Assembly (NCBI GenBank): GCA_902500825.1
Contig: CABVRX010000014.1
Location: 1 to 64,000 of the forward strand
Origin: an uncultured Nitrospira sp.
GTDB lineage: Bacteria > Nitrospirota > Nitrospiria > Nitrospirales > Nitrospiraceae
Length of the DNA stretch: 64,000 bases
Direction: 5' to 3'
Within the stretch, counting starts at the first letter, position 1; the number at the start of each line of letters is the position of its first letter. This document shows positions 1-64,000 of the stretch, piece after piece. The position numbers and the translations under genes were made by a program. The notes under the pieces are model-generated. The model ran no database searches. It was not told the DNA's origin and worked only from the letters and a program-made list of their open reading frames with translations.

Positions 1-2
1 CA

Positions 3-311
3 CTGGGCACGTCCGGATTAGTGGGTGTCGTGGATAACCATTGGTGGGACCGGCTTGGCGCGGCCTTTCTCATCTCACTCGTGCAGGACGGGATTGGATT
101 GGCGACAGCGGCGCAGGCCGACGCAGGGGGTGCGCAAAGTTTGGGGATCTATCAACACTCCGCTCAGACCGGGAACCGTATGGCGGAACTTATTCTCCAA
201 TCGACCATCAACATCAAACCGACCCTCTACAAAAGCCAGGGCGATCGGGGGACTATCTTCGTCGCTCGGGATCTGGATTTCAGCACGGTCTATGAACTGC
301 ATCCACACTGA
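3..311 (+). CDS. virB10: VirB10/TrbI-type T4SS protein, C-terminal part
   Basis: The reading frame is open at the left edge and ends at 311, so only about the last 102 codons are present. The visible part matches the periplasmic beta-barrel C-terminus of VirB10 (TrbI/CagY superfamily): a GLVGVVDNHWWDR stretch, then a helical GAAFLISLV segment, and the very typical closing motif IFVARDLDFSTVYEL. VirB10 spans both membranes and links the inner-membrane ATPases of the type IV secretion channel to the outer-membrane pore. It overlaps the start of the following virB11-like gene, as in many vir/trb operons. The earlier T4SS genes are expected just upstream of the window. Identification by family motif is fairly secure. 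Confidence 0.85.
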   Translation: MGTSGLVGVVDNHWWDRLGAAFLISLVQDGIGLATAAQADAGGAQSLGIYQHSAQTGNRMAELILQSTINIKPTLYKSQGDRGTIFVARDLDFSTVYELHPH

Positions 312-1401
312 GCGGCTCGCGCCGGATACGATGGTGCGCGAGTTGTTGCGGCCCTTGCTCGCGCATCTGGCTCTCCCCGGCGTGACGGAAATCGTCGTGA
401 ATCGGCCTCACGAAGTCTACGTCGAGATCGGCGCGACCTGGCAGCGTCACGTCGCGCCGGATCTGACCCTCGACCAATTGACCGCACTGGCTACGGCGAT
501 CGCCACCTCCACCGAGCAAGAGATCGGACCGCACCATCCCATCCTCTCGGCCATGTTGCCCGATGGCGAACGGGTGCAGATCGTGCTGCCCCCGGCGGTA
601 GAGTTGGGAACCATCTCCGTTTCTATTCGTCGTCCCAGCGCCTGGATCAAGACCCTCGCCGAGTATGACGCGGAGGGCGCGTTCAGTCGCTATGTCTGGG
701 CTAGGCCGGCGGCGTTGGACCGTCGCGTCGCCGAACTTGATCCCCTCGAACGGCAGTTGCTCGCCTATCTTGAGAAGCGCCAATTGTGCTCGTTTCTTCA
801 GGCAGCGGTGCAGTCCAAGAAGAATATTGCCGTGGTGGGTGACACCGGCTCGGGCAAAACCACGCTCATGAAATCGATCTGCCAGTCGATCCCGAAACAA
901 GAACGGCTGATCACGATCGAGGACGTGCGAGAACTGTTGCTCCCGCACCACGGCAACCGAGTGCATCTCCTGTATGCCAAGGGTGGTCAAGGCGTCGCGA
1001 CGGTGACACCGTCGGAACTCATTGCCTCCACCCTGCGCATGAAGCCGGACCGGGTGTTGTTGGCCGAGTTACGCGGCGGAGAAGCCTTCGACTTCCTGAA
1101 ACTTCTCACGACCGGACACAGTGGCTCGATTACCTCCTATCACGCCGAGTCCTGCGCCCTCGCGGCCGAACGGTATGTCTTCATGTGTAAAGAACATAAG
1201 CAGGCGGCGACGTATGATGTGCCGACGCTCAAGCGCCTGGTGGCCTTGACCATCGACGTGATTCTCCACGTGGTTGCGCAGAATCACTACGATGACGAAG
1301 GACCGCCCCTCAAGAAAGCGCGCTACGTGGCGGAAGTTCACTATGACCCGATCGCAAAACTCGTGGCGCGATTCGGGGAAGCCACCGTGGTTAGGGCATA
1401 G
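292..1401 (+). CDS. virB11: VirB11-type T4SS ATPase
   Basis: A 369-residue hexameric traffic ATPase of the VirB11/TrbB/PilT superfamily that energises pilus assembly and DNA transfer at the inner membrane. Seen: N-terminal domain with LPGVTEIVVNRP, Walker A GDTGSGKTTLM in the middle, an Asp box (LITIEDVREL), Walker B-like RVLLAELRGGEAFDFL and a His box TTGHSGSITSYHAES, all in the family order. The frame continues far upstream, but that part overlaps virB10 in another phase. The start is set at 292 because the RLAPDTMVRELLRPL segment fits the family N-terminus; ATG 331 is the alternative. It lies between virB10 and virD4, 9 bp before the latter, in one operon. Confidence 0.9.
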   Translation: MNCIHTERLAPDTMVRELLRPLLAHLALPGVTEIVVNRPHEVYVEIGATWQRHVAPDLTLDQLTALATAIATSTEQEIGPHHPILSAMLPDGERVQIVLPPAVELGTISVSIRRPSAWIKTLAEYDAEGAFSRYVWARPAALDRRVAELDPLERQLLAYLEKRQLCSFLQAAVQSKKNIAVVGDTGSGKTTLMKSICQSIPKQERLITIEDVRELLLPHHGNRVHLLYAKGGQGVATVTPSELIASTLRMKPDRVLLAELRGGEAFDFLKLLTTGHSGSITSYHAESCALAAERYVFMCKEHKQAATYDVPTLKRLVALTIDVILHVVAQNHYDDEGPPLKKARYVAEVHYDPIAKLVARFGEATVVRA

Positions 1402-1410
1402 GAGAAAGAG

Positions 1411-3513
1411 ATGCAGCGCAAGCACATGCTGATTGCGGTAGCCTTGCTGCTGTATCTTCCGCTCGGACTCTGCGGAGCGGATGCTTTCGCCGGCGTGATC
1501 TTCGCCCTTACCAACAAACGGATGCCGGAAGACCTGTCGCTCACCAGCTGGCCTGCATCCTGGCGCGCGTATCGCGAGGATCCGACCCAACGCAAGCGGC
1601 TGCAACTCTCCGCCGTCGTCGGAGGATTCGTCTGGTTCGGTCTCCCGGTGTTTATAGCGTTGTCTCTCACCAATCGACGGAAACCGCTGCACGGCGAGGC
1701 GCGGTTTGCGTCCGGCAGCGAGATCGACCAGGCCGGGCTCTACGGAGAGCGCGGGGTCATCATCGGCAAAGTCGGCCGGCGGTACTTGGTCTATGGCGGA
1801 CAAGAATTTGTATTGCTGGCAGCGCCCACTCGATCGGGCAAAGGCGTGAGCATTGTATTGCCGAACCTGCTCCATTACGACGACTCGGTCGTGGTCTTGG
1901 ATATCAAGCTGGAGAACTTTGCCTACACGTCGAAGTTCCGACAGACGCACGGCCATCACGTCTACCTGTTCAATCCCTTCGGCGCGGACGGTCGGACCCA
2001 CCGCTGGAATCCGCTGGATGCCGTCGATCGTGATCCGAACCGACGAGTGGGGGAAATCCTCACCATCGCACAAGTGCTCTATCCGACTGAGCACGTCAAG
2101 GAGGCCTTTTGGAACGAGTCGGCTCGCAACCTCTTTCTCGGCTTGACCCTTTCTGTGATGGAAACCCCATCCTTGCCCTGTAGTCTCGGCGAAGTGCTCC
2201 GGCAGGCGTCCGGCAAGGGGCAGCCGATGAAAGAGTACCTGCAAGGACTCATCACCACAAGGGCAGCCAGTGAGGCGCCGTTGAGCGACGATTGTACGGC
2301 GGCGCTCCACCGGTTCTGCGCGACCAGTGAGAATACGATGGCAGGGATTCTCGCGACCCTGACGGCCCCGCTCACGATCTTTAGTAATCCGATGGTCGAT
2401 GCCGCGACCAGTGCGACGGACTTCGACGTGAGCCACGTGCGACAACAACGGATGTCCATCTATGTCGGCATTCCGGCCAATCGTTTGAGTGACGCCGCAC
2501 TGTTGGTCAATCTGTTCTTCTCGCAGCTCATCCATTACAACACCATCGACTTGCCCGCCACGAATCCCACGTTCAAACATCAGTGCCTGGTAATCCTCGA
2601 TGAGTTTCCTGCCATCGGGCGGGTCAGTATTCTGGCCAAGGCGGTCGGCTTCATGGCCGGTTACAATCTTCGGCTCCTGCCGATTATTCAGAGCCTATCG
2701 CAACTCGAATCGGTCTATGGGGAGAAGGACGCCCGTACCTTTGTCACGAACCATGCCTGTCAAATTCTCTTTGCTCCTCGTGAACAACGAGATGCGCACG
2801 AGTATTCCCAGATGCTCGGCACCTACACGGCGGAAGCCGTCTCTACCGGTAGGAGCCGACCTCTCGCCTGGGGATATGGGAAACAGACCTCGACCAGTTC
2901 CACGCGGTCGGAACAAGCGCGACCGCTGCTGCTGCCACAGGAAGTGAAGGAACTGGGCGATCAGCGCGCCATCATCAATCTGATGCATACGAAGCCGATC
3001 CTCTGCGACAAGGCGCGGTTCTATGCCGATTCAATCTTCATCGATCGGTTGAAACGTATGAGCCCGTCGTTGAAGGCATTAGGAAATCGCATGCCGACCC
3101 AGGCGGAACTGGAAGATGCGGCCTTCGTGCGGCGAGAGTTGTCGGTGGAGATTCCCCAGCTCGACCTGGATCTCCATCGGGCCAAGGTGGAACGGCGTGT
3201 GCGTCCACAGCGACCAGATGAACCCATCGACGTGACGACGCTAGCGATAGATCTCACCACACTGCCGCCGGTGACGTTGCGGGACCCACCGGCGACGGAA
3301 GAAGTGACCGCATTGGTCGATGCGTTCTTTGCGCAACTTGAATGGACCGACAAGGCCGAAACGGGGCTAAGCAATGCAAAGCCGGAAGGTGGTGAACCTC
3401 GACAAGTCTCAACAGAGGCGCAAGCCAAGAGAGGACAGCACACGACGGTGCATGAGCCCGAAGTAACCGCTTGCGAGCGGTTGGACCGAACAAGAGAAGG
3501 AAGAGAGATATGA
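1411..3513 (+). CDS. virD4: VirD4/TraG coupling protein
   Basis: A 700-residue type IV coupling protein that recruits the relaxosome to the secretion channel. Two N-terminal membrane segments are visible (roughly residues 5-25 and 65-85). The TraG/VirD4 nucleotide-binding motifs follow: Walker A APTRSGKGVSIVLPNLL and, later, Walker B LVILDEFPAIGRV, with the intervening NPFGADGRTHRWNPLD block typical of the family. The C-terminal 120 residues are hydrophilic and variable, as in other coupling proteins. It follows virB11 by 9 bp (a GGAGAAAGAG ribosome site lies in the gap), and its TGA overlaps the next gene's ATG (ATGA). Together with virB10/virB11 it shows that this element encodes its own transfer channel rather than only mobilisation genes. 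Confidence 0.93.
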   Translation: MQRKHMLIAVALLLYLPLGLCGADAFAGVIFALTNKRMPEDLSLTSWPASWRAYREDPTQRKRLQLSAVVGGFVWFGLPVFIALSLTNRRKPLHGEARFASGSEIDQAGLYGERGVIIGKVGRRYLVYGGQEFVLLAAPTRSGKGVSIVLPNLLHYDDSVVVLDIKLENFAYTSKFRQTHGHHVYLFNPFGADGRTHRWNPLDAVDRDPNRRVGEILTIAQVLYPTEHVKEAFWNESARNLFLGLTLSVMETPSLPCSLGEVLRQASGKGQPMKEYLQGLITTRAASEAPLSDDCTAALHRFCATSENTMAGILATLTAPLTIFSNPMVDAATSATDFDVSHVRQQRMSIYVGIPANRLSDAALLVNLFFSQLIHYNTIDLPATNPTFKHQCLVILDEFPAIGRVSILAKAVGFMAGYNLRLLPIIQSLSQLESVYGEKDARTFVTNHACQILFAPREQRDAHEYSQMLGTYTAEAVSTGRSRPLAWGYGKQTSTSSTRSEQARPLLLPQEVKELGDQRAIINLMHTKPILCDKARFYADSIFIDRLKRMSPSLKALGNRMPTQAELEDAAFVRRELSVEIPQLDLDLHRAKVERRVRPQRPDEPIDVTTLAIDLTTLPPVTLRDPPATEEVTALVDAFFAQLEWTDKAETGLSNAKPEGGEPRQVSTEAQAKRGQHTTVHEPEVTACERLDRTREGREI

Positions 3514-4460
3514 CGAACTCCATGAAACGACAACGAGCTTGGCAACCGGCTCTGATCCTCAGCCTGTTGTGCGCCGTGACGGTGGCCTGTAGTCACAAAC
3601 CGGTCGTACCATCCGGTGCCAGTCGGGTGCCGATCAACAACGAACAAATGATCAATCAGTACCACGAGCGGGTGAAGATCGAGCAGCGCGAGAAACACGA
3701 GCGAAGCGTCCTCACCCGGCAGGTGGAAACCCTCACGAAACAGGTCGAGGAGTTGTCCGCTACGGTGACGCTGGTGCAGATCCACCAGAAAGAAGCGGCG
3801 AAGGGCCAATCCCGGCACGGCCAGCGTCACCTCGTGACGGCAGCGTCCACCAGCTCGGCTCCATTGCCGGAAGGAAACACTGCTGCTGTCGAATCAGCCC
3901 AGACCCGTTCCGCTTCCGATGCCACGAAGAGTGACCAAGGTAACGAAGGCCGAGGCACGTCGGTCGGATCAGTGGCTTGCGCAGTGAGAGCATCGACCGG
4001 GACCGCTCATTCGTCGTCGCTTGAAGCGGAGTCACACCGAGAATCGTGGATCCCTCGCGTGATCAAGTTAGGCAAATGGGAACAGATCGAACTGCACCGC
4101 CACAGTATCATCTTTCGCGTCTCGGAACGCACCGGTCGGTCGGAATTCGTCCCCAGCAAAGGGCTGCAATCCCACCTGAAACATGCAATGAAACTCGGCC
4201 ACTGCCTTGAGGTCCGTGGCTATACGGACGGTACCACGGATCGGTGGATCGAGCGCGAGACGGCCACACAACGGGCCCTCAAGGCCCGTGCCTATCTCCT
4301 TCACACAGGCGGTGCGCCGGACAACATCAGGGTCACGGTCGTCCCGGTCGGCGACCATGTGGCCGACAATACGACGAAGCAAGGTCGAGCGAAGAATCGA
4401 CGGGTGGAGATTGAAGTGCGGGGGAACCCGGCCTCCGTCTGGCCGCAATGGTATGGATAA
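3510..4460 (+). CDS. OmpA-domain lipoprotein of the transfer operon
   Basis: A 316-residue predicted lipoprotein. The start at 3510 is set by the ATGA overlap with virD4 and a preceding AGAAGGAAGAGAG ribosome site. The N-terminus has a signal peptide ending in a lipobox (AVTVAC). Next come a charged coiled-coil-like segment (about residues 50-90) and a low-complexity Ser/Thr/Ala linker. An OmpA-like peptidoglycan-binding domain occupies about residues 200-310 (LEVRGYTDGTTDRW, then NRRVEIEV). Family knowledge: such domains bind diaminopimelate peptidoglycan. Inference: it anchors or stabilises the T4SS in the envelope, a role that TrbH/VirB7-like or TraF/OmpA-like proteins play elsewhere. Its exact orthologue is not recognised. 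Confidence 0.8.
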   Translation: MTNSMKRQRAWQPALILSLLCAVTVACSHKPVVPSGASRVPINNEQMINQYHERVKIEQREKHERSVLTRQVETLTKQVEELSATVTLVQIHQKEAAKGQSRHGQRHLVTAASTSSAPLPEGNTAAVESAQTRSASDATKSDQGNEGRGTSVGSVACAVRASTGTAHSSSLEAESHRESWIPRVIKLGKWEQIELHRHSIIFRVSERTGRSEFVPSKGLQSHLKHAMKLGHCLEVRGYTDGTTDRWIERETATQRALKARAYLLHTGGAPDNIRVTVVPVGDHVADNTTKQGRAKNRRVEIEVRGNPASVWPQWYG

Positions 4461-4480
4461 CAGGAAAGGGGGAAGACACG

Positions 4481-5587
4481 ATGAATGAACTCGAAGTGGG
4501 CGAGGCACAAGAGCCGGAGCGGACAAACAAGCCGCGTCCGGCACACGCGACCCAGGACCAAGGTACCGACGAGCCGAGAATTAAGCAGCAGCGCGAGGCC
4601 ACGGAGGTGTTGCGAAAGCGGTTCCTCGAAGCCGGCGCGAGCTTCTATTACCGCACGGCACCCGGCGAGCCGAAAAAGATCGCTTTCACCGATCACGGCA
4701 AACGGTTGAGCACCGAGCATGACGATCCGAGCGTCATTCAGGGGATGGTGCTCAGAGCACAAGAGAAAGGGTGGACGGTAGTCCGAGTGAACGGGACCGA
4801 GGAGTTCAAAGCCGAAGCGTGGGTGCATGCGACGCTCGCCGGACTCGATGTCGCGGGGTACACTCCGCGTGCGATCGACTTGGCACGCTGGCAGGATCGC
4901 ACAGATCAGCGATCGATGGATCGCCCAGCACCGAAGCAGTGCGGCAAGCGCGTCGACCGGCCTGAGGGGACGGCACCAGCGGCGTTGAAAGAACAACCGG
5001 AACCGGCCGTCAGCGCTGGTCAACAGGTCGCCCTGACCACCCTCGAAGCGATCCTCCGCGCTCGGGGCGATTCGCCAATCATGATGGCAGCGGCCATTGA
5101 AGAAGCGAAGGCACGCTTGCAGGGTGAACGGGTGGTCGTGGGCACCGTCGTGGACCATTGCATCGCCCATTATGAGCATGATGTCCAGAAGCAGAAAAGT
5201 TATGTCGTGAAGGTGGCGACCGCTCATGGAGAACGAGAAATCTGGGGCATTGATCTCGCGCGCGCTTGTGAACAACACGGGGTGAAACGAGGCGATGCGG
5301 TCGCACTCGTCCAACAAGGGCAAGAGCGCGTGACCGTGTCGGCACCACTGCGGGATGAATCCGGGGCATCCGGGGGCACGGCGTCCGAACCCACACATCG
5401 GAATCGGTGGGAGATCGTCAAGCTCGACTCCATCGGTATCAGTAAACAACACGAGTTGAAGGAGGCAGCGCGCGTCAGTAGGCAGGAACCAGTCGTGCTG
5501 CGGTACGATCAGGCGGCGGCACGCATGGATCGTATACCTGAGACCGCACGGACTCCGGCCTATGAGCGGACGAAGGGCGGACGCTAA
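4481..5587 (+). CDS. LPD7-domain protein (detached relaxase accessory domain)
   Basis: A 368-residue hydrophilic protein with no membrane segment. ATG 4481 follows an AGGAAAGGGGG ribosome site. About residues 50-115 (FYYRTAPGEPKKIAFTDHG ... WTVVRVNGTEEFKAEAWVHA) match the large polyvalent protein-associated domain 7. That domain is usually found in the C-terminal half of plasmid relaxases and primase-relaxases. A second segment (about 210-275) has a WGIDLARACEQHGVKRGDAV pattern that also accompanies plasmid relaxases. Here it is a separate gene in the T4SS operon, while the catalytic relaxase is at 13217-14203. Its role in DNA processing during transfer is inference. Confidence 0.72.
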   Translation: MNELEVGEAQEPERTNKPRPAHATQDQGTDEPRIKQQREATEVLRKRFLEAGASFYYRTAPGEPKKIAFTDHGKRLSTEHDDPSVIQGMVLRAQEKGWTVVRVNGTEEFKAEAWVHATLAGLDVAGYTPRAIDLARWQDRTDQRSMDRPAPKQCGKRVDRPEGTAPAALKEQPEPAVSAGQQVALTTLEAILRARGDSPIMMAAAIEEAKARLQGERVVVGTVVDHCIAHYEHDVQKQKSYVVKVATAHGEREIWGIDLARACEQHGVKRGDAVALVQQGQERVTVSAPLRDESGASGGTASEPTHRNRWEIVKLDSIGISKQHELKEAARVSRQEPVVLRYDQAAARMDRIPETARTPAYERTKGGR

Positions 5588-5589
5588 TC

Positions 5590-5976
5590 ATGTCATACTT
5601 GAAGACACACAGACTGATCGTCGCCCTCGCGGGAGCGGTCCTCCTCTTCATCGCCCGATCTGCTCATCCTCACACAGGGCCCGAAACTGTCGATCTGGCC
5701 TGTGAAGGGATGGGCTGTGCCGTGCTGACAAACTCAGGGATCGCCACGCCGCCGATGACGGGTGTGAGCCCGGAGGACGCAAAGGATCCGAAGCACCTCT
5801 TTCTGGACGGAGATGCGAAACTGGCCTGTGAATGTCTCCTGTGTTTATTCGCAGGGACGCAAGCCCCGAAAGAATGTCAAGTCGCGTTGGCGAAATACTA
5901 TTTGATCCAGGCGGCCTCTCCGTTCCAAACCATGATCAAGCGAAGAAACTTCCTGCAGCTCTGTCCTAAGAAATAG
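5590..5976 (+). CDS. trbM: TrbM/KikA-like periplasmic protein
   Basis: A 128-residue secreted protein starting 2 bp after the previous stop. An N-terminal hydrophobic signal segment (about residues 8-25) is followed by a cysteine-containing C-terminal core: LACECLLCLFAGTQAPKECQ, then a Tyr-rich helix and MIKRRNFLQLCPKK. This pattern (LACEALLCL...G..P.EC...L..YF.I ... R..FL.LCP) is the TrbM/KikA family of IncP-type conjugation operons. TrbM is a periplasmic mating-pair component whose mechanism is not known; the paired cysteines probably form disulfides. It closes the run of transfer genes. Confidence 0.78.
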   Translation: MSYLKTHRLIVALAGAVLLFIARSAHPHTGPETVDLACEGMGCAVLTNSGIATPPMTGVSPEDAKDPKHLFLDGDAKLACECLLCLFAGTQAPKECQVALAKYYLIQAASPFQTMIKRRNFLQLCPKK

Positions 5977-5983
5977 AGGTCGC

Positions 5984-6286
5984 TCATCGAAGAATGTTGG
6001 ACTGAAGGCAAGGCACGGTCGCCGCGACGCCAGGCGCGTCGACGGTGCCGGCTTCGATGTGGCACGGCGTCTCACGACGCGGTGCCTGTCCCCGACCAGT
6101 TGAGCTCCCGCTCGACCTGTCCATAAACGCCTGCAAGACCAGTTCTCCCGAAAAGATACAGTCCAGCGCGTCCTGCTCCGATGTCCCGTCGCCTGCGTGC
6201 GAACGATACCGCAGTCCCCTCTTTCGTGCGGCCTCACCTACCTCCACGGTATGGCGGAAAATTCTGTCCTTCCTCATAAGTGCCAC
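5984..6286 (-). CDS. possible small hypothetical protein
   Basis: A 100-codon frame opposite to its neighbours. It starts with GTG at 6286, preceded on that strand by CAGGAGG about 11 bases upstream. It begins MALMRKDRIFRHTVEVGEAA and its first half has ordinary amino-acid composition and codon use; the C-terminal half looks less natural. No family recognised. It fills most of the 423-bp gap between the TrbM-like gene and 6400. It could equally be non-coding, so confidence is low. Confidence 0.25.
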   Translation of the reverse strand: MALMRKDRIFRHTVEVGEAARKRGLRYRSHAGDGTSEQDALDCIFSGELVLQAFMDRSSGSSTGRGQAPRRETPCHIEAGTVDAPGVAATVPCLQSNILR

Positions 6287-6399
6287 GGCGCCACGCGCCT
6301 CCTGACTCTGGTGTCTTCCGAAAGATGCGAGGGTCAGGTGGCGCTCCTGTGGCGAGGGGATTTCGACACAATCTTCACAGTAGCAAAGGAAGGACAGTG

Positions 6400-7032
6400 A
6401 TGCACAAAGATCGGTTGGCGACGCTCACTATGGACATTCTCATGAACCATCCAAGCAAGCGCATGGCCCTCGACGTGGCCTATTCGAGGCTCAGTCCATG
6501 GGCGCAGGCCGAGTGGGACCGCGCCCGCAAGGGCTGGTCCATCACCGAGCGGGCAGAACAGCTCGGGCATTCCATCCGCGAACAGCGGCGCTGCGATGAG
6601 AGTCTCATTCAACATATCGGTGCGGCCCTCGATGGACGAACCTTCGTGGTTCTCGACGCGACCTATTGCTTCATGACCCAGCGGATGCTCGACCGAACCA
6701 CGGGACGACGCGTGCCTCCTGACGTGGTGCGCCGCTTTCTCTCACAGCCCATCGCGAGCCTGCTTCTCAGCGCCAAGGCGCATCAGGATCTGAGACAGCG
6801 CGGAGTCCACAGCATCGGCGATCTCCTTCCCCATGCCTATGAATGGTTGTCGCCGAAGCGCTTAGCGCCGGGCAAGCCGGTAATGAACGTCCGCCTCTCG
6901 GTCCGACGCTGTCTCCGAATCCTGGGCATGGAGATGATCTTTCCCGAAATCCGACAACAGGAAATCTACTGCCCCTGCTGTGCGCACACCGAGACGGATG
7001 TGATGAAGATTCTCGCGTTAGCGAACGCATGA
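6400..7032 (+). CDS. unknown protein with RpoA C-terminal-domain-like region
   Basis: A 210-residue soluble protein; ATG 6400 sits 7 bases after an AAAGGAAGG ribosome site. The frame extends further upstream but without a ribosome site. The N-terminal 60 residues (MALDVAYSRLSPWAQAEWD) are of unknown type. About residues 125-185 (LLSAKAHQDLRQRGVHSIGDLL ... SVRRCLRILGMEM) resemble the helix-hairpin-helix fold of the RNA polymerase alpha-subunit C-terminal domain. That domain contacts DNA and regulators. A CPCC cluster lies near the C-terminus. A regulatory or nucleic-acid-binding role is inference only. Confidence 0.6.
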   Translation: MHKDRLATLTMDILMNHPSKRMALDVAYSRLSPWAQAEWDRARKGWSITERAEQLGHSIREQRRCDESLIQHIGAALDGRTFVVLDATYCFMTQRMLDRTTGRRVPPDVVRRFLSQPIASLLLSAKAHQDLRQRGVHSIGDLLPHAYEWLSPKRLAPGKPVMNVRLSVRRCLRILGMEMIFPEIRQQEIYCPCCAHTETDVMKILALANA

Positions 7033-7136
7033 CCACAGTCATAAGAAGCGGCGGGAATCCAGTCCGTTCGAGAAAGGCTGAATGAGCCACCCTGGTCCTG
7101 ATCGGCATCGTGCATTGCGGAATGTGTGAGAGGAGG

Positions 7137-7170
7137 AAAAGGGCGATGACCCTATGGGATCACCGCCCTT
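7137..7170 (-). terminator. hairpin terminator for the leftward gene at 7183
   Basis: An inverted repeat AAGGGCG(G/A)TGA ... CGCCCTT with one bulge and a short loop ends 12 bases downstream of the leftward stop codon. On the minus strand the stem is followed by TTTTCC, giving a Rho-independent terminator. On the plus strand it would also face the gene ending at 7032, but with no T-run there. Confidence 0.65.
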
Positions 7171-7182
7171 AAAAAGACGAGT

Positions 7183-7608
7183 TCAGGTAGATAAGGTTTC
7201 TCGACGTGCCCTCGTTCCAAAGAATTCCTGCTCTTTGAGATTGGCAAACCACGTCTGGGCAAACGCCGTCAAGTCTCGTTTGAGCATGGGAACCACGTGG
7301 GTGCGTGTTCCACGCTCGTCATACCGGTAGACTTCCTGGTACATCCCCAGATAGTCATTTCTGAACGACACCGGCTCAGCTGCCGCACCGTCTGGTAGGT
7401 GATGGAACATAAACACCATGTCGGGATCGCGCATGAGATCGCCATTCTGTTCCCCATAATGGCAGAGCGATACCAGACGATTGCCTTCCTCGCGTGAGCC
7501 GATCTCTTCGATGGACAAGGGCATGTACCCGGAAACGGTGATCCGGACGGCCCTCGCGCCACCGAGCAGCTGAATTAAGTCCTTGGCGAATTCCTGATAG
7601 ATTTTCAT
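7183..7608 (-). CDS. plasmid-type conserved hypothetical protein (DUF6908-like)
   Basis: About 141 residues. ATG 7608 is preferred over 7617 because an AAAGGA ribosome site then sits 8 bases upstream. The core LVSLCHYGEQNGDLMRDPDM ... FRNDYLGMYQEVY (about residues 45-95) resembles a small domain common on plasmids and in relaxase neighbourhoods (DUF6908 type; assigned from memory of the CHY-EQNGDLMRDP pattern). No catalytic motif or membrane segment is seen. It is read opposite to the transfer operon, together with 7674-7916, as a short leftward unit ended by the hairpin at 7137-7170. Function unknown. Confidence 0.65.
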   Translation of the reverse strand: MKIYQEFAKDLIQLLGGARAVRITVSGYMPLSIEEIGSREEGNRLVSLCHYGEQNGDLMRDPDMVFMFHHLPDGAAAEPVSFRNDYLGMYQEVYRYDERGTRTHVVPMLKRDLTAFAQTWFANLKEQEFFGTRARRETLST

Positions 7609-7632
7609 TGTATTCATCCTTTCTTACGTGTA

Positions 7633-7664
7633 GGAAGCCCCCGGCACGAAGGCCGGAGGCTTCC
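7633..7664. other. intergenic hairpin
   Basis: A near-perfect stem (GGAAGCC.CCGG / CCGG.GGCTTCC, one mismatch, 8-base loop) lies between the two leftward genes. Neither strand has a T-run after it, so it is more likely a processing or attenuation structure than a simple terminator. Confidence 0.5.
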
Positions 7665-7673
7665 GGTGAGCGT

Positions 7674-7916
7674 TCAGCGAACTGAATGCTCGTTGATCCA
7701 GACTTTCGCCTGTTTCGCGACCACCAAGAGTGCGTCAAGGTCCGCCGCTCCGAAGGACTCGGCATTCTTCCAGATGCCGTCCCTACCCTTGTACGAGCGG
7801 GCCACGGTCACGTTGTAAAACGGACCTTTCTCGCCGTCGTTCTTCCAGATGCTGGCCTTGATGCTGCTGCATCGAAGCGTGGTCACCGGCTTGGGTTTAA
7901 GTGCTTGAGGTGCCAT
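7674..7916 (-). CDS. small plasmid-type conserved hypothetical protein
   Basis: 80 residues. ATG 7916 is supported by an AAAGGAGACA ribosome site and by the MAPQALKPKPVTTLRCSSIK start. The compact core SIWKNDGEKGPFYNVTVARS followed by W..AESFGAADLDALLVVAKQA is a pattern seen in many small plasmid proteins: a short beta-rich domain with a terminal helix ending WI.E. The family has no established function that I know of. It is the first gene of the leftward pair. Confidence 0.7.
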   Translation of the reverse strand: MAPQALKPKPVTTLRCSSIKASIWKNDGEKGPFYNVTVARSYKGRDGIWKNAESFGAADLDALLVVAKQAKVWINEHSVR

Positions 7917-8565
7917 GTGTTGTCTCCTTTTGTTTGAGTTGATGTGTTGGCCTCTCACGAGGCGTGGAGGCCACACAGCGACGGAAAAGGAGACAGAGAG
8001 GCCGCCGCACCCTGGCGGGCCGGCGGGCGGAATGCGGAGGAATGCCCGTGAGAAAAGACGCCTTCATGGCGGCGCGCGGGCATGATCGACGCAGCCCGAC
8101 GGTGAAAAGCCAGGGCGGCGGCCAGACGCGCACAGGCACCGCATCTCAAGCCGGTCTCAGCTAATCAGCAGCAAGACGGTGCGGATCAGAGAAAACAGGC
8201 GAGAACACATGTTCTGCTACCCCTCGCAGTGGCCGTGTCTCGCTCGATACGGCGGAAGAGAGACAGAGAGTAATTGTGAGGCGAACTTGGTGCATTCGCC
8301 GGCAATCGAGAACCAAGGAGACTTCAGAGACGCCGCTGAACGCCGTGAATAGTGGAACGGCCTCTACGAAGCCGCAGGGGGAATGTCTCGTGAATCACTG
8401 CAGAAAATCGTGAGACTGGCGGCGGGTGTGACACCGGTACAGACTTCGAGGCTATGCGACGTCTTGGCAAGCCGAATGGCAATACCCTGGGACCGTCCCA
8501 AGGCCGGGATTTGATCTGGGATCAATAGAGCACCCTAAACGGTGACAGGCGTTTTACATGTTGTT
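7917..8565. other. intergenic stretch without a supported gene
   Basis: About 650 bp. The first 250 bp are GC-rich, with frames that have no ribosome site and no recognisable protein. From about 8500 onward the base composition becomes visibly AT-richer. This marks the edge of the inserted TrlF/AlbA block. No inverted repeats or transposase remnant recognised. Confidence 0.5.
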
Positions 8566-8958
8566 TCAGTAAAGTCCATGACTTCGGTAGTGAAAAGGAA
8601 TGCGCGTGAGTGAGACGGAATGAGCGGTAAACTGCTCCGCTATATACGGTTTACGACAAACCCTTAGGTGCCAAGATTTCTTCTTTTTGTTCTGGTCAGC
8701 GGCAAGCTGCCCATGCTTCTTGATTAGCTCTACTAGAGTTTCTATCTTTATCTTAAAGTTTCTATTAATTGTCACATCATTATGAGGGTGAAGATATTCC
8801 AAATGCTGACATTCTTCGCGGAGAATTACATTGCCATTACTATCAATCTCTAAACTTGCACTCTGATGCGTCTCAGTGTGACCGCTCGCACTTTCATTCG
8901 AACGATCATATAGAGTGATTATTTGTTGAGCGTTATGCGGTGGCTGTTGTTTTTGCAT
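8566..8958 (-). CDS. small hypothetical protein downstream of the AlbA_2 gene
   Basis: A 130-residue hydrophilic protein, last in the leftward AT-rich unit, starting 36 bp after the stop of the Schlafen/AlbA_2 gene. The N-terminal half is rich in Gln, Asn, Ser and His. The middle (REECQHLEYLHPHNDV, then INRNFKIKIETLVELIKKHG) could form a short beta-strand region plus a helix. No known family recognised. Codon use and AT content match the two genes upstream, which supports it as the third gene of the same transferred module. Confidence 0.5.
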   Translation of the reverse strand: MQKQQPPHNAQQIITLYDRSNESASGHTETHQSASLEIDSNGNVILREECQHLEYLHPHNDVTINRNFKIKIETLVELIKKHGQLAADQNKKKKSWHLRVCRKPYIAEQFTAHSVSLTRIPFHYRSHGLY

Positions 8959-8994
8959 TACTTCCCAAGACTCAGTACACTGCCTCTCTACTAA

Positions 8995-10146
8995 TCAATG
9001 GTCTCGTCGGATTATGGCTTTGAATTGGTTACCCACGTGATCATCCTGAAAATCAATATTGGGGTAAGCTCTCAAAGCTCTGATAATCCCGTTACCAAGA
9101 CCACGATAAGGAAGTACTCTCGTTGCGTATGACGCTAGAATTGGGTTCCTGATATTTGAATTACCGCTCTTTACATTTTCAAGCGTTAAATTGTTTGGAA
9201 GATGACCGGGGCTAATAATCTCTATTCGATTTGCAAAAACAAACAACCTTACCGGCGCCGTTACGAAGTAGTCTCTGTGAATCAGTGCGTTGGCTATAAG
9301 CTCCTCTAGCACGATCCTTGGAATTTCTGGGATGCCGGGCGCGTTGATTCCCTGATCGTCTTGCTTGTGCTTGATGTTCCCGAGAATAAAATTCATGCTT
9401 CTCTGAAAGATGTCCGCAATCTTCCCAGAGATGTCCTGACTGTCGATGTAGCTTTCCTGATCGACTTCGGTATTAGGATAAGAGATAGCTTTGACAATAA
9501 ATGCAGGCAGTTTGAAACTTGGATTCTTTGAGAAGAGTAACGCTCCGCTAATGTTGAAGACACCGTTCTTCATTAAGTTCATGTTCTCAAGAAGGGTGGG
9601 CAATGAAACTCTCTGCCTGTCTAAATCTTCGCCGAAAGTTCTCTCGAAAAAGGTTTCAAAATATTTAGTGTCTAAATCAGCGAATGTTAGTCCATGCGCT
9701 GGTATCTCATCTCCGTGGATTAAACCTGCGCTCTGGAACATCCTCTGCATTTCCTCCCGGGATGTTACCTTCCGTTTGTCTGCGCCGTTCTTCACCCAGA
9801 TAGCTCCGTTGTTATCCATGTAAGGCTTATTTATGCCATCAACCACGGTTACAACCATGATCAAGCCCCCAGGAGTTGCGACATTCTCTGTTTGTGCATT
9901 TATTGGGTAATGCACATTGTGAGTACACACATTGGCCACAAGTTCATTCAAGCGGCGTATATCCCCTGGATTCAATCCGGAAACAGTTCCGTTATCAGCT
10001 ACGCCTATAAAAAGTCGGCCTCCGCTTGAGTTGCTGAATGCCACCAGTTCCTCAGACAAGGACTGAGCATTCGTGACATTTGCCTTGAATTGGTGCTTGC
10101 TGTCTTCTCCTCTGGCTGCAAGCTCTAAGACTTCTGCGGCTTCCAT
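8995..10146 (-). CDS. Schlafen/AlbA_2-domain protein with C-terminal ATPase-like domain
   Basis: 383 residues. The N-terminus (about 1-120) is a Schlafen-AlbA_2 putative DNA-binding domain: GEDSKHQFKANV, then ELVAFSNSSGGRLFIGVADNG and GLNPGDIRRLNELV. The C-terminal half has the GHKL-like HATPase_c_4 pattern: LEELIANALIHRDY, IEIISPGHLPNNL and YRGLGNGIIRALR. Proteins of this architecture are often annotated as ATP-dependent helicase-related or transcriptional regulators; in defence islands AlbA_2 proteins occur beside nucleases and ATPases. Its start lies 22 bases inside the end of the TrlF-like gene, so the two are translationally coupled. Base use is AT-rich compared with flanking plasmid genes. 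Confidence 0.85.
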   Translation of the reverse strand: MEAAEVLELAARGEDSKHQFKANVTNAQSLSEELVAFSNSSGGRLFIGVADNGTVSGLNPGDIRRLNELVANVCTHNVHYPINAQTENVATPGGLIMVVTVVDGINKPYMDNNGAIWVKNGADKRKVTSREEMQRMFQSAGLIHGDEIPAHGLTFADLDTKYFETFFERTFGEDLDRQRVSLPTLLENMNLMKNGVFNISGALLFSKNPSFKLPAFIVKAISYPNTEVDQESYIDSQDISGKIADIFQRSMNFILGNIKHKQDDQGINAPGIPEIPRIVLEELIANALIHRDYFVTAPVRLFVFANRIEIISPGHLPNNLTLENVKSGNSNIRNPILASYATRVLPYRGLGNGIIRALRAYPNIDFQDDHVGNQFKAIIRRDH

Positions 10147-12761
10147 ATTTCGTAAATCCTTTTTCGTTGTGCGAAAGCCTCTTCACCACCTTCCAAGATG
10201 TCAACGATCTCCTGCTGCAACTGAGGACAATCGATACTGCCGCTCGTCATTGTGATTTTCTCATCTGAATAGCCGCAGGAAATGATCTGTTCGGCATCGC
10301 CCAGAACGGGAAAGTTTGCATTGTGTGTGGCAAAAATAAACTGTGTAGTTGGCTTGAGTGCACGAATAAGTTTTATAACGTCCTCATAGATCGTCTGATT
10401 GTCTAGATCATCCTCTGGTTGATCAATGATGATGACATCGTTCTCTCGCTGGCTGAGGACGAAGAGAATTAGCGCCGAAGCCCGTTGTCCAAGAGAGTGA
10501 TGTCTTAACTCTTTGCCACGATACTCAATGATAAAACGATTAGGAACTTGCCAAGTTAGCAGTGTCCCAAGATCTCGCGTGAAATATTCTTCGAAGACCT
10601 GAGCTGAACCTCCTGCAGCCTCCTTCGCTTTTTGAGGGTCCTTGTATATGGCACCAAAATCAGTGAAGCTATCCGCAAGAGCAGTAAAAGTTGACTCCCT
10701 TATGCGGCTACCTCTAAAGAAATCTTTCATAGAGTTGATGAAGGCATCCTTGTCCATTTTGAATTCTACCTTTATCATTAACGAAGAGTGGTTTTGGTTA
10801 ACCTTAGCAAGCTCCTGTTGAATCGCTTTGAACTCAGCATGCCACAGCTCATTCAAACTGGTCAGCTCAGTCAACAGCTTTTGTTTGATTTCGATTCTCT
10901 GCGAGTCTTCCTTTTCCAGGGCCTCAAGCATCTGTTTTGATTGCTCTACAATTGTTCGCAATTGGCGGAATTCGTCTGGTCGAATGGCCCTCGCTCCGGT
11001 ATCTTTCAATTCTGCTGCGAGCTTCCTTTCGATCTCGGCGAACGCTTCCTTAAGACCTTCACGGGAATATTCGAATTCTTTTGTTTTGGCTTGCAATCGT
11101 GAGAGGATCATCTTGCCTGACACGCTTGCGTCCTTGATCTTCATAAAGCTAACAATCAATTCATCATAGATTGCTAACAACTCCTTGAAGAAGGATTCGT
11201 TCTGTCTGGACTTGTAGGCCCGCTGATTTTTGAGGTCGTCTTCGTGGCGATTGACGAAAGCCTCCAAGTCAGACAAATACCCCCTTGCAAAAGAGACAGT
11301 TTGTAAGCACTTGCGAGAGTCTGCGTCGAAGTCCACCTGCTTCTGGAGTTTTTCTTCTACTCCATGTTCCTTGTAAAATTTCAGCCTGTGTTCGGCGTCT
11401 TGCTGCTTCGATCTATACTCATTTTTTTTATCTTCGGTCATAGCCAGCCGTTTAAGATTGCTGACCGCTTCGATGACCTTCTGTCTCTGTGCCTCAATGC
11501 GTGTTCGGGTTTCTCTAAGGTTCTCGCCAACAAGTTTTTCGACAAGGTCCTTCTCAAATCCCTCGCCAGTGCTGGACAGATCCCTTTGACCGAAATAAAT
11601 AGGTTTACTTAAAACGGTTTCTCGGATCGAGACGCCCGGTTGAACAACACCTTCCACATACACATCGGGTTTCTCCAGGTTTATGCGTCGGATTTCGTAA
11701 CTCTGTCCCCTTTCATCGACTGCTTGGATAGTGATTTTGCCACCACTACCGAGTGTGTGTCCCACTAGGGCCTTTTTGTAGTCGCGGTCCAGAGTCTTTT
11801 CCCCGAACGGTATGTCAAGCGCGTAGCGTATCGCTTCCAGGATTGACGACTTGCCGCTTCCTCGGATACCAATGAGCGTGTTCAATTCCGGAGAAAAATT
11901 GATCGTTTTTCCATGAAGGACTCCACCCTCGAAGGTCGCACTGAGAATATGCGATCTCTCATGCTTGCGGGGCTCGGTCGAGAGGCGGTTAGGATAATCG
12001 AGAAGAGCGTATTTTACCGCCTCAAACGTGAAATCGCCGATCTTTAAAAAACATGTCTTTCCTTGTCCTATCTGATCTACCGTCTTGCAGTCTGATCCCT
12101 CCACTTCGGCGGGGTACCAGTCTCCGAGCCACTCGCGAACTTTCTCACGTTCTGTTCGTGTTCGCACCTTCTGAAAGCCAAGCGTCCGCCTACGAAAAAG
12201 TTCATCCTCCGCTAGATCCTTAATGCGCCCACCAGCTAGGCCGCCCCATAACCCGTTTTTTTCCTCGACATGCGCAAAGACAATAAAGTAGTCCCTTTCA
12301 AACTTGTTAAGTTCCCTGATTGTATCTATTAGGTCATGGTTGGACCTGCTATTCTCGTTCTCGAAATTGCTTTGTGTTGCAAATGTAACATTGATGAAAT
12401 TTTGAACATAGTTCGTGTTTTCAGGATTACGTACCCATTCATCACTGAAGACCATCACCGCGTGTACTCCGTTTGAACCATCCTTTACCGACAGTTCCAT
12501 GCCCGGTAGCAGGAGGATCTCCACCTTCCGCGCCTGCTTCTGCAAGACCTTGAATTCTTGAAGATCAAACTTGTTATGATTAGCAATCACTCCAATCCGA
12601 ATACTGGCTCTCTTCAAGCCTTCAACGTATGATGCTACGAAGTAAGATTCTTCTCCTGCATACTTAAACTCTTTGTCCCTCCGTGTATGCAAATGAAAAT
12701 CGGCCCGCACCCAATCGGTTCCATGTTGAAATACGTCAAAGGATTCGTTGTCTGCACTCAT
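10125..12761 (-). CDS. TrlF-type PHP-domain plus SMC-like AAA ATPase
   Basis: 878 residues. The N-terminal PHP (polymerase/histidinol phosphatase) region begins RADFHLHTRRD, then GVIANHNKF and LLPGMELSV, the metal-binding His/Glu motifs of that fold. An ABC/SMC-like ATPase follows: Walker A GIRGSGKSSILEA (about residue 297), a long central coiled coil (about 420-680), an LGQRAS signature, Walker B VIIIDQPEDDLDNQ (about 780) and H-loop FATHNANF. This matches the TrlF family of AAA-like ATPases. PHP domains can be phosphoesterases or nucleases, so an ATP-gated nucleic-acid or nucleotide processing enzyme is plausible. It leads the leftward operon with the AlbA_2 gene. A role in phage or plasmid defence is inference from architecture and location. 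Confidence 0.87.
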   Translation of the reverse strand: MSADNESFDVFQHGTDWVRADFHLHTRRDKEFKYAGEESYFVASYVEGLKRASIRIGVIANHNKFDLQEFKVLQKQARKVEILLLPGMELSVKDGSNGVHAVMVFSDEWVRNPENTNYVQNFINVTFATQSNFENENSRSNHDLIDTIRELNKFERDYFIVFAHVEEKNGLWGGLAGGRIKDLAEDELFRRRTLGFQKVRTRTEREKVREWLGDWYPAEVEGSDCKTVDQIGQGKTCFLKIGDFTFEAVKYALLDYPNRLSTEPRKHERSHILSATFEGGVLHGKTINFSPELNTLIGIRGSGKSSILEAIRYALDIPFGEKTLDRDYKKALVGHTLGSGGKITIQAVDERGQSYEIRRINLEKPDVYVEGVVQPGVSIRETVLSKPIYFGQRDLSSTGEGFEKDLVEKLVGENLRETRTRIEAQRQKVIEAVSNLKRLAMTEDKKNEYRSKQQDAEHRLKFYKEHGVEEKLQKQVDFDADSRKCLQTVSFARGYLSDLEAFVNRHEDDLKNQRAYKSRQNESFFKELLAIYDELIVSFMKIKDASVSGKMILSRLQAKTKEFEYSREGLKEAFAEIERKLAAELKDTGARAIRPDEFRQLRTIVEQSKQMLEALEKEDSQRIEIKQKLLTELTSLNELWHAEFKAIQQELAKVNQNHSSLMIKVEFKMDKDAFINSMKDFFRGSRIRESTFTALADSFTDFGAIYKDPQKAKEAAGGSAQVFEEYFTRDLGTLLTWQVPNRFIIEYRGKELRHHSLGQRASALILFVLSQRENDVIIIDQPEDDLDNQTIYEDVIKLIRALKPTTQFIFATHNANFPVLGDAEQIISCGYSDEKITMTSGSIDCPQLQQEIVDILEGGEEAFAQRKRIYEIWKPQKS

Positions 12762-13216
12762 TTGGGGCTCCTATGTTACTCAGTCATGGTCTACCATGGG
12801 CCAGATCTCAAGATCTGAACAAAGGATGATACGCTTAGGACCCTTGAAAATCGAGAGAGGATCGGCAATTCAATACTTATAGAAGAGGCATGTTAACGGA
12901 AGGTCCTCTTTTGGTTGAACATTTTATAAGCACAAAATTTAGAACGTCCTTCAATGCTCTGATTGAGGACGGGAGATAGCTACCACTGGGAAGCGGGATT
13001 TCGAGGCTTAGGAATCAGAATTCTGGCAGTTTTAGGGACACAGTGGCAGGACACCTCCGCAGGCCTCGACAATCGTGCGAACAACTTCCCTTGAATCTTC
13101 TAAGGACCGTCATAAAACAGTCTGTCGTTTACGGGACGCCTTCCAAGTCATTGTCCTCCTTCGTGCTGCTATAGGGTCGATCTTCGTTCCCGTCATCTTT
13201 GATAATGCGGACCATC
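12762..13216. other. intergenic stretch without a supported gene
   Basis: 455 bp between the TrlF-like gene start and the relaxase stop. It should hold the leftward promoter for the TrlF/AlbA_2 unit near 12770-12900, where the sequence is AT-rich, but no clear -35/-10 pair stands out. No coding frame with a ribosome site was found. Confidence 0.4.
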
Positions 13217-14203
13217 TCATCGGTCATGATCTTTCCCCCGTGACCTCTCTGTGTCCGGAATGCGGCCTTGTTCCCCTAGATAGCGAACCAGGTCTGCCGC
13301 CAGTTGACGGTCGTCTCCACGATCCGATCGTGCGAGCGTCTTCATGACTTGTTCGTAGTGATGCATCACCTCACGCTGTTTCGTTGGTGTATGGGTCTGT
13401 CGTTTCTGGCGATCGACGAGCTTTGCCTTCGTTGTGTGATCGAGCAGATGTTGAACCTTCCAGCGTTCATGTGTGGTGCGGTGAATCCGGCTCGTGGTGG
13501 TGGCCTCAATCCCATGCTCCCGTAACGCCTCTGCAAACCCCTCGCGCCAGCGTTGCAGATCAGCCTTTCTCGGATTCAAGCGGACGCCGTCCAAACCAGC
13601 CGCTTTCACCGTCAGGTGAACGTGCGGATGCGGGGATGGATGCGGATCCGGATCGGTCTCGAAGGTGTGGAGCACCATGGCATATTGAAACCCTGCAAAC
13701 TCCCGTTTCGCGAAGTCTCGAACCGCCCGTTGGACTGATAATGGATTGGTCCGTTTCGGCATCGACAAGACAAGATGAAAGGCATCCCGCATCGTCGAGT
13801 CCGCCGGGATCGGTATGCCGCCATCTCGCCATTCCACTTTCAGGTCGGACAAGGCGTCTTTCCCTCGAATCACTTGCCCGTCTTGATCCTCGATCTCGAT
13901 TTGGCCATCGCGCGAAATGTACGTGAGGTTGTTCGATATCCCTCGCATCCCGGACGGCGCCTTGGCGAGTTTCACCATCACTTGTGGCGCACGCCGGACC
14001 ATATCCTGCAGCTTCTGTCGCACATAGTTCGCGCGACCCTGAGGCGTGCCAAGCCTCCCACTGGTCCTGGCAGATTTAACCGCACTGAGACGAATCCCTT
14101 TCTTGCCGGGATGCTGGCGTGGCGGGGTGGTAGTAGAGACGTTGAAGAGCCGACTCCCCCACTCGTCCAGACGCTCATCGATGGAACTGATAGCAGGCGT
14201 CAT
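13217..14203 (-). CDS. MobP/VirD2-type relaxase
   Basis: 328 residues. A relaxase nicks oriT and stays bound to the 5' end for transfer. Seen: motif SNNLTYISRDGQI (about residue 90), an alpha-rich segment LVLSMPKRTNP, and the signature metal-binding motif HPHVHLTVKA (about 193-202), which supplies the HxH triad. The catalytic Tyr would be in the N-terminal segment (ANYVRQKL or TYISRDG are the visible candidates). It is short, lacking the long C-terminal primase or LPD7 part found in many relaxases; an LPD7 protein is encoded separately at 4481. Its ATG overlaps the upstream MobC-like stop (ATGA). Confidence 0.88.
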   Translation of the reverse strand: MTPAISSIDERLDEWGSRLFNVSTTTPPRQHPGKKGIRLSAVKSARTSGRLGTPQGRANYVRQKLQDMVRRAPQVMVKLAKAPSGMRGISNNLTYISRDGQIEIEDQDGQVIRGKDALSDLKVEWRDGGIPIPADSTMRDAFHLVLSMPKRTNPLSVQRAVRDFAKREFAGFQYAMVLHTFETDPDPHPSPHPHVHLTVKAAGLDGVRLNPRKADLQRWREGFAEALREHGIEATTTSRIHRTTHERWKVQHLLDHTTKAKLVDRQKRQTHTPTKQREVMHHYEQVMKTLARSDRGDDRQLAADLVRYLGEQGRIPDTERSRGKDHDR

Positions 14204-14745
14204 TGGAGACGCCAGCGCTCGAGACTTCCGCGCAAGACACCGGCCACCTTGTCGGTGTGGGCGCGGATGACGCGTGAGAGTTCGGTGATGAGTTCAGGCC
14301 GAAACGCCGTCCGGTCCTGCGGAGAAGCATTGAGGACTTTCGCAATCTGGTTCAGGTTTCTTCCCAAGGCCAGGAGTTGTTGGTTCGAGCGGGCCAAGCC
14401 TTCCAGTTCCGCTTGGCTGACATGCGGCGCTCCGGTGAGCCTGGTGCGGATCATCGCCACCACCCATTTGGTCGGTACATAGCCCTCGTGACGGGCGAAC
14501 GTTCTCAGGGCGACGAGTTCGGATGGAGTCACATTCAATTTCATGCGGCTGGTGGCTCGTTCTCGCCGCTTGAGGACGCGCGTCCCAGGAGCAGACGCTT
14601 GTCGCGACGTCTTGTCCATGGCCTGCCGAAGGACCTGCCGCAGCGCGTGGCTCGGCGTTATCTGGTGCTGCTGACACCAGGCCAGCCAGGAGACCTTCAG
14701 CTCACCAAGATCCACCGTGATCGTCGTCGTGCGTTTGGTGGTCAT
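14200..14745 (-). CDS. mobC: MobC-like relaxosome accessory protein
   Basis: 181 residues from ATG 14745. The N-terminus (TTTITVDLGELKVSWLAWCQ) suggests a ribbon-helix-helix type DNA-binding region. The C-terminal half (LVALRTFARHEGYVPTKWVV, LLALGRNLNQIAKVLN) matches the MobC/BacterialMobilization family that opens oriT DNA next to the relaxase. The motif L..LGRNLNQIA is diagnostic. It is translated just upstream of and overlapping the relaxase by 4 bases. Divergent from it is the candidate oriT, the usual arrangement. Confidence 0.85.
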   Translation of the reverse strand: MTTKRTTTITVDLGELKVSWLAWCQQHQITPSHALRQVLRQAMDKTSRQASAPGTRVLKRRERATSRMKLNVTPSELVALRTFARHEGYVPTKWVVAMIRTRLTGAPHVSQAELEGLARSNQQLLALGRNLNQIAKVLNASPQDRTAFRPELITELSRVIRAHTDKVAGVLRGSLERWRLQ

Positions 14746-14949
14746 GCAGACGAGTCCACGTCCATCGACTGGAGAATAGCGCCCCATCGCCAACCGGCCG
14801 TGTCAGAAAGCAGGTCGGCGCAGGACCGCGAGCCCAGGCGAATCTGGGACAGGTCATTCTTGGAGAGTCGGGTGAGCCCATCAGAGACCACCGAAGGTCT
14901 GCTGACGATCAAACGGGTGCGGGGCTGAGGCGGCGATGAGAGAGAAGCA

Positions 14950-15030
14950 GTAGGCATGGGCGGAACCATACAATAAACCGAGAGTGTAAGACAACTGGGG
15001 CTAGAAGCCATATCCTGCAAACAATACTAT
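14950..15030 (+). other. candidate origin of transfer (oriT) with nic core
   Basis: The intergenic region in front of mobC-relaxase contains CCATATCCTGCAAAC at 15008-15022. ATCCTG|C is the nic core shared by IncP-like/MobP oriT sites (YATCCTG|Y). Just upstream is a small inverted repeat GGCTAGAAGCC. Position next to the relaxase genes and the match support oriT; the nick itself is inferred. Confidence 0.5.
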
Positions 15031-15573
15031 TATCCGCTAACAGTCCTTTATCGGCTTTGACGACCACCATTCCTTCGTCAGTCTCGAGCGGCCAACTGAT
15101 AAGGCCGACACGCTGGCCGTCAACCAAAAGTTCCCAGCAGCTCCGCGATGATGTGGGTCTCTAACCCTTACTCTCATCAAAGTCTACCACGGGCTTTCAA
15201 CGCGACCTCCGCCTCGCCGCAAAGCGAAGCAAGGATTTCCGCACGATTAAAACCGCCGTCGATCTCCACGAGCCGACTGCGTGCGTGACAGCCTCCAAAG
15301 CCGTTGGCTGAAGCTTTTGCAGCTTGACGTGACTGACAGCGTTGTGACCGATGCAGTGAATGGATCGGGAGGAGAATCAGCACGGTCGAGGCGCCGGAGG
15401 TGACACGACGGTGCGCCAAGGAGGGCACGGCGTCTGCGCGGTGCCACATTATTGTTAGCACGTTCAATAGACTGGCTGGTCGTTATCGCCCGAATGTGAA
15501 GCGGTGGAAACAACGAGCGTGACTCGTTTAAAGCCGACGAGCGATAAGTGCCCGCCGGCCTTCCTAAAGCGAC
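15031..15573. other. intergenic stretch beside oriT, no supported gene
   Basis: About 540 bp with no frame that has both a ribosome site and a recognisable product. It includes one member of a 63-bp repeat pair (15382-15444). The minus-strand frame ending at 15177 closes with LVEIDGGFNRAEILASL, which looks protein-like and may be a decayed gene end, but its upstream part is not coherent. Confidence 0.35.
15382..15444 (+). repeat. 63-bp diverged direct repeat, copy 1
   Basis: Aligns without gaps to 16288-16350 with 47 of 63 identical positions by hand count. Both copies can be read as ...TVE..EVTRRC...T..ARC in the + direction. They flank the antirestriction gene. Confidence 0.55.
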
Positions 15574-16008
15574 CTAATCAATCACTCGATAGATCAGACT
15601 GGCCTCGGGATGATGGGCCGTGTAGTCACGGAGCAGATGAAAGAGATCGCTGAGATGGGTACCGAAGGGATCGTTCTCAAAGAGAAAGGAGAGATGACTG
15701 AACGTGTAGAGCGTCGCAATGATTCCGGCGGCATCGCCTGATACAGTGGCATCACAATCATTTCCGGCATGAACCAGTCGATAACAGTGATGCCGAGGAG
15801 CAAGATAACAGCCGCTATTGCTCAAGTCATAAAAGTTCCAATAGCCTCCCTGGTATTGCGGACAGAGATTTGCCAAGTGATGATAAATCTGACTTTCGAG
15901 AAGCATCATGTGTTTCCCAAAGTGGCGCGGTAGAAAATTCAGCCGTTGGTCGTCAGAAACCAACGTCGCCACGATCGGATGATTGTCCCTATTCGTCGAT
16001 GTCATCAT
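15574..16008 (-). CDS. klcA: ArdB/KlcA-family antirestriction protein
   Basis: 144 residues. ATG 16008 follows an ATAGGAGGTACTGAC ribosome site. The family signature is clear in order: RLNFLPRHFGKHMMLLESQI, LCPQYQGGYWNFYDLSNSGC, ATVSGDAAGIIATLYTFSHL, LFHLLRDYTAHHPEASLIY. KlcA/ArdB proteins block type I restriction enzymes without DNA mimicry and protect incoming single-stranded plasmid DNA as it becomes double-stranded. Its place within 1 kb of the candidate oriT fits the leading-region location of such genes, so early expression after transfer is expected. The frame continues upstream but without a ribosome site. Confidence 0.92.
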   Translation of the reverse strand: MMTSTNRDNHPIVATLVSDDQRLNFLPRHFGKHMMLLESQIYHHLANLCPQYQGGYWNFYDLSNSGCYLAPRHHCYRLVHAGNDCDATVSGDAAGIIATLYTFSHLSFLFENDPFGTHLSDLFHLLRDYTAHHPEASLIYRVID

Positions 16009-16287
16009 GTCAGTACCTCCTATTGTCACAGGCGGAATTGCCTGTGTGGAGGAGCTTTCAGCACACCGGAGCGCAGCGGTCAGGGCCGTGCGGAGCACGC
16101 TTGCGAGCACGCGGCGGTGCCGCGCGCGGAGGCCTTGACCGCGAGAACGGTGTGATAATTTCGCGACACACAGGCACGTACCCATCACGCCTCGTCCCTC
16201 TCTTTCCGGATGCCAAAGCGTGACCCTGTGAGCGCCACCATGACGCCTGGTGAGGATGTATTCCGAAAGTGTAGTAGGTATCTTGCC

Positions 16288-16350
16288 ACGGTCGAGCTGC
16301 TGGAAGTGACGCGACGGTGTTCTAATATGCGCACGACGCGTGCGCGATGC
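16288..16350 (+). repeat. 63-bp diverged direct repeat, copy 2
   Basis: Partner of 15382-15444, same length and orientation. A GCGCACG/CGTGCGC inverted repeat lies within this copy at about 16329-16345. Confidence 0.55.
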
Positions 16351-16460
16351 ATTCGTTCACTCGCCTGCCTTCCCGCGAGGGATGCCACCAGACGGGCCGA
16401 AGCGCTCGGAACGGTTCTGTTCGTGACTCTCGGCCTCGGTGATTGGGCGCGGCACATACA

Positions 16461-16495
16461 GCAAGGTGTTGAAACGTTCCAACACCTTGCTTCTT
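16461..16495 (+). terminator. terminator-like hairpin
   Basis: A perfect 11-bp stem GCAAGGTGTTG / CAACACCTTGC with an 8-base loop, followed by TTCTT. The T-run is short, so termination is likely but not certain. Confidence 0.5.
16473..16478. other. loop palindrome inside the hairpin
   Basis: AACGTT in the loop of the 16461-16495 hairpin; recorded only because it lets the loop itself pair, which may allow dimer (kissing) contacts. Confidence 0.2.
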
Positions 16496-17316
16496 ACCGA
16501 TACGTTCTGGAAGAGAGAAGCGTGGGTCGGATGCGAGACGAGGTGAGGGATGTAGGTCGCCTGATGAACCGCGCTGACAAGGCAATGAGTGAGTTATTTC
16601 GTATGAAGAAGGTGGGACAGTAATTCCAGGCTATGTACCCTCCTTGGTTACTGGGCCAGTTCCTTCATCAGTCCTAATTGTTTAATCAGGCAGTCCTTCG
16701 GTGACACTTCGCTGGTATCCTGTCAACAAAATGCGATGATGGCGATCATGGCTGACACTGGGGTTCCCACACATCGATCGGCCTCGCTTCACCGCGATAC
16801 ATCATCATGACATCGTGACGCGCGCCTTGCGGAGCTGTCGCCCTCCCCTCCCTGCAGTGCCCGTTCGTCATCGGAGGAAACCAGAGGCTGTCGGAATCGC
16901 CGCACCTCTCCCCTCTCCGTAGCTTCGCCGTCCGCTTCGCGATCTGAGCCCCATTCGATCTGGGACGTTACAGCTTCGCTGCTAGGTCGGCGCCATAGCC
17001 TGCTGTCATATCTGGCATACGTGTGCAGTACCGATCGATGTTTTGCGGAAACTCTTTATGCGGACCGCACAAAGCCTAGAGAATTCTTTCCGACTAACAT
17101 ATGTCGGACTGTAGAGTTCCGCGAGACATGACGGCGGCTCAATATGCGACAGATGATGAATAATCCTCCATCGGTCCACGCCTAGCTGTGACGCGATATT
17201 CACCCCTCCCCTTCTAAATTAGTATCGTGTGAATGAGATCCACAAGCTCACGCGGTTTGAGACTCTCCCGTTGCACGTTCGCAATGACCTGTCATCTCGG
17301 AAGGAAAGATGGGTAC

Positions 17317-17344
17317 TTGCGAAATATACCTGTTCATGTATAAT
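17317..17344 (+). promoter_or_regulatory. sigma70-type promoter of higBA
   Basis: TTGCGA (17317-17322), 16-bp spacer, TATAAT (17339-17344). The expected transcription start, about 7 bases after the -10 box, coincides with the toxin ATG at 17352, giving a leaderless or nearly leaderless message. Confidence 0.7.
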
Positions 17345-17351
17345 GATCAGC

Positions 17352-17729
17352 ATGGCTTTTCGCGAAAAGCCTCTCGAATGGATCGGCAGTAGCTACAAAG
17401 ACCTGATGACGTTACCGGCCGACGTCCGTCGATTCTTCGGGTACGCGCTTTCGCTGGCTCAAGCCGGTGATCAACACGATGCGGCGAAGGTGCTCAAGGG
17501 CTTTGGGAGCGCCGGGGTGCTTGAGGTCGTCGAAGACGATAGGAGTGGCACCTATCGTGCCGTCTATACGGTGAAGTTCGACGCAGCAGTCTTTGTGCTG
17601 CATTGCTTCCAAAAGAAGAGCAAGCAAGGCATTGCAACACCGAAAGAGGATCTCGCTATCATCCGCGCCAGGCTGAAAGTTGCCGAGGCGATGGCCAAGG
17701 AGTTACGAGATGAAAAAACGAGTGATTGA
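17352..17729 (+). CDS. higB: HigB/Gp49-like toxin
   Basis: 125 residues, RelE-superfamily toxin of the phage-derived Gp49-like/HigB family (DUF891). It begins FREKPLEWIGSSYKDLMTLP, then DVRRFFGYALSLAQAGDQ, KVLKGFGSAGVLEVVED and TYRAVYTVKFDAAVFVLHCF, the family pattern in order. Such toxins cleave mRNA on the ribosome. The ATG at 17343 lies inside the -10 box and cannot start the message, so 17352 is used. The antitoxin gene overlaps its last 20 bases. The toxin-first order is typical for HigBA. Likely role: post-segregational stability of the plasmid. Confidence 0.9.
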   Translation: MAFREKPLEWIGSSYKDLMTLPADVRRFFGYALSLAQAGDQHDAAKVLKGFGSAGVLEVVEDDRSGTYRAVYTVKFDAAVFVLHCFQKKSKQGIATPKEDLAIIRARLKVAEAMAKELRDEKTSD

Positions 17730-18045
17730 GGGTATCGAGGTGCAGCGCGGGTCTAGCAATGTCTTCGCCGATTTGGGCCTGCCGGACGCCGACAAGCTCA
17801 AGATCAAGTCCGGGTTGGTGATCGAGATCCGGAGGGCGATTCGCCAACAAGGGCTGACCCAACAAGAGGCTGCAACACGCATGGGGATTACCCAACCAAA
17901 GGTCTCCGGCATGCTGCATGGCGACTTCTCCAATCTGTCCGAGCGCAAACTGATGGAGTGCCTCAATCGGCTCGGCTACGATATCGAAATCAAGGTGCGG
18001 CCAGCCTCCGCTTCAGTTGGACATCTGATGCTGGCCCTGCCTTGA
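17710..18045 (+). CDS. higA: HigA-type XRE antitoxin
   Basis: 111 residues starting within the end of higB, so the two are co-translated. A Cro/C1-type helix-turn-helix is evident: RRAIRQQGLTQQEAATRMGI then TQPKVSGMLHGDFSNLSERK. This is the XRE/MqsA-like antitoxin class that binds the toxin and represses the shared promoter at 17317-17344. The N-terminal 40 residues (GSSNVFADLGLPDADKLKIK) match the extended antitoxin form of the Gp49 partner family. Confidence 0.9.
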   Translation: MKKRVIEGIEVQRGSSNVFADLGLPDADKLKIKSGLVIEIRRAIRQQGLTQQEAATRMGITQPKVSGMLHGDFSNLSERKLMECLNRLGYDIEIKVRPASASVGHLMLALP

Positions 18046-18068
18046 TATATTTGAGCTATCGATGGGAT

Positions 18069-19484
18069 TCACTCTGGCTTCTCATAATAGCCAGCGTACC
18101 TGTCTCTAGCCCTACGAGTTACTGTTTTTCCCTCAGCCCATCCCAAGCCAAGACCTTTGGCTTCGACTTTGATGAGTTTCGCAAGATAACTTCCCACATT
18201 AATCCTTTCCCCACGTGCTTTCCGTTCTTTTACTTCTCCAATACGGAGCCATATCCGAGAGTGTGGAACAGCAGCAATCGCACGCTTCCACCATTTCTCC
18301 CAAACCTCCGGATCTTTCCGCCGGCCGGATAATCCGATAATCTCGTCAAGCAATCGAGCGCCCGAATTGATATCGGTCATGGCGTTGGCATCGGCGCCGA
18401 CAGATGTTTCAGGGAGTGCGGTGAGGAATGGATCAATTACCGGGCCGGCTTCGAGTTCATGCGCCTCCCCTAACTCATACTTATTTTTCAATTCCGGCAA
18501 TATTGCCTCTGTTTTCCACCAGGCTATTCCGGCATCCCAAATAAACACAAAATCTTTCTCCTGCCCTATCTTGATCGGCACAATCTGCCAGCGCTCGAGG
18601 AACCCACGCTTCGTCAATTCGCTATGGGCTTCGGCAAACTGTTGAATGACTTTCGACTTCGACGCATGTCGCTTAATTTGCCAGTACTTGACGAGATCCA
18701 AATACCTCTGCTCAGCGTGCCCCTTGCCTAGATAGAAGAGATTGTGTAACAGCTGATGCAATAGCTTCGAGAGAGACCCTTTCATGCCGGTAAAGAGGGA
18801 ATGATCGATAACGAAGCAGTTACCCATCAACAGGCTGTCGCGATACCAGGGGGCAAGCTCCACCTCGTACTTATCAACTAATTCGCCTTGTTTATTGGCC
18901 TGTCCCGGCAAGATGACAGTCCCAAATATTTTGAACACAATCCCTTTCTTGCTCCGTAAACGCCTAGGCGATAAGGATGTCCTCTCCCGTAGATCCTCAC
19001 TTGGTTCGGTCTTTTCCCGGCCCGCTGAAATCATCGTTCCTGCCATCCGAAGAAAGAACCGATCGACCTCGCCATACGCCGGTCCAGAAAGCTCTTTACC
19101 GGCAGCCTGCAGAATATCTGCGCCTGAAATCCTTACGATCGGGTCTAACGTCTTTTTCTTATCGAGCTGGCCCAATGCCCAGCGCTCAAATCCTCGAAAG
19201 AGTTCCAGATCCACTGAATTCGGTAGCCCTAAATCACCGCTCGCATAGATGACCAGCGGGATTTTGCGCAATTGCCCGTGGTAATACACCTCTCGGACCA
19301 CTTCTTTTTCGCGGAGGCTGCTCCTAGAGTTTTTGCTTTTCACCTCCCAGAGAGGAATAGATCCAAGAATATGCTCTGCCAGTAAGAGGACGGGAGCCGT
19401 GAGTATGGCTTCGGTGGATAGTGAATGACGGGTAGACAGAGAAGACTCTTGTTCCGAAGCTGTGACTAAATCAACGTGATCCAT
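18069..19484 (-). CDS. repA: plasmid replication initiator (RepA/TrfA-like)
   Basis: A 471-residue initiator protein. The N-terminal half has the plasmid initiator pattern PLVIYASGDLGLPNSVDLEL ... GFERWALGQL ... VRISGADILQAAGKE, as in iteron-binding RPA/TrfA-like proteins. The second half (LHQLLHNLFYLGKGHAEQRY, LVKYWQIKRHAS, FAEAHSELTKRGFLERWQIV) carries winged-helix-type elements. It is read away from an iteron array at 19585-19701 located just upstream, the normal oriV-rep arrangement. A GGAGGAG ribosome site lies 14 bases before ATG 19484, a long spacing. Copy control through binding to the iterons is inferred. Base composition is more AT-rich than the transfer genes. Confidence 0.8.
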   Translation of the reverse strand: MDHVDLVTASEQESSLSTRHSLSTEAILTAPVLLLAEHILGSIPLWEVKSKNSRSSLREKEVVREVYYHGQLRKIPLVIYASGDLGLPNSVDLELFRGFERWALGQLDKKKTLDPIVRISGADILQAAGKELSGPAYGEVDRFFLRMAGTMISAGREKTEPSEDLRERTSLSPRRLRSKKGIVFKIFGTVILPGQANKQGELVDKYEVELAPWYRDSLLMGNCFVIDHSLFTGMKGSLSKLLHQLLHNLFYLGKGHAEQRYLDLVKYWQIKRHASKSKVIQQFAEAHSELTKRGFLERWQIVPIKIGQEKDFVFIWDAGIAWWKTEAILPELKNKYELGEAHELEAGPVIDPFLTALPETSVGADANAMTDINSGARLLDEIIGLSGRRKDPEVWEKWWKRAIAAVPHSRIWLRIGEVKERKARGERINVGSYLAKLIKVEAKGLGLGWAEGKTVTRRARDRYAGYYEKPE

Positions 19485-19584
19485 CGTAACGTAGATTACT
19501 CCTCCGTTATGTCTTTAACGTAGGTAAGAGAGAAATTATGTTGTGAGTCGAGTAGAATCAAAATGTTAGCTGCGAAAACCGTTA

Positions 19585-19716
19585 CTTCATCTATCGAGTC
19601 TTCTCTCAAGTATCGCTCACTTTCCTTCAACTATCGTTCGCACCCTTCCTTGAATTATCGTTCTTTCCTTCAACTATCGAAGATTCTTCCTTTAACTATC
19701 GATGCCATGTGGATAA
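19585..19716 (+). other. origin of replication (oriV): iteron array and DnaA box
   Basis: Six direct repeats of (C/T)TTCAACTATCG type end at 19596, 19615, 19636, 19660, 19679 and 19701, that is every 19-24 bp, near two helical turns. Immediately after is TGTGGATAA (19708-19716), the exact complement of the DnaA box TTATCCACA. An AT-rich stretch (19740-19880) follows, suitable for strand opening. The array sits upstream of the Rep gene. Theta replication with Rep and DnaA is inferred. Confidence 0.85.
19708..19716 (-). promoter_or_regulatory. DnaA box
   Basis: Perfect TTATCCACA on the minus strand at the end of the iteron array. Confidence 0.8.
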
Positions 19717-19814
19717 CCGGCCATGTTTGTAGTTCCCTACACTTCTGAATGTTGTCAGATATCATTTTTTGATCAAAGACTCGTCAAAAGAATAAAACTT
19801 TTCCTCCTGCCTTA

Positions 19815-19825
19815 CGATAGTTGAA
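19815..19825 (-). repeat. inverted iteron copy in the rep-par gap
   Basis: CGATAGTTGAA, the exact complement of TTCAACTATCG, about 115 bp from the main array. Such inverted copies usually serve as extra Rep binding sites for autoregulation or coupling. Confidence 0.7.
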
Positions 19826-19900
19826 ATAAACTTTTGTTCAGGGCGACTTAGAGGCAATTTTTATTAAGAATAAGGGCCTGTAGCCGTAGTACAAGCCACC

Positions 19901-20845
19901 CTAGCTAGTTGTAATAGCGAGTCCGGGGTCCTCGGGGATCCTACTTGTTTTAAAGTGGGCTAGACGGGCAAGGGCCTTCTTGATCGCATGCTCGGAGCGG
20001 GTAACATCATACTCATGGTTGTCTCGAAAGCTGATCCGCAGGTTGAAGCCATCTGGCCTCTCTTCATAGACCACAGACTCGTACCCTTTATGGACACGTG
20101 GTTTTCGGTTAATCTCCTCTTCGAGGCGGCGGGTGCTCCATTTCTCTTGGACTAACCGTTCGGCAAGGCGCAAACACTTCTCTGGAGATTTCACCCCTGC
20201 CAATAGCTCTCCGTGCAAGGCCCCGAAATCGTGCCCCGGTGAATAAATAAGGTCCTGGATTTGCTGGGGTAGATCCAGGACCTTCAGCATCCTCGTAATT
20301 CGTGCTCGCGAACATTTGAGTTGTTTGGCAAGATCATCATGGGTCAATCTATGTCGTTCGATCAATCGAGCAAAGGATCGTGCTTGTTCGAGTACTCCGA
20401 GATCCTGTCGATGAATATTGTCGATAAGCGCAAGATACTCAGCATCCTGATCTGAATACGTACGCGCGATTGCTGGAATAGTCGTGCGACCGAGTGCCCG
20501 GCTCGCTTCAGCGCGGCGAGCACCGGCGATGAGTTCGTACCGCCCGTCACTCGTAGCGCGAACTAGAATAGGGGTAATGACGCCACGTTCTCGAATAGAC
20601 TCTTTTAGCTCGGCGAGTGCTTCTGCGTCGATGGCTAGACGAGGCTGATAGGGGCTCGCATCAACACGGTCCAGGGGAATCTCGATGATGCGCTCATTGG
20701 TCCCGGCGCCAAAGACATTTCGCATGCTCTTGGCTTCTTCCTCTCGCCGACGATCAGTCGTCGACGGAGACAATGACTGATAGTGGGCATCTGGAAGTGA
20801 ATCGCCGATGTCTACCGGCTCGCGATCTCGAGATTTAGATTTCAT
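19901..20845 (-). CDS. parB: ParB partition protein
   Basis: A 314-residue ParB/Spo0J-family CTPase and centromere-binding protein. The start at ATG 20845 has a GAGGGGAG ribosome site 5 bases before; GTG 20869 is the alternative. Seen in order: IPLDRVDASPYQPRL (N-terminal ParB box), ELKESIRERGVITPILVR, RYELIAGARRAEASRALG (the GxRR CTP-binding motif), DNIHRQDLGVLEQARSF, and the HTH LTHDDLAKQLKCSRARITRM. It is last in the HTH-parA-parB operon. The target site (parS) may be among the palindromes at 22206-22499. Confidence 0.93.
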   Translation of the reverse strand: MKSKSRDREPVDIGDSLPDAHYQSLSPSTTDRRREEEAKSMRNVFGAGTNERIIEIPLDRVDASPYQPRLAIDAEALAELKESIRERGVITPILVRATSDGRYELIAGARRAEASRALGRTTIPAIARTYSDQDAEYLALIDNIHRQDLGVLEQARSFARLIERHRLTHDDLAKQLKCSRARITRMLKVLDLPQQIQDLIYSPGHDFGALHGELLAGVKSPEKCLRLAERLVQEKWSTRRLEEEINRKPRVHKGYESVVYEERPDGFNLRISFRDNHEYDVTRSEHAIKKALARLAHFKTSRIPEDPGLAITTS

Positions 20846-20868
20846 GCCCACTCCCCTCTCAATGATCA

Positions 20869-21702
20869 CTAAACATCAGGCTGCTTCAGAGTTCCGGGGG
20901 ATTGCTGACCTTGAATCAAGAGCTTCATGACTTGGTAGTAATCCCAGGCGGCACGATGATCAGGAGTTAACCGATCCAAAGGAATACCGAGACGGTCATA
21001 GAGCGTCTGTCCACGCATGCCGGACTTGGCGATGGTTGCGTCGATACGAATAGGAGGGAAGATTGGATAATAACGTTCGTACTTATTTTTAATGCTCGAC
21101 AAGGTAGAATCCGTTACGGCTAGGCGATGATCAACTGCTACCGGTAAAATGCCGCCGATCGTGGCGCGAATGTCATAGTCTTGTTTCAAGAGGCTAAGAC
21201 TCTCGATGACCTGATGAGAGCCGACGAAGGACATGTAATCCATGGCAATGGGGATCAGCAGGCTATCAACCGTGTGATAGACAGATTGCAAGATGGGCGA
21301 GAGGCCAGGCGGACTGTCGATCAAAATTAAATCGTAGTGCATGTCCTTGACCGGAGCGAGCGCCTCGCGCAGTTTTCCGACGGTTTCACCGCGATTCACC
21401 GATTGGATCAATTTCGTCTCGGTTTCCGTCAATGCCTTATCACTGATGATGACATCTAGCGTCCCTTTTTCTGGACCGGTCCGGACGCCTTTCACGATTA
21501 CTTCTTCGAGCTTAAATCCATTGTCGAGTAGGTCGTGTAATGTGGAATCGTGTTGAATCTTCAGCATATTCCTCAAGGAGCCTTGAGGGTCTGTATCAAC
21601 CAGAAGAACGCGTTTGCCATATAAGGCCGCTGCATGCGCGACATGAACTGATGTTGTCGTTTTCCCGACCCCACCGCGCTGATTATGTGGCGCGATAATC
21701 AT
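20869..21702 (-). CDS. parA: ParA partition ATPase
   Basis: 277 residues, ParA/MinD-type ATPase that drives plasmid positioning on the nucleoid. Deviant Walker A NQRGGVGKTTTSVHVAHAA is at the N-terminus, then RVLLVDTDPQGSLRNML (A' motif) and LILIDSPPGLSPIL (Walker B). There is no N-terminal DNA-binding extension (type Ib-like size); that role is probably held by the separate HTH protein upstream. ATG 21702 is chosen: it overlaps that gene's TGA (TGATG) and has AAGGAGG 6 bases before. Confidence 0.93.
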   Translation of the reverse strand: MIIAPHNQRGGVGKTTTSVHVAHAAALYGKRVLLVDTDPQGSLRNMLKIQHDSTLHDLLDNGFKLEEVIVKGVRTGPEKGTLDVIISDKALTETETKLIQSVNRGETVGKLREALAPVKDMHYDLILIDSPPGLSPILQSVYHTVDSLLIPIAMDYMSFVGSHQVIESLSLLKQDYDIRATIGGILPVAVDHRLAVTDSTLSSIKNKYERYYPIFPPIRIDATIAKSGMRGQTLYDRLGIPLDRLTPDHRAAWDYYQVMKLLIQGQQSPGTLKQPDV

Positions 21703-22055
21703 CACTCGCCTCCTTCGTGGGCGCGTCGTGCGTCCTGCTTCCTATTAGGATGGCCGGCCTCGACATTATTTGTCGTGTCCTTACGACGTTGCATTAGGAT
21801 GCGGATTTCCTTGACATCCTCGTGTGTAAATATTCGATAGGCATTCTTGGAGTTACGGCGCGGGTCAGGGATTTTTCCTTCTTTAATCCATCGCTTCAGC
21901 GTGTCTCGGTGAATATCGAGCGCCTTGGCGACATCACTCATCGTGAGTTCACCGTTCGCCCTAGCTGCACTACCCTGCTGCGGATCTTTTTCACGCCGTG
22001 CAATGTGCTCGGTCAGGATAGCTGGGGTCTCTTTCTGGCGTGTGCGCTTGTTCAT
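21702..22055 (-). CDS. MerR-like helix-turn-helix regulator of the par operon
   Basis: 117 residues. A MerR/excisionase-type HTH is central: LTMSDVAKALDIHRDTLKRW then IKEGKIPDPRRNSKNAYRIF and THEDVKEIRILMQRR. The first and last thirty residues are charged and probably disordered. It is the first gene of the par operon, and its stop overlaps the parA start. Inferred role: autorepression through the palindromic sites directly upstream, a job done by the N-terminal domain of ParA in type Ia systems. Confidence 0.78.
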   Translation of the reverse strand: MNKRTRQKETPAILTEHIARREKDPQQGSAARANGELTMSDVAKALDIHRDTLKRWIKEGKIPDPRRNSKNAYRIFTHEDVKEIRILMQRRKDTTNNVEAGHPNRKQDARRAHEGGE

Positions 22056-22205
22056 GCGTGAGGAGTAAACATGGTGTACTGCGGTAATATTTCGAACCTA
22101 GGGCAGTGGTTCTTTATCAAAGACTGGACAGTGAGTCAATCATTATCTTGTAGCGGATACGTAGACACGCCAATACCTAGTATAGGTTGGATGGCTTTAT
22201 GGTTT

Positions 22206-22219
22206 GTTAAGCGCGTAAC
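22206..22219. repeat. GTTACGCGCGTAAC-type operator, copy 1
   Basis: GTTAAGCGCGTAAC, one mismatch from the perfect palindrome, followed by ATT. Shares GCGCGTAACATT with the other copies. Confidence 0.65.
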
Positions 22220-22246
22220 ATTATAAAAGTTTATTAATTATAATGT
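22218..22246. repeat. AT-rich inverted repeat
   Basis: ACATTATAA and TTATAATGT, perfect 9-bp arms with an 11-bp spacer, overlapping the end of operator copy 1. A possible second regulator site or promoter region. Confidence 0.5.
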
Positions 22247-22355
22247 GTCATTATTACTCTACACAGACGGGGAATGAAGTAATAATCGTGGCAGCCTGTA
22301 ATGGAAAACAATCTGGCACACCGCTGGTATCATGAGAACTTATCTAGAGACTAAT

Positions 22356-22369
22356 GTTACGCGCATAAA
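22356..22369. repeat. GTTACGCGCGTAAC-type operator, copy 2
   Basis: GTTACGCGCATAAA, two mismatches from the palindrome; preceded by AAT so that AATGTTACGCGC is the complement of the shared 12-mer. Confidence 0.6.
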
Positions 22370-22434
22370 CTATATTCTTTTTATCATACGAGATACTTCT
22401 CAGTATGAAGCTAAACATACAACGAATAGTTTAT

Positions 22435-22445
22435 TTCAACTATCG
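22435..22445 (+). repeat. distant iteron copy
   Basis: Exact TTCAACTATCG, the oriV iteron core, 2.7 kb from the main array and between operator copies 2 and 3. It suggests that Rep also acts at this end of the maintenance block. Confidence 0.7.
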
Positions 22446-22485
22446 AAGCCGGAAGCACAAAGATAGAAGTATTTTCTTTTTGTTG

Positions 22486-22499
22486 GTTACGCGCGTAAC
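22486..22499. repeat. GTTACGCGCGTAAC operator, copy 3 (perfect palindrome)
   Basis: A perfect 14-bp palindrome just downstream (in reading direction) of the 22514 gene and upstream of the par operon. Candidate parS or regulator site. Confidence 0.7.
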
Positions 22500-22513
22500 A
22501 TTGCGACAGAGAT

Positions 22514-23200
22514 TTATGGATTGAATGAATGGTCGGCGTACCATTCAGGATGTTTTGCCATCAGTTTCCTTTTATAAGGAAACATGTGGAGGATGCGGAA
22601 GGAGATAATCTTTGTGACGAGGTCTTGGCTGGGAAGCAGGCCTTCTGCTCGCAGACCTACGCGAATCTCGATCGCCATCTCTTCCCGTTTGCTCGGTGAT
22701 ACCAGGGGACTTAGGCGCTTGAGTTCAGCTAAGTCGTCCTGGTCTAACTCGTCATAGCGCGTCGTCACGTCTTTTGGATGTTCACGCTTCTCTAATTTTG
22801 GCAGCCACTGCAGGAGGTACGTTGGCGCGATGCGTTGTCGGGCCGGCTGACTGACCGTCACAAGCCCCAATGCGTGCAGTGTCTTGAGTTGTTTTTGCAC
22901 GGTCATCCATGCCAGCTTGGTGTCGGCTACGAGTCTGTCGATCGACACGGTGACTTCGCGCTGGCCCAGCCCATAGGTTTTTTTGAGCAGGTGGAGGTAG
23001 AGCAACTGGGTCGTCGGGGATTGCACGAGGAACCGTTGGTCCTCCATCGTCAGGTGGAGTTTATCGAGATACTCTAATCGCCAGTCTGCTAGGAGGGTAT
23101 CGCGCCCTTCGAGCGCGAGTTCAGGCGGGATGAAGTCAGCCAATTCCGCTTCTTCATCAAATGGTTCGGTGCTTGGAGAGTCGATGGGATTTGTCATCAT
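22514..23200 (-). CDS. replication-associated winged-helix protein
   Basis: 228 residues. An acidic N-terminus (FDEEAELADFIPPELALEGR) is followed by a helical winged-helix-like region: SPTTQLLYLHLLKKTYGLGQ, SIDRLVADTKLAWMTVQKQL, KTLHALGLVTVSQ. This architecture is found in plasmid replication and partition accessory proteins (RepA-N or DnaD-like HTH). The C-terminus is basic and ends HSFNP. It is read leftward toward the palindrome cluster. Not placed in a named family with confidence. No ribosome site stands out before either ATG (23200 or 23197). Confidence 0.6.
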   Translation of the reverse strand: MMTNPIDSPSTEPFDEEAELADFIPPELALEGRDTLLADWRLEYLDKLHLTMEDQRFLVQSPTTQLLYLHLLKKTYGLGQREVTVSIDRLVADTKLAWMTVQKQLKTLHALGLVTVSQPARQRIAPTYLLQWLPKLEKREHPKDVTTRYDELDQDDLAELKRLSPLVSPSKREEMAIEIRVGLRAEGLLPSQDLVTKIISFRILHMFPYKRKLMAKHPEWYADHSFNP

Positions 23201-23499
23201 AGATTAGAGGTCTAAACCTATAGGGATTCCTAGTCAAGCAAAAAGGCGTCGTAAACACGTTAGCATCCGGGATTGTGTCCCTCTCGGATGCCTTGACGGT
23301 TCAGAGGGAAGCGGGTAGGGTGGATCAGACAGGGGCTGCGGCTTGGAAAATCGGGGCGAGGTAAAATCCTTTTATCGTTGGGTCCGGAGCCCAACCCAAC
23401 CCAGCCCAGCTCGACAGCCACCACCATTATAAAGTTATAGAGAGGTGCCGGACCCGTGCCAATTGATCGAGGTCTCTGTCTCTAAAGGAACGCTGAGAG

Positions 23500-24588
23500 A
23501 TGGATCTGGTACCTGCCATTCCCGGCACACGTCCTCCGCTGCTGACCCAGCCGACCGCGCTGGTACCCTTGGCCACAACCGGGCTCCGACGGGCGGTTGG
23601 GGAGGTGTCCCCGGTCTGTCTTGCCCTCTCCTCATCGACGTTGATTGGGTTGCGGGTCTACCTCGACGAATTCACGCGGCAGCTCGCGCAGCACAAGCCA
23701 TCCGCTTCGACGGCGGCCACGTATGGAAAACGCGGTCGTACCTTTGTCGCCTGGCTGGAGCAGGAAAGCGGGATGCGTCGGCTCGATCGAGCCTGTGTTG
23801 ACGCCTATCGAGAATACCTGAATCGGAAGTTTGCAAATCCCCGCACGAAGAACGGCTACCTCACGGCGGTCCGCCAGTTCCTATCCTTTCTGGCGCGCTA
23901 TCATCCGGGTTTGGTGAACCCCGCCGATTTCGTGAAGGGCTGGAGATGTAGTCGCACGCACACGCGGCGACATCTGCCGGTGGAGGACGCGAAGGCGTTT
24001 CTGGCGGTGCTCGAAACCGATCCGAGAAAGTCAGAGATCCAGCGAGCACGAAACTATGCGATGGCTTATCTCATGCTGAAGACCGGCCTGCGCACGATTG
24101 AAGTCAGTCGCGCCCGCATCGAGTATCTGCAGGAGCAAGTGCCGGAGAAAGTGTGGCGGCTGTGGGTGCATGGGAAGGGGAGGGGGTGTGCCGATGAGTA
24201 TGTGCAAATCGTGCGCGCGGTGTATGAAAGAATCCAGGCGTATCTTACGTTACGGCCCGGTCCCTTGAAGGGAAGCGACCCGCTCTTTGCCACCACGGCC
24301 TGTGTCGATCGAGGCGGGAATATCGTGTCACCAGCGGGCCAGCCGCTCTCCACGCGTGCCATTCACCGGATCATCACAGAGGGCTTGCTCTTAGCCGGGG
24401 TCAAGAAACCGGGCATCGTCGTCCATAGTCTGCGCCACTCGACCCCAACGTTTGCGCTGCTCAATGATGCGAACCCGACACGGGTCCAGAAGATGATGCG
24501 GCACCAGCACTATGCGACGACGGAGATTTATGTGGAGGAAGTCCAGAAACTGCTGGAGGGAGCGGAGGAGGCCGTCACGCAGATTTAA
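23500..24588 (+). CDS. tyrosine recombinase/integrase (XerC/D-like)
   Basis: 362 residues. The SAM-like core-binding domain is at about 50-140 (STAATYGKRGRTFVAWLEQE ... RTKNGYLTAVRQFLSFLARY). The catalytic domain shows Arg in LKTGLRTIEVSRAR, Lys in WVHGKGRGCADEY, HxxR in VVHSLRHSTPTF, the second His in MMRHQHYATTEIY and the nucleophile Tyr in EIYVEE. All catalytic residues are present, so it should be active. ATG 23500 follows AAAGGA. It stands at the junction between plasmid maintenance genes and metal cargo. It may resolve plasmid multimers or move the cargo island; no attachment site was identified. Confidence 0.92.
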   Translation: MDLVPAIPGTRPPLLTQPTALVPLATTGLRRAVGEVSPVCLALSSSTLIGLRVYLDEFTRQLAQHKPSASTAATYGKRGRTFVAWLEQESGMRRLDRACVDAYREYLNRKFANPRTKNGYLTAVRQFLSFLARYHPGLVNPADFVKGWRCSRTHTRRHLPVEDAKAFLAVLETDPRKSEIQRARNYAMAYLMLKTGLRTIEVSRARIEYLQEQVPEKVWRLWVHGKGRGCADEYVQIVRAVYERIQAYLTLRPGPLKGSDPLFATTACVDRGGNIVSPAGQPLSTRAIHRIITEGLLLAGVKKPGIVVHSLRHSTPTFALLNDANPTRVQKMMRHQHYATTEIYVEEVQKLLEGAEEAVTQI

Positions 24589-24932
24589 GTAGGAAAACTC
24601 ACACGTCCCTGCTGATCGAGCTCGGAATCGAGACCACCACCTTCGACGCCACGAGGTTTCCAGCAATGGAACTCAGTTGCCCAGCCTTTCTCTGATCCCA
24701 GATGGTCCTGGTGTGAGTATTTTAGAATATGGTTTAGGGGCTAGAGCCTCTCGAAACACCCCTTCGCCAACGCCCGATGGGTTCAAGACGATAAGTGCGG
24801 TTATAACTGATCATCCCTGTAGTTCCCCGAGCGGCATGATTGTCATCATGATACGCTCAGGACATGAGGGAAATAGAAACCCCATCCTCTCGGATGCGGT
24901 TTGGCTGCGAAGAATCAATTTGTAAGCAGTAG
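24589..24932. other. intergenic stretch downstream of the recombinase
   Basis: About 340 bp with no convincing gene. It is the place to look for an att site or cargo boundary, but no clear inverted or direct repeat is visible by eye. Confidence 0.4.
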
Positions 24933-24956
24933 CAAAGTACAAATTGCTCACTGCCA

Positions 24957-25217
24957 TTGGCCATTTCAATCGCGATTCGCTGCGAGTCTTGTATTCGAGC
25001 CTACGTGCGGATGGCTTACCTCCGGGGTATCACCCGGGAAGAATTGGTTGAATTCCTTGAAGTCTCGATGACGATGCAAGGTTGCCCTGGTGAAGAATGG
25101 GCTCTCAAGGCCTATGCAGCCTATAAGGACTGTCTGGACGGCGGGTCAAGCCTAGAGACATCCGCTTGTTGTAAGAATGAGGATAAGAGTCAGACTGATG
25201 AGCAGATTGGATTGTGA
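24957..25217 (+). CDS. truncated AhpD/carboxymuconolactone decarboxylase-like protein
   Basis: 86 residues from TTG 24957; the open frame begins at 24933 after a TAG. The core AISIAIRCESCIRAYVRMAY followed by GITREELVEFLEV is the AhpD/CMD motif, with the CxxC redox pair and the downstream helix. In the family about 30 further residues normally precede this point. The gene is therefore 5'-truncated or uses an unusual start. AhpD-like proteins reduce peroxiredoxins or act as disulfide reductants. A Cys-containing tail (SACCKNEDKSQ) is present. Possibly a non-functional remnant at the island edge. Confidence 0.55.
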   Translation: MAISIAIRCESCIRAYVRMAYLRGITREELVEFLEVSMTMQGCPGEEWALKAYAAYKDCLDGGSSLETSACCKNEDKSQTDEQIGL

Positions 25218-25351
25218 ATGGGTATGCCGTTTGAGCAGGTTCCTGTCCGGCCATCCAGAAGGGTGTCGGATTTGGTTCTTATCCATCGATCGAGAGTCGC
25301 AGTATAGAAATACTGTTGACGGCCAAGTTGACAGAAGAATAGACTGATGCC

Positions 25352-25726
25352 ATGCGATTAGGCTCCTATCATTTCCGATCTTTTCTCGCTGCGACCATCG
25401 TAGTGTTTCTACTGGCATTCAGTTTCAATGCGTATGCCTGTGTCTTGCCCCTGTCATCTATCAGCGATGCCTCGATGGCGAACGGCTGTTCAGTTCCTAT
25501 GGAACAACCTAGTCGGCAATTGTGTGACGCCTTCAAGATCTTGGGAGTCGAATCCCACGCGCAGTCCTCATCATTGCTCGTGGACCATCATTGGTCGGCA
25601 GACCATGCGGTACCTACGCTTCCAACGATAATTCCTCGGCTCGCACAAATTTCCAACCCATATCACTCTCTCGAATCGAGTTCGCCTCCGCATCAGTCTC
25701 TCGCAAGCACCGTGCTTCGAATCTGA
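25352..25726 (+). CDS. secreted small protein heading the Cus block (CzcI/DUF2946-like design)
   Basis: 124 residues. A signal peptide ends at FSFNAYAC. The mature part has Cys and His pairs (NGCSVPMEQPSRQLCDAFK, LLVDHHWSADH), then a Ser/Pro-rich tail ending STVLRI. The protein at 39421 shares FNAYAC(V/L)xPL, a Cys-x-x-P-x-x-QP-x-R-x-x-C-D pattern and the terminal VLRL. Proteins of this layout (short, secreted, His/Cys, first in a metal operon) recall CzcI and DUF2946 proteins. A periplasmic metal-binding or regulatory role is inference. It lies 196 bp upstream of the CusB-type gene. Confidence 0.6.
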   Translation: MRLGSYHFRSFLAATIVVFLLAFSFNAYACVLPLSSISDASMANGCSVPMEQPSRQLCDAFKILGVESHAQSSSLLVDHHWSADHAVPTLPTIIPRLAQISNPYHSLESSSPPHQSLASTVLRI

Positions 25727-25922
25727 TCTTTCCGGTTCTCCCTTCTACCTCTAATCATTGCGTTATCCACCCGACTTGTGGCTTCGGCTCATCCAGTCGT
25801 CTCTTCTGTAGCAAGCTGGGCCGGGATCCACGACAGTCGTGGGGCAAGAGAGCTCTTGGGACGCTGACCATGTTCCATTTGAAATGACTCATTAAAATGT
25901 ATGTCGTGACTGGAGGTGGGGG

Positions 25923-27578
25923 ATGCTGAAGCTGAAACGAATACGATGGGTTCTAATTGGCCTCGGAATCCTCATCCTGATTGGTGGCTTGATCTTGCTG
26001 ATCGAGCCCAGGGGACAGCGAGAGCCGCTAAAGAAGGAAGCATCGACGCCAGGCGGTCAAGCTGAGCAGGGCGAAAAACCGGCGGCTCCACCCGAGACAC
26101 CGGCTGACACAAGTCCCGCTCAGGCGTATGCGATGGTGTCTCCTCATAAGCAACAGCTGATTGGGGTGACCACGGCGATCGTTGAAAAGCGGCCGCTGGA
26201 GACGATCGTGCGAGCCGTGGGACGAGTCGAGTATGACGAGCAGCGCATTAGCCATGTCAATCTTCGCATTTCAGGATGGGTTGAGGATCTCTTCATTGAT
26301 TACACGGGACAACTGGTGCGCAAGGGGCAGGCGCTGTTCACGCTTTACAGTCCCGACCTTGTGGCGAGTCAAGATGAGCTTCTCCTGGCCTTACGGGCGC
26401 GTGAGAAGGTCAAAGAGAGTCCGCTGAGCGAAGCGCGCCGACAGGCCGATCAACTGGTCGACGCGACCCGGGACCGCCTGCGCCTATGGACACTGACGAA
26501 TCAACAGATCGATGAGATCGCCCGTCGGGGGAAGGCCAACACCTACCTGACGATTTATTCACCAGTGACGGGCTATGTCATCGATAAGAAGGTGTTCAAA
26601 GGGATGTTTCTCCAACCGGAGACGCGGGCGTACTCGATTGCCGATCTCAGTCAGGTCTGGATGAACGCGGAGATCTATGAGTTTGAGGTTCCCTTCGTGG
26701 CGGTGGGCCAGATGGCAACGGCTACTTTCACCGCCTATCCGGGCGAGGTGTTTCACGGACGGATCTCCTACATCTACCCCTACCTCAACCAGGAGGCGCG
26801 GACTGTGAAAGTTCGCTTGGAGATGCCGAATCCCAAGCTCCTGCTGAAGCCCGAGATGTACGGCACCGTGCAGATCAAGGTCCACCGCGGGGTGCAGCTC
26901 GCACTGCCCGAAGGCGCGCTGCTGGACTCCGGGACCCGCAAATTGGTGTTCGTGACACGAGGAGAAGGGCTGTTTGAACCTCGGGAGGTCAAGATCGGGC
27001 CGAAGATTGGCGCCTACTACGAGGTGCAAGAGGGCTTGCAGGCCGGCGACCGGGTCGTGACCTCAGGCAACTTCCTCATTGATTCGGAAAGCAAGCTCAT
27101 GGCGGCCACGAACATGATGGGTTCGCTCGGGATGGGCGGCGTCAAAATGGAGCAGGCCCAGATGGGCCAGATGGACATGGGCGACATGAAGATGGAGGAA
27201 GGTCAGAAGACAAAGGGGAAACCATCCGAGACCAAGCAGGAAAAGCAGGTGGACGGACTCACGGTCAGCGTGTCCACAGAGCCCGCTTCGCCGAGGATCG
27301 GGGAGAACCTGATTCGAGTGACCGTGAAAAAGAAGGACGGCAAGCCGGTGCCCGATGCAACGGTTCAGCTCACGTATACCATGCCGATGCCGGGCATGAT
27401 GCCGGCAACCGTCCTGATGAAACCCGGAAAGGATGGCGCCTATGAGGTGAAGGTCAATCTCGGCATGGGCGGCCAGTGGGATCTGACCGTCACTGTGCAG
27501 CGTGCTGGCCAGGCCGATGTGAAGGAAACATTCTCTGTGACGGCCGGCGGCGGTATGTCCGGCATGCAGGGAATGTAA
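25923..27578 (+). CDS. cusB: CusB-type periplasmic adaptor with C-terminal FixH-like domain
   Basis: 551 residues, membrane fusion protein of a heavy-metal RND pump. One N-terminal membrane anchor (about 10-30), then the barrel-sandwich region (VNLRISGWVEDLFIDYTGQL, YSPVTGYVIDKKVFKGMFL), beta-barrel (VWMNAEIYEFEVPFVAVGQ) and membrane-proximal parts. After about residue 395 comes a Met-rich linker (MGQMDMGDMKMEEGQ) and an extra Ig-like domain (DGLTVSVSTEPASPRIGENL ... MPMPGMMPATVLMKPGKDG). The extra domain resembles YtkA/FixH copper-associated domains. GGAGGTGGGGG precedes ATG 25923. Fusion of adaptor and Met-rich metal-binding domain suits Cu(I)/Ag(I) hand-over. Confidence 0.92.
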   Translation: MLKLKRIRWVLIGLGILILIGGLILLIEPRGQREPLKKEASTPGGQAEQGEKPAAPPETPADTSPAQAYAMVSPHKQQLIGVTTAIVEKRPLETIVRAVGRVEYDEQRISHVNLRISGWVEDLFIDYTGQLVRKGQALFTLYSPDLVASQDELLLALRAREKVKESPLSEARRQADQLVDATRDRLRLWTLTNQQIDEIARRGKANTYLTIYSPVTGYVIDKKVFKGMFLQPETRAYSIADLSQVWMNAEIYEFEVPFVAVGQMATATFTAYPGEVFHGRISYIYPYLNQEARTVKVRLEMPNPKLLLKPEMYGTVQIKVHRGVQLALPEGALLDSGTRKLVFVTRGEGLFEPREVKIGPKIGAYYEVQEGLQAGDRVVTSGNFLIDSESKLMAATNMMGSLGMGGVKMEQAQMGQMDMGDMKMEEGQKTKGKPSETKQEKQVDGLTVSVSTEPASPRIGENLIRVTVKKKDGKPVPDATVQLTYTMPMPGMMPATVLMKPGKDGAYEVKVNLGMGGQWDLTVTVQRAGQADVKETFSVTAGGGMSGMQGM

Positions 27579-27723
27579 CAGGATGGGCGCGAGGGCACGA
27601 GCACGACCTAATACAAAGGGCAAAAGTAAAAATGCAAATGCTTAAACTTTTGATCTTACATTTCAACGGGAGTCTCTTGCCTATCGCCTCGTGCCTCGTG
27701 CCCCGAGTCTGGAGGGAAGCGAC

Positions 27724-30700
27724 ATGATCGAGCGTGTGATCGCGTGGAGCGCCAAGAACGGGTTTCTGGTCATGCTGGTCCTCGTGTTCGTGATGGGCGG
27801 GGGCATCTGGGCGGTGTACCACACGCCGTTGGATGCCATTCCCGACCTCTCCGACGTGCAGGTGATCGTCTTTACTGAATGGCAAGGCCGTAGCCCGGAT
27901 CTCGTCGAGGATCAGATTACCTATCCCATCATCATCTCGATGCTGGGCGCACCCAACATCAAATCCGTCCGCGGACAGTCCTTTCTCGGGCTCTCGTTTG
28001 TGTACGTCATTTTCGAAGATGGCACGGATATGTACTGGGCCCGCAGCCGGGTCCTCGAATACTTACAGTCCGCGCTCGGGAAATTGCCGGAAGGCATTAC
28101 ACCAACGATCGGGCCGGACGCGACCGGCGTGGGCTGGGTGTACCAGTATGCCCTGGTCGATCGGTCGGGACGCTACGATCTTGCCGCCCTGCGGAGCTTT
28201 CAGGACTGGTACCTACGGTACTGGTTGTGGAGCGTGCCCGGCGTGGCGGAGGTGGCATCCGTCGGAGGGTTTGTCAAACAATATCAGGTTCAGGTCGATC
28301 CGACTAAGCTTCTCGGCTATCACGTCCCGATTAAGAAGGTCATTGAGGCGATCCGGCGGAGCAACAACGACGTCGGCGGCCGCGTTGTCGAGTTCAGCGA
28401 ACGGGAATATATGGTGCGAGGCCTAGGGTATATCCGATCCTTGGATGACATCCGCCAGGTCGCGATTGGCGCGGACCGCGAGGGGACCCCGATCCTGGTG
28501 CGGGATGTGGCACATGTGACCTTGGGCCCCGATATCCGGCGGGGCGCCGCCGACCTGGATGGGCAAGGAGAGGCGGTCGGCGGCATTATCGTCATGCGCT
28601 ACGGCGAGAACGCGCTCGCCGTGATCGACCGTGTGAAGCAGAAACTCGAGGAGATCAAGGGGTCCATCCCGGAGGGCATGGAAATCCTGCCGGTCTACGA
28701 CCGCTCGGATTTGATCATCCGCGCCATTGCGACGCTGAAAGAAAAGCTGCTCGAGGTCAGCATTGTGGTGAGCCTCATCAGCCTGATCTTTCTTTTTCAT
28801 CTACGCTCCGCGCTGGTCGCCATCCTCACGTTACCGGTTGCCATCCTGCTTTCCTTTCTCGCCATGTATTACCTCGGGATCGCGTCGAATGTGATGTCGC
28901 TCGCCGGCATCGCGATCGCGATTGGGGCCATGGTGGATGCCGTGATCGTCATGATCGAGAACGCGCACAAGCGGCTAGAGCAATGGCAGGAGCATCAGAG
29001 AGAGGGAAAAGGACAACAGGAGGCTCGGGCGACGGTGATCATTCGGGCAGCTCAGGAAGTGGGGAAGCCGCTGTTCTTCTCGCTGCTCATCATCACCGTC
29101 TCCTTCCTGCCTGTCTTCAGTCTCGAGGCACAGGAAGGCCGCCTATTCAAGCCGCTGGCCTGGACGAAGACGGCCTCCATGTTCTTTGCGTCGCTCGTCT
29201 CGATCACGGTGGCCCCACTGCTGATGGTCTGGCTCCTCCGCGGAAAGATCCGACCTGAAGAGAGAAATCCCCTCAATCGCTGGCTGATCCGGCTCTATAG
29301 TCCGCTTGTGTCCAGTGCCATAAGGGCTCGGTGGCTGGTTATCCTCCTGGCCGTCCTCGCCGTTGCCGGGGTCATCCCCCTCTATCAGAAACTGGGCTCG
29401 GAATTCATGCCACCGCTCAATGAAGGGACGATCCTCTACATGCCGACCGCCTTGCCCGGCATATCCATTACGGAAGCCACCCAAATCCTCCAGCAGCAAG
29501 ATCAGCTCATCAAGCAATTTCCCGAGGTGGATCATGTCTTCGGCAAGGTCGGCCGAGCCCGAACACCGACCGACCCCGCGCATCTCAGCATGGTCGAGAC
29601 GGTCATCACCCTGAAGCCCGAGGAGGAGTGGCGGCCGGGCATGACCTGGGATGCCCTGATCGCGGAGCTGGACAAGACTGTGAAATTTCCCGGTATGCCC
29701 AATATCTGGTGGATGCCGATCCAGACTCGGACCGAAATGCTGGCGACAGGGATCCGGAGTAATCTCGGGATCAAAATTCTCGGGTCGGACCTTGGCGAGA
29801 TCGAGCGGATCGGCTTGCAGATCGAGAGCCTCCTGTCCGGCCTGCCTGGCACCCGGAGCGCCTACGCTGAGCGGGTCACCGGAGGCTACTACCTGGACTT
29901 TCGCGTGAACCGCGAGGAGGTCGCGCGCTATGGGTTGACGGTGGAGGATGTCGAGGATATCGTCGAAACCGCGATCGGCGGAAAAAATATCACTCAGACC
30001 GTCGAGGGTCGGGAGCGCTATCCGATCAACGTGCGCTATGCGCGCGAGCTCCGGCAGGATGTCGAATCGTTACGGAGGGTCTTGGTGCAAACGCCGCGCG
30101 GCGCTCAGGTGCCTCTCGTGCAATTGGCCGAGATCAAGATGGTGACGGGCCCTCCGTCCGTCCGGGATGAGCAAGGCTCGCTGGCGGGGATCGTCTTTGT
30201 GGATGTGGCCGGACGCGATCTTGGTGGCTATGTCGCTGAGGCGAAACGATTGGTCGGCGAACGTGTCAAGGTCAAGTCGGGCTATCGGCTGGTCTGGGGC
30301 GGGCAGTACCAGTACATGGAACGGGCAAAAGGCCGCCTCATGATCGCCGTCCCCGTCACAGTTTTCCTGATCTTCATCCTGCTTTATCTCAACTTCCGCT
30401 CGGTGGTCCGTAGCCTCATCGTGCTCCTCTCCGTGCCCTTTGCCGTGGTCGGCGCGATCGTCTTTCTCTATCTCCTGAACTACAACTTAAGTGTGGCCGT
30501 GTGGGTCGGGATCATTGCCCTCGCGGGCGTGGCGGCCGAGACCGGCGTGATCATGATCATCTTCTTGGATGAAGCCTACGAGCGGTGGCAGCGCGAGGGC
30601 CGGTTGCAATCGAGAGCCGATCTCCGACAGGCCATCATCGAAGGTGCCGCGCAGCGGGTCCGCCCCAAAGTGATGACGGCCTCAGCGATTCTCATTGGGC

Positions 30701-30906
30701 TCTTGCCGATCATGTGGGGTCACGGCGCCGGAGGGGATGTCATGAGACGGATCGCCGCGCCGATGATCGGCGGCATGGTGTCTTCTACGATCCTCACTTT
30801 GCTCGTCATTCCCGCCATCTATGCCGTGTGGCGAGGGCGCACCCTTCCGGCGGAACCTGAACGGGACGGCGGGTCGCAAGAAGACCTTCGTCATGATCTG
30901 CGGTAA
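27724..30906 (+). CDS. cusA: CusA-type Cu(I)/Ag(I) RND exporter
   Basis: 1060 residues, inner-membrane proton-driven pump of the HME-RND family. Starts MIERVIAWSAKNGFLVML with DAIPDLSDVQVIVFTEWQG. TM4 carries IAIAIGAMVDAVIVMIENAH, the signature of the monovalent copper/silver subgroup (HME-4), in contrast to the divalent-type DFG motif of the second pump at 56205. Periplasmic loops contain the Met-rich sites expected for Cu(I). The 12 membrane segments and both large periplasmic loops are complete. ATG 27724 follows GGAGGGAAG. It is third in the Cus block, between adaptor and outer-membrane channel. Confidence 0.95.
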   Translation: MIERVIAWSAKNGFLVMLVLVFVMGGGIWAVYHTPLDAIPDLSDVQVIVFTEWQGRSPDLVEDQITYPIIISMLGAPNIKSVRGQSFLGLSFVYVIFEDGTDMYWARSRVLEYLQSALGKLPEGITPTIGPDATGVGWVYQYALVDRSGRYDLAALRSFQDWYLRYWLWSVPGVAEVASVGGFVKQYQVQVDPTKLLGYHVPIKKVIEAIRRSNNDVGGRVVEFSEREYMVRGLGYIRSLDDIRQVAIGADREGTPILVRDVAHVTLGPDIRRGAADLDGQGEAVGGIIVMRYGENALAVIDRVKQKLEEIKGSIPEGMEILPVYDRSDLIIRAIATLKEKLLEVSIVVSLISLIFLFHLRSALVAILTLPVAILLSFLAMYYLGIASNVMSLAGIAIAIGAMVDAVIVMIENAHKRLEQWQEHQREGKGQQEARATVIIRAAQEVGKPLFFSLLIITVSFLPVFSLEAQEGRLFKPLAWTKTASMFFASLVSITVAPLLMVWLLRGKIRPEERNPLNRWLIRLYSPLVSSAIRARWLVILLAVLAVAGVIPLYQKLGSEFMPPLNEGTILYMPTALPGISITEATQILQQQDQLIKQFPEVDHVFGKVGRARTPTDPAHLSMVETVITLKPEEEWRPGMTWDALIAELDKTVKFPGMPNIWWMPIQTRTEMLATGIRSNLGIKILGSDLGEIERIGLQIESLLSGLPGTRSAYAERVTGGYYLDFRVNREEVARYGLTVEDVEDIVETAIGGKNITQTVEGRERYPINVRYARELRQDVESLRRVLVQTPRGAQVPLVQLAEIKMVTGPPSVRDEQGSLAGIVFVDVAGRDLGGYVAEAKRLVGERVKVKSGYRLVWGGQYQYMERAKGRLMIAVPVTVFLIFILLYLNFRSVVRSLIVLLSVPFAVVGAIVFLYLLNYNLSVAVWVGIIALAGVAAETGVIMIIFLDEAYERWQREGRLQSRADLRQAIIEGAAQRVRPKVMTASAILIGLLPIMWGHGAGGDVMRRIAAPMIGGMVSSTILTLLVIPAIYAVWRGRTLPAEPERDGGSQEDLRHDLR

Positions 30907-30964
30907 GCAATAGGCTGAAGGGGGAGTTGGATCTAGGGCGTCGTGTCACCATAAGGAGGACGTG

Positions 30965-32248
30965 ATGATTGGACAACAAACGGCCAGTCTCTGCTTATTA
31001 ATCGTTGCAGTAATAATGATGTGGAGTGGACGAGAGGCCGCACAGGCCGCTCCGCCATTAGAGATTCCCTTAGCCTTAGGAGGCCTCATTGACGAAGCGT
31101 TAGCCCGTAATCCCGAGATTCAGGCGATGCATCAACAATGGGAGGCTTCCCGCGAGAAGGTCCCGCAGGCTCGCACCTTGCCTGACCCAACCTTCGGGGT
31201 GCACCTCTGGAACTTCCCCCAAGACCTGGATGTCGCCCGCAGTCTCGGCCGCACGCAAAACATCATCTTGACTTTGTCCCAGAGATTCCCGTTCCCGGGA
31301 AAGCTTGACCTCAATGCGGAAATCGCGAGTCGGACGGCAGGAATCCGGGAGCAAGCCATCCGCGCCAAAGAGCGAGAGATTATCGCACGGCTGAAGCAAG
31401 CCTATTACGAGTTGTATCTCGCCCACAAGGAAATCGACGTGCATCATGAGCAGATCGATGTCGTTCAGCAGTTGTTCGATACCGCGACGGCCAAGTACCG
31501 CGCGGGACAAGGGACCCAGGTCGACGTGCTCAAAGCGCAAGTCGAGTTGTCCGACCTGTACCAGCGGCTGCCGGTGCTTGAGCAACGTCGCGAGACCGCG
31601 GTGGCCAAAGTGAATACCATCTTGGATCGTGATCCTCGGTCGTCCTTAGGCGTGCCGCGTGACCCCGACGTCACGGTCTCTGAGAAGACCTCGGAGGAAC
31701 TTGAGCAAGTGGCGAAGGCCATGCGTCCGGAACTGAAGGTGGCGTCGGTCGCCATCGAACGGACTCAGCAGGCGCGCGCCTATGCTGAACGGCAGTACTA
31801 TCCGGATTTCGAGTTCGCCGTGCAGCGGTTTCAGAATTTTCAGGCAACGGATGGATTTGGCGCCATTGGGATCATGAGTATCCCGTTCTCCTTTTGGACG
31901 AAGGGCAAGTATGACGCCGGCGTCCGGGAAGCCAAGGCAGCCGAAGCTGCAGCACGGGCGGATTTGCACACCTGGCAAAACCTGACCCGATTTCAAATTT
32001 CTGAACTGCTGGCAAAGGTACGGGCGCAGCAACAGGTCGTGGTTCTGTACCGCACCACCATCTTGCCGCAAGCCGAGCAGAATATGGATGCAGCACGCGC
32101 CGGGTATCGAACCGGGCGAAATAGTTTTCTCGACTTCTTAGAGGCGGAGCGCGCCTGGTTAGAGTTTCGACTCGCGTACTACCGAGCGTTGGCCGAACGG
32201 GAGAATCAGTTTGCTGTTCTTGAACAAGTCGTGGGCACGTTCCTATAG
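30965..32248 (+). CDS. cusC: CusC/TolC-type outer-membrane channel
   Basis: 427 residues, outer membrane efflux protein of the TolC family. Signal peptide to about residue 28 (EAAQAA), then repeated long helices: ALARNPEIQAMHQQWEASRE, ARSLGRTQNIILTLSQRFPF PG, TAKYRAGQGTQVDVLKAQVE and AGYRTGRNSFLDFLEAERAW. The two GTxxxVL/NSFxxFL motifs are the usual TolC half-repeats. ATG 30965 is 5 bases after AAGGAGG and is preferred to GTG 30962. Completes the CusBAC trans-envelope pump. Confidence 0.93.
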   Translation: MIGQQTASLCLLIVAVIMMWSGREAAQAAPPLEIPLALGGLIDEALARNPEIQAMHQQWEASREKVPQARTLPDPTFGVHLWNFPQDLDVARSLGRTQNIILTLSQRFPFPGKLDLNAEIASRTAGIREQAIRAKEREIIARLKQAYYELYLAHKEIDVHHEQIDVVQQLFDTATAKYRAGQGTQVDVLKAQVELSDLYQRLPVLEQRRETAVAKVNTILDRDPRSSLGVPRDPDVTVSEKTSEELEQVAKAMRPELKVASVAIERTQQARAYAERQYYPDFEFAVQRFQNFQATDGFGAIGIMSIPFSFWTKGKYDAGVREAKAAEAAARADLHTWQNLTRFQISELLAKVRAQQQVVVLYRTTILPQAEQNMDAARAGYRTGRNSFLDFLEAERAWLEFRLAYYRALAERENQFAVLEQVVGTFL

Positions 32249-32470
32249 CCGAACTGAATGAGTCTGACTCGTGAAAGTGACAGGACCGTTTGTTGGGAAG
32301 ACGTACGCAATGCCACGCGCTGCCGGACCCGCAGCTGCATACGGCCGAGGAGTAGTCGACGGTAGTGCAGCGCATGCGAGGTCCCATGGGGACGATGGGC
32401 AAAAGGGTGATCACCGCGACCGAGCAAGCAGAGATCGTTCGGTACCTAGCCACTGCGAGTCGAACGGCGT

Positions 32471-34438
32471 ATGGAGATGAACATGATAGCCCTTCCAGAG
32501 GAGAGCCAGAACCAGGACGGTAGCGGCCGATATCGGCCGTTGCGCGACTACGCGCTTATCGGGAATGGGCGGACCGCGGCGCTCGTTGCCCGCGATGGCT
32601 CGATTGATTGGTGCTGCTGGCCGTACTTCGACAGCCCGGCCGTGTTCTGTCGAATCCTGGACGTGGCCAAAGGCGGATCGTTTCAGATTGCGCCGGTCGG
32701 GAGTTTCGGCACTTCCCGATCGTACCTTGGACGCACGAACGTGCTGCGGACCATTTTCAAAACCGCTACAGGGGTCGTCCAGCTCACCGACTTGATGCCT
32801 GTCGCAAAGGAGCGGGAACACCTTCGACCCCCTGATCAGCTCCTCCGCCTGATTGAAGGGCTCATTGGGCATGTCGAAGTTGAGGTCAGGTTCCATCCGA
32901 CATTTGACTATGCCCGAGCGAAGACGACAGTGGAGATCCTTCCCCGCCGAGTTCTCGCGCACGCCGGCAGTCAGCATCTGATTCTGGCTGCCCCTGCCAA
33001 CTTCCGGCCTAGCTCGCAAGGAGCCACCGGACGACTCCATGTCCGGGCGGGGGATCGGCTCTGGATTACAGTGACGGATCAACCGGACAGTGAAAAGGTG
33101 CAGGTGCCGGAGTCGCTAGAGTGCGACTCCTTGCTTTCGGACACCCTACGCTATTGGGAGGCCTGGTCGGCGCGCTGTACCTATCGTGGCCCGTACGCCG
33201 ACGCGGTCTGCCGCAGCGCCCTAGTGCTGAAGTTGTTGACCTTCAAGCCGACAGGCGCGCTCATCGCCGCGCCCACCACGTCCCTTCCTGAAGAAATTGG
33301 CGGCGTCCGCAACTGGGACTACCGCTTTACCTGGTTACGGGATTCGGCCCTGATTCTTTCCGCCTTGCAAGGGCTCGGGTATCACGACGAGGCCAATGAG
33401 TTCTGGGAGTGGCTGCAGTCCCTGTGCATCGGTTGCTGCGGGGAGCTGCAGATCATGTACACCATTCACGGCCACCCTGAGCTGCCGGAGCAAAGCCTCG
33501 ATCATCTGGAGGGCTACCGAGGCTCCCGCCCGGTACGGCTTGGCAATGCGGCGGCGAAACAGACCCAGCTCGACATCTATGGCGAGGTGCTCGATGCGGC
33601 CGCAGTATGTTATTACGCCATGCGACGGCCCTTCGGCGCTGGAATGATTCAGTTCCTGCAGTATCTGGCTGACCAAGCGGCGGCGCGCTGGCGCGAGCCG
33701 GACTATGGCATCTGGGAAGTCCGAGGCGGCCCGAAGCCGTTCCTCTACTCGAAGCTCCTCTGCTGGGTCGCGCTCGACCGCGCGATCCGGCTGGCCACGG
33801 ATGCTGGAGTCCCAGGTAATCTGCACCATTGGCGACGAACCCGGGACGAGATTCGAGAGGCGATTTTAACGGAGGGCTACGACGAAGCGTTAGGAGCTTT
33901 CGTTCAGGCCTTCGGAGAACGGACTCTGGATGCCAGTGTCCTCAGCTTACCGCTCGTCGGATTTCTCCCGGCCACCGATCCCCGTGTGCAGTCGACACTT
34001 GATCGGATACAGGAGCGTTTGACTTCAAATGATTTGGTCTACCGGTACCTGACCGACGATGGCCTGCCGGGCGGCGAAGGTGCCTTTGCCTTCTGCAGCT
34101 TCCGGATGGTGCAGAATTTCGCCTTGGCGGGGCGCATCGACGAAGCCCGAACCCTCTTTGAGCGAGTCGTCAGTTATGCCAACGACCTCGGCCTTCTCTC
34201 CGAAGAAATCGACCCGGTGAGGGGCGAGCTTCTCGGTAATTATCCTCAAGGCTTCTCACATCTGACCCTGATCGGCGCCGCTCTCAGCATTGCCGAAGCC
34301 GAGGCGCGAGGGCCGGAGAGACAGATGCGGACCAGGGATGAGCGAGAAAAAAGGATGGAAAGCAGTGCGCATAGAGCAAGGACATGTACGCGGCACCTTC
34401 ATATCAGCCCGCTCCGAAAGAGTCCAAAGCGGAGTTGA
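32471..34438 (+). CDS. GH15 glucoamylase/trehalase-like hydrolase
   Basis: 655 residues. N-terminal super-beta-sandwich begins RDYALIGNGRTAALVARDGS IDWCC. The (alpha/alpha)6 catalytic barrel follows, with NWDYRFTWLRDSALILSAL (about residue 280), and LLSEEIDPVRGELLGNYPQG (about 575) containing the second catalytic Glu region. This is the bacterial GH15 family, which includes trehalases and glucoamylases; substrate cannot be told from sequence. No signal peptide, so cytoplasmic. Set between the Cus pump and a copper ATPase, it is an odd cargo gene; trehalose or glycogen turnover as stress support is inference. The last 30 codons are atypical and overlap the small gene at 34384. Confidence 0.9.
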   Translation: MEMNMIALPEESQNQDGSGRYRPLRDYALIGNGRTAALVARDGSIDWCCWPYFDSPAVFCRILDVAKGGSFQIAPVGSFGTSRSYLGRTNVLRTIFKTATGVVQLTDLMPVAKEREHLRPPDQLLRLIEGLIGHVEVEVRFHPTFDYARAKTTVEILPRRVLAHAGSQHLILAAPANFRPSSQGATGRLHVRAGDRLWITVTDQPDSEKVQVPESLECDSLLSDTLRYWEAWSARCTYRGPYADAVCRSALVLKLLTFKPTGALIAAPTTSLPEEIGGVRNWDYRFTWLRDSALILSALQGLGYHDEANEFWEWLQSLCIGCCGELQIMYTIHGHPELPEQSLDHLEGYRGSRPVRLGNAAAKQTQLDIYGEVLDAAAVCYYAMRRPFGAGMIQFLQYLADQAAARWREPDYGIWEVRGGPKPFLYSKLLCWVALDRAIRLATDAGVPGNLHHWRRTRDEIREAILTEGYDEALGAFVQAFGERTLDASVLSLPLVGFLPATDPRVQSTLDRIQERLTSNDLVYRYLTDDGLPGGEGAFAFCSFRMVQNFALAGRIDEARTLFERVVSYANDLGLLSEEIDPVRGELLGNYPQGFSHLTLIGAALSIAEAEARGPERQMRTRDEREKRMESSAHRARTCTRHLHISPLRKSPKRS

Positions 34439-34551
34439 TCGCGCACTGTCAGCGCTTCATCGAGTACTACAGGAAAGCCGCCGATGAAGCCGACCGCATG
34501 GCCCAAGCTCATCGAGAAATTATCGTGCAGAGTTCCGAGAGGGATCGCTGA
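34384..34551 (+). CDS. small helical protein
   Basis: 55 residues starting MYAAPSYQPAPKESKAELIA. One amphipathic charged helix follows (HCQRFIEYYRKAADEADRMA), typical of small Ala/Glu-rich proteins that occur next to metal-resistance genes, usually behind a signal peptide that is missing here. It overlaps the GH15 3' end by 55 bases, in a part of GH15 beyond the conserved domain. No good ribosome site. May be a shortened remnant. Confidence 0.45.
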   Translation: MYAAPSYQPAPKESKAELIAHCQRFIEYYRKAADEADRMAQAHREIIVQSSERDR

Positions 34552-34667
34552 AACACTGTGGGCGTGGACCTTTTTGGCTTCGTGACCAGCCCGCTGCGGA
34601 TCATGGCGCGAGACCGGTCCAGCGAGAGTCAGTCTGGTCAGAGTGTCATAGCAAGGAGGACGGTTCC

Positions 34668-34865
34668 ATGAATTCACTATCGCAATCGCTTTTCATGTTG
34701 ATGACTGCAACCTTGGTCTCGGGATGCATGTGCATGATGCCGATGAACGACATGGGCATGAAGGAGAAGGAGGATAGGGGCATGAGGAAGGTGGACGAGC
34801 GAGGTAGTGGCATGTCGATGACTGGAACAACGGGAGATAAGCCAGTTGGCAATCAAGGAAAGTAA
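34668..34865 (+). CDS. small Met-rich lipoprotein
   Basis: 65 residues; AAGGAGGACGGTTCC precedes the ATG. Signal peptide with lipobox TLVSGC, then Met-rich, charged tail (MCMMPMNDMGMKEKEDRGM). Methionine clusters after the lipid anchor suggest copper or silver binding at the outer or inner membrane surface. Too short for a family call. It directly precedes the copper ATPase. Confidence 0.7.
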   Translation: MNSLSQSLFMLMTATLVSGCMCMMPMNDMGMKEKEDRGMRKVDERGSGMSMTGTTGDKPVGNQGK

Positions 34866-35013
34866 TGGATCGGAGAAACGGGGTACAACGGCAAGGGAAA
34901 GCTAGAATCCAAGTTCAAGGCAGATGAGATGGAAGGATGCGTGATGGTTCACGGCATAGTGAACGAGTGTTGCGGCGGCGGTGGACCTGCAAAGTAGAAC
35001 AGGGAGGATGACA

Positions 35014-37629
35014 ATGAAGACCATTCCAATAATCCAGTCCACTCCGCCAGCTGGGCTAGATATCGACCCAGTCTGCGGGATGACGGTCGATCCCAAACAG
35101 GCCGCCGTTTCATATCAATATGCGGGACGGACTTATTATTTCTGCAACCAGTCCTGCCTAGATCGGTTTAATACTGATCCAGAGCAATATCTGAAACCGG
35201 CACAGACGGTGGACTCACACATCGACCCTGTGTGTGGCATGACAGTGCAACCTTCTACGGCGGCTGGTTCATACGAGTATGGCGGCAAAACATACTACTT
35301 CTGTGCCGCCAGATGTCTCGAAAAGTTTCGCGCCGATCCTGTGTATTACCGGACCCTGCCTGATCAACGGACTCAAAAAGCAACGTCTGTTCCAGCTGGC
35401 GAAATAGTGAAGTATGTCTGCCCGATGGACCCCGAGGTTCTCGAGACCAAACCGGGAGCTTGTCCCAAGTGCGGCATGGCGTTGGAGCCGGCTGACGTAA
35501 CGGCTGCGAGTACACGCACCGAATACACCTGTCCCATGCACCCTGAAATCGTCCAGTCAGAGCCGGGCGTTTGTCCGATCTGCGGGATGGCCTTAGAGCC
35601 GCGCACGGTGACGGCGGAGGAAGCCAATCCTGAACTGGTCGATATGACCCGGCGGTTCTGGCAGAGTGTCACCCTCGGCTCACCCATTCTCGCGTTGATG
35701 ATTTCCGATATGCTTCCGGGCCAACCGTTACAGCACCTCTTTTCTGGAAGAGCCTTGGTCTGGTTTCAGTTCGTCCTGGCGACGCCGGTCGTCATCTGGG
35801 CCGGCTGGCCGCTCTTTCAACGGGCTTGGACCTCACTCGTCAATCGTCACCTTAATATGTTTACCCTGATCGGCCTCGGGACTGGAGCGGCTTATCTGTA
35901 CAGCGTTGCGGCCACGCTTGTCCCGGAGTTGTTCCCCGCCTCGTTCCGTGTCCACGGCGGTGAGCTCGCCGTCTATTTTGAGCCGGCCGTGGCCATCGTC
36001 GCTCTGGTTCTGCTGGGACAGGTGCTGGAATTGCGGGCGCGTAGTCGAACCAGCAGTGCCCTCAAGGCGCTCTTGGGGCTTGCGCCGAAAACGGCGCGGA
36101 TTGTCCGGCCTGATGGTCGCGAAGAGGATGTCCTATTGGAACAAGTTCAAGTCGGCGATCAGCTGCGCGTTCGGCCTGGGGAAAAGATTCCTGTCGATGG
36201 TGTGGTGCTGGAAGGAATGAGTGCCGTTGACGAATCCATGGTGACCGGTGAGTCGATTCCGGTTGAGAAGCAACCTGGTCAGAAAGTGGTCGGTGCGACC
36301 GTCAATGGGACAGGCAGTTTTGTGATGCGCACCGAGCGGGTCGGTCGAGAGACATTGCTGGCGCAAATCGTGCGGATGGTCAGTGAGGCGCAACGCACCA
36401 GGGCGCCGATTCAACGATTGACCGATGTTTTCGCCGCCTATTTTGTGCCGATTGTGATTCTGGTCGCCGCTGTCACCTTCATCATCTGGGCGCTCTACGG
36501 CCCAGAACCTCGGATGGCCTATGCCTTGCTCAACGCCGTCGCGGTGCTGATCATTGCCTGCCCCTGTGCCTTAGGACTCGCGACACCCATGTCGATCATG
36601 GTCGGGACAGGGCGCGGCGCGACGGCAGGTGTGCTGATCCGCAATGCCGAAGCATTGGAAACGTTGGCGAAGGTCGATGTCCTGGTCGTCGATAAGACGG
36701 GTACGCTCACGGAAGGCAAACCGCACCTGATGACAGTCGCTTCTTTCCCAAACGTAACGGAGAATGAATTGCTTCGGCTTGCATCGGGCCTAGAGCAGAA
36801 CAGCGAACATCCGCTGGCGGCGGCCATTGTGTCTGGCGCTCGGGATCGGGGGATCGTTCCGGCCAAGACGCAGAGCTTTCGTTCTCTCACAGGGAAGGGA
36901 GTGACTGGGACGGTCGAGGACCGTGTAGTGGCCGTGGGCACCGTGCCGTTTCTCAACGAATTGAACGTCGAGACCGCGTCGTTATTATTCCAGGCTGAAC
37001 CGCTGAGGCAGGACGGCCAGACCGTCATGTTCGCGGCAATCGACGGCAAGCCTGCGGGGTTGCTGGGTGTGGCTGATCCGGTCAAGTCCACTACGCCGGA
37101 GGCCATCGATTTGTTGCATCGTGAAGGGCTGCGGCTTGTGATGTTGACCGGCGACAGCAAGATCACCGCGCAGGCGGTGGCGCGCCGGCTACAGATCGAC
37201 GAAGTGCAGGCGGAAGTCTTGCCTGAGCAAAAGGCGGCGGTCATCAAACAGCTTCAAGCCGACGGTCATGTGGTCGCGATGGCCGGTGACGGCATCAACG
37301 ATGCGCTGGCCTTGGCGCAGGCGCAGGTAGGGATTGCCATGGGGACGGGAACGGACGTCGCGATGGAAAGCGCTGGGGTTACGCTCGTGAAGGGTGATCT
37401 TCGAGCCATCGCCCGGGCTCGGCGCTTGAGCCACGGAACGATGCGCAACATCCGGCAGAATCTGTTCTTCGCTTTTGTCTATAACACCCTGGGCGTGCCA
37501 ATCGCAGCCGGCGTCCTCTATCCGTTCGTCGGAGTTCTCTTGAGCCCCATGATCGCGAGCGCAGCGATGACATTCAGTTCCGTGTCGGTCATCGCAAATG
37601 CGCTCCGATTGCGAAGAGTAGCCTTGTGA
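35014..37629 (+). CDS. copA: copper P1B-type ATPase with two YHS and two heavy-metal-binding domains
   Basis: 871 residues. Order: YHS domain 1 ([16 protein letters not shown] ... YYFCNQSC), YHS domain 2 ([16 protein letters not shown] ... YYFCAARC), zinc-ribbon-like HMBD 1 ([20 protein letters not shown]), HMBD 2 ([20 protein letters not shown]), then the ATPase: [23 protein letters not shown] (CPC membrane site), [10 protein letters not shown] phosphorylation site and [13 protein letters not shown]. The CPC motif places it in the Cu+/Ag+ group. ATG 35014 is used because AGGGAGG is 6 bases before. Double YHS plus double HMBD is a heavy N-terminal metal-sensing or loading set. Exports copper from cytoplasm to periplasm, feeding Cus or CopA oxidase. 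Confidence 0.94.
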
Positions 37630-37924
37630 CGCTTCAGGAGTTTGTTTAGGAACGGCTCGCGTCTTTGTAGAAGCTGTGGGCTCGAAAGCGGCGCGGATGA
37701 GTTTGACGGCAATGTTCTTGGATCAATTTCTAGATGAGGATAAGCGGGCATTCTTCCACTTCCCGATCTTTATCCGTGTATATCTTGGGATTTTGCGTTC
37801 TTGCGCTCGTTTAAGATGTCCGATGGATAGAAATGCCGGAGAAATATGTAGTTCTTCTGCGCGCGCGCCGCCAGGAGGGAAGTATTGCACTGAGTATTTT
37901 CACCGCTATACAAGGAGATATGCC
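37630..37924. other. intergenic stretch before the peroxiredoxin
   Basis: 295 bp; frames lack ribosome sites except AAGGAG at 37912-37917, which serves the next gene. No clear promoter found by eye. Confidence 0.4.
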
Positions 37925-38560
37925 ATGGCAATACGATTGGGCGACGAGGCGCCGAACTTTACGGCAGAGACGACGGAGGGTACCATCAATTTTCACGAAT
38001 GGCTGGGGAACAGCTGGGGGATCTTGTTTTCGCATCCGAAAGACTACACCCCGGTTTGCACGACAGAGTTGGGGACGATGGCTAAAATCACGCCGGAGTT
38101 CAAAAAACGAGGCGTAAATGTGATGGCCGTCAGCGTCGATCCGATGGATTCCCATAAAGGCTGGATCAACGATATCAATGAAACCCAAAGAACGACGGTG
38201 AATTATCCCATCATCGCCGATCCGGATAAGAAGGTAGCGACGCTGTACGATATGATCCATCCCAACGCCATCGACAATATGACGGTGCGATCGGTCTTTA
38301 TCATCGGTCCGGACAAAAAGGTCAAGCTCACCTTGACCTATCCTGCTTCCTGCGGCCGGAACTTCGATGAGCTGTTGAGAGTGATCGACTCTCTTCAACT
38401 GACCTCGAAGTATAAGGTCGCCACTCCGGCGAACTGGAAAGACGGCGAGGATTGCATCATTACTCCCGCCGTCGGCGACGCCGAAGCGAAAGATCTCTTC
38501 CCCAAGGGGTTCAAGACCGTGAAGCCCTATTTGCGCTATACGCCGCAGCCGAATCGGTAA
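37925..38560 (+). CDS. 1-Cys peroxiredoxin (Prx6 type)
   Basis: 211 residues. Peroxidatic Cys in HPKDYTPVCTTELGTMAK, then VSVDPMDSHKGWINDINETQ and the long C-terminal extension (ATPANWKDGEDCIITPAVGD ... KTVKPYLRYTPQP) typical of Prx6-type enzymes. It reduces hydrogen peroxide and alkyl hydroperoxides in the cytoplasm. Its place in a copper region fits defence against copper-driven oxidative stress, which is inference. ATG 37925 has AAGGAG 7 bases before. Confidence 0.93.
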   Translation: MAIRLGDEAPNFTAETTEGTINFHEWLGNSWGILFSHPKDYTPVCTTELGTMAKITPEFKKRGVNVMAVSVDPMDSHKGWINDINETQRTTVNYPIIADPDKKVATLYDMIHPNAIDNMTVRSVFIIGPDKKVKLTLTYPASCGRNFDELLRVIDSLQLTSKYKVATPANWKDGEDCIITPAVGDAEAKDLFPKGFKTVKPYLRYTPQPNR

Positions 38561-38582
38561 GTTTTGGGAGCCAGAGTGAGCA

Positions 38583-38612
38583 AGGCAGAAGGTGCAGCTG
38601 CACCTTCTGCCT
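38583..38612. terminator. perfect 30-bp palindrome after the peroxiredoxin
   Basis: Two exact 15-bp arms (AGGCAGAAGGTGCAG and its complement) without a loop, 22 bp downstream of the stop. No T-run follows on either strand. As RNA it forms a very stable hairpin, so transcript end protection or weak termination is likely; a protein binding site is the alternative. Confidence 0.5.
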
Positions 38613-38768
38613 GGTGCTCTTCAAAGGCTCGCGAAGTCCTTCTTGCAGAGAAGTGCCAGGTACCCCATGCGCAGTTTATTGCGATTTCAGTGATGTCTGC
38701 CGGGTCTCCGGTTGTATGCATTTCATGCCAGGCGACATGGATTGTAAAGCGGATAAAGGGGGCTGGTT

Positions 38769-39242
38769 ATGGAATGCACTCTCAAGGAATTCTTTCGGCG
38801 TGACTCCAGCCGGATCTTTGTGATGTCCGTCATCCTCAACTATCCTTGGGAGCGCGCGCAATCCAGCCTCTACCTGACGAAAGATGGAACTGCTATCCCT
38901 TGGTGGCACTGCGCGCTTGCGAGTTTGGGCGACGGTCTCCTCGTCCTGCTCATGTTCTGGGCCGGTCGGGCTGTCTTTGGTAACCCAGGATGGTTTGACC
39001 GTCCTGGTCTACGAGGCTATCTGCTCATGGCCGTGACCGGGCTGATCATGATCATTCCGCTGGACTGGCTCATGATTTCTAGGATGACGTGGTGGAGCTA
39101 TACGGCTGACATGCCTCTCATGCCAGGGATTGGGATAGGCATCAGCCCAATCGCCCAGATGCTACTGCTCCCGCCGTTGATCTTCCGGGTCGCCGCGATG
39201 TGGCGCAAGAAGAGTTGTCCCGATCAGAGACAAGTTGTCTAG
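38769..39242 (+). CDS. multi-spanning membrane protein, unknown
   Basis: 157 residues with about four hydrophobic segments (ALASLGDGLLVLLMFWAGRA, YLLMAVTGLIMIIPLDWLMI, ISPIAQMLLLPPLIFRV and a weaker first one). Conserved-looking aromatic motifs NYPWERAQSSLY, IPWWHC and TWWSYTADMPLMPG. No family recognised with confidence. Similar short membrane proteins occur beside copper genes, so a role in metal or redox handling at the membrane is possible. Confidence 0.7.
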   Translation: MECTLKEFFRRDSSRIFVMSVILNYPWERAQSSLYLTKDGTAIPWWHCALASLGDGLLVLLMFWAGRAVFGNPGWFDRPGLRGYLLMAVTGLIMIIPLDWLMISRMTWWSYTADMPLMPGIGIGISPIAQMLLLPPLIFRVAAMWRKKSCPDQRQVV

Positions 39243-39420
39243 AATCTGATTCCAGACCTTCGTACATTTCACAAAGATGCCATGCCCATATCGTGGATTT
39301 TCGCGAGTCTATCCATCTTTGGCCTCCGACATACCCAAGGGTCTGTATCTTGCGAGACCCCTCACCTAGAGCCGTCGTCCCAAATGTGCCAGGGATACTG
39401 GTCGGAATCTTATCCTGCTC

Positions 39421-39768
39421 ATGATCGCGCAAACTCTCTCCATGTCATTGGTCGGGCTTCTGTTCGGGCTGACGTTTAACGCCTATGCCTGTCTGGTCCC
39501 ATTGTATAGTGCCGGCCAAGCTCCCATGGATTGCGGATCGCCAAGTGATCAGCCGGTCCGGGAGTATTGCGATGTCTTTAAAACCTTCAGCGTCGAGCAT
39601 GCCGATCATCACCTGCCGTGGCTTGATGTTCAGACCAGTTCCTTGGAAGAAACGAATTCGCTACCGCTTGTTACTACACCTGGCATCACAGTCCTCTCTC
39701 GTTTCTACGATAGCTTGGCCCCACCGGTGAACGAATTTCTCGCGAAACTGTCTGTCCTTCGATTGTGA
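39421..39768 (+). CDS. secreted small protein, paralogue of 25352-25726
   Basis: 115 residues. The signal peptide ends GLTFNAYAC, then LVPLYSAGQAPMDCGSPSDQ and PVREYCDVFKTFSVEHADHH; C-terminus LSVLRL. It shares with the 25352 protein FNAYAC, the QP-x-R-x-x-CDxFK stretch and the terminal LR(L/I). Heads the small-protein copper block (Csp-like, tiny membrane proteins, Met-rich protein). Periplasmic metal binding through the Cys/His/Asp residues is inferred. Confidence 0.65.
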   Translation: MIAQTLSMSLVGLLFGLTFNAYACLVPLYSAGQAPMDCGSPSDQPVREYCDVFKTFSVEHADHHLPWLDVQTSSLEETNSLPLVTTPGITVLSRFYDSLAPPVNEFLAKLSVLRL

Positions 39769-39900
39769 TCTGCCCTTCCCTTGCCTGCCCCTTACGCGGG
39801 CTGACGTTCGTCACTGTGCCTTAACACTTGCTTTTATAAACGACCTCAGTCTGCGAGGCAGCCCGTCTCGCAGCATGGTCAATAGAAAGGACGGTCTCCA

Positions 39901-40251
39901 ATGGCTCATCAACATCAATCGTGTCTGGATGCTTGTGTCCAATGTGCCGAAGAGTGCGAATCGTGCGGCAATCAGTGTCTCGGCGAGATGCCGGAATGTG
40001 CGCGGCTGTGTATCGATTGCGCAGACCAGTGTTGGGATTGCGCGGCCTTCATCAGTCGTGACTCCCGCTTCATCGCAGAGCTTTGCGGCGTGTGTGCCAC
40101 CATTTGTGACGCCTGCGCGGCCGAATGCGAAAAACATCAAAACGAGCATTGCCGGCGATGTGCTGAGGCGTGTCGGCGCTGTGCGGAAGAATGCCGGAAA
40201 GTGGCCGCCGGCGCGGGGACACGACAACAGCCAGCCGGAGTTCGAAAATAA
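39901..40251 (+). CDS. Csp-like four-helix-bundle copper storage protein
   Basis: 116 residues with 21 cysteines in CxxC/CxxxC spacing over residues 8-98, for example CLDACVQCAEECESCGNQC and CRRCAEACRRCAEEC, plus CATICDACAAEC. This is the DUF326/Csp1-Csp3 pattern, in which cysteines line the core of a four-helix bundle and bind many Cu(I) ions. No signal peptide, so a cytosolic Csp3-like form. AAAGGA lies upstream of ATG 39901. It would buffer cytosolic copper alongside the P-type ATPase. Confidence 0.93.
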   Translation: MAHQHQSCLDACVQCAEECESCGNQCLGEMPECARLCIDCADQCWDCAAFISRDSRFIAELCGVCATICDACAAECEKHQNEHCRRCAEACRRCAEECRKVAAGAGTRQQPAGVRK

Positions 40252-40333
40252 AGCCATGCAAAACAGGGGGCGAGGTTCATCGAGCCTTGCCCCACTCGGT
40301 AAGACGTCTAGAAGATAAGAGAGGCCGCACTTG

Positions 40334-40441
40334 ATGGACGGCATGATGGGAATGGGCGCCGGGATGCTGATCTGGGGAATCGTCGGGATTCTGCTGATCG
40401 TGCTGCTTGTCCTGCTCATCGCGAAATTGTTGAAGAGTTGA
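40334..40441 (+). CDS. 35-residue membrane peptide
   Basis: MDGMMGMGAGMLIWGIVGIL and a further hydrophobic run ending AKLLKS: a Met/Gly-rich head and one membrane helix. AGAGAGG lies about 10 bases upstream. Fits the class of tiny single-pass proteins common in Cus/Csp loci, some carrying SHOCT tails, absent here. Not long enough for a family call. Confidence 0.6.
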   Translation: MDGMMGMGAGMLIWGIVGILLIVLLVLLIAKLLKS

Positions 40442-40472
40442 TTGCGCATTCTTTAGAGAAAGGGATGTTCCA

Positions 40473-40634
40473 ATGGAAGGGCAAATGATGCCAGGCACGA
40501 TGATGGACGGGACTATGATGCTCTGCATGGTCGCCTCGGCGTTGTTCGCGTTGGTTGTCGCAGTCACCGTCATTGTTCAGGCGGTCCTCCTCTCGAAGAT
40601 TCTCGGAGAAGTCCGGAAATTGAAGAAGTCCTGA
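40473..40634 (+). CDS. 53-residue membrane peptide
   Basis: Met-rich head (MEGQMMPGTMMDGTMMLCMV), one membrane helix, then a basic tail LGEVRKLKKS. GAAAGGG precedes the ATG. It follows the 40334 peptide by 31 bp and shows the same layout; both may place methionines on the periplasmic side and basic residues in the cytoplasm. Confidence 0.6.
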   Translation: MEGQMMPGTMMDGTMMLCMVASALFALVVAVTVIVQAVLLSKILGEVRKLKKS

Positions 40635-40649
40635 TCAGGGAGATGCGCC

Positions 40650-40970
40650 ATGCTGACATTTCGGGACATTCACAATTGTGAAGGCTACTTCTATAACGTG
40701 GAGACAAGGGACATTCTGCGCAATGTCGGACCGGGTCAGACCCACTGCTGGACTGAAGGCTCATGGGCCAAGGTCGATCCTGACCACGGCCTGGACGTTC
40801 CTCAATACGAATTGATCACGGCGGATATCTCAGCCTCCTTTGGGGAGGTACAACGAGAGGCCGAAAACAAGTATGGCCAGTCCGCTGGACGCTTTATTCA
40901 TCGTCAGACGGCCGTGCAGCTGGATGGTGCGGTGGTCACGGAAGAAGCGAGGGTAAAGAAAGCCCCATAA
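40650..40970 (+). CDS. hypothetical cytoplasmic protein in the copper block
   Basis: 106 residues, ATG with AGGGAG 8 bases upstream. No membrane segment or signal. Begins MLTFRDIHNCEGYFYNVETR; mid part GPGQTHCWTEGSWAKVDPD; end basic. No family recognised. Its tight spacing (15 bp after the membrane peptide) makes it part of the same operon. Confidence 0.6.
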   Translation: MLTFRDIHNCEGYFYNVETRDILRNVGPGQTHCWTEGSWAKVDPDHGLDVPQYELITADISASFGEVQREAENKYGQSAGRFIHRQTAVQLDGAVVTEEARVKKAP

Positions 40971-41008
40971 TCTTAACAACGGTTTACTGGCGGAAAGAGG
41001 AGAATGCT

Positions 41009-41512
41009 ATGACACAGAGAAAAAGTGCTCTGTTACACATCGCCGTCGGATTGGGTCTCCTCTGCTCAACGGTCCTCATGCCCCCGCCGACGCCTGCCGA
41101 GATGAACACTCCGCAGTCACAACAGGGAAGCGGAGACATGAAAGGCATGAAGCAAATGATGGGGGAGTGCCGAGCGCATCATGACAAGGCGTATCAGGCC
41201 ATCGACCAGATGATGACGAAAATGGAAAAGGCCCAGCGAGCGAACGACGCGACCAAGATGCGAGCGACGTTAGAAGCAAGCCAGAACGGCCTGGCCGATC
41301 TGAAACAGGATATGGCGGCTTGCAAGAACATGATGAGCATGATGGACAAGATGGAGAGCGGGATGAGCGGGCATATGGGTGAGATGAGCGGGCATATGGG
41401 TGAGATGGGCGGCATGCGCGAAGGCATGGGCATGCGCGAGGGAGGAATGGGCAGCATGATGGAGGGTATGCGCGGAGGAATGGGCGGCATGATGGAGCGG
41501 AAGGGCCGATAG
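41009..41512 (+). CDS. Met-rich periplasmic protein
   Basis: 167 residues; GAGGAG ribosome site 7 bases before ATG. Signal peptide to about residue 30. Middle part is helical with MKQMMGECRAHHDKAYQAID and LKQDMAACKNMM. The last 60 residues are a Met/Gly/His repeat (SGHMGEMSGHMGEMGGMREG). An imperfect 21-base tandem repeat encodes SGHMGEM twice. Such repeats bind Cu(I)/Ag(I). Likely a periplasmic copper sponge. Confidence 0.8.
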   Translation: MTQRKSALLHIAVGLGLLCSTVLMPPPTPAEMNTPQSQQGSGDMKGMKQMMGECRAHHDKAYQAIDQMMTKMEKAQRANDATKMRATLEASQNGLADLKQDMAACKNMMSMMDKMESGMSGHMGEMSGHMGEMGGMREGMGMREGGMGSMMEGMRGGMGGMMERKGR

Positions 41513-41547
41513 ACAAACGCTTGCGGCGCAGTCCGAGATGGATACCA

Positions 41548-42630
41548 ATGAGCGAGACGATTCTCATCACCGGCAGCAGCGGTCTGATTGGTTACCCGCT
41601 CTCTCAGCGTTTGGCCGATCAGTTTGGGGTAGTCGGCTTGGATCGTCAAGGCCCGCCACACCCTCCGCCGAATGTGGATTGCGTGTCGGTGGATCTTACG
41701 TCAGACGAAAGTGTGCAAGACGGGCTCACCTACGTGCGCGAACGTTATGGAGACACCCTCGCCTCGGTCCTGCATCTGGCCGCTTACTATGATTTCTCAG
41801 GCGAGCCGAGCCGGAAGTATGATGAGATCACCGTGAAGGGCACGCAGCGGTTGCTGCGTGCGCTGCAAGCATTTCGCGTCGAGCAGTTTATCTTTTCCAG
41901 CACGATGCTCGTCCACGCCCCCTGCGAGCCGGGGCAGCGCATCAACGAAGACTGGCCGCTCGAGCCGAAGTGGGCCTATCCGAAATCCAAGGTTGAGACC
42001 GAGACCCTTATCCGCGCCGAGAGGGGAAGCCTCCCCGTCGTCCTGCTCCGCATCGCCGGCGTCTACAACGACCGGTGCCACTCGATTCCCTTAGCGCATC
42101 AGATTCAACGGATCTATGAGCGCAAGCTGGTCAGCCATGTCTTCCCGGGCCACATCGCCCATGGGCAGTCGTTCCTGCATCTCGACGATCTCATCGAGGC
42201 CTTCGTGCTCCTTATCAAGCGCCGAGCGCAATTACCCTCTGAGCTGCCGCTCCTCGTCGGTGAGGCCGAGACGCTGACCTATGATGAACTCCAACATCAA
42301 TTCGGCCGCCTGAACCATGGCGAGGAGTGGGACACGCGCGAAATTCCAAAGACGGTCGCCAAAGCCGGCGCTTGGTTGCAAGACGCCATGCCGGGTGAAG
42401 AACCATTCATCAAGCCGTGGATGATCAATCTCGCCGACGATCATTATGTCCTAGATATCACGCGCGCGCATGACCTGCTCGGCTGGCGGCCGAAGCGCTC
42501 GCTCCGCGAAACGCTCCCACTGATGATCTCGGCGCTGAACGAAGACCCGCTTGGATGGTACCGCGAGCACAAACTGGAGCCGCCTTCACGGCTCGCACAA
42601 GGTCCACAAACCAGGACGGAAGAACGGTGA
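41548..42630 (+). CDS. NAD-dependent epimerase/dehydratase (SDR)
   Basis: 360 residues, extended short-chain dehydrogenase. Rossmann motif ITGSSGLIGYPLSQRL, then VLHLAAYYDF, active-site YPKSKVETETLI (YxxxK), RIAGVYNDRC and C-terminal DITRAHDLLGWRPKRSL typical of nucleotide-sugar epimerases. Substrate unknown. Its TGA overlaps the next gene's ATG (TGATG), so the two are translated together. A link to copper or envelope sugar modification is inference only. Confidence 0.88.
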   Translation: MSETILITGSSGLIGYPLSQRLADQFGVVGLDRQGPPHPPPNVDCVSVDLTSDESVQDGLTYVRERYGDTLASVLHLAAYYDFSGEPSRKYDEITVKGTQRLLRALQAFRVEQFIFSSTMLVHAPCEPGQRINEDWPLEPKWAYPKSKVETETLIRAERGSLPVVLLRIAGVYNDRCHSIPLAHQIQRIYERKLVSHVFPGHIAHGQSFLHLDDLIEAFVLLIKRRAQLPSELPLLVGEAETLTYDELQHQFGRLNHGEEWDTREIPKTVAKAGAWLQDAMPGEEPFIKPWMINLADDHYVLDITRAHDLLGWRPKRSLRETLPLMISALNEDPLGWYREHKLEPPSRLAQGPQTRTEER

Positions 42631-44039
42631 TGGCAACTCGTCACGCGACTCACCAGGAACATCAGCGCCCCATGCAGCAGGCGCCGATGGACGAAACGCA
42701 CGAAGGAATGTCGCCTCAAGAGCATGAGGCGATGCTCCTGGAGAATCATAAAAAGTTCCTGTGGACCTACTATACGAATCTTCTGCTGGGCGTCTGGCTA
42801 CTCACAAGCCCCGTGACCTTCGGCTATCAGAGCGCCGGCATGATATGGAGCGATATCGCCAGCGGGGGACTCGTATTACTTTTTGGGACGCTGGCGCTGT
42901 TTCGTCGGGCCTGGGCCGGATGGGTCGTGTGCGTTACAGGGATCTGGCTGCTGTTCGCGCCACTGGTGTTCTGGGCTCCATCCGCAGCCGCCTATCTCAA
43001 TGATACGGTCGTCGGCAGTCTCCTGATCGCCCTCTCCGTGCTCATCCCCGGCATGCCGGGCATGGGCTGGATGGAAATGCCCGGCCCTGAGATCCCGCCG
43101 GGGTGGACGTACAACCCTTCGACCTGGCTGCAGCGTGGACCGATCATTGCCCTAGCCTTTGTCGGATTCTTCATCGCGAGATACTTGGCAGCCTATCAGT
43201 TGGGACATATCCCGGCCGCCTGGGACCCCTTCTTCGGCGAAAGTACCCAGAAGGTCCTCACCTCCAAGGTCTCGAAAGCCTGGCCGATTTCTGACGCGGG
43301 CTTGGGCGCACTCTCGTACATGTTAGAAGCCCTGTCCGGGTATATGGGGGACAGCCGACGCTGGCGCACGATGCCCTGGATGGTCCTCATGTTCGCCCTG
43401 TTGGTCGTCCCGCTCGGCGCCACCAGCATTATCCTCGTCATTCTGCAACCTATCTCGATCGGCATGTGGTGCACGCTCTGTCTGGTTGCCGCCGTCGCTA
43501 TGCTCATCATGGTGCCATTGGCCGTTGATGAGGTGATCGCGATGGGCCAGTTCATGGTGGAGAGCCGGCGAGCAGGCAAGCCGTTTTGGCGGACATTCTG
43601 GAAAGGCGGCAGCATTGACGGCGGCGGGCCGGATAGACGCTCCCCGGATTTTGGTGCATCGGCCTCTGCGGTCGGTCCTGCCATGACTTGGGGCGTCACG
43701 CTCCCATGGCCGCTCGCCGTCAGCACGGCATTGGGAATCTGGCTGATGATAGCCCCATCACTCTTGGGAACAATAGGGACCGCCGCTGACTCCGATCATT
43801 TGGTTGGCGCGCTGGTCGTCACCTTCAGCGTGATTGCGTGGGCCGAAGTTACCCGGGCCGCACGATGGTTCAACGCCTTGTTTAGCGTCTGGCTCCTCGC
43901 GGCGCCATGGTTCTTGGTCGGCGGAACGTTGACGGCAACTCTCAATGATCTCGTCGTTGGTCTGTTACTTTTAATCATGAGCCTGCCTCGCGGAGCCATA
44001 CGCGAACGATACGCAAGCTGGAATCGGTATATTGTCTAA
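42630..44039 (+). CDS. SPW-repeat membrane protein with VKOR-like domain
   Basis: 469 residues, about 10 membrane segments. Four SPW-type repeats are visible: GVWLLTSPVTFGYQ, GIWLLFAPLVFWAP, GIWLMIAPSLLG and SVWLLAAPWFLVG. Between them, PISIGMWCTLCLVAAVAMLI holds a CxxC in a membrane helix, as in vitamin K epoxide reductase-like (VKOR) domains that drive disulfide formation. The N-terminus is His/Met-rich (HATHQEHQRPMQQAPMDETH). A fused SPW-VKOR protein is unusual; role in periplasmic thiol oxidation under metal stress is inference. Confidence 0.82.
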   Translation: MATRHATHQEHQRPMQQAPMDETHEGMSPQEHEAMLLENHKKFLWTYYTNLLLGVWLLTSPVTFGYQSAGMIWSDIASGGLVLLFGTLALFRRAWAGWVVCVTGIWLLFAPLVFWAPSAAAYLNDTVVGSLLIALSVLIPGMPGMGWMEMPGPEIPPGWTYNPSTWLQRGPIIALAFVGFFIARYLAAYQLGHIPAAWDPFFGESTQKVLTSKVSKAWPISDAGLGALSYMLEALSGYMGDSRRWRTMPWMVLMFALLVVPLGATSIILVILQPISIGMWCTLCLVAAVAMLIMVPLAVDEVIAMGQFMVESRRAGKPFWRTFWKGGSIDGGGPDRRSPDFGASASAVGPAMTWGVTLPWPLAVSTALGIWLMIAPSLLGTIGTAADSDHLVGALVVTFSVIAWAEVTRAARWFNALFSVWLLAAPWFLVGGTLTATLNDLVVGLLLLIMSLPRGAIRERYASWNRYIV

Positions 44040-44063
44040 ACATCAGACGTAAGGAGCTTGACG

Positions 44064-44375
44064 ATGAAGCAATTATGGACTCTTCTCATGGCCCTCTTCG
44101 TTCCACCGCTGTTCATGGCTTGCGGGATGAGCACGCAATATGAGAAGGCAGACTGCGCGACGCTGTCCGGCAAAGATGCATTGAGATGTGTAGATTATCG
44201 CCAACGGAAAGCCAACGCAGAGATCAGCCACGAGACAGCCGAACTGCTGAAAGGCTATCGGCAATGCATACACAAGCACGAGGGCGATATGACACAGGCC
44301 AAAGAAAGCTGTGCTCTGTATCGAGAAGGCCTGGAACGCATTGAACTGAGTAGCATGTCGTGTTCATGTATGTGA
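44064..44375 (+). CDS. small Cys-rich lipoprotein
   Basis: 103 residues; AAGGAG 7 bases before ATG. Lipobox PPLFMACG. The mature part has regularly spaced Cys (ADCATLSGKDALRCVDYRQR, YRQCIHKHEGD, ESCALYREG) and ends MSCSCM. Probably lipid-anchored in the periplasm with disulfides or metal bound. No family recognised. Last gene before the mer operon, with which it shares no strand-crossing signals. Confidence 0.7.
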   Translation: MKQLWTLLMALFVPPLFMACGMSTQYEKADCATLSGKDALRCVDYRQRKANAEISHETAELLKGYRQCIHKHEGDMTQAKESCALYREGLERIELSSMSCSCM

Positions 44376-44516
44376 GGCGAAGGCACAAGGTCTTGCATTC
44401 GAGCAAAAGTAAAACCTCAATCTTGCGAGCAGTTTGCTGCTTCGTCAGACGGGGATGCTCCGTCCACTAACGAGATACCCTTGTGCCGGATGGTGCTCGC
44501 GTGATGGAACGGAAAA

Positions 44517-44915
44517 CTAATCCTGCTCAAGCACCTGGATGATCGGGCACCCCTTCACAGGTTGTTTCCTATCACACTGTTGGACCAGACCAGCTAACGC
44601 TTTCCGTATTGACGTGAGGTCCTCCAGTTTGCGATCAATCAACTGCATCTTGTGGGCGGCCAAGGCGCGGGTCTCGGCACAAGCGCCGGCTTCCTCCAGC
44701 CGTAGCAGTTCGGCGATTTCCTCCAGCGCGAACCCAAGGGCCTGCGCCCGCTTAATGAAGCGAATATGCTTCATGATGTCCAGCGGATATCGGCGATAAC
44801 CCATGTGCGGTTTGTCTGGCTCTGCCAGCAGCCCCCGCCTTTGGTAATAACGAATCGTTTCGACATTCACTCCGGCCAGCTTCGCCACTCGACCTATCCT
44901 CAATTCTGAAGCCAT
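44517..44915 (-). CDS. merR: MerR mercury-responsive regulator
   Basis: 132 residues. HTH start LRIGRVAKLAGVNVETIRYY, GYRRYPLDIMKHIRFIKRAQ, long dimer helix, and the three Hg(II)-binding cysteines: one in EEAGACAETRALAAHK and two in LVQQCDRKQPVKGCPII with the 9-residue spacing of MerR. ATG 44915 follows AAGGGG. It is divergent from merTPFA and faces the MerR-type promoter at 44927-44958, so it should repress without and activate with mercury. Confidence 0.93.
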   Translation of the reverse strand: MASELRIGRVAKLAGVNVETIRYYQRRGLLAEPDKPHMGYRRYPLDIMKHIRFIKRAQALGFALEEIAELLRLEEAGACAETRALAAHKMQLIDRKLEDLTSIRKALAGLVQQCDRKQPVKGCPIIQVLEQD

Positions 44916-44926
44916 GAACATTCCCC

Positions 44927-44958
44927 TTGATTCCGTACCGTAGTACGGAGTGTAGACT
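44927..44958 (+). promoter_or_regulatory. MerR-controlled merT promoter/operator
   Basis: -35 TTGATT (44927-44932) and -10 TAGACT (44953-44958) with a 20-bp spacer that holds the dyad TCCGTAC-CGTA-GTACGGA (44932-44949). Overlong spacer and central dyad are the hallmark of MerR-twisted promoters. Confidence 0.85.
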
Positions 44959-45083
44959 GGAATCAATAAACAAGAGTTGAAGCAACCGGCCGTGGCTTCA
45001 TGGAGTGAAAAGACCATTGAGTTTAGATGGAGCCGGCCGTCGATGGGCCAGTGGTCTGCTGCGAGTACTTAATTCGGTGATGC

Positions 45084-45461
45084 ATGGATAGGATGTCCGA
45101 GCACAATCCTTCGTCCGAATCGCAACATGGTCGCGGCGCGTTGAGTATCGGCGGTCTTGCGGCGATTCTCGCCTCGATCTGCTGCCTCGGCCCGCTCATG
45201 TTGGTCGCGATCGGCGTCAACGGCGCGTGGATTGGCAATGTGACGGTGTTCGAACCGTATCGCCCGATCTTTATCGGCACAGCCCTTGTGGCCCTCTTCT
45301 TCGCCTACCGGAGCATCTTCCGGCCCGAACAAGCCTGCAAGCCAGAGAGTGTCTGTGCCATGCCGCACGTCAATAGAGCCCAGAAGATCATATTTTTCAT
45401 CGTGGCCGCACTGACGGGAGCCGCGCTTGCGTTCCCCTACATTCTGCCGCTGTTGTACTGA
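45084..45461 (+). CDS. merT: MerT mercuric transporter
   Basis: 125 residues, inner-membrane protein with three membrane segments. The Cys pair in LAAILASICCLGPLMLVAIG (first helix) and the loop Cys pair in FRPEQACKPESVCAMPHVN are the Hg(II) relay sites. Moves mercury from MerP to MerA. Start ambiguous between ATG 45084 and 45093; both lack an ideal ribosome site. First gene of the mer operon. Confidence 0.93.
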   Translation: MDRMSEHNPSSESQHGRGALSIGGLAAILASICCLGPLMLVAIGVNGAWIGNVTVFEPYRPIFIGTALVALFFAYRSIFRPEQACKPESVCAMPHVNRAQKIIFFIVAALTGAALAFPYILPLLY

Positions 45462-45473
45462 AAGGACACTGTC

Positions 45474-45752
45474 ATGAACAGGCTCATTATTGTACTCGCC
45501 CTCTCGACTGCTTTGAGCACGCCCGCCTGGGCCGCCACACAAACAGTTACTCTGTCGGTGACCGGCATGACTTGCGCGGCCTGTCCGATCACAATCAAGA
45601 AAGCGCTGAACAAGGTCGAAGGCGTCGAGAACATCAAGGTCAACTTGGAGGAGAAGACAGCCTTGATCACCTTCGATGACGCCAAGACCAACGTCGAGGC
45701 GCTACTGGAGGCCACCAAGAATGCCGGCTATCCCTCCACCGTGTATCCCTAA
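45474..45752 (+). CDS. merP: MerP periplasmic mercury-binding protein
   Basis: 92 residues. Signal peptide ending TPAWA, then the HMA fold with VTGMTCAACPITIKKAL (GMTCxxC) and INVNL-like NIKVNLEEKTALITFDD. Binds Hg(II) in the periplasm and hands it to MerT. 12 bp after merT. Confidence 0.95.
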   Translation: MNRLIIVLALSTALSTPAWAATQTVTLSVTGMTCAACPITIKKALNKVEGVENIKVNLEEKTALITFDDAKTNVEALLEATKNAGYPSTVYP

Positions 45753-45757
45753 CAGAC

Positions 45758-46003
45758 ATGGACGAGAAAACTCATAGCCAGGAGACACCATCATGGCTGG
45801 GCCGAACGCTTATGGCGGTCGGCATCGGCGGCGCAGCGTTTGCCGCACTCTGCTGCGTGGCGCCGTTTATCGTCGCCGGCCTGGTCACCACTCTTGGCCT
45901 TGGGTTCATGCTCCAAGATTCCATATTAATAGGCCTTATTATTGTGTTCATTGGAGTGGCGGCGCTGGGCTACTACCTTGTGCGACGCCGGACGGGCGCG
46001 TGA
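45758..46003 (+). CDS. merF: MerF-like mercury transporter
   Basis: 81 residues with two membrane helices; AALCCVAPFIVAGLVTTLGL carries the vicinal Cys pair of MerF, and LIIVFIGVAALGYYLVRRRT the second helix. The usual second Cys pair after helix 2 is absent. It starts 5 bp after merP. A second uptake protein beside MerT is found in several mer operons. Overlong N-terminus (HSQETPSWLGRTLMAVG). Confidence 0.8.
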   Translation: MDEKTHSQETPSWLGRTLMAVGIGGAAFAALCCVAPFIVAGLVTTLGLGFMLQDSILIGLIIVFIGVAALGYYLVRRRTGA

Positions 46004-46041
46004 CCGTAAGGAACTCACAGGGACATAAATAGGAGGAAATC

Positions 46042-47475
46042 ATGACGCAGGAATTTGACCTTGTCATCCTCGGTTCCGGCTCGACGGCGTTTGCGGCGGC
46101 GCTTCGCGCGGCAGAACGCGGCAAAACGGCAGCCATGACCGAGGCGCGTACGCTCGGGGGAACCTGTGTCAATCGTGGCTGCTTGCCGTCCAAGAACCTC
46201 ATCGAAGCCTCCAAAATTCTCTACGATGCGAAGCATCCGCGGTATCCAGGGCTTTCACCGACCTCGATGAGCTTCGATTTCCGCGCGCTGATTGAGCAGA
46301 AGGATGCCGTGATTGAAGACTATCGGGGGAAGAAGTACCAGAGCATTCTCTCAGACTCTCACAGTATCCGCCTGTTTGAAGGAGCCGCACGCTTCAGCGG
46401 TCCCAACGAGGTGACCGTGAACGGGCAGGTGCTCTCAGCGCCTCGGTTCCTTGTTGCCACCGGTAGCTCGCCTACCGTGCCGGAGATTCCAGGGCTTCGG
46501 GACACGCCGTATCTTACCAGCGACCTGCTCACCAGTCATGAAGACCTTGAGCTCACAGAACTCCCGGCGTCACTCATCATCATCGGTGGCGGCTATATCG
46601 CGCTTGAGCTGGGCCAGATGTTTTCACGCTTCGGCGCAAACGTCACAATTCTCGAACGGGGAGCGCGAATGCTTGCGGCCTACGAGCCGGAGATTGCGCA
46701 ATCAGTGGCAGAGATGTTTCGTGAAGAAGGGATTGTCATCCATACGAACGCCACGGTGAGCCGGGTGCAGGGCGATGAACGTCAGGTCGTCGTCACAATA
46801 GAGGTAAACGGACGGCAGAAGGAACTGACAGCGGCGCAGCTCCTTGTGGCCACGGGGCGCACCGCGAATACGGAACACCTGGGGCTTGATCTTCCAGGAG
46901 TCAATCTGGATGAACGGGGCTTCGTGAAGGTGAACGACGAGCTGCGCACGTCTGCGGAGCACGTGTATGCCGCCGGAGACGTCATTGGTTCCTACACGGG
47001 AAGCCAGATGGCGACTCCTGTGGGGGCGCAGGACGGCGGGATTGCCGCCGAAAATGCGCTCAACAGAAAAGGAATCCGCAAGATACATCATGCCGTGTTT
47101 CCACGCGCGATTTTTACCGATCCGCAGGTAGCCGTCGTCGGACTGTCGGACGAAGAGGCCAATGTGCGCGGGTACGAGTGCGATTGTCGCACGATTCCAA
47201 TGTCCCTGGTTCCCAGAGCCGGGGCGGTCCGGGAGACCAGAGGGATCCTGAAGATGGTTGCTGACCGGACAACGAAAAAAGTACTGGGAGTTTCAATGCA
47301 CGGAATGAATGCCGCGGAGGTAATTCACGAAGCGGCCATGGGGTTTCGTTTCGGTGCGAGGATCGACGATTTCGCCCACATGCTGCACGTCTATCCGACC
47401 ATGTCCGAGGCGCTTAAAATCGCCGCGCTGTCCTACACAAAAGACATGTCCAAACTGAGCTGCTGCGCGGACTAG
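46042..47475 (+). CDS. merA: MerA mercuric reductase
   Basis: 477 residues. FAD-binding [19 protein letters not shown], redox pair [14 protein letters not shown] (Cys42/Cys47), NAD(P)H site [32 protein letters not shown], and the C-terminal vicinal pair KLSCCAD (474-475) that takes Hg(II). No N-terminal HMA (NmerA) domain, unlike Tn501 MerA. Reduces Hg(II) to volatile Hg(0) with NADPH. GGAGGAAA lies 7 bases before the ATG. Last intact gene of the operon. Confidence 0.97.
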
Positions 47476-47505
47476 AGCTGCGCCTACCCCGCTCTCAATA
47501 TTTTT

Positions 47506-47625
47506 CAGCCAATGATCGGCGGTATGGTGAGCTCGACACTTCTCACGCTGGTCGTCATTCCAGTCCTCTATTCCGCTTGGCGACGCGTTCAGCTCCGCTC
47601 CACGATTTCGAGTCCTGAATCTTAG
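47506..47625 (+). pseudogene. 3' remnant of an HME-RND (CusA-like) gene
   Basis: Forty codons ending in TAG read QPMIGGMVSSTLLTLVVIPV and then LYSAWRR, which matches the end of CusA at 30760-30850 (APMIGGMVSSTILTLLVIPA). No start or upstream part remains. It shows that another RND pump once stood here or that this piece was carried in with the flanking mer genes. Confidence 0.8.
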
Positions 47626-47696
47626 AGAATGTTGCGGAAGGAGACTATGAAGGAGAACATGTTCAGGATGTTCTTTTGATAATGCGAGGAAACCCC

Positions 47697-47728
47697 AGAA
47701 GGGTGGCACATTGCGAAGCCACCCTTCT
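47697..47728 (+). terminator. Rho-independent terminator
   Basis: Perfect 11-bp stem AGAAGGGTGGC / GCCACCCTTCT with a 10-base loop, followed on + by GTTTTCT. Ends the mer transcript. On the minus strand the same stem lies 14 bases after the microprotein stop and is followed by GGGGTTT, so it may end that message too. Confidence 0.85.
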
Positions 47729-47741
47729 GTTTTCTCAGCTG

Positions 47742-47828
47742 TCAGCTGAAGAGGTTGTGCATCCACTGCCACACCTTGGACGAAACCTCATAGGGGCAAA
47801 AACCAAACTGTTCTACCCAGGGGCACAT
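47742..47828 (-). CDS. 28-residue Cys-containing microprotein
   Basis: A leftward ORF with a near-ideal ribosome site (AAAAGGAGGTGATGACT before the ATG). It starts MCPWVEQFGFCPYEVSSKVW and ends in a short amphipathic tail of the QWMHNLF type. Two Cys-Pro motifs (CPW and FCPY) nine residues apart suit soft-metal binding. It has its own MerR-style promoter 25 bases upstream (47853-47884) and a hairpin terminator downstream. No known family. A regulator leader peptide is the alternative reading. Confidence 0.6.
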   Translation of the reverse strand: MCPWVEQFGFCPYEVSSKVWQWMHNLFS

Positions 47829-47852
47829 AGTCATCACCTCCTTTTGAACGTC

Positions 47853-47884
47853 ATCCTACGGGCTGTACCATAGTATCGAGTCAA
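47853..47884 (-). promoter_or_regulatory. leftward MerR-type promoter of the microprotein
   Basis: Minus strand: TTGACT (47884-47879), 20-bp spacer CGATACTATGGTACAGCCCG, TAGGAT (47858-47853). The spacer contains the imperfect dyad GATACTATGGTAC. It is divergent from the second merR promoter 28 bp away. Confidence 0.75.
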
Positions 47885-47911
47885 GAGGGTGCGAAACTCC
47901 TGTAGAGGCGC

Positions 47912-47943
47912 TTGACTCTATACTGTAGTGCAAGGTGTAGATT
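47912..47943 (+). promoter_or_regulatory. rightward MerR-type promoter of the second regulator
   Basis: TTGACT (47912-47917), 20-bp spacer CTATACTGTAGTGCAAGGTG, TAGATT (47938-47943). TTGACTCTATACTGTAG resembles operators of PbrR/CadR/MerR-type regulators. The regulator ATG follows 17 bases after the -10 box. Confidence 0.75.
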
Positions 47944-47960
47944 CCCTTCGCGGTGATGAC

Positions 47961-48398
47961 ATGGCTGCTCAACTGACTATCGGTCAGCTTGCCAGGATTG
48001 TCGGAGTGAATGTCCAGACTATCCGCTACTATGAGCGTTTAAATCTTCTTGACCCCTCAACGAGAAGACCTTCAGGGTACAGGCTCTATGGTCAAGAACA
48101 AGAACGACGCCTCCGGTTCATTAAGAAGGCCCAAGCACTGGGCTTCACCCTGCGCGAAATTGCTGAATTACTCGCTCTCAGAGTTGCCTCCTCATTTTGC
48201 CGAAGCGATATCGAAGAAAAGGCCGCGAAGAAACTGATGCAAGTGAAAAGAAAAATTGACGACTTACAGATCCTAGCTCGTGTGCTAAAAGACCTCATCC
48301 GTGCCTGCAGAGCCGGCAAGTCCATCGGCCGTTGTCCGATCCTCATGAGCTTGGAAAAAGAAACAAATGCAGATACGAAGGAAAGGACAAAAGGGTGA
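47961..48398 (+). CDS. second MerR-family metal regulator
   Basis: 145 residues. HTH LTIGQLARIVGVNVQTIRYY, then GYRLYGQEQERRLRFIKKAQ. Cys in VASSFCRSDIEEKAAKKL and a pair in IRACRAGKSIGRCPIL with the same 9-residue spacing as MerR, so Hg(II)-type coordination is likely. Overall sequence is clearly different from the first MerR. It is read from its own MerR-style promoter and faces the leftward microprotein promoter. A Lys-rich C-terminal tail follows. It may sense mercury or a related ion and control only the microprotein and itself. Confidence 0.88.
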   Translation: MAAQLTIGQLARIVGVNVQTIRYYERLNLLDPSTRRPSGYRLYGQEQERRLRFIKKAQALGFTLREIAELLALRVASSFCRSDIEEKAAKKLMQVKRKIDDLQILARVLKDLIRACRAGKSIGRCPILMSLEKETNADTKERTKG

Positions 48399-48687
48399 CA
48401 GGAGAATGCAGGAGTGCCTGTTCGTAAAATTCTACGTATAGAGAAGGAAGCTTCTTGATTCCTCGGTGGGATGGTATCTTCCGCAGTGCTTACGTGGCGG
48501 GTGATTCCTGCGGTTTATGCTCTCTGGATCGAGTGGAGCGGCAAGCCATCGGAAGCAGGTATTCTTCCATGAATAGCCCTGGAATGTTCATATGGCATTA
48601 CGTTTATGGTCAGATGAGGTCACCAGATTTGACAAATGTGCGAGAGTTTCGACATACTTTTAACACGAAAGTGAATAGATCAATTGT

Positions 48688-49050
48688 ATGACTCACCTGA
48701 CTAAAGTTCGCTTTATAGCTCTCGTGCTGGTTTTCGCCTTCTGCCAGATCATCGGGGCCATGTGTGTGCTGCCGGATGTGTCATTGGCGAACGACATGGC
48801 ACAGTTGGCTGAAGGGATGAATGACATGGCGTGCCCGATGAACGGCACGAGCATGTGTCCGCTGTCCGCCACATCGTCGCCGGAACGGCAATTCAAACAT
48901 GCGGCGGCTATCGACTTTGATCAGGCACCGCTACTGCCAAGCACAGTCACGATTGTCACCACTGTTGCCATCCCAACGGCATGGTCATGGAGCAGTGTCT
49001 TATCTATTGTGCCCATTTCTATAGCCTCTCCCTCGGTCCTTCGAATCTAA
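48688..49050 (+). CDS. secreted small Met/Cys protein heading the CopAB block
   Basis: 120 residues. Signal segment LVLVFAFCQIIGAMC, then NDMACPMNGTSMCPLSATSS (Met/Cys cluster) and a hydrophobic C-terminal part ending SPSVLRI. Same layout and same -VLRI ending as the proteins at 25352 and 39421. Lies upstream of the CopA-type oxidase. Periplasmic copper binding is inferred from the Met/Cys cluster. Confidence 0.6.
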   Translation: MTHLTKVRFIALVLVFAFCQIIGAMCVLPDVSLANDMAQLAEGMNDMACPMNGTSMCPLSATSSPERQFKHAAAIDFDQAPLLPSTVTIVTTVAIPTAWSWSSVLSIVPISIASPSVLRI

Positions 49051-49125
49051 TCCACACGTCCAGTTCGTTCACTGCCACTCCGTTAATGCGCGGAGTCGGC
49101 ATTGATTGCTCCGTTCATGGGCCAG

Positions 49126-49490
49126 ATCAAATATCAAACTAGGGACCACCCGTCGGTATTGAGTATATGGCCTTCATCATGATGTGGTACGTCGGTTGCC
49201 TAGCCTCTCAGGTGAGCGATCCGCACTGCATATGAACGATGGCTCAATATCGTGGGGTCCATCAATAGAAAGGAGCCACTCTCATGATGGGGATGCGTTG
49301 GTCCAATTGGGTTGGATTCCTGATGTTGGTGATCTTCCTCCTTATTCATGAGCCGATATGGCTGTTCCTGTCGTCTGACACCACCAACATTCTGTGGGCG
49401 ATTCCGGTTGTTGCCTACGTCATTGTTGCAGCTGTGTTGATGATACGGGGAGGTCCAGATCGCGGCGAAGCTTGATCGTCTTTCACGTTG
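49126..49490 (+). repeat. duplicated 360-bp segment, intact copy
   Basis: Matches 61451-61810 in the same direction: both contain TCAAATATCAA, TCGGTATTGAG, GAACGATGGCTCAA, GAGCCACTCTCATGATGGGG and a common 3' half. This copy holds the intact 63-residue membrane protein. The copies bracket CopAB, CzcCBA and the CDF exporters. Confidence 0.75.
49284..49475 (+). CDS. 63-residue membrane protein
   Basis: AAAGGAGCCACTCTC precedes the ATG. Two membrane helices: VGFLMLVIFLLIHEPIWLFL and ILWAIPVVAYVIVAAVLMI, with a short SSDTTN turn. No family recognised. A frameshifted second copy exists at 61605-61794. Confidence 0.7.
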   Translation: MMGMRWSNWVGFLMLVIFLLIHEPIWLFLSSDTTNILWAIPVVAYVIVAAVLMIRGGPDRGEA

Positions 49491-49665
49491 GCTCTCGGCA
49501 TGGGTAGAGTGTGGGGCACCGCCCTTACCAAGGACGCCATCGCGGTGATCCGCACGGGACTCAATTATCTCCTCATGCACGAAATGAAACAGTAGCATGT
49601 GAAAGGGCCAGGCCATACGGAGAAGGCGTGAGGTCGCTGAAGAATAGGAAAAAGAAAACATCGTC

Positions 49666-51561
49666 ATGGACTTTCAAGACATCGGTCTGACACGGCGTGT
49701 GTTGTTGCAACGGGCGGGGATACTTGGACTGCTAGCTGCGGCACAACAACTTCTTCCCGCCTGCGCCTGGACCGATCACGCCGCAAGGGCCGATTCATCT
49801 GTATGGCCACAAGAGCCCCTCACTGGAGATGTCATTGATCTGATTGTCGATGAAACACTCTTTACCGTGAGCGGACGAACCGGGACCGCGATGACCATCA
49901 ACGGGACCATACCGGGTCCGCTGATCCTCCTGAAAGAAGGTCAAGAGGTGACGCTGCGGGTCACAAACCGCTTGGCGGAAATTACCTCGATTCATTGGCA
50001 TGGCATTCTCCTTCTGCCGGAGATGGATGGCGTACCCGGTGTCAGCTTCGGTGGCATCCAGCCTGGCGCGACCTTCACCTATCAATTTTCCGTCAATCAG
50101 AACGGCACCTATTGGTATCACAGCCACTCCGGTGGTCAGGAAATGCAAGGCATGTATGCGCCGATGATCATTGCTCCGATCGATCCTGAGCCGTTTCAGT
50201 ATGATCGCGACTATGTGGTGATGCTTTCGGATTGGACTTTCGAATCGCCGGAAGCCCTGTTCGACAATCTCAAAAAATTAAATGGCTACTACAATTTCCA
50301 GAAACGCGACGCCCGCGAATTCTTTTCCGATGCGGCGAGATGGGGATGGTGGGCCGCCGTTAAAAATTACTTGATGTGGGACCGGATGCGAATGGACCCG
50401 ACGGACTTTGCGGATGTTACCGGTGACACCTTCACCTATCTGATCAATGGTGTGTCGCCCGCCGGCAACTGGACGGGATTGTTTCGTCCTGGCGAAAAGG
50501 TGCGCCTGCGCTTCATCAACGGGGCGACCATGACCTTCTTTGATGTCCGAATTCCGGGTCTTAAGATGACCGTGGTGCAGGCGGACGGTCAGAACGTGCG
50601 GCCCGTCGCGGTGGACGAGTTTCGCTTCGGACCGGCGGAAACCTATGACGTGATCGTCGAGCCGACCGAAGACCGTGCCTATACCATCTTCGCCGAGACG
50701 ATCGATCGCAGCGGCTACGCGCGGGGCACGCTCGCGCCGCGAGCAGGCATGAGCGCGGAGATCCCTGAACGCCGGCCACGATCGCTCCGCACGATGGAAG
50801 ACATGGGTATGCAGATGGAAGGGATGGACATGCATGATATGGACATAACGGGCATGGGAAAGCACACTCATCGCAGCGGCTTGAAGATGCCCGAAATGAA
50901 CCCATCCGGCGACATGCCGAACGTGAATGAGTCCGACACCAATCAGAATGGACATCACATGCAGCACGGCGCAGGAATGCAGGGTATGGACATGGGTACA
51001 GACGATCACCGTCGTTCGAAGATTCCCGGCACCGAACCCGTCAAGCATGGTCCGGACCACCACGGGACCGGCAACCAAACGGTGGCGGAGTATTCGCAGA
51101 ACCGCTTTGGGGAACCAGGGAGAGGACTGGAAAACAGTCCTAGGCGGGTGCTGCTGTACACCGACTTGAAAAGTCTTACCCCTTATCCCGACCAACGCCA
51201 GCCGGAGCGGGAAATCGAACTGCACATCACGGGCCACATGGAACGTTTTATGTGGTCGTTCGACGGCAAGAAGTATTCGGAGGCAAAAGCGCCGATCCAC
51301 TTCCGCTACGGGGAGCGCGTACGCTTCACTTTCGTGAACGACACGATGATGGAACATCCCCTACATCTGCACGGTATGTGGATGCATCTTGAAAACGGCG
51401 CGGGTGAGTACCTGCCGCGCAAGCACACCGTCATCGTCAAACCCGCCGAGCGGGTGTCCGTCGCTATCACCGCCGACGCGCCGGGACGCTGGGCCTTTCA
51501 CTGTCATCTGCTCTTCCACATGGAGGCGGGCATGTTTCGCGTGATCGAAGTGTCCGAATAA
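49666..51561 (+). CDS. copA: CopA-type multicopper oxidase
   Basis: 631 residues. Tat-type leader (TRRVLLQRAGILGLLAAAQQ). Copper ligands in SIHWHGILLLPEMDGVPG, TYWYHSHSGGQEMQGMYAPM, EHPLHLHGMWMHLENG and WAFHCHLLFHMEAGMFRVIE. A Met/His-rich insert (MEDMGMQMEGMDMHDMDITG and following, about residues 375-455) precedes the last cupredoxin domain, as in PcoA/CopA. Periplasmic Cu(I) oxidation and binding. Ends 2 bp before the CopB region. Distinct from the copA-type ATPase at 35014, which shares only the historical gene name. Confidence 0.95.
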   Translation: MDFQDIGLTRRVLLQRAGILGLLAAAQQLLPACAWTDHAARADSSVWPQEPLTGDVIDLIVDETLFTVSGRTGTAMTINGTIPGPLILLKEGQEVTLRVTNRLAEITSIHWHGILLLPEMDGVPGVSFGGIQPGATFTYQFSVNQNGTYWYHSHSGGQEMQGMYAPMIIAPIDPEPFQYDRDYVVMLSDWTFESPEALFDNLKKLNGYYNFQKRDAREFFSDAARWGWWAAVKNYLMWDRMRMDPTDFADVTGDTFTYLINGVSPAGNWTGLFRPGEKVRLRFINGATMTFFDVRIPGLKMTVVQADGQNVRPVAVDEFRFGPAETYDVIVEPTEDRAYTIFAETIDRSGYARGTLAPRAGMSAEIPERRPRSLRTMEDMGMQMEGMDMHDMDITGMGKHTHRSGLKMPEMNPSGDMPNVNESDTNQNGHHMQHGAGMQGMDMGTDDHRRSKIPGTEPVKHGPDHHGTGNQTVAEYSQNRFGEPGRGLENSPRRVLLYTDLKSLTPYPDQRQPEREIELHITGHMERFMWSFDGKKYSEAKAPIHFRYGERVRFTFVNDTMMEHPLHLHGMWMHLENGAGEYLPRKHTVIVKPAERVSVAITADAPGRWAFHCHLLFHMEAGMFRVIEVSE

Positions 51562-51578
51562 CGGTGGGAGACGCGCTG

Positions 51579-52505
51579 GTGAGAATTTCTCTGCGAGCCG
51601 GGCTTGCCACGGTTGTGAGCTGCCTGTTGAGCGCGGGAATCGGCGCGCCAAACACTTCTGCTCAACCCGCGTTCGGGATCGATTCGATTCCCTTGAGGAC
51701 AATTGCGCCCAGGACGATTGCCATCCCAGCGGCAGCCGCCGCTTCCGCTCCGGAGAAGTCCCTGAAGAAGGATCCATTTGTCGAGCGAGAGCGCACGCTT
51801 CCGAATTTATCCCCGCAGCAGGGCTGGCCCAGTCCGGTCAACGATCAGGAGAACCGCCTATTTACATTGGTCGACCTGCTCGAATATCGGCCAAAAATGA
51901 GCGCAGGCGAGGGGACGAGCGACTACCGGTGGGACATCGAAGGGTGGTACGGCGGGGATTACAACCGAGTCTGGTTCAAAAGCGAAGGACAACAAGATAC
52001 CGCGTTCAAAGCGGACTACGATATAGATTTCCAACTGCTCTATGGCCGTTTCCTCTGGAAGTACTACGACATTCAAGTCGGTGGCCGAATGGAAACACAG
52101 TCGTTTCGCGGAGCCAACGTGACACGTGGGCTGGCTGTGATCGGTCTTCAAGGTCTCGTGCCGTATAACTACGAGTTTGAATCGGCTGTATTCATTGCTC
52201 AGAGTGGCGCCGTGTCCGCCCGCCTTTCGTACACGAAAGATTTCTTGCTCACGCAACGACTTATCCTGCAAGGCCGCTTCGAAACAAATCTTGCGATTCA
52301 GCGGGTCGAAGAATTTACGACCGGTTCAGGGTTGAACAACCTGGAATTTGGAGCTCGCCTGCGCTACGAAATCCGACGCGAATTTGCCCCCTACGTCGGT
52401 GTCTCCCTCGATAAGAGTTTCGGCGAGACTGCGACCCTTGTGCGCCAAGTTGGGGGCGATCCAAGTCAGATTCGATTCGTGGTGGGCTTGCGGGCTTGGT
52501 TTTGA
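51579..52505 (+). CDS. copB: CopB/PcoB-type outer-membrane copper protein
   Basis: 308 residues from GTG 51579, chosen because GGTGGGAG lies 8 bases before; GTG 51564 is the alternative. Signal peptide to about residue 30. Family motifs: DLLEYRPKMSAGEGTSDYRW, DIEGWYGGDYNRVWFKSEGQ, LEFGARLRYEIRREFAPYVG and the terminal IRFVVGLRAWF with an aromatic last residue typical of outer-membrane barrels. The usual Met-rich N-terminal part of CopB is missing. Works with CopA in copper tolerance. Confidence 0.92.
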   Translation: MRISLRAGLATVVSCLLSAGIGAPNTSAQPAFGIDSIPLRTIAPRTIAIPAAAAASAPEKSLKKDPFVERERTLPNLSPQQGWPSPVNDQENRLFTLVDLLEYRPKMSAGEGTSDYRWDIEGWYGGDYNRVWFKSEGQQDTAFKADYDIDFQLLYGRFLWKYYDIQVGGRMETQSFRGANVTRGLAVIGLQGLVPYNYEFESAVFIAQSGAVSARLSYTKDFLLTQRLILQGRFETNLAIQRVEEFTTGSGLNNLEFGARLRYEIRREFAPYVGVSLDKSFGETATLVRQVGGDPSQIRFVVGLRAWF

Positions 52506-52755
52506 AGAAACAATGAATGTCGAAATGTGAGTTGTCAACCTACAACTACGTTTCAGTTGCAGCTGAGGAATTCCATTGCCCGCTTCATCTGATTGCACAA
52601 CCGCTCCGTGGAGGGAGGCACCTTATGTGATGCAGGCGAATCGCCATGGCGCTGGTTGGGGGCCTGAACCAGACAGCCTTTGGATTCGCCTCTCCTCGTT
52701 AGTGGTTACGGCACAAGCCTCGCGAGCGTGATCGATATCCCATGCATACAGTGTT

Positions 52756-52896
52756 GTCAATGTAACGGCCAGCCTTCTCGAATTCATTGATGCCCAACGA
52801 GTGCATCGGCAAATGTTGTTAGAGTATACACAAGCGCGGGCGAATTTCTCCGTCGAGCTGGCGCGGTTGGAACGCTGGACGGGGGAGCTTCGATGA
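52756..52896 (+). pseudogene. czcC 3' remnant
   Basis: Reads SLLEFIDAQRVHRQMLLEYT then ARLERWTGELR and stop, aligning with the end of the intact CzcC (WELIDSQRVYRQMQLEYAEA). The upstream part is lost. It overlaps the next remnant by ATGA exactly as the intact czcC/czcB pair does. Confidence 0.85.
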
Positions 52897-53098
52897 GCTG
52901 GCGTACCATGCAAGAGAAAGGACAGGCTGGTCATGAGGCCGGTGAGCCACATCAACTGACAGTTCCACCTGAGGCGCTCGAAGGGCAGGCGTTTTAGACA
53001 GCGCGAGTCGAGCGCCGCCCCTTCTGTGATGAAGTCGCGGCCACGGCCACAATCAAGCCCAACGAATACCGCACAATACATGTTCCAGTATCATGAGA
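52893..53098 (+). pseudogene. czcB 5' remnant with internal stop
   Basis: Starts MSWRTMQEKGQAGHEAGEPH, reaches EALEGQAF then TAG where the intact gene has CAG, and continues TARVERRPFCDEVAATATIK and PNEYR before it diverges. Matches residues about 95-135 of intact CzcB. Together with the czcC piece it is the scar of an earlier czcCB copy. Confidence 0.88.
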
Positions 53099-53202
53099 CG
53101 GGGTATCGCGATCCTTATGCGCTTGTGTGCTCGATGCCTAGAAGGCAGTTCAAAAATTGTGACGGCTTGGGTTCAGCAGCTATGTTATATTCTGAAAAAG
53201 TG

Positions 53203-53517
53203 ATGTTGGATACGAGACATACAAATCTGCTGCTCATGGGGCTGGTTCTACTCCTTGGAGTCCAACTCACCGGTCTCACGTGCCTTGGTGACTGGCAAAT
53301 CGGACCAGCCGCAGCGTTGGCCGCAACTGCGGACCATTCTACGTCATCAAATAACGGCGTGACTGATGATGGGTGCCCCTGCCATGTTGTCTTCCAGTCT
53401 GTGTTCCTTGCTGCTCCTGAGATCCTCTCCTCATGTACTGACGATGTAAGCTTGAGTCCAGGGCTCTACGTGCCGACTTTCGTCGTGTCCCTCTTCCATC
53501 CTCCTCTTAGCATTTAA
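53203..53517 (+). CDS. secreted small protein heading the Czc block
   Basis: 104 residues from ATG 53203 (53182 possible). Signal segment LLLMGLVLLLGVQLTGLTC. Mature part GCPCHVVFQSVFLAAPEILS, then a tail ending SLFHPPLSI. Same layout as the proteins at 25352, 39421 and 48688. Position directly before czcC recalls CzcI. Cys-Pro-Cys-His is a possible metal site. Confidence 0.6.
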   Translation: MLDTRHTNLLLMGLVLLLGVQLTGLTCLGDWQIGPAAALAATADHSTSSNNGVTDDGCPCHVVFQSVFLAAPEILSSCTDDVSLSPGLYVPTFVVSLFHPPLSI

Positions 53518-53591
53518 CGCGTCACACGAGCGGTTCATACAACGCAACACAGATGAGCATTGTCCGGCATGTGGGCAATGAGGAGGTTTTC

Positions 53592-54845
53592 ATGTACTAC
53601 GCAAACATGTGGGTTATCGGCATTACCTTGCTCCTGGCAAGCATCGCTTGTGTGGAGTTCGCGTCCGCCAACACGGAGATTCCGATCGTGAAACTGGAGG
53701 AAGTACTTGAGCTGGCGTTGAAACGGAATCCGGCTATGAGTTCTGCCAAGGGCACGGTCAGGCAGAGTCAAGGGGAACGGATCGCTGCGAGTGCCTTTCT
53801 GAATCCGTCGATCGATGTGTCTGCAGGGCGAGGCTCGATCCGTGAGCCCACCACCGGGATTTCGATCGTCGAACGGACGGTGACTGTGGGGCAACCACTG
53901 GAACTACCCAGTAAGCGAAAAGCACGCCGCGAGGCTGCCGAGGCAGGTCTGTCGGGAGCCCTGGCGGGTGTGGAAGAGGCGCGCTTGAATGTCCGTGCCG
54001 ATGCAAAGGTCGCCTTTTACCGGTTGTTGCTGGCTCAACGGGACGTGGACCTCTCGATGCAAAACCTTTCCATGGTCCGAGAGATTTTTCAAACGATCAA
54101 GGCGCGTGTAGACGCCGGCCAAGAGCGGCCTTTCGCAGCCGTGAAGGCGAATGTGGAATTACAGAAAGCGACGAAAGATCTGAGTCGCGCGCAAAATGCC
54201 CTTGTGGCAGCTCGCGCCGGGCTCAATGCGGTGACGGCCGGAGCGCTCGGCACAGACTTTTCCGTGCATGGCGACTTTGCGCTATTACGGCAGGACTTGA
54301 ATGTGGACCAGCTCATCACCACCGCGCTCGAATCGCATCCCATTCTTCGCCGGACCGCCAAACAAATTGAACGAGCGGAACACACCGTCACGCTGGAACG
54401 AGAGTCGCGTATTCCATATATCTCGGTGATGGGGACGTATCATCGAGAGGCGGGAGATGAGGCTTACCTCGCAGGCATTGGGGTGCCTCTGCCGCTCTGG
54501 TATCGACGTCAAGGTGAAATCGAAGCATCCTTAGGCGCGAAAGATCGCGCGGAAGCGGAGCGCGTGGGAGCCCAGAATGAACTGATCAAAACCGTGACCG
54601 AATTGGCCCAGGAAGCGCGCACGGATCGTGAACAGATCGAAGTATTTGAGAAGGGGCTGCTCAAAGAAGCCGAGGAAGCCTTGCGGATTGCCCGCATCAG
54701 TTTCCGTCAAGGTGCAGCGGGTCTCTGGGAACTGATCGATTCCCAGCGGGTTTATCGACAAATGCAGCTGGAGTACGCCGAGGCGCGCGCGGCTCTTTCG
54801 ATGTCATTGGCTCGTCTCGAACGATGGACGGGAGAACTCCCATGA
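53592..54845 (+). CDS. czcC: CzcC-type outer-membrane channel
   Basis: 417 residues; GAGGAGG 6 bases before ATG 53592. Signal peptide ends FASA. TolC-family repeats: LELALKRNPAMSSAKGTVRQ, AKVAFYRLLLAQRDVDLSMQ, RVDAGQERPFAAVKANVELQ and ISFRQGAAGLWELIDSQRVY. Outer-membrane part of the divalent-metal pump. Its stop overlaps czcB (ATGA). Confidence 0.93.
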   Translation: MYYANMWVIGITLLLASIACVEFASANTEIPIVKLEEVLELALKRNPAMSSAKGTVRQSQGERIAASAFLNPSIDVSAGRGSIREPTTGISIVERTVTVGQPLELPSKRKARREAAEAGLSGALAGVEEARLNVRADAKVAFYRLLLAQRDVDLSMQNLSMVREIFQTIKARVDAGQERPFAAVKANVELQKATKDLSRAQNALVAARAGLNAVTAGALGTDFSVHGDFALLRQDLNVDQLITTALESHPILRRTAKQIERAEHTVTLERESRIPYISVMGTYHREAGDEAYLAGIGVPLPLWYRRQGEIEASLGAKDRAEAERVGAQNELIKTVTELAQEARTDREQIEVFEKGLLKEAEEALRIARISFRQGAAGLWELIDSQRVYRQMQLEYAEARAALSMSLARLERWTGELP

Positions 54846-56176
54846 CCGGCGGTGATTCATATAAGACTGCCGCCTGTGTCGTTGCGAGGAGCCGATCCAT
54901 CTCTCGGGCAACCAGGTCGAAGATGCTCCATTTCGAGTGGTGCATGGTGAATTGTGGACTGCTTCTCTTGCTGGTCGTAGCAGGACTCTTCGGTGCCGGC
55001 TGCAAGCAAAGCACAGTCGAAGAAAGCGGCCAACAAAGCTCGTCAGAGCGCCGCACGTCCGACGGAAAGGAGAAGGGAAAGCAAGATCGAAAACAGGCTC
55101 CGTCAACGGTGCAGCGAGAAGTCTCAGTCTCGGCCGAAGCGCTGTCCGGACAGGCGTTTCAGACCGCCCTGGTTGAACGCCGCCCCTTCCGTGATGAAAT
55201 CGCGGCCACGGCCACGATCAAGCCCAACGAATACCGTCTGGTGCATCTGAGCCCTCGAATCGAAGGCCGAGTGATTCAAGTGGAGACAGAATTGGGCCAA
55301 CAGGTCAAGTCAGGACAAGTCCTGGCCCTCTTGGACAGCATCGAACTGGGCCAAAAGAAATCCGACTTCCTTCAGGCGAAGACGAACCACGAGGTCGATA
55401 AGCGGAACTATGTTCGCGAGGAAGGACTGTACAAAGAACGAATTACCTCAGAAAAGGAATTCTTGGACGCCAAGGGCCGCTATGATAAGAGCCTTGCCGC
55501 CTACCGCGCCGCCCATGAGGCGTTACGACTCATCGGCCTTTCCGAGAAAGACATCAAGCAGATCGATTGGAGTACAAAAGGCCAACCCCTCTCCTATTTC
55601 CCCCTGGTCGCCTCCTTGAACGGAACCGTCATTGAGCGGACGATTACGTTGGGAGAATTAATCAGTCCGAAGGATAAGGCCTTTACGATTGCCGACCTGT
55701 CCACGGTGTGGATCATCCTCGACGTCTACGAGCAAAACCTCGCGGCCGTGCGGGAGGGGATAGAAGTAGAAATTACGGTAGACGCCTTTCCCAGCGAAAC
55801 CTTTAAGGGAACCATCGTCTATCTCAGTGATGTCCTGAATCCCGCGACCCGCACGATCGATGCGCGGGTCGAAATTCCCAATCCACAGCGTCGCCTCCGG
55901 CCCGGCATGTTTGCGAGGGCCGCGGTCATCTTGCCGGGGCGCGGCTCTGATGCGCTCGTCGTGCCGTTGGACTCCCTTCAACAGGTGAACGACAAGACAT
56001 TGGCGTTTGTGGAAAAGACACCAGGCGCGTATGAGGTGAGGCAGGTGACCGTGGGACGACGATCACCGCCGTACGGAGAGATCCGATCGGGCTTGCGTGA
56101 GGGGGAGACGGTCGTGACGACCGGGTCTTTCTATCTCAAGTCAATTTTGCTGAAAGAACAGATAGGTGGAGACTAG
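54842..56176 (+). CDS. czcB: CzcB-type membrane fusion lipoprotein
   Basis: 444 residues. An unusual 40-residue head precedes the membrane segment and lipobox (LLLLLVVAGLFGAGC). Charged linker, then EIAATATIKPNEYRLVHLSP, EGRVIQVETELGQQVKSGQV, coiled coil (KKSDFLQAKTNHEVDKRNYV), and VWIILDVYEQNLAAVREGIE; C-terminal RSGLREGETVVTTGSFYLKS. Connects CzcA and CzcC in the periplasm. Starts by ATGA overlap with czcC; an internal start nearer the lipobox (ATG 54923 or 54944) is possible and would give a normal signal peptide. Confidence 0.93.
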   Translation: MTGGDSYKTAACVVARSRSISRATRSKMLHFEWCMVNCGLLLLLVVAGLFGAGCKQSTVEESGQQSSSERRTSDGKEKGKQDRKQAPSTVQREVSVSAEALSGQAFQTALVERRPFRDEIAATATIKPNEYRLVHLSPRIEGRVIQVETELGQQVKSGQVLALLDSIELGQKKSDFLQAKTNHEVDKRNYVREEGLYKERITSEKEFLDAKGRYDKSLAAYRAAHEALRLIGLSEKDIKQIDWSTKGQPLSYFPLVASLNGTVIERTITLGELISPKDKAFTIADLSTVWIILDVYEQNLAAVREGIEVEITVDAFPSETFKGTIVYLSDVLNPATRTIDARVEIPNPQRRLRPGMFARAAVILPGRGSDALVVPLDSLQQVNDKTLAFVEKTPGAYEVRQVTVGRRSPPYGEIRSGLREGETVVTTGSFYLKSILLKEQIGGD

Positions 56177-56204
56177 TGACTGATGTCCTCGGAGGCCATC
56201 GACC

Positions 56205-59200
56205 ATGCTGAATCGAATTCTGGAATTTTCGCTCGCAAACCGGTTTCTCATCCTGGTGTTTGCCGGTCTCATCGTCGTCAGCGGCATCTATGCCATGCGG
56301 CAGCTACCCATTGATGCCGTCCCGGACGTGTCCCCGAACCAAGTCCAGATTCTCACGAATGCGCCGGGCCTCTCCCCCGTCGAGGTGGAGCAATTCATCA
56401 CGTTCCCCATCGAGACCGCGATGTCCGGCTTGCCGGGTATCACCCTGATCCGATCTGTCTCCCGGTTCGGACTCTCGGCGGTGGATGTCTTTTTTGAAGA
56501 GGAAATGGACATCTACTTCTCTCGGCGCCTCGTGATGGAGCGGATGCCTCGGGCCCGCGAGGCGATCGGGGGGCGTTTCGGCAACCCAGAGTTATCACCG
56601 ATTTCCACGGGATTGGGTGAGATTTACCAGTTCGAGGTCAAGGGGGATGGGTACTCCCTCATGGAGCTGCGGACAATTCTGGACTGGGACATCGCGTTCA
56701 AGCTCCGCACCGTTCCTGGGGTGGTGGAAGTCAACAGCTACGGCGGAGAGTTGCAGACGTATGAAGTACAACTGGATGCCGCTAAACTCGTCTCCTACAA
56801 AATTCCAATCGAGCAAGTCTTTCGGGCGCTCGAACAGAACAATGCCAACTCGGGCGGAGGCTATATCGAACATGCGCAGGAGCAGTATTTGATCCGCGGC
56901 GAAGGCCTGGTCAAGACGCTGGAAGACATCGACAACATCATTGTGGCGACCGGACACGACGGGACGCCGATTTATATCCGCAATCTGGGCAAGGCCCGGT
57001 TCGCTCCGATGATCCGGCAGGGAGCAGTGACCAGAGACGGCCGCGGCGAGGTGGTCACGGGCATCGTCATGATGCTCATCGGCGAGAATGGACGAGTCGT
57101 CGTGGATCGGGTGAAAAACAAGCTGCAGCAGATCGAGAAGACCTTGCCCCCCGGCGTGACCGTCGAGCCCTATTATGATCGGGCCGACCTGGTCAGAAAC
57201 ACCATCAAGACCGTCGGCACCAATTTGACCGAGGGCGCGTTGCTGGTGGTCGCCGTGCTGTTTCTCATTCTCGGCAACCTCCGTGCCGGCCTTATCGTCG
57301 CCGCCGCCATCCCGCTCTCCATGCTGGTGGCGCTCACCGGGATGGTGGCCGCCGGCATTTCGGGCAACCTGATGAGTCTCGGTGCGATCGACTTCGGCCT
57401 CATTGTGGACGGCTCGGTCGTGATGATCGAGAACATTGTCCGGCATCTTGCCGAACGACGACGAGCCGCCCAGAGTAGCCGGCGCCTGTCGGACGACGAC
57501 ATGCGGCAGGTGGTCATCGAATCGGGCCGAGAAGTGCTCCGCCCGATTGTGTTTGCAGTGGGAATCATCATCATCGTCTACTTGCCGATCCTGACCCTTC
57601 AAGGGGTCGAAGGCAAGATGTTCCGCCCGATGGCGCTGACGGTCATCTTCGCGCTCGCCGGGTCCCTTGTGCTTGCTCTGACCTTGACGCCGGTGCTGGC
57701 GAGTCTGTTCCTTCGTCGCGGTGTGAAGGAGGAGGAGACCTGGATCATTCGGCAAGCCAAACGAGGGTATCGCCCGCTTCTCTCAAAGGCGATGCAGCAT
57801 CCGGCCATTGCCGGGAGCGTCGCTGCCGCGCTGTTTGCAACCAGCCTCGGTGTGGCGGCCTTTCTCGGGGCGGAATTCATTCCGACGCTTGATGAAGGCG
57901 CCATCGCCCTGCAAGCCTGGCGGCTGCCGAGCGTCTCTCTGGAGGAGTCAGTTCGGACCACCACCCGCATTGAGCAGGTCCTCAAGCAGTTCCCCGAAGT
58001 GGCCACGGTCGTATCGAGAACCGGACAACCGGAAATCGCAACCGATCCGATGGGTGTCGAGATCAGCGATATCTATCTCATTTTGAAGCCCGATTCGGAG
58101 TGGAAGACCGCGAGGACGAAGGACGAGTTGATTGATGCCATCAACCGGGCCTTGACCAAAGCCGTTCCCGGCAACACGTTCAGTTATTCCCAGCCGATTG
58201 AGCTCCGTGTCCAGGAATTGATCGCGGGAGTGCGGTCCGACATCGCCATTACCATTTTCGGGGAAGATATGGAGACCCTTCGCCGCCTCGGCGACCAGGT
58301 CGTCCGAGTAGTCTCACAGGTCCCCGGAGCGGCAGACACCAAGGCTGAGCAGGTGGCCGGCATGCCGTACCAAGTGGTGGCCATCGATCGGGAAAAGATC
58401 GCTCGGTATGGCATCAATGCGGAGCAGATTTTGGATACGGTCACCGCGTTGGGAGGCCGGATTGTCGGTCAAGTCGTCCAGGGCAACCGCCGGTTCTTCA
58501 TGCAAGTGCGGTTTAGTCCTGAAGACCGCAAGAATTTCGAGCGCATCTTGGATATTCGCATTGCCGATTCACAGGGCCGCCTCATTCCAATCAGGCAACT
58601 GGCGGATATTCGTATCGAAACCGGGCTGGCGCAGATCACCCGGGAAAACATCCAACGGCGGCTGGCCGTCGAGACCAATGTGCGCGGCCGAGATCTCGCC
58701 GGGTTTGTCGACGCGGCGCAGAAAGCGGTGGCGAGTCAAATGACACTGCCGTCAGGGTATTCGATTGAATGGGGCGGTGAGTTTGAAAACCTGCAACGCG
58801 CGTCGGCTCGGCTCGTGATCGTCGTGCCGATCGCGTTGTTTCTTATCTTTGTCCTCTTGTACACGACGTTCAACAGCGCCAGGCCGGCGTTACTCATTTA
58901 CCTCAACGTGCCGTTGGCGGCAACCGGGGGAATTTTCGCACTCGCCCTTCGCGGCATGCCCTTTTCGATCTCAGCCGGAGTCGGCTTCATCGCGCTCTTC
59001 GGCGTGGCGGTCCTTAACGGCGTCGTGCTGATGTCGTATATCCTTGATCTGCGCAAGAAAGGGCTCTCCGCCGAGGAAGCCGCTTACGAGGGCGCGCTCA
59101 TTCGCATGCGGCCGGTCTTAATGACTGCGCTGGTGGCAAGCCTAGGATTTGTCCCCATGGCACTCTCGACCTCTGCCGGCGCGGAGGTGCAACGTCCGCT

Positions 59201-59327
59201 CGCCTCCGTGGTAATCGGTGGGCTTGTGACTTCCACGGCCCTGACTCTTCTCGTCATGCCAACGCTGTATGTCTGGGAAGAACGTCTTCGAGAAGTGTGG
59301 AAGCGTCGTGTGAAGAACGCCCCATAG
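56205..59327 (+). CDS. czcA: CzcA-type divalent-metal RND exporter
   Basis: 1040 residues, HME-RND pump. Starts MLNRILEFSLANRFLILVFA. TM4 motif IDFGLIVDGSVVMIENIVRH with D-F-G/D/E residues marks the divalent (Co/Zn/Cd or Ni) HME subgroups, unlike the copper pump at 27724. Both periplasmic halves and 12 membrane segments are present. Closely follows czcB (28 bp). Exact metal range cannot be read from the sequence. Confidence 0.95.
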   Translation: MLNRILEFSLANRFLILVFAGLIVVSGIYAMRQLPIDAVPDVSPNQVQILTNAPGLSPVEVEQFITFPIETAMSGLPGITLIRSVSRFGLSAVDVFFEEEMDIYFSRRLVMERMPRAREAIGGRFGNPELSPISTGLGEIYQFEVKGDGYSLMELRTILDWDIAFKLRTVPGVVEVNSYGGELQTYEVQLDAAKLVSYKIPIEQVFRALEQNNANSGGGYIEHAQEQYLIRGEGLVKTLEDIDNIIVATGHDGTPIYIRNLGKARFAPMIRQGAVTRDGRGEVVTGIVMMLIGENGRVVVDRVKNKLQQIEKTLPPGVTVEPYYDRADLVRNTIKTVGTNLTEGALLVVAVLFLILGNLRAGLIVAAAIPLSMLVALTGMVAAGISGNLMSLGAIDFGLIVDGSVVMIENIVRHLAERRRAAQSSRRLSDDDMRQVVIESGREVLRPIVFAVGIIIIVYLPILTLQGVEGKMFRPMALTVIFALAGSLVLALTLTPVLASLFLRRGVKEEETWIIRQAKRGYRPLLSKAMQHPAIAGSVAAALFATSLGVAAFLGAEFIPTLDEGAIALQAWRLPSVSLEESVRTTTRIEQVLKQFPEVATVVSRTGQPEIATDPMGVEISDIYLILKPDSEWKTARTKDELIDAINRALTKAVPGNTFSYSQPIELRVQELIAGVRSDIAITIFGEDMETLRRLGDQVVRVVSQVPGAADTKAEQVAGMPYQVVAIDREKIARYGINAEQILDTVTALGGRIVGQVVQGNRRFFMQVRFSPEDRKNFERILDIRIADSQGRLIPIRQLADIRIETGLAQITRENIQRRLAVETNVRGRDLAGFVDAAQKAVASQMTLPSGYSIEWGGEFENLQRASARLVIVVPIALFLIFVLLYTTFNSARPALLIYLNVPLAATGGIFALALRGMPFSISAGVGFIALFGVAVLNGVVLMSYILDLRKKGLSAEEAAYEGALIRMRPVLMTALVASLGFVPMALSTSAGAEVQRPLASVVIGGLVTSTALTLLVMPTLYVWEERLREVWKRRVKNAP

Positions 59328-59349
59328 ACCTTCAAAAGGGAGAGTGTTC

Positions 59350-59473
59350 ATGCACGAACCGATGATGGGACTTTGGGGCGTGGTTGGTTATGTGCTCATG
59401 GTTGAAGAAACGCTACGCTCGTGGGGAGATCAGCAAAGAGGGATTCGAAGAGAAGCGCAAAGATCTCCTTTAA
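59350..59473 (+). pseudogene. frameshifted SHOCT-type small membrane protein
   Basis: Starts MHEPMMGLWGVVGYVLM; one frame shift near 59400 leads to LKKRYARGEISKEGFEEKRK and DLL-stop, a typical SHOCT C-terminal helix. The middle of the membrane helix and linker are also missing, so this is a deleted, frameshifted remnant. Confidence 0.75.
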
Positions 59474-59685
59474 GAATTCGATAGGGACAGAAGTCGAATC
59501 ACCGCTCTACGAGTGACGCACTGGCGATAGCAGGTCAACACTGATGGAGGCCGGAAAGAAGGCGATGGATAAACCCTGCGACGGAGGCTTTGCGGGGCTC
59601 TTGATGGCAATACCCGGTTCTGCGCAATGCGCTGCTCGCTGGCTCATTTCTGTATGGTCTCTGAGCGGACCGAGACACATGGTGT

Positions 59686-60294
59686 ATGCTGCCTACAATG
59701 GATGAATGTTGCGCCGTCATAAGAGTTGCTGAACAGCAACGCCGCGTCTTTCGTATCGTCCTCTGGATCAATGTCACCATGTTCCTCGTAGAGGCTGTGG
59801 CTGGGATTCTGTCCTATTCGACCGCTCTTCTTGCCGACTCCGTAGATATGTTAGGTGATGCCATTGTATACGGGTTCAGTCTCTACGTGGTCGGCCGTGG
59901 CGCGATGTGGCAAGCCCGCGCTGCCGCACTGAAGGGCATCATCATGGCCGTCTTTGGTCTCGGCGTTTTGGCGCAGGTCATCGTCAAGGTGGTCCAAGGG
60001 TTGGTGCCATCCGCCAATGTTATGGGCGCAATCGGGGTGCTGGCGCTTGCGGCCAACGTTTTCTGTCTGTTGCTGCTCTGGCGGCACCGGGGTGACGACA
60101 TCAACATGCGCTCGGCGTGGGTCTGCTCACGGAACGACGTGATCGGGAATGCGGGCGTGCTGCTCGCCGCCGTGGGCGTGACCCTTACGGGCTCCGCGTG
60201 GCCTGATATTGCGATCGGATTGCTAGTCGCCGGAGTGTTCTGTCGGTCGGCAATTTTAGTGCTACGGGAAGTCAGGTACGAATTTCGGTTTTGA
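59686..60294 (+). CDS. CDF-like cation transporter (short form)
   Basis: 202 residues with about six hydrophobic segments. VAGILSYSTALLADSVDMLG carries the metal-site pattern (S/D-x-x-D-x-x-G-D-A), and RSAWVCSRNDVIGNAGVLLA the second half-site (NDVxGN). No cytoplasmic C-terminal domain. This is the short CDF/CzcD-like form common in Czc clusters. ATG 59686 or 59698 (starting MDECCAVIR); the Cys pair may be a metal entry site. Confidence 0.88.
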   Translation: MLPTMDECCAVIRVAEQQRRVFRIVLWINVTMFLVEAVAGILSYSTALLADSVDMLGDAIVYGFSLYVVGRGAMWQARAAALKGIIMAVFGLGVLAQVIVKVVQGLVPSANVMGAIGVLALAANVFCLLLLWRHRGDDINMRSAWVCSRNDVIGNAGVLLAAVGVTLTGSAWPDIAIGLLVAGVFCRSAILVLREVRYEFRF

Positions 60295-60347
60295 AACTCG
60301 GCGGCGAATGCCGGGACGCTGTCGTTACTGGAAATGAAAGAACCGTT

Positions 60348-61277
60348 ATGACCCAAGAAGCGCATCACAGGGGTTTGGGTCACGTGAAGTCGGCCGCCGG
60401 GCGTCACACCAGCCGATTACTCTCGGCAACCGGAATCACGGTTGGGTTTCTGATCCTTGAGGTGATCGGATCGTTCTGGACGGGGAGTCTCGCGCTTCTG
60501 GCCGATGCCGGACATATGTTCACGGATGTGGCGGGCCTTACGCTGAGCCTGCTCGCCATTTGGTTTGCCTCCAAGCCTCCCACGCCGGCAAATACCTATG
60601 GATATGTCCGTCTCGAAATTCTGGCTGCGCTCGCCAACGGCATGCTGCTGTTCAGCATGGCGGCTTTTATCCTGTATGAGGCATACCAACGTCTGGAGTC
60701 CCCTCCAGACGTCCTGGCCGGCCCCATGTTGGCCATCGCGCTCATCGGGCTGGGCGTCAATCTTATCAGCATGTGGCTTCTTCATAGCGGGGCCGGCGAA
60801 AGTTTGAATCTTCGTGGCGCCTACTTGGAAGTGCTTGGAGATGCAGTTGCCTCACTCGGCGTCATCGTGGCCGCGCTGATCATCCAACTGACCGGATGGA
60901 CACTCGTGGATCCTATCATCAGCGGAGGTATCGGCCTCTTCATCTTGCCTCGGACCTGGAGTCTCATGAAACAGGCTGCACAGATTTTAATGGAAGGCGT
61001 CCCCCCGCATCTGAACGTCAAAGAGATTGAGACGGCCATCCGTACATCCCACGGTGTGCGCGATGTGCATGATCTGCATGTCTGGACCCTCACCTCAGGG
61101 AAAGAGGCGATGAGCGCGCACGTGCTGGTCGACGATCTCGCCGATGGGCAGCATATCGTGAAAGATCTCCAGGGGCTGCTCGGTGCACGTTTCGGCATTG
61201 AACATACGACCATCCAATTGGAGAGTGATCGCTCGCCGTTATTCAAGATCAGCCCCACGCCGGAGCGGAGATCATGA
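60348..61277 (+). CDS. czcD: CzcD-type cation diffusion facilitator
   Basis: 309 residues. Metal site 1 SLALLADAGHMFTDVAGLTL (HxxxD) and its pair EVLGDAVASLGVIVAALII (DAxxS). Six membrane segments and a cytoplasmic C-terminal domain (IRTSHGVRDVHDLHVWTLTS, AMSAHVLVDDLADGQH). His-rich N-terminus. Zn/Co/Cd-proton exchange from the cytoplasm, supplying CzcCBA. The preferred ATG is 60348; the frame is open upstream to overlap the previous gene. Confidence 0.94.
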   Translation: MTQEAHHRGLGHVKSAAGRHTSRLLSATGITVGFLILEVIGSFWTGSLALLADAGHMFTDVAGLTLSLLAIWFASKPPTPANTYGYVRLEILAALANGMLLFSMAAFILYEAYQRLESPPDVLAGPMLAIALIGLGVNLISMWLLHSGAGESLNLRGAYLEVLGDAVASLGVIVAALIIQLTGWTLVDPIISGGIGLFILPRTWSLMKQAAQILMEGVPPHLNVKEIETAIRTSHGVRDVHDLHVWTLTSGKEAMSAHVLVDDLADGQHIVKDLQGLLGARFGIEHTTIQLESDRSPLFKISPTPERRS

Positions 61278-61450
61278 CCCGCCGGAGACGATGCAAGTTG
61301 CCCGGGGGGAATTGGTCAAGAAAAGGAGCGGCCATGCGCAGCGGTATCTTGAAGTGCTAAGTCATGTCAAGTCGATCGAGGTCACCCTCAGCGTACAATC
61401 AGTCTGGCTAAACCAAGTATCGCAAAAAGGACAGCCAGAGTTATCTGTCA

Positions 61451-61810
61451 GGTCAAATATCAACCAACCCCCCTCATCGGTATTGAGAGCATGGCTCTCG
61501 GATGTAGTTCGGCGGTTGTTTCGCCATTCAACTGAGCAAAGCCGCGCTGCACATGAACGATGGCTCAACACAAGGTTGGTCGGTCAACGAAAAGAGCCAC
61601 TCTCATGATGGGGATGCGCGGGTCCAACTGGCGGGATTTGCGATGTTGGGATCTTTCTCGTCATTCATGAGCCGATATGGCTGTTCCTGTCGTCCGACAC
61701 CACAAACATCTTGTGGGCCATTTCAGTGGTTGCCTACGTCATTGTTGCAGCGGTGTTGCTAATAGGGGGAAGTTCAGATCGCGACGAAGCCTGATCGTCT
61801 TTCACGCTTG
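61451..61810 (+). repeat. duplicated 360-bp segment, decayed copy
   Basis: Second copy of 49126-49490, same orientation, 12.3 kb apart, with substitutions and small indels. Confidence 0.75.
61605..61794 (+). pseudogene. frameshifted copy of the 63-residue membrane protein
   Basis: Starts MMGMRGSNW as in the intact gene (MMGMRWSNW). It is 190 instead of 192 bases long, so indels break the frame; the middle can still be read in another frame as EPIWLFLSSDTTNILWAI. Confidence 0.8.
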
Positions 61811-62191
61811 CTTTTAACAGAGGCAGTGAATGGTTCACTGCCATGACAAAGGAGGATAGACCATGCGCCAGATTCGTAGGTTAACTGGCGTCTTCATTCG
61901 TCTGCTTGCTGGTCCTGTCAAGGAGGAGTGTCGCAGCGGCAGGGTCATGCGCCTTAAATAACAGGCAGCTGTCATTCCTTTTTGGTATGAACTCACACAA
62001 GGCATAGTCAACGCTGACAACGACATGCGGCATAAGGTCGTCCGAAAGCCTTAGTATGGGCAGGAAGTGATGGGCAATATTGAAATGCCGCAAGCAGAGG
62101 CCGATAAAACGGGATGAATTGGCGCTGAGTCCCGCGCCCGCTATGGAGATAGAGCGCTAAACAGTTTCTTTGGTGTCGTCGTTGTAGAGGT

Positions 62192-62220
62192 CTTGACAAA
62201 CCACATTTAGTCCATTATTC
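62192..62220 (+). promoter_or_regulatory. ars promoter with ArsR-type operator
   Basis: TTGACA (62192-62197), 17-bp spacer, TATTCT (62215-62220). A dyad GTCCA-ttattc-TGGAC (62209-62224) covers the -10 box, fitting repression by ArsR. Confidence 0.75.
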
Positions 62221-62227
62221 TGGACAT

Positions 62228-62605
62228 ATGGAACTTAATAAAGCCGTGACCGCGTTCGACGCCCTTTCACAGGAAACCCGTTTGCGGGTGTTCCGTTTGC
62301 TGGTGGAATACGGACAGGAGGGAACCCCAGCCGGAACGCTGAGCGAGACGCTCGGCATCCCGCATAACACCCTGTCCTTCCATTTATCGCAGATGAGCCA
62401 TGCCGGGCTGGTGCTGTCGCAGCGCGAAGGACGCTCCATTATTTACCGGGCGAACTTTGAGTTCTTCACCGACCTCATCCGCTACATGGTGAAGGATTGT
62501 TGCCGCATGGAATTCGCCAGTATCCGCGAGGACAAAAAGCGCGGCTGTTCCGTGATCGAGATGCCAAGCTGTTGTCCACCTCAAACCAAGGAGAAACCAT
62601 CATGA
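62228..62605 (+). CDS. arsR: ArsR arsenic-responsive repressor
   Basis: 125 residues. Winged helix with FDALSQETRLRVFRLLVEYG, SETLGIPHNTLSFHLSQMSH and GRSIIYRANF. As(III) ligands probably from VKDCCRMEF and further Cys in KRGCSVIEMPSCCPPQTK, placing it among ArsR proteins with C-terminal cysteine sites. The start lies 7 bases after the -10 box, so a leaderless message is possible. Ends overlapping arsI (ATGA). Confidence 0.94.
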   Translation: MELNKAVTAFDALSQETRLRVFRLLVEYGQEGTPAGTLSETLGIPHNTLSFHLSQMSHAGLVLSQREGRSIIYRANFEFFTDLIRYMVKDCCRMEFASIREDKKRGCSVIEMPSCCPPQTKEKPS

Positions 62606-63074
62606 AACGCCTTCACATCCATGTGGGAGTAGAAAATATCGAGGAAGCCACCCGCTTCTATAGTGCCCTGTTCGGCGCGCAGCCAGTCAAAACCAAAGCG
62701 GACTACGCGAAGTGGCTGCTCGATGACCCGCGCGTGAATTTTGCGGTTTCGACCCGCGCCAACAAAAAAGGCGTTGACCATCTCGGCATTCAGGTTGATG
62801 ACAATAGCGAGCTGGATGAACTGCGCGGGCGGATACAAATGCAGGGCTGACAACCTTCGAGGAAGGTGAAACGGTGTGCTGTTATGCCAAGTCCGATAAA
62901 ACATGGGTACAAGACCCTGCGGGCGTCGCGTGGGAAACCTACCGGACGATGGAAGATGCACAAATCTTTGGGGAGAAGCCAGCCATCACGGAAAGTGCCT
63001 GCTGCACACCGGAGACAATGGGAACGCCCAATTGCTGCGAGCCTTCTGAACAAACAGCCGGGTGTTGCGCCTGA
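62602..63074 (+). pseudogene. arsI: ArsI/CadI-type glyoxalase-fold lyase, frameshifted
   Basis: First frame: MKRLHIHVGVENIEEATRFY ... WLLDDPRVNFAVSTR ... KKGVDHLGIQVDD, then breaks at about 62830. The family sequence continues in another phase: ADTNAGLTTFEEGETVCCYA, KSDKTWVQDPAGVAWETYRT, with the Cys pair used for As(III), and a Cys-rich tail (ESACCTPETMGTPNCCEPSE). ArsI is a C-As lyase that removes methyl or aryl groups from trivalent organoarsenicals; CadI is its cadmium-induced relative. A single-base deletion explains the break. Whether it is real or a sequence error is open. Confidence 0.85.
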
Positions 63075-63613
63075 TGGAAATGCCTCCGCTTAAAGTGCTG
63101 GTGCTCTGTACGGGAAATTCCTGCCGCTCCATCATGGCCGAAGCCCTGATTAACCATCTGGGGCAGGGCCGCTATCAGGCGTGGAGCGCGGGAAGTTTCC
63201 CAACCGGGTATGTTCATCCCAAGTCGATTGAAACGCTTAGGAAGCACGGGATTGACCCCGGCCAGCCGCGCAGCAAATCATGGGACGAATTCGCCAACCA
63301 ACATTTTGATGTGGTGGTGACGGTCTGCGACCAGGCCGCCGGGGAAAGCTGCCCGCTATTTCACGGTAAGCCAAAGAAACTGCATTGGAGCACCCCCGAC
63401 CCGGCCAAGGCTTCTGGCAGTGAGGCCGATGCGGCCTTTGATACCGCGTTTTTTTATGCTCAGAGAAAAAGTAGAGGAGTTCACCAATGGCCGCCTGCTG
63501 CTCACCCCGACGCCTGTCGTTTCTTGACCGCTACCTCACCGTCTGGATTTTTCTGGCAATGGGCGCAGGTATCGCGCTTGGTTCCCTGTTTACGAAACTG
63601 CCGGATGCGCTGA
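63074..63613 (+). CDS. arsC: ArsC arsenate reductase (LMW phosphatase fold), frameshifted 3' end
   Basis: ATG 63074 overlaps the arsI stop (TGATG). P-loop [20 protein letters not shown], then [20 protein letters not shown], and second Cys motif [17 protein letters not shown], as in thioredoxin-coupled ArsC. After DAAFDTAFF the reading frame runs into an unrelated tail. In the +1 phase the family-like end [14 protein letters not shown] follows. The break is at a run of seven T (63449-63455); one T fewer would restore the frame to 63527. The catalytic Cys residues lie before the break. Confidence 0.9.
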
Positions 63614-64000
63614 ATAGCCTGTCGATCGGCACGACCAATATCCCGATCGCCATTGGCCTGATTCTGATGATGTACCCGCCGCTGGCACGGGTGAAATATG
63701 AAGAACTGCCGCTTATCTTCACGGATTGGAAAATCCTGCTTCTGTCTCTTGTGCAGAATTGGGTCATCAGTCCGGTACTGATGTTTGGCTTAGCTGTGTT
63801 CTTCCTTCATGACTATCCCGAGTACATGACCGGCGTCATCCTCATTGGCCTCGCCCGCTGCATCGCGATGGTGATTGTCTGGAACGACTTGGCCGAGGGC
63901 GACAACCAATATGCCGCCGCGCTGGTGGCCTTCAACAGCGTGTTTCAACTGTTATCCTTTACCGTCTATGCCTGGCTGTTTATCAGCGTGCTGCCGCCGC
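63487..64000 (+). CDS. acr3: Acr3 arsenite exporter, 5' part
   Basis: Runs off the right edge; 171 codons visible. ATG 63487 has GAGGAG 7 bases before and lies within the arsC 3' end. Begins [20 protein letters not shown], then membrane segments with [39 protein letters not shown] and the conserved [20 protein letters not shown] with [17 protein letters not shown]. The Cys in GLARC is the As(III) transport residue of Acr3. Exports arsenite driven by proton motive force. Confidence 0.95.

Follow-up and report, generated by a model that had tools for sequence, protein, structure and literature searches.

The window analysed here, a stretch of 64,000 nucleotides from an uncultured Nitrospira sp., carries the gene pair trlF-trlG as cargo on a conjugative or mobilisable element. 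The pair, taken by the initial annotation for a candidate undescribed module, is already known: it is the TRL operon of 2020, and TrlF is a named NCBIfam family. As cargo of the element, this operon most likely forms an accessory immunity module with TrlF as sensor or processor and TrlG as growth-halting effector, a reading to which a probability of about 0.5 can be given. The defence role proposed at the outset is probable, as judged from a genomic context of restriction-modification (RM) and BREX operons and of a defence cargo slot. Beyond this role, we infer the trigger, the signal between TrlF and TrlG, the reactions catalysed by the two active sites and whatever protection against phages there may be.

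The open reading frames of 878 and 383 aa, their overlap of 22 bases and the motifs quoted in the initial annotation are present as claimed, and its domain calls and its reading of the genes as an operon were right. The larger gene, trlF (10125..12761, minus strand), encodes an 878-aa protein made of a PHP domain and, fused to it, an ABC ATPase of the Rad50/SMC type that contains a long coiled coil. This protein matches the NCBIfam model NF045780 (TrlF_fam_ATP) at 566.8 bits over residues 14-870, the curated cut-off being 350 bits, and covers positions 2-943 of the 944 of the model. Compared over whole TrlF proteins, it is 52-69% identical to those of most other loci and 41-50% identical to more distant ones. 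Pfam identifies AAA_21/SMC_N in TrlF and its PHP model gives no match; the PHP assignment is based on NCBIfam TrlF/Ppl matches, the conserved ligand set and the predicted fold. Delimited by fold and conservation, the PHP domain extends over residues 16-264 (11970..12716, minus strand), in which H23, H25, D29, H62, E89, H100, H164 and D224 are conserved among 41 aligned sequences. The conservation expected of the PHP metal ligands was borne out for seven of them (H23, H25, H62, E89, H100, H164 and D224), which are invariant or nearly so in TrlF relatives and were also confirmed in a four-way check including one TrlF without TrlG. It was not borne out for the last ligand position, usually His, which is K226 in the window protein and Lys throughout the TrlF family.

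The ABC motif set of TrlF is complete. Indeed, Walker A, signature, Walker B and H-loop are all conserved, with GIRGSGKSS (residues 298-306), LGQRAS (757-762), IIIDQPEDD (777-785) and ATHNAN (811-816) almost invariant in 41 aligned relatives. All these elements are read from the minus strand: Walker A, GIRGSGKS (residues 298-305, missing from at most one of 41 sequences), at 11847..11870, the ABC signature at 10476..10493, and the nearly invariant Walker B and D-loop, IDQPEDDLD (residues 779-787), at 10401..10427. The coiled-coil stretch (10794..11558, minus strand) corresponds to helices at about residues 402-656 in the AlphaFold model, which has a mean pLDDT of 85.8 over the whole protein. 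In structure prediction, suggested earlier as a check of the PHP active site, the nearest fold to residues 16-264 of the model is that of EndoQ, a DNA endonuclease (Z 17.8 over 219 residues, 3.3 A), and an EndoQ-DNA complex is among the closest structures. The rest of the model resembles SMC/Rad50/MukB heads (Z 15-18). A sequence profile restricted to the PHP domain matched no PHP structure, so that the likeness to EndoQ is one of fold only. On this predicted model, TrlF combines an SMC-type ATPase with a PHP domain like that of EndoQ.

The second gene, trlG (8995..10146, minus strand), starts within the end of trlF and encodes a 383-aa protein combining a Schlafen-type AlbA_2 domain with a GHKL-type HATPase_c_4 domain. 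The former (SLFN_AlbA_2 or Schlafen core, Pfam 69.9 bits) occupies residues 14-127 (9766..10107, minus strand) and the latter (Pfam) residues 297-361 (9064..9258, minus strand). In the AlphaFold model (pLDDT 88.9), the N-terminal 113-142 residues match SLFN5, SLFN11, SLFN13, SLFN14 and the SAMD9 tRNase domain with Z of about 10 over 108-140 residues, and a sequence profile of TrlG also matches SLFN12 (E 8e-6). The C-terminal part resembles SpoIIAB and histidine kinases (Z 9-10). Taken whole, TrlG matches DIP2311 (3lmm) with Z 21.8 at an rmsd of 14, which indicates that the domain arrangement differs. Sequences of TrlG were aligned in a set of 46 members (A1). At the positions which we take, from SLFN11, SLFN13 and SLFN14, to be those of the Glu-Glu-Asp catalytic triad, E14 is invariant, D51 is usual and the second Glu is replaced by Q19. 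This Gln is found in 40 of the 41 TrlF-coupled rows and in all 40 other rows, and the full triad is absent from the window TrlG; two AlbA_2 paralogues in the genome of one relative do have Glu at this position. With Q19 in TrlG and Lys as the last PHP ligand in TrlF, both catalytic activities are uncertain.

The trlR-trlF-trlG operon of Photorhabdus laumondii was named Temperature Restricting Locus in 2020 (PMC7554251). In this bacterium, growth arrest at 36 C is relieved by suppressor mutations in trlG only, complementation with the operon restores the arrest, and the whole operon can be deleted without harm (PMC7554251). The 16 distinct arrest-relieving alleles that can be counted in Table 1 of that paper all lie in trlG and none in the larger trlF (PMC7554251). 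If both genes were equally needed per codon, trlG would be expected to receive about 30% of the alleles, and the chance of all 16 lying there would be about 6e-9, an estimate that leaves aside that loss of trlF might itself harm cells. TrlG is thus the arresting part in Photorhabdus, with TrlF either dispensable for arrest or restraining TrlG, and the genetics points to TrlG as growth-arrest effector. The roles first proposed, a nuclease effector with a DNA-sensing partner, are therefore probably reversed, given also the DNA-binding SMC architecture of TrlF.

The window pair agrees closely with this operon. The same two large proteins are encoded in the same order, with trlG directly downstream of trlF, and homologues occur in Vibrio and on plasmid pYR3 of Yersinia ruckeri, in agreement with PMC7554251. 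The AlbA_2 and HATPase_c_4 domains stand at residues 14-128 and 298-365 of the Photorhabdus TrlG (PMC7554251), against 14-127 and 297-361 here. Residues at the Photorhabdus loss-of-function positions S16, V35 and A36 are identical in the window TrlG, as are R126, P318, S331, N335 and G354 with an inferred shift of one. The window differs in being part of a mobile element and in having no trlR-like gene, the relaxase gene standing 455 bp upstream instead: between trlF and the relaxase, the strand of trlF has no ORF that reaches 60 aa, and nothing anywhere in the window resembles the 79-aa genes of pYR3 and locus L033. Most trlFG loci likewise lack trlR, so that the pair can be called TrlFG without it.

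Recurrence of the two genes, which had been proposed as a check, was found on a broad scale. Of the 80 loci of named genomes in which the nearest TrlG relatives are encoded, 41, spread over many phyla, have trlF immediately upstream, and the two frames overlap wherever both genes were called. Distances between TrlF proteins correlate with those between TrlG proteins (r=0.88 over 40 pairs), a value reached in none of 2000 permutations, the best of which gave 0.26. In the TrlG tree, every trlF-coupled TrlG belongs to a single starred group, which has 61 members, 45 of them coupled and 16 not, and a second starred group contains 21 longer TrlG-like proteins that are never coupled to trlF. Proteins from different phyla stand on adjacent branches, a pattern suggestive of horizontal transfer; since many of the hosts are metagenome bins, individual host names may be in error. 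The nearest TrlFG, that of locus L009, points to Nitrospira as the probable genus of the element. Plasmids commonly carry a TrlF unaccompanied by TrlG, for example in E. coli and Citrobacter, and TrlG is also found without TrlF; the pair is therefore not obligate. A TrlF close to that of the window occurs in 3 of 79 genomes of this genus, a sporadic distribution. The pair is frequent on conjugative plasmids, chromosomal copies are also common, and on Pseudomonas plasmids it stands beside mobilisation genes, as in the window. No near DNA match was found in E. coli genomes, and the version carried by pNDM is present in 38 of 5426 of them at >=80% coverage. By these sequence comparisons, trlF-trlG is a coupled and apparently horizontally moving unit.

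The AT-rich mobile insert noticed in the initial annotation is confirmed: GC content is 44-48% within the trlF-trlG block and 55-61% in most kilobases around it, and GC3 is 0.63-0.69 in the mob and transfer genes on either side but 0.48-0.51 in the block. The block lies in a variable cargo slot (7024..13193) between conserved parts of the backbone, with mobC and mobP1 at one end and the transfer genes and the gene at 6280 at the other. The MobP1-type relaxase (13217..14203, minus strand) flanks the slot and is outside the module. It is found in 9 of the 23 genomes searched, all of the same genus and including that of the window, the other copies being 73-80% identical. Nucleotide synteny with locus L121 ends at 13194 and picks up at 7023, with 9.4 kb of unrelated cargo between. 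In genome G003, the entire backbone is retained with the same breakpoints (13194/7023), and the 9.4 kb insert holds a PglX-like methyltransferase (MTase) and IetAS. Three other genomes (G007, G006 and G012) have, after the relaxase, a set of helicase, type III MTase and type III REase genes, with helicases 90% identical; inserted in this set are unrelated cassettes that contain AbiU, IetAS, or a Lamassu-like ATPase with a 429-aa protein. Locus L053 has the same backbone (42-55% identity) and trlFG as its cassette, placed between the MTase and REase genes and not between helicase and MTase. From the defence cassettes of these sister elements, the slot in the window can be regarded as a defence cargo slot. 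Scanning the region for promoters and terminators gave fewer matches than in shuffled sequences.

Downstream of trlG lies an ORF of 130 aa (8566..8958, minus strand; GC 0.42, GC3 0.39), previously suggested as a possible third component. It has no match in Pfam, NCBIfam, PADLOC, plasmids or the 80 TrlG loci, nor a relative in 78 other genomes of the genus. With relatives found nowhere, it was rejected as an established part of the module.

A recurrent feature of trlF-trlG is its placement inside RM and BREX-like operons. On the IncC plasmid pNDM-1_Dok01 and on one IncA plasmid, the gene order is hsdR-trlF-trlG-hsdS-prrC-hsdM, and PrrC, in the same operon as TrlFG, scores 471 bits on pNDM-1_Dok01. 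HsdR, HsdM or HsdS genes accompany trlFG in L009, L019 and L023, and type III MTase and REase genes in L048, L053, L075 and L082. BREX-like arrangements include a PglX-type MTase, trlFG and an SNF2 helicase in L013, and trlFG followed by PglZ in L014. Looser defence neighbours are nSTAND3-Mrr (L035), GmrSD (L040) and a C5-MTase two genes off (L045). Altogether, RM or BREX genes stand alongside the pair in 9 of the 41 coupled loci, or in 12 when the looser cases are counted, the remaining loci having ordinary, unscanned or cut-off neighbours on contigs of which many are short. An MTase gene is directly upstream of trlFG in 5 loci; with a baseline of about 2 PF01555 and 3 PF02384 matches per Nitrospirales genome, chance would give roughly 0.1-0.2. 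In loci that lack trlF, longer TrlG-like genes also adjoin hsdS or hsdR (L073, L077, L080, L084 and L085). In the window itself, no RM genes adjoin trlF-trlG. Recurrence in restriction and BREX operons of many phyla makes the pair probably a portable immune module.

In the mechanism proposed, TrlF would use its SMC/Rad50-like ATPase to sense foreign or damaged DNA, and its PHP domain would process, and possibly cut, the DNA detected. TrlG, a Schlafen/GHKL effector, would halt growth either alone or on a signal from TrlF or from a partner restriction system. The outcome would be abortive infection, a second line that comes into play once the linked RM or BREX system has failed, on the model of PrrC beside the type I RM enzyme. 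In a more specific form, which is possible rather than likely, TrlFG might be a portable abortive-infection cassette plugging into type I RM, type III RM and BREX-type operons, in which a Schlafen protein with Gln for Glu, restrained or triggered by a PHP-SMC ATPase, would impose arrest once the primary system is defeated, and which would share the Nitrospira cargo slot with IetAS and AbiU.

The converse division of labour, with TrlF as the effector, an EndoQ/SbcCD-like nuclease-ATPase degrading foreign DNA, and TrlG as a nucleic-acid-binding targeting or regulatory subunit, is rather unlikely. The conserved PHP ligands and the fold closest to EndoQ, EndoQ-DNA complex included, would suit such a nuclease, as would the many plasmids that carry TrlF alone and the anti-phage activity of its single-gene relative Ppl, also made of PHP and ATPase domains; a Gln at the catalytic Glu position would fit a binding role for TrlG. 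This assignment is, however, at odds with the 16 of 16 Photorhabdus alleles, which place the toxic output in TrlG without need of TrlF, and with the TrlG relatives that stand in type I RM operons without TrlF.

Two further explanations are less probable still. The pair could serve the mobile element, either by addiction, TrlG being a toxin held by TrlF, or by exclusion of competing plasmids. Its position beside mobilisation genes, here and on Pseudomonas plasmids, and its frequency on conjugative plasmids are consistent with this, and the lack of trlF mutants in Photorhabdus would fit a TrlF that restrains TrlG. Yet copies on chromosomes and inside RM/BREX-like operons are common, TrlG occurs without TrlF, and deleting the whole Photorhabdus operon is harmless, which makes such a service improbable. 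Least probable is a stress-regulated growth-control operon of the temperature-restricting kind named in Photorhabdus, which would stand in a defence context by coincidence. The sole published phenotype, arrest at 36 C, speaks for it, but temperature is plausibly an accidental trigger, and the sporadic, mobile distribution and the recurrence in RM/BREX-like operons argue against it. The immunity reading, with TrlG as effector, is therefore preferred.

What the analysis adds is that the pair is repeatedly embedded in RM/BREX operons and that both of its active sites are changed; a limited search of open papers found no earlier statement of either, and no open paper was found linking TrlF or TrlG to phages. 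This embedding, once beside prrC, leads to the hypothesis of a backup effector shared by modification-based immune systems. Known from a temperature phenotype only, trlF-trlG rides clinical IncC resistance plasmids and many environmental elements. The Gln that takes the place of Glu in the Schlafen core, like the Lys of the PHP site, would also test how far such active sites can drift.

Among known systems, Ppl (polymerase/histidinol-phosphatase-like, NF042955) shares with TrlF a PHP domain followed by an SMC-type ATPase, but it is an anti-phage system acting as one gene. The window TrlF was rejected as a Ppl, scoring 147.5 bits against the NF042955 cut-off of 1000. PADLOC gives no full-length match: the best for TrlF is a partial one to Ppl (102 bits), mostly at the ATPase end, and that for TrlG is only partial, to a pAgo model (57.8 bits). 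TrlG resembles the bacterial Schlafen RNases of BREX loci with a C-terminal minimal histidine kinase, which, according to a recent survey (PMC12839542), likewise join AlbA_2/Schlafen and GHKL-like domains, stand inside modification-based defence loci and are proposed as backup suicidal effectors in BREX. TrlG differs from the proteins described there in having Gln for the second Glu, in its coupling to TrlF, and in that their wHTH is not seen in it. Finally, PrrC is silenced by the linked type I RM enzyme and switched on by a phage anti-restriction factor (PMC2610378). Like TrlFG, PrrC and RloC, which are anticodon nucleases, have an SMC/ABC-type ATPase associated with type I RM operons; their nuclease domain is unrelated and their effector function is contained in one polypeptide.

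Another Nitrospira contig (L009, positions 1-1424) aligns with 8995-10400 of the window, and the last 89 C-terminal residues of TrlF are 93% identical between them, whereas TrlG is only 75% identical. Set side by side, these sequence identities hint that the trlF-trlG junction has either undergone recombination or diverged unevenly. TrlF is also found without TrlG on two conjugative plasmids, the E. coli IncF plasmid L132 and the Citrobacter plasmid pPSV (L092). In the solo TrlF of pPSV, a Lys replaces the last PHP His, as in the window TrlF (Lys226). Such solo TrlF proteins may have a function of their own.

TrlG-like proteins also occur in other settings. A longer form (472-527 aa), never adjacent to trlF, adjoins hsdR or hsdS within type I RM operons at five loci (L073, L077, L080, L084, and L085), and these proteins form their own starred clade in the TrlG tree. 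The short contigs L058 and L076 carry TrlG-like genes in tandem arrays of two or three, of which one is about 50% identical to TrlG and the others are distant.

In three genomes of the genus, G007 (L124), G006 (L125), and G012 (L126), the relaxase-linked cargo has a common helicase-MTase III-REase III backbone, the helicases being 90% identical. A single slot in this backbone holds three unrelated cassettes: AbiU, IetA-IetS, or a Lamassu-like ATPase partnered by an unknown 429-aa protein (L126, 11591-12880), for which PADLOC gave no match. The three loci are a natural series of cassette exchange.

Upstream of trlF, pYR3 (L089, 5285-5524) and a Pseudomonadales bin (L033, 5116-5355) each carry a 79-aa HTH_73 gene, for which similarity comparison found no counterpart in the window. 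The two genes are 88% identical to each other and probably represent the family of trlR, the small regulator gene of the Photorhabdus TRL operon.
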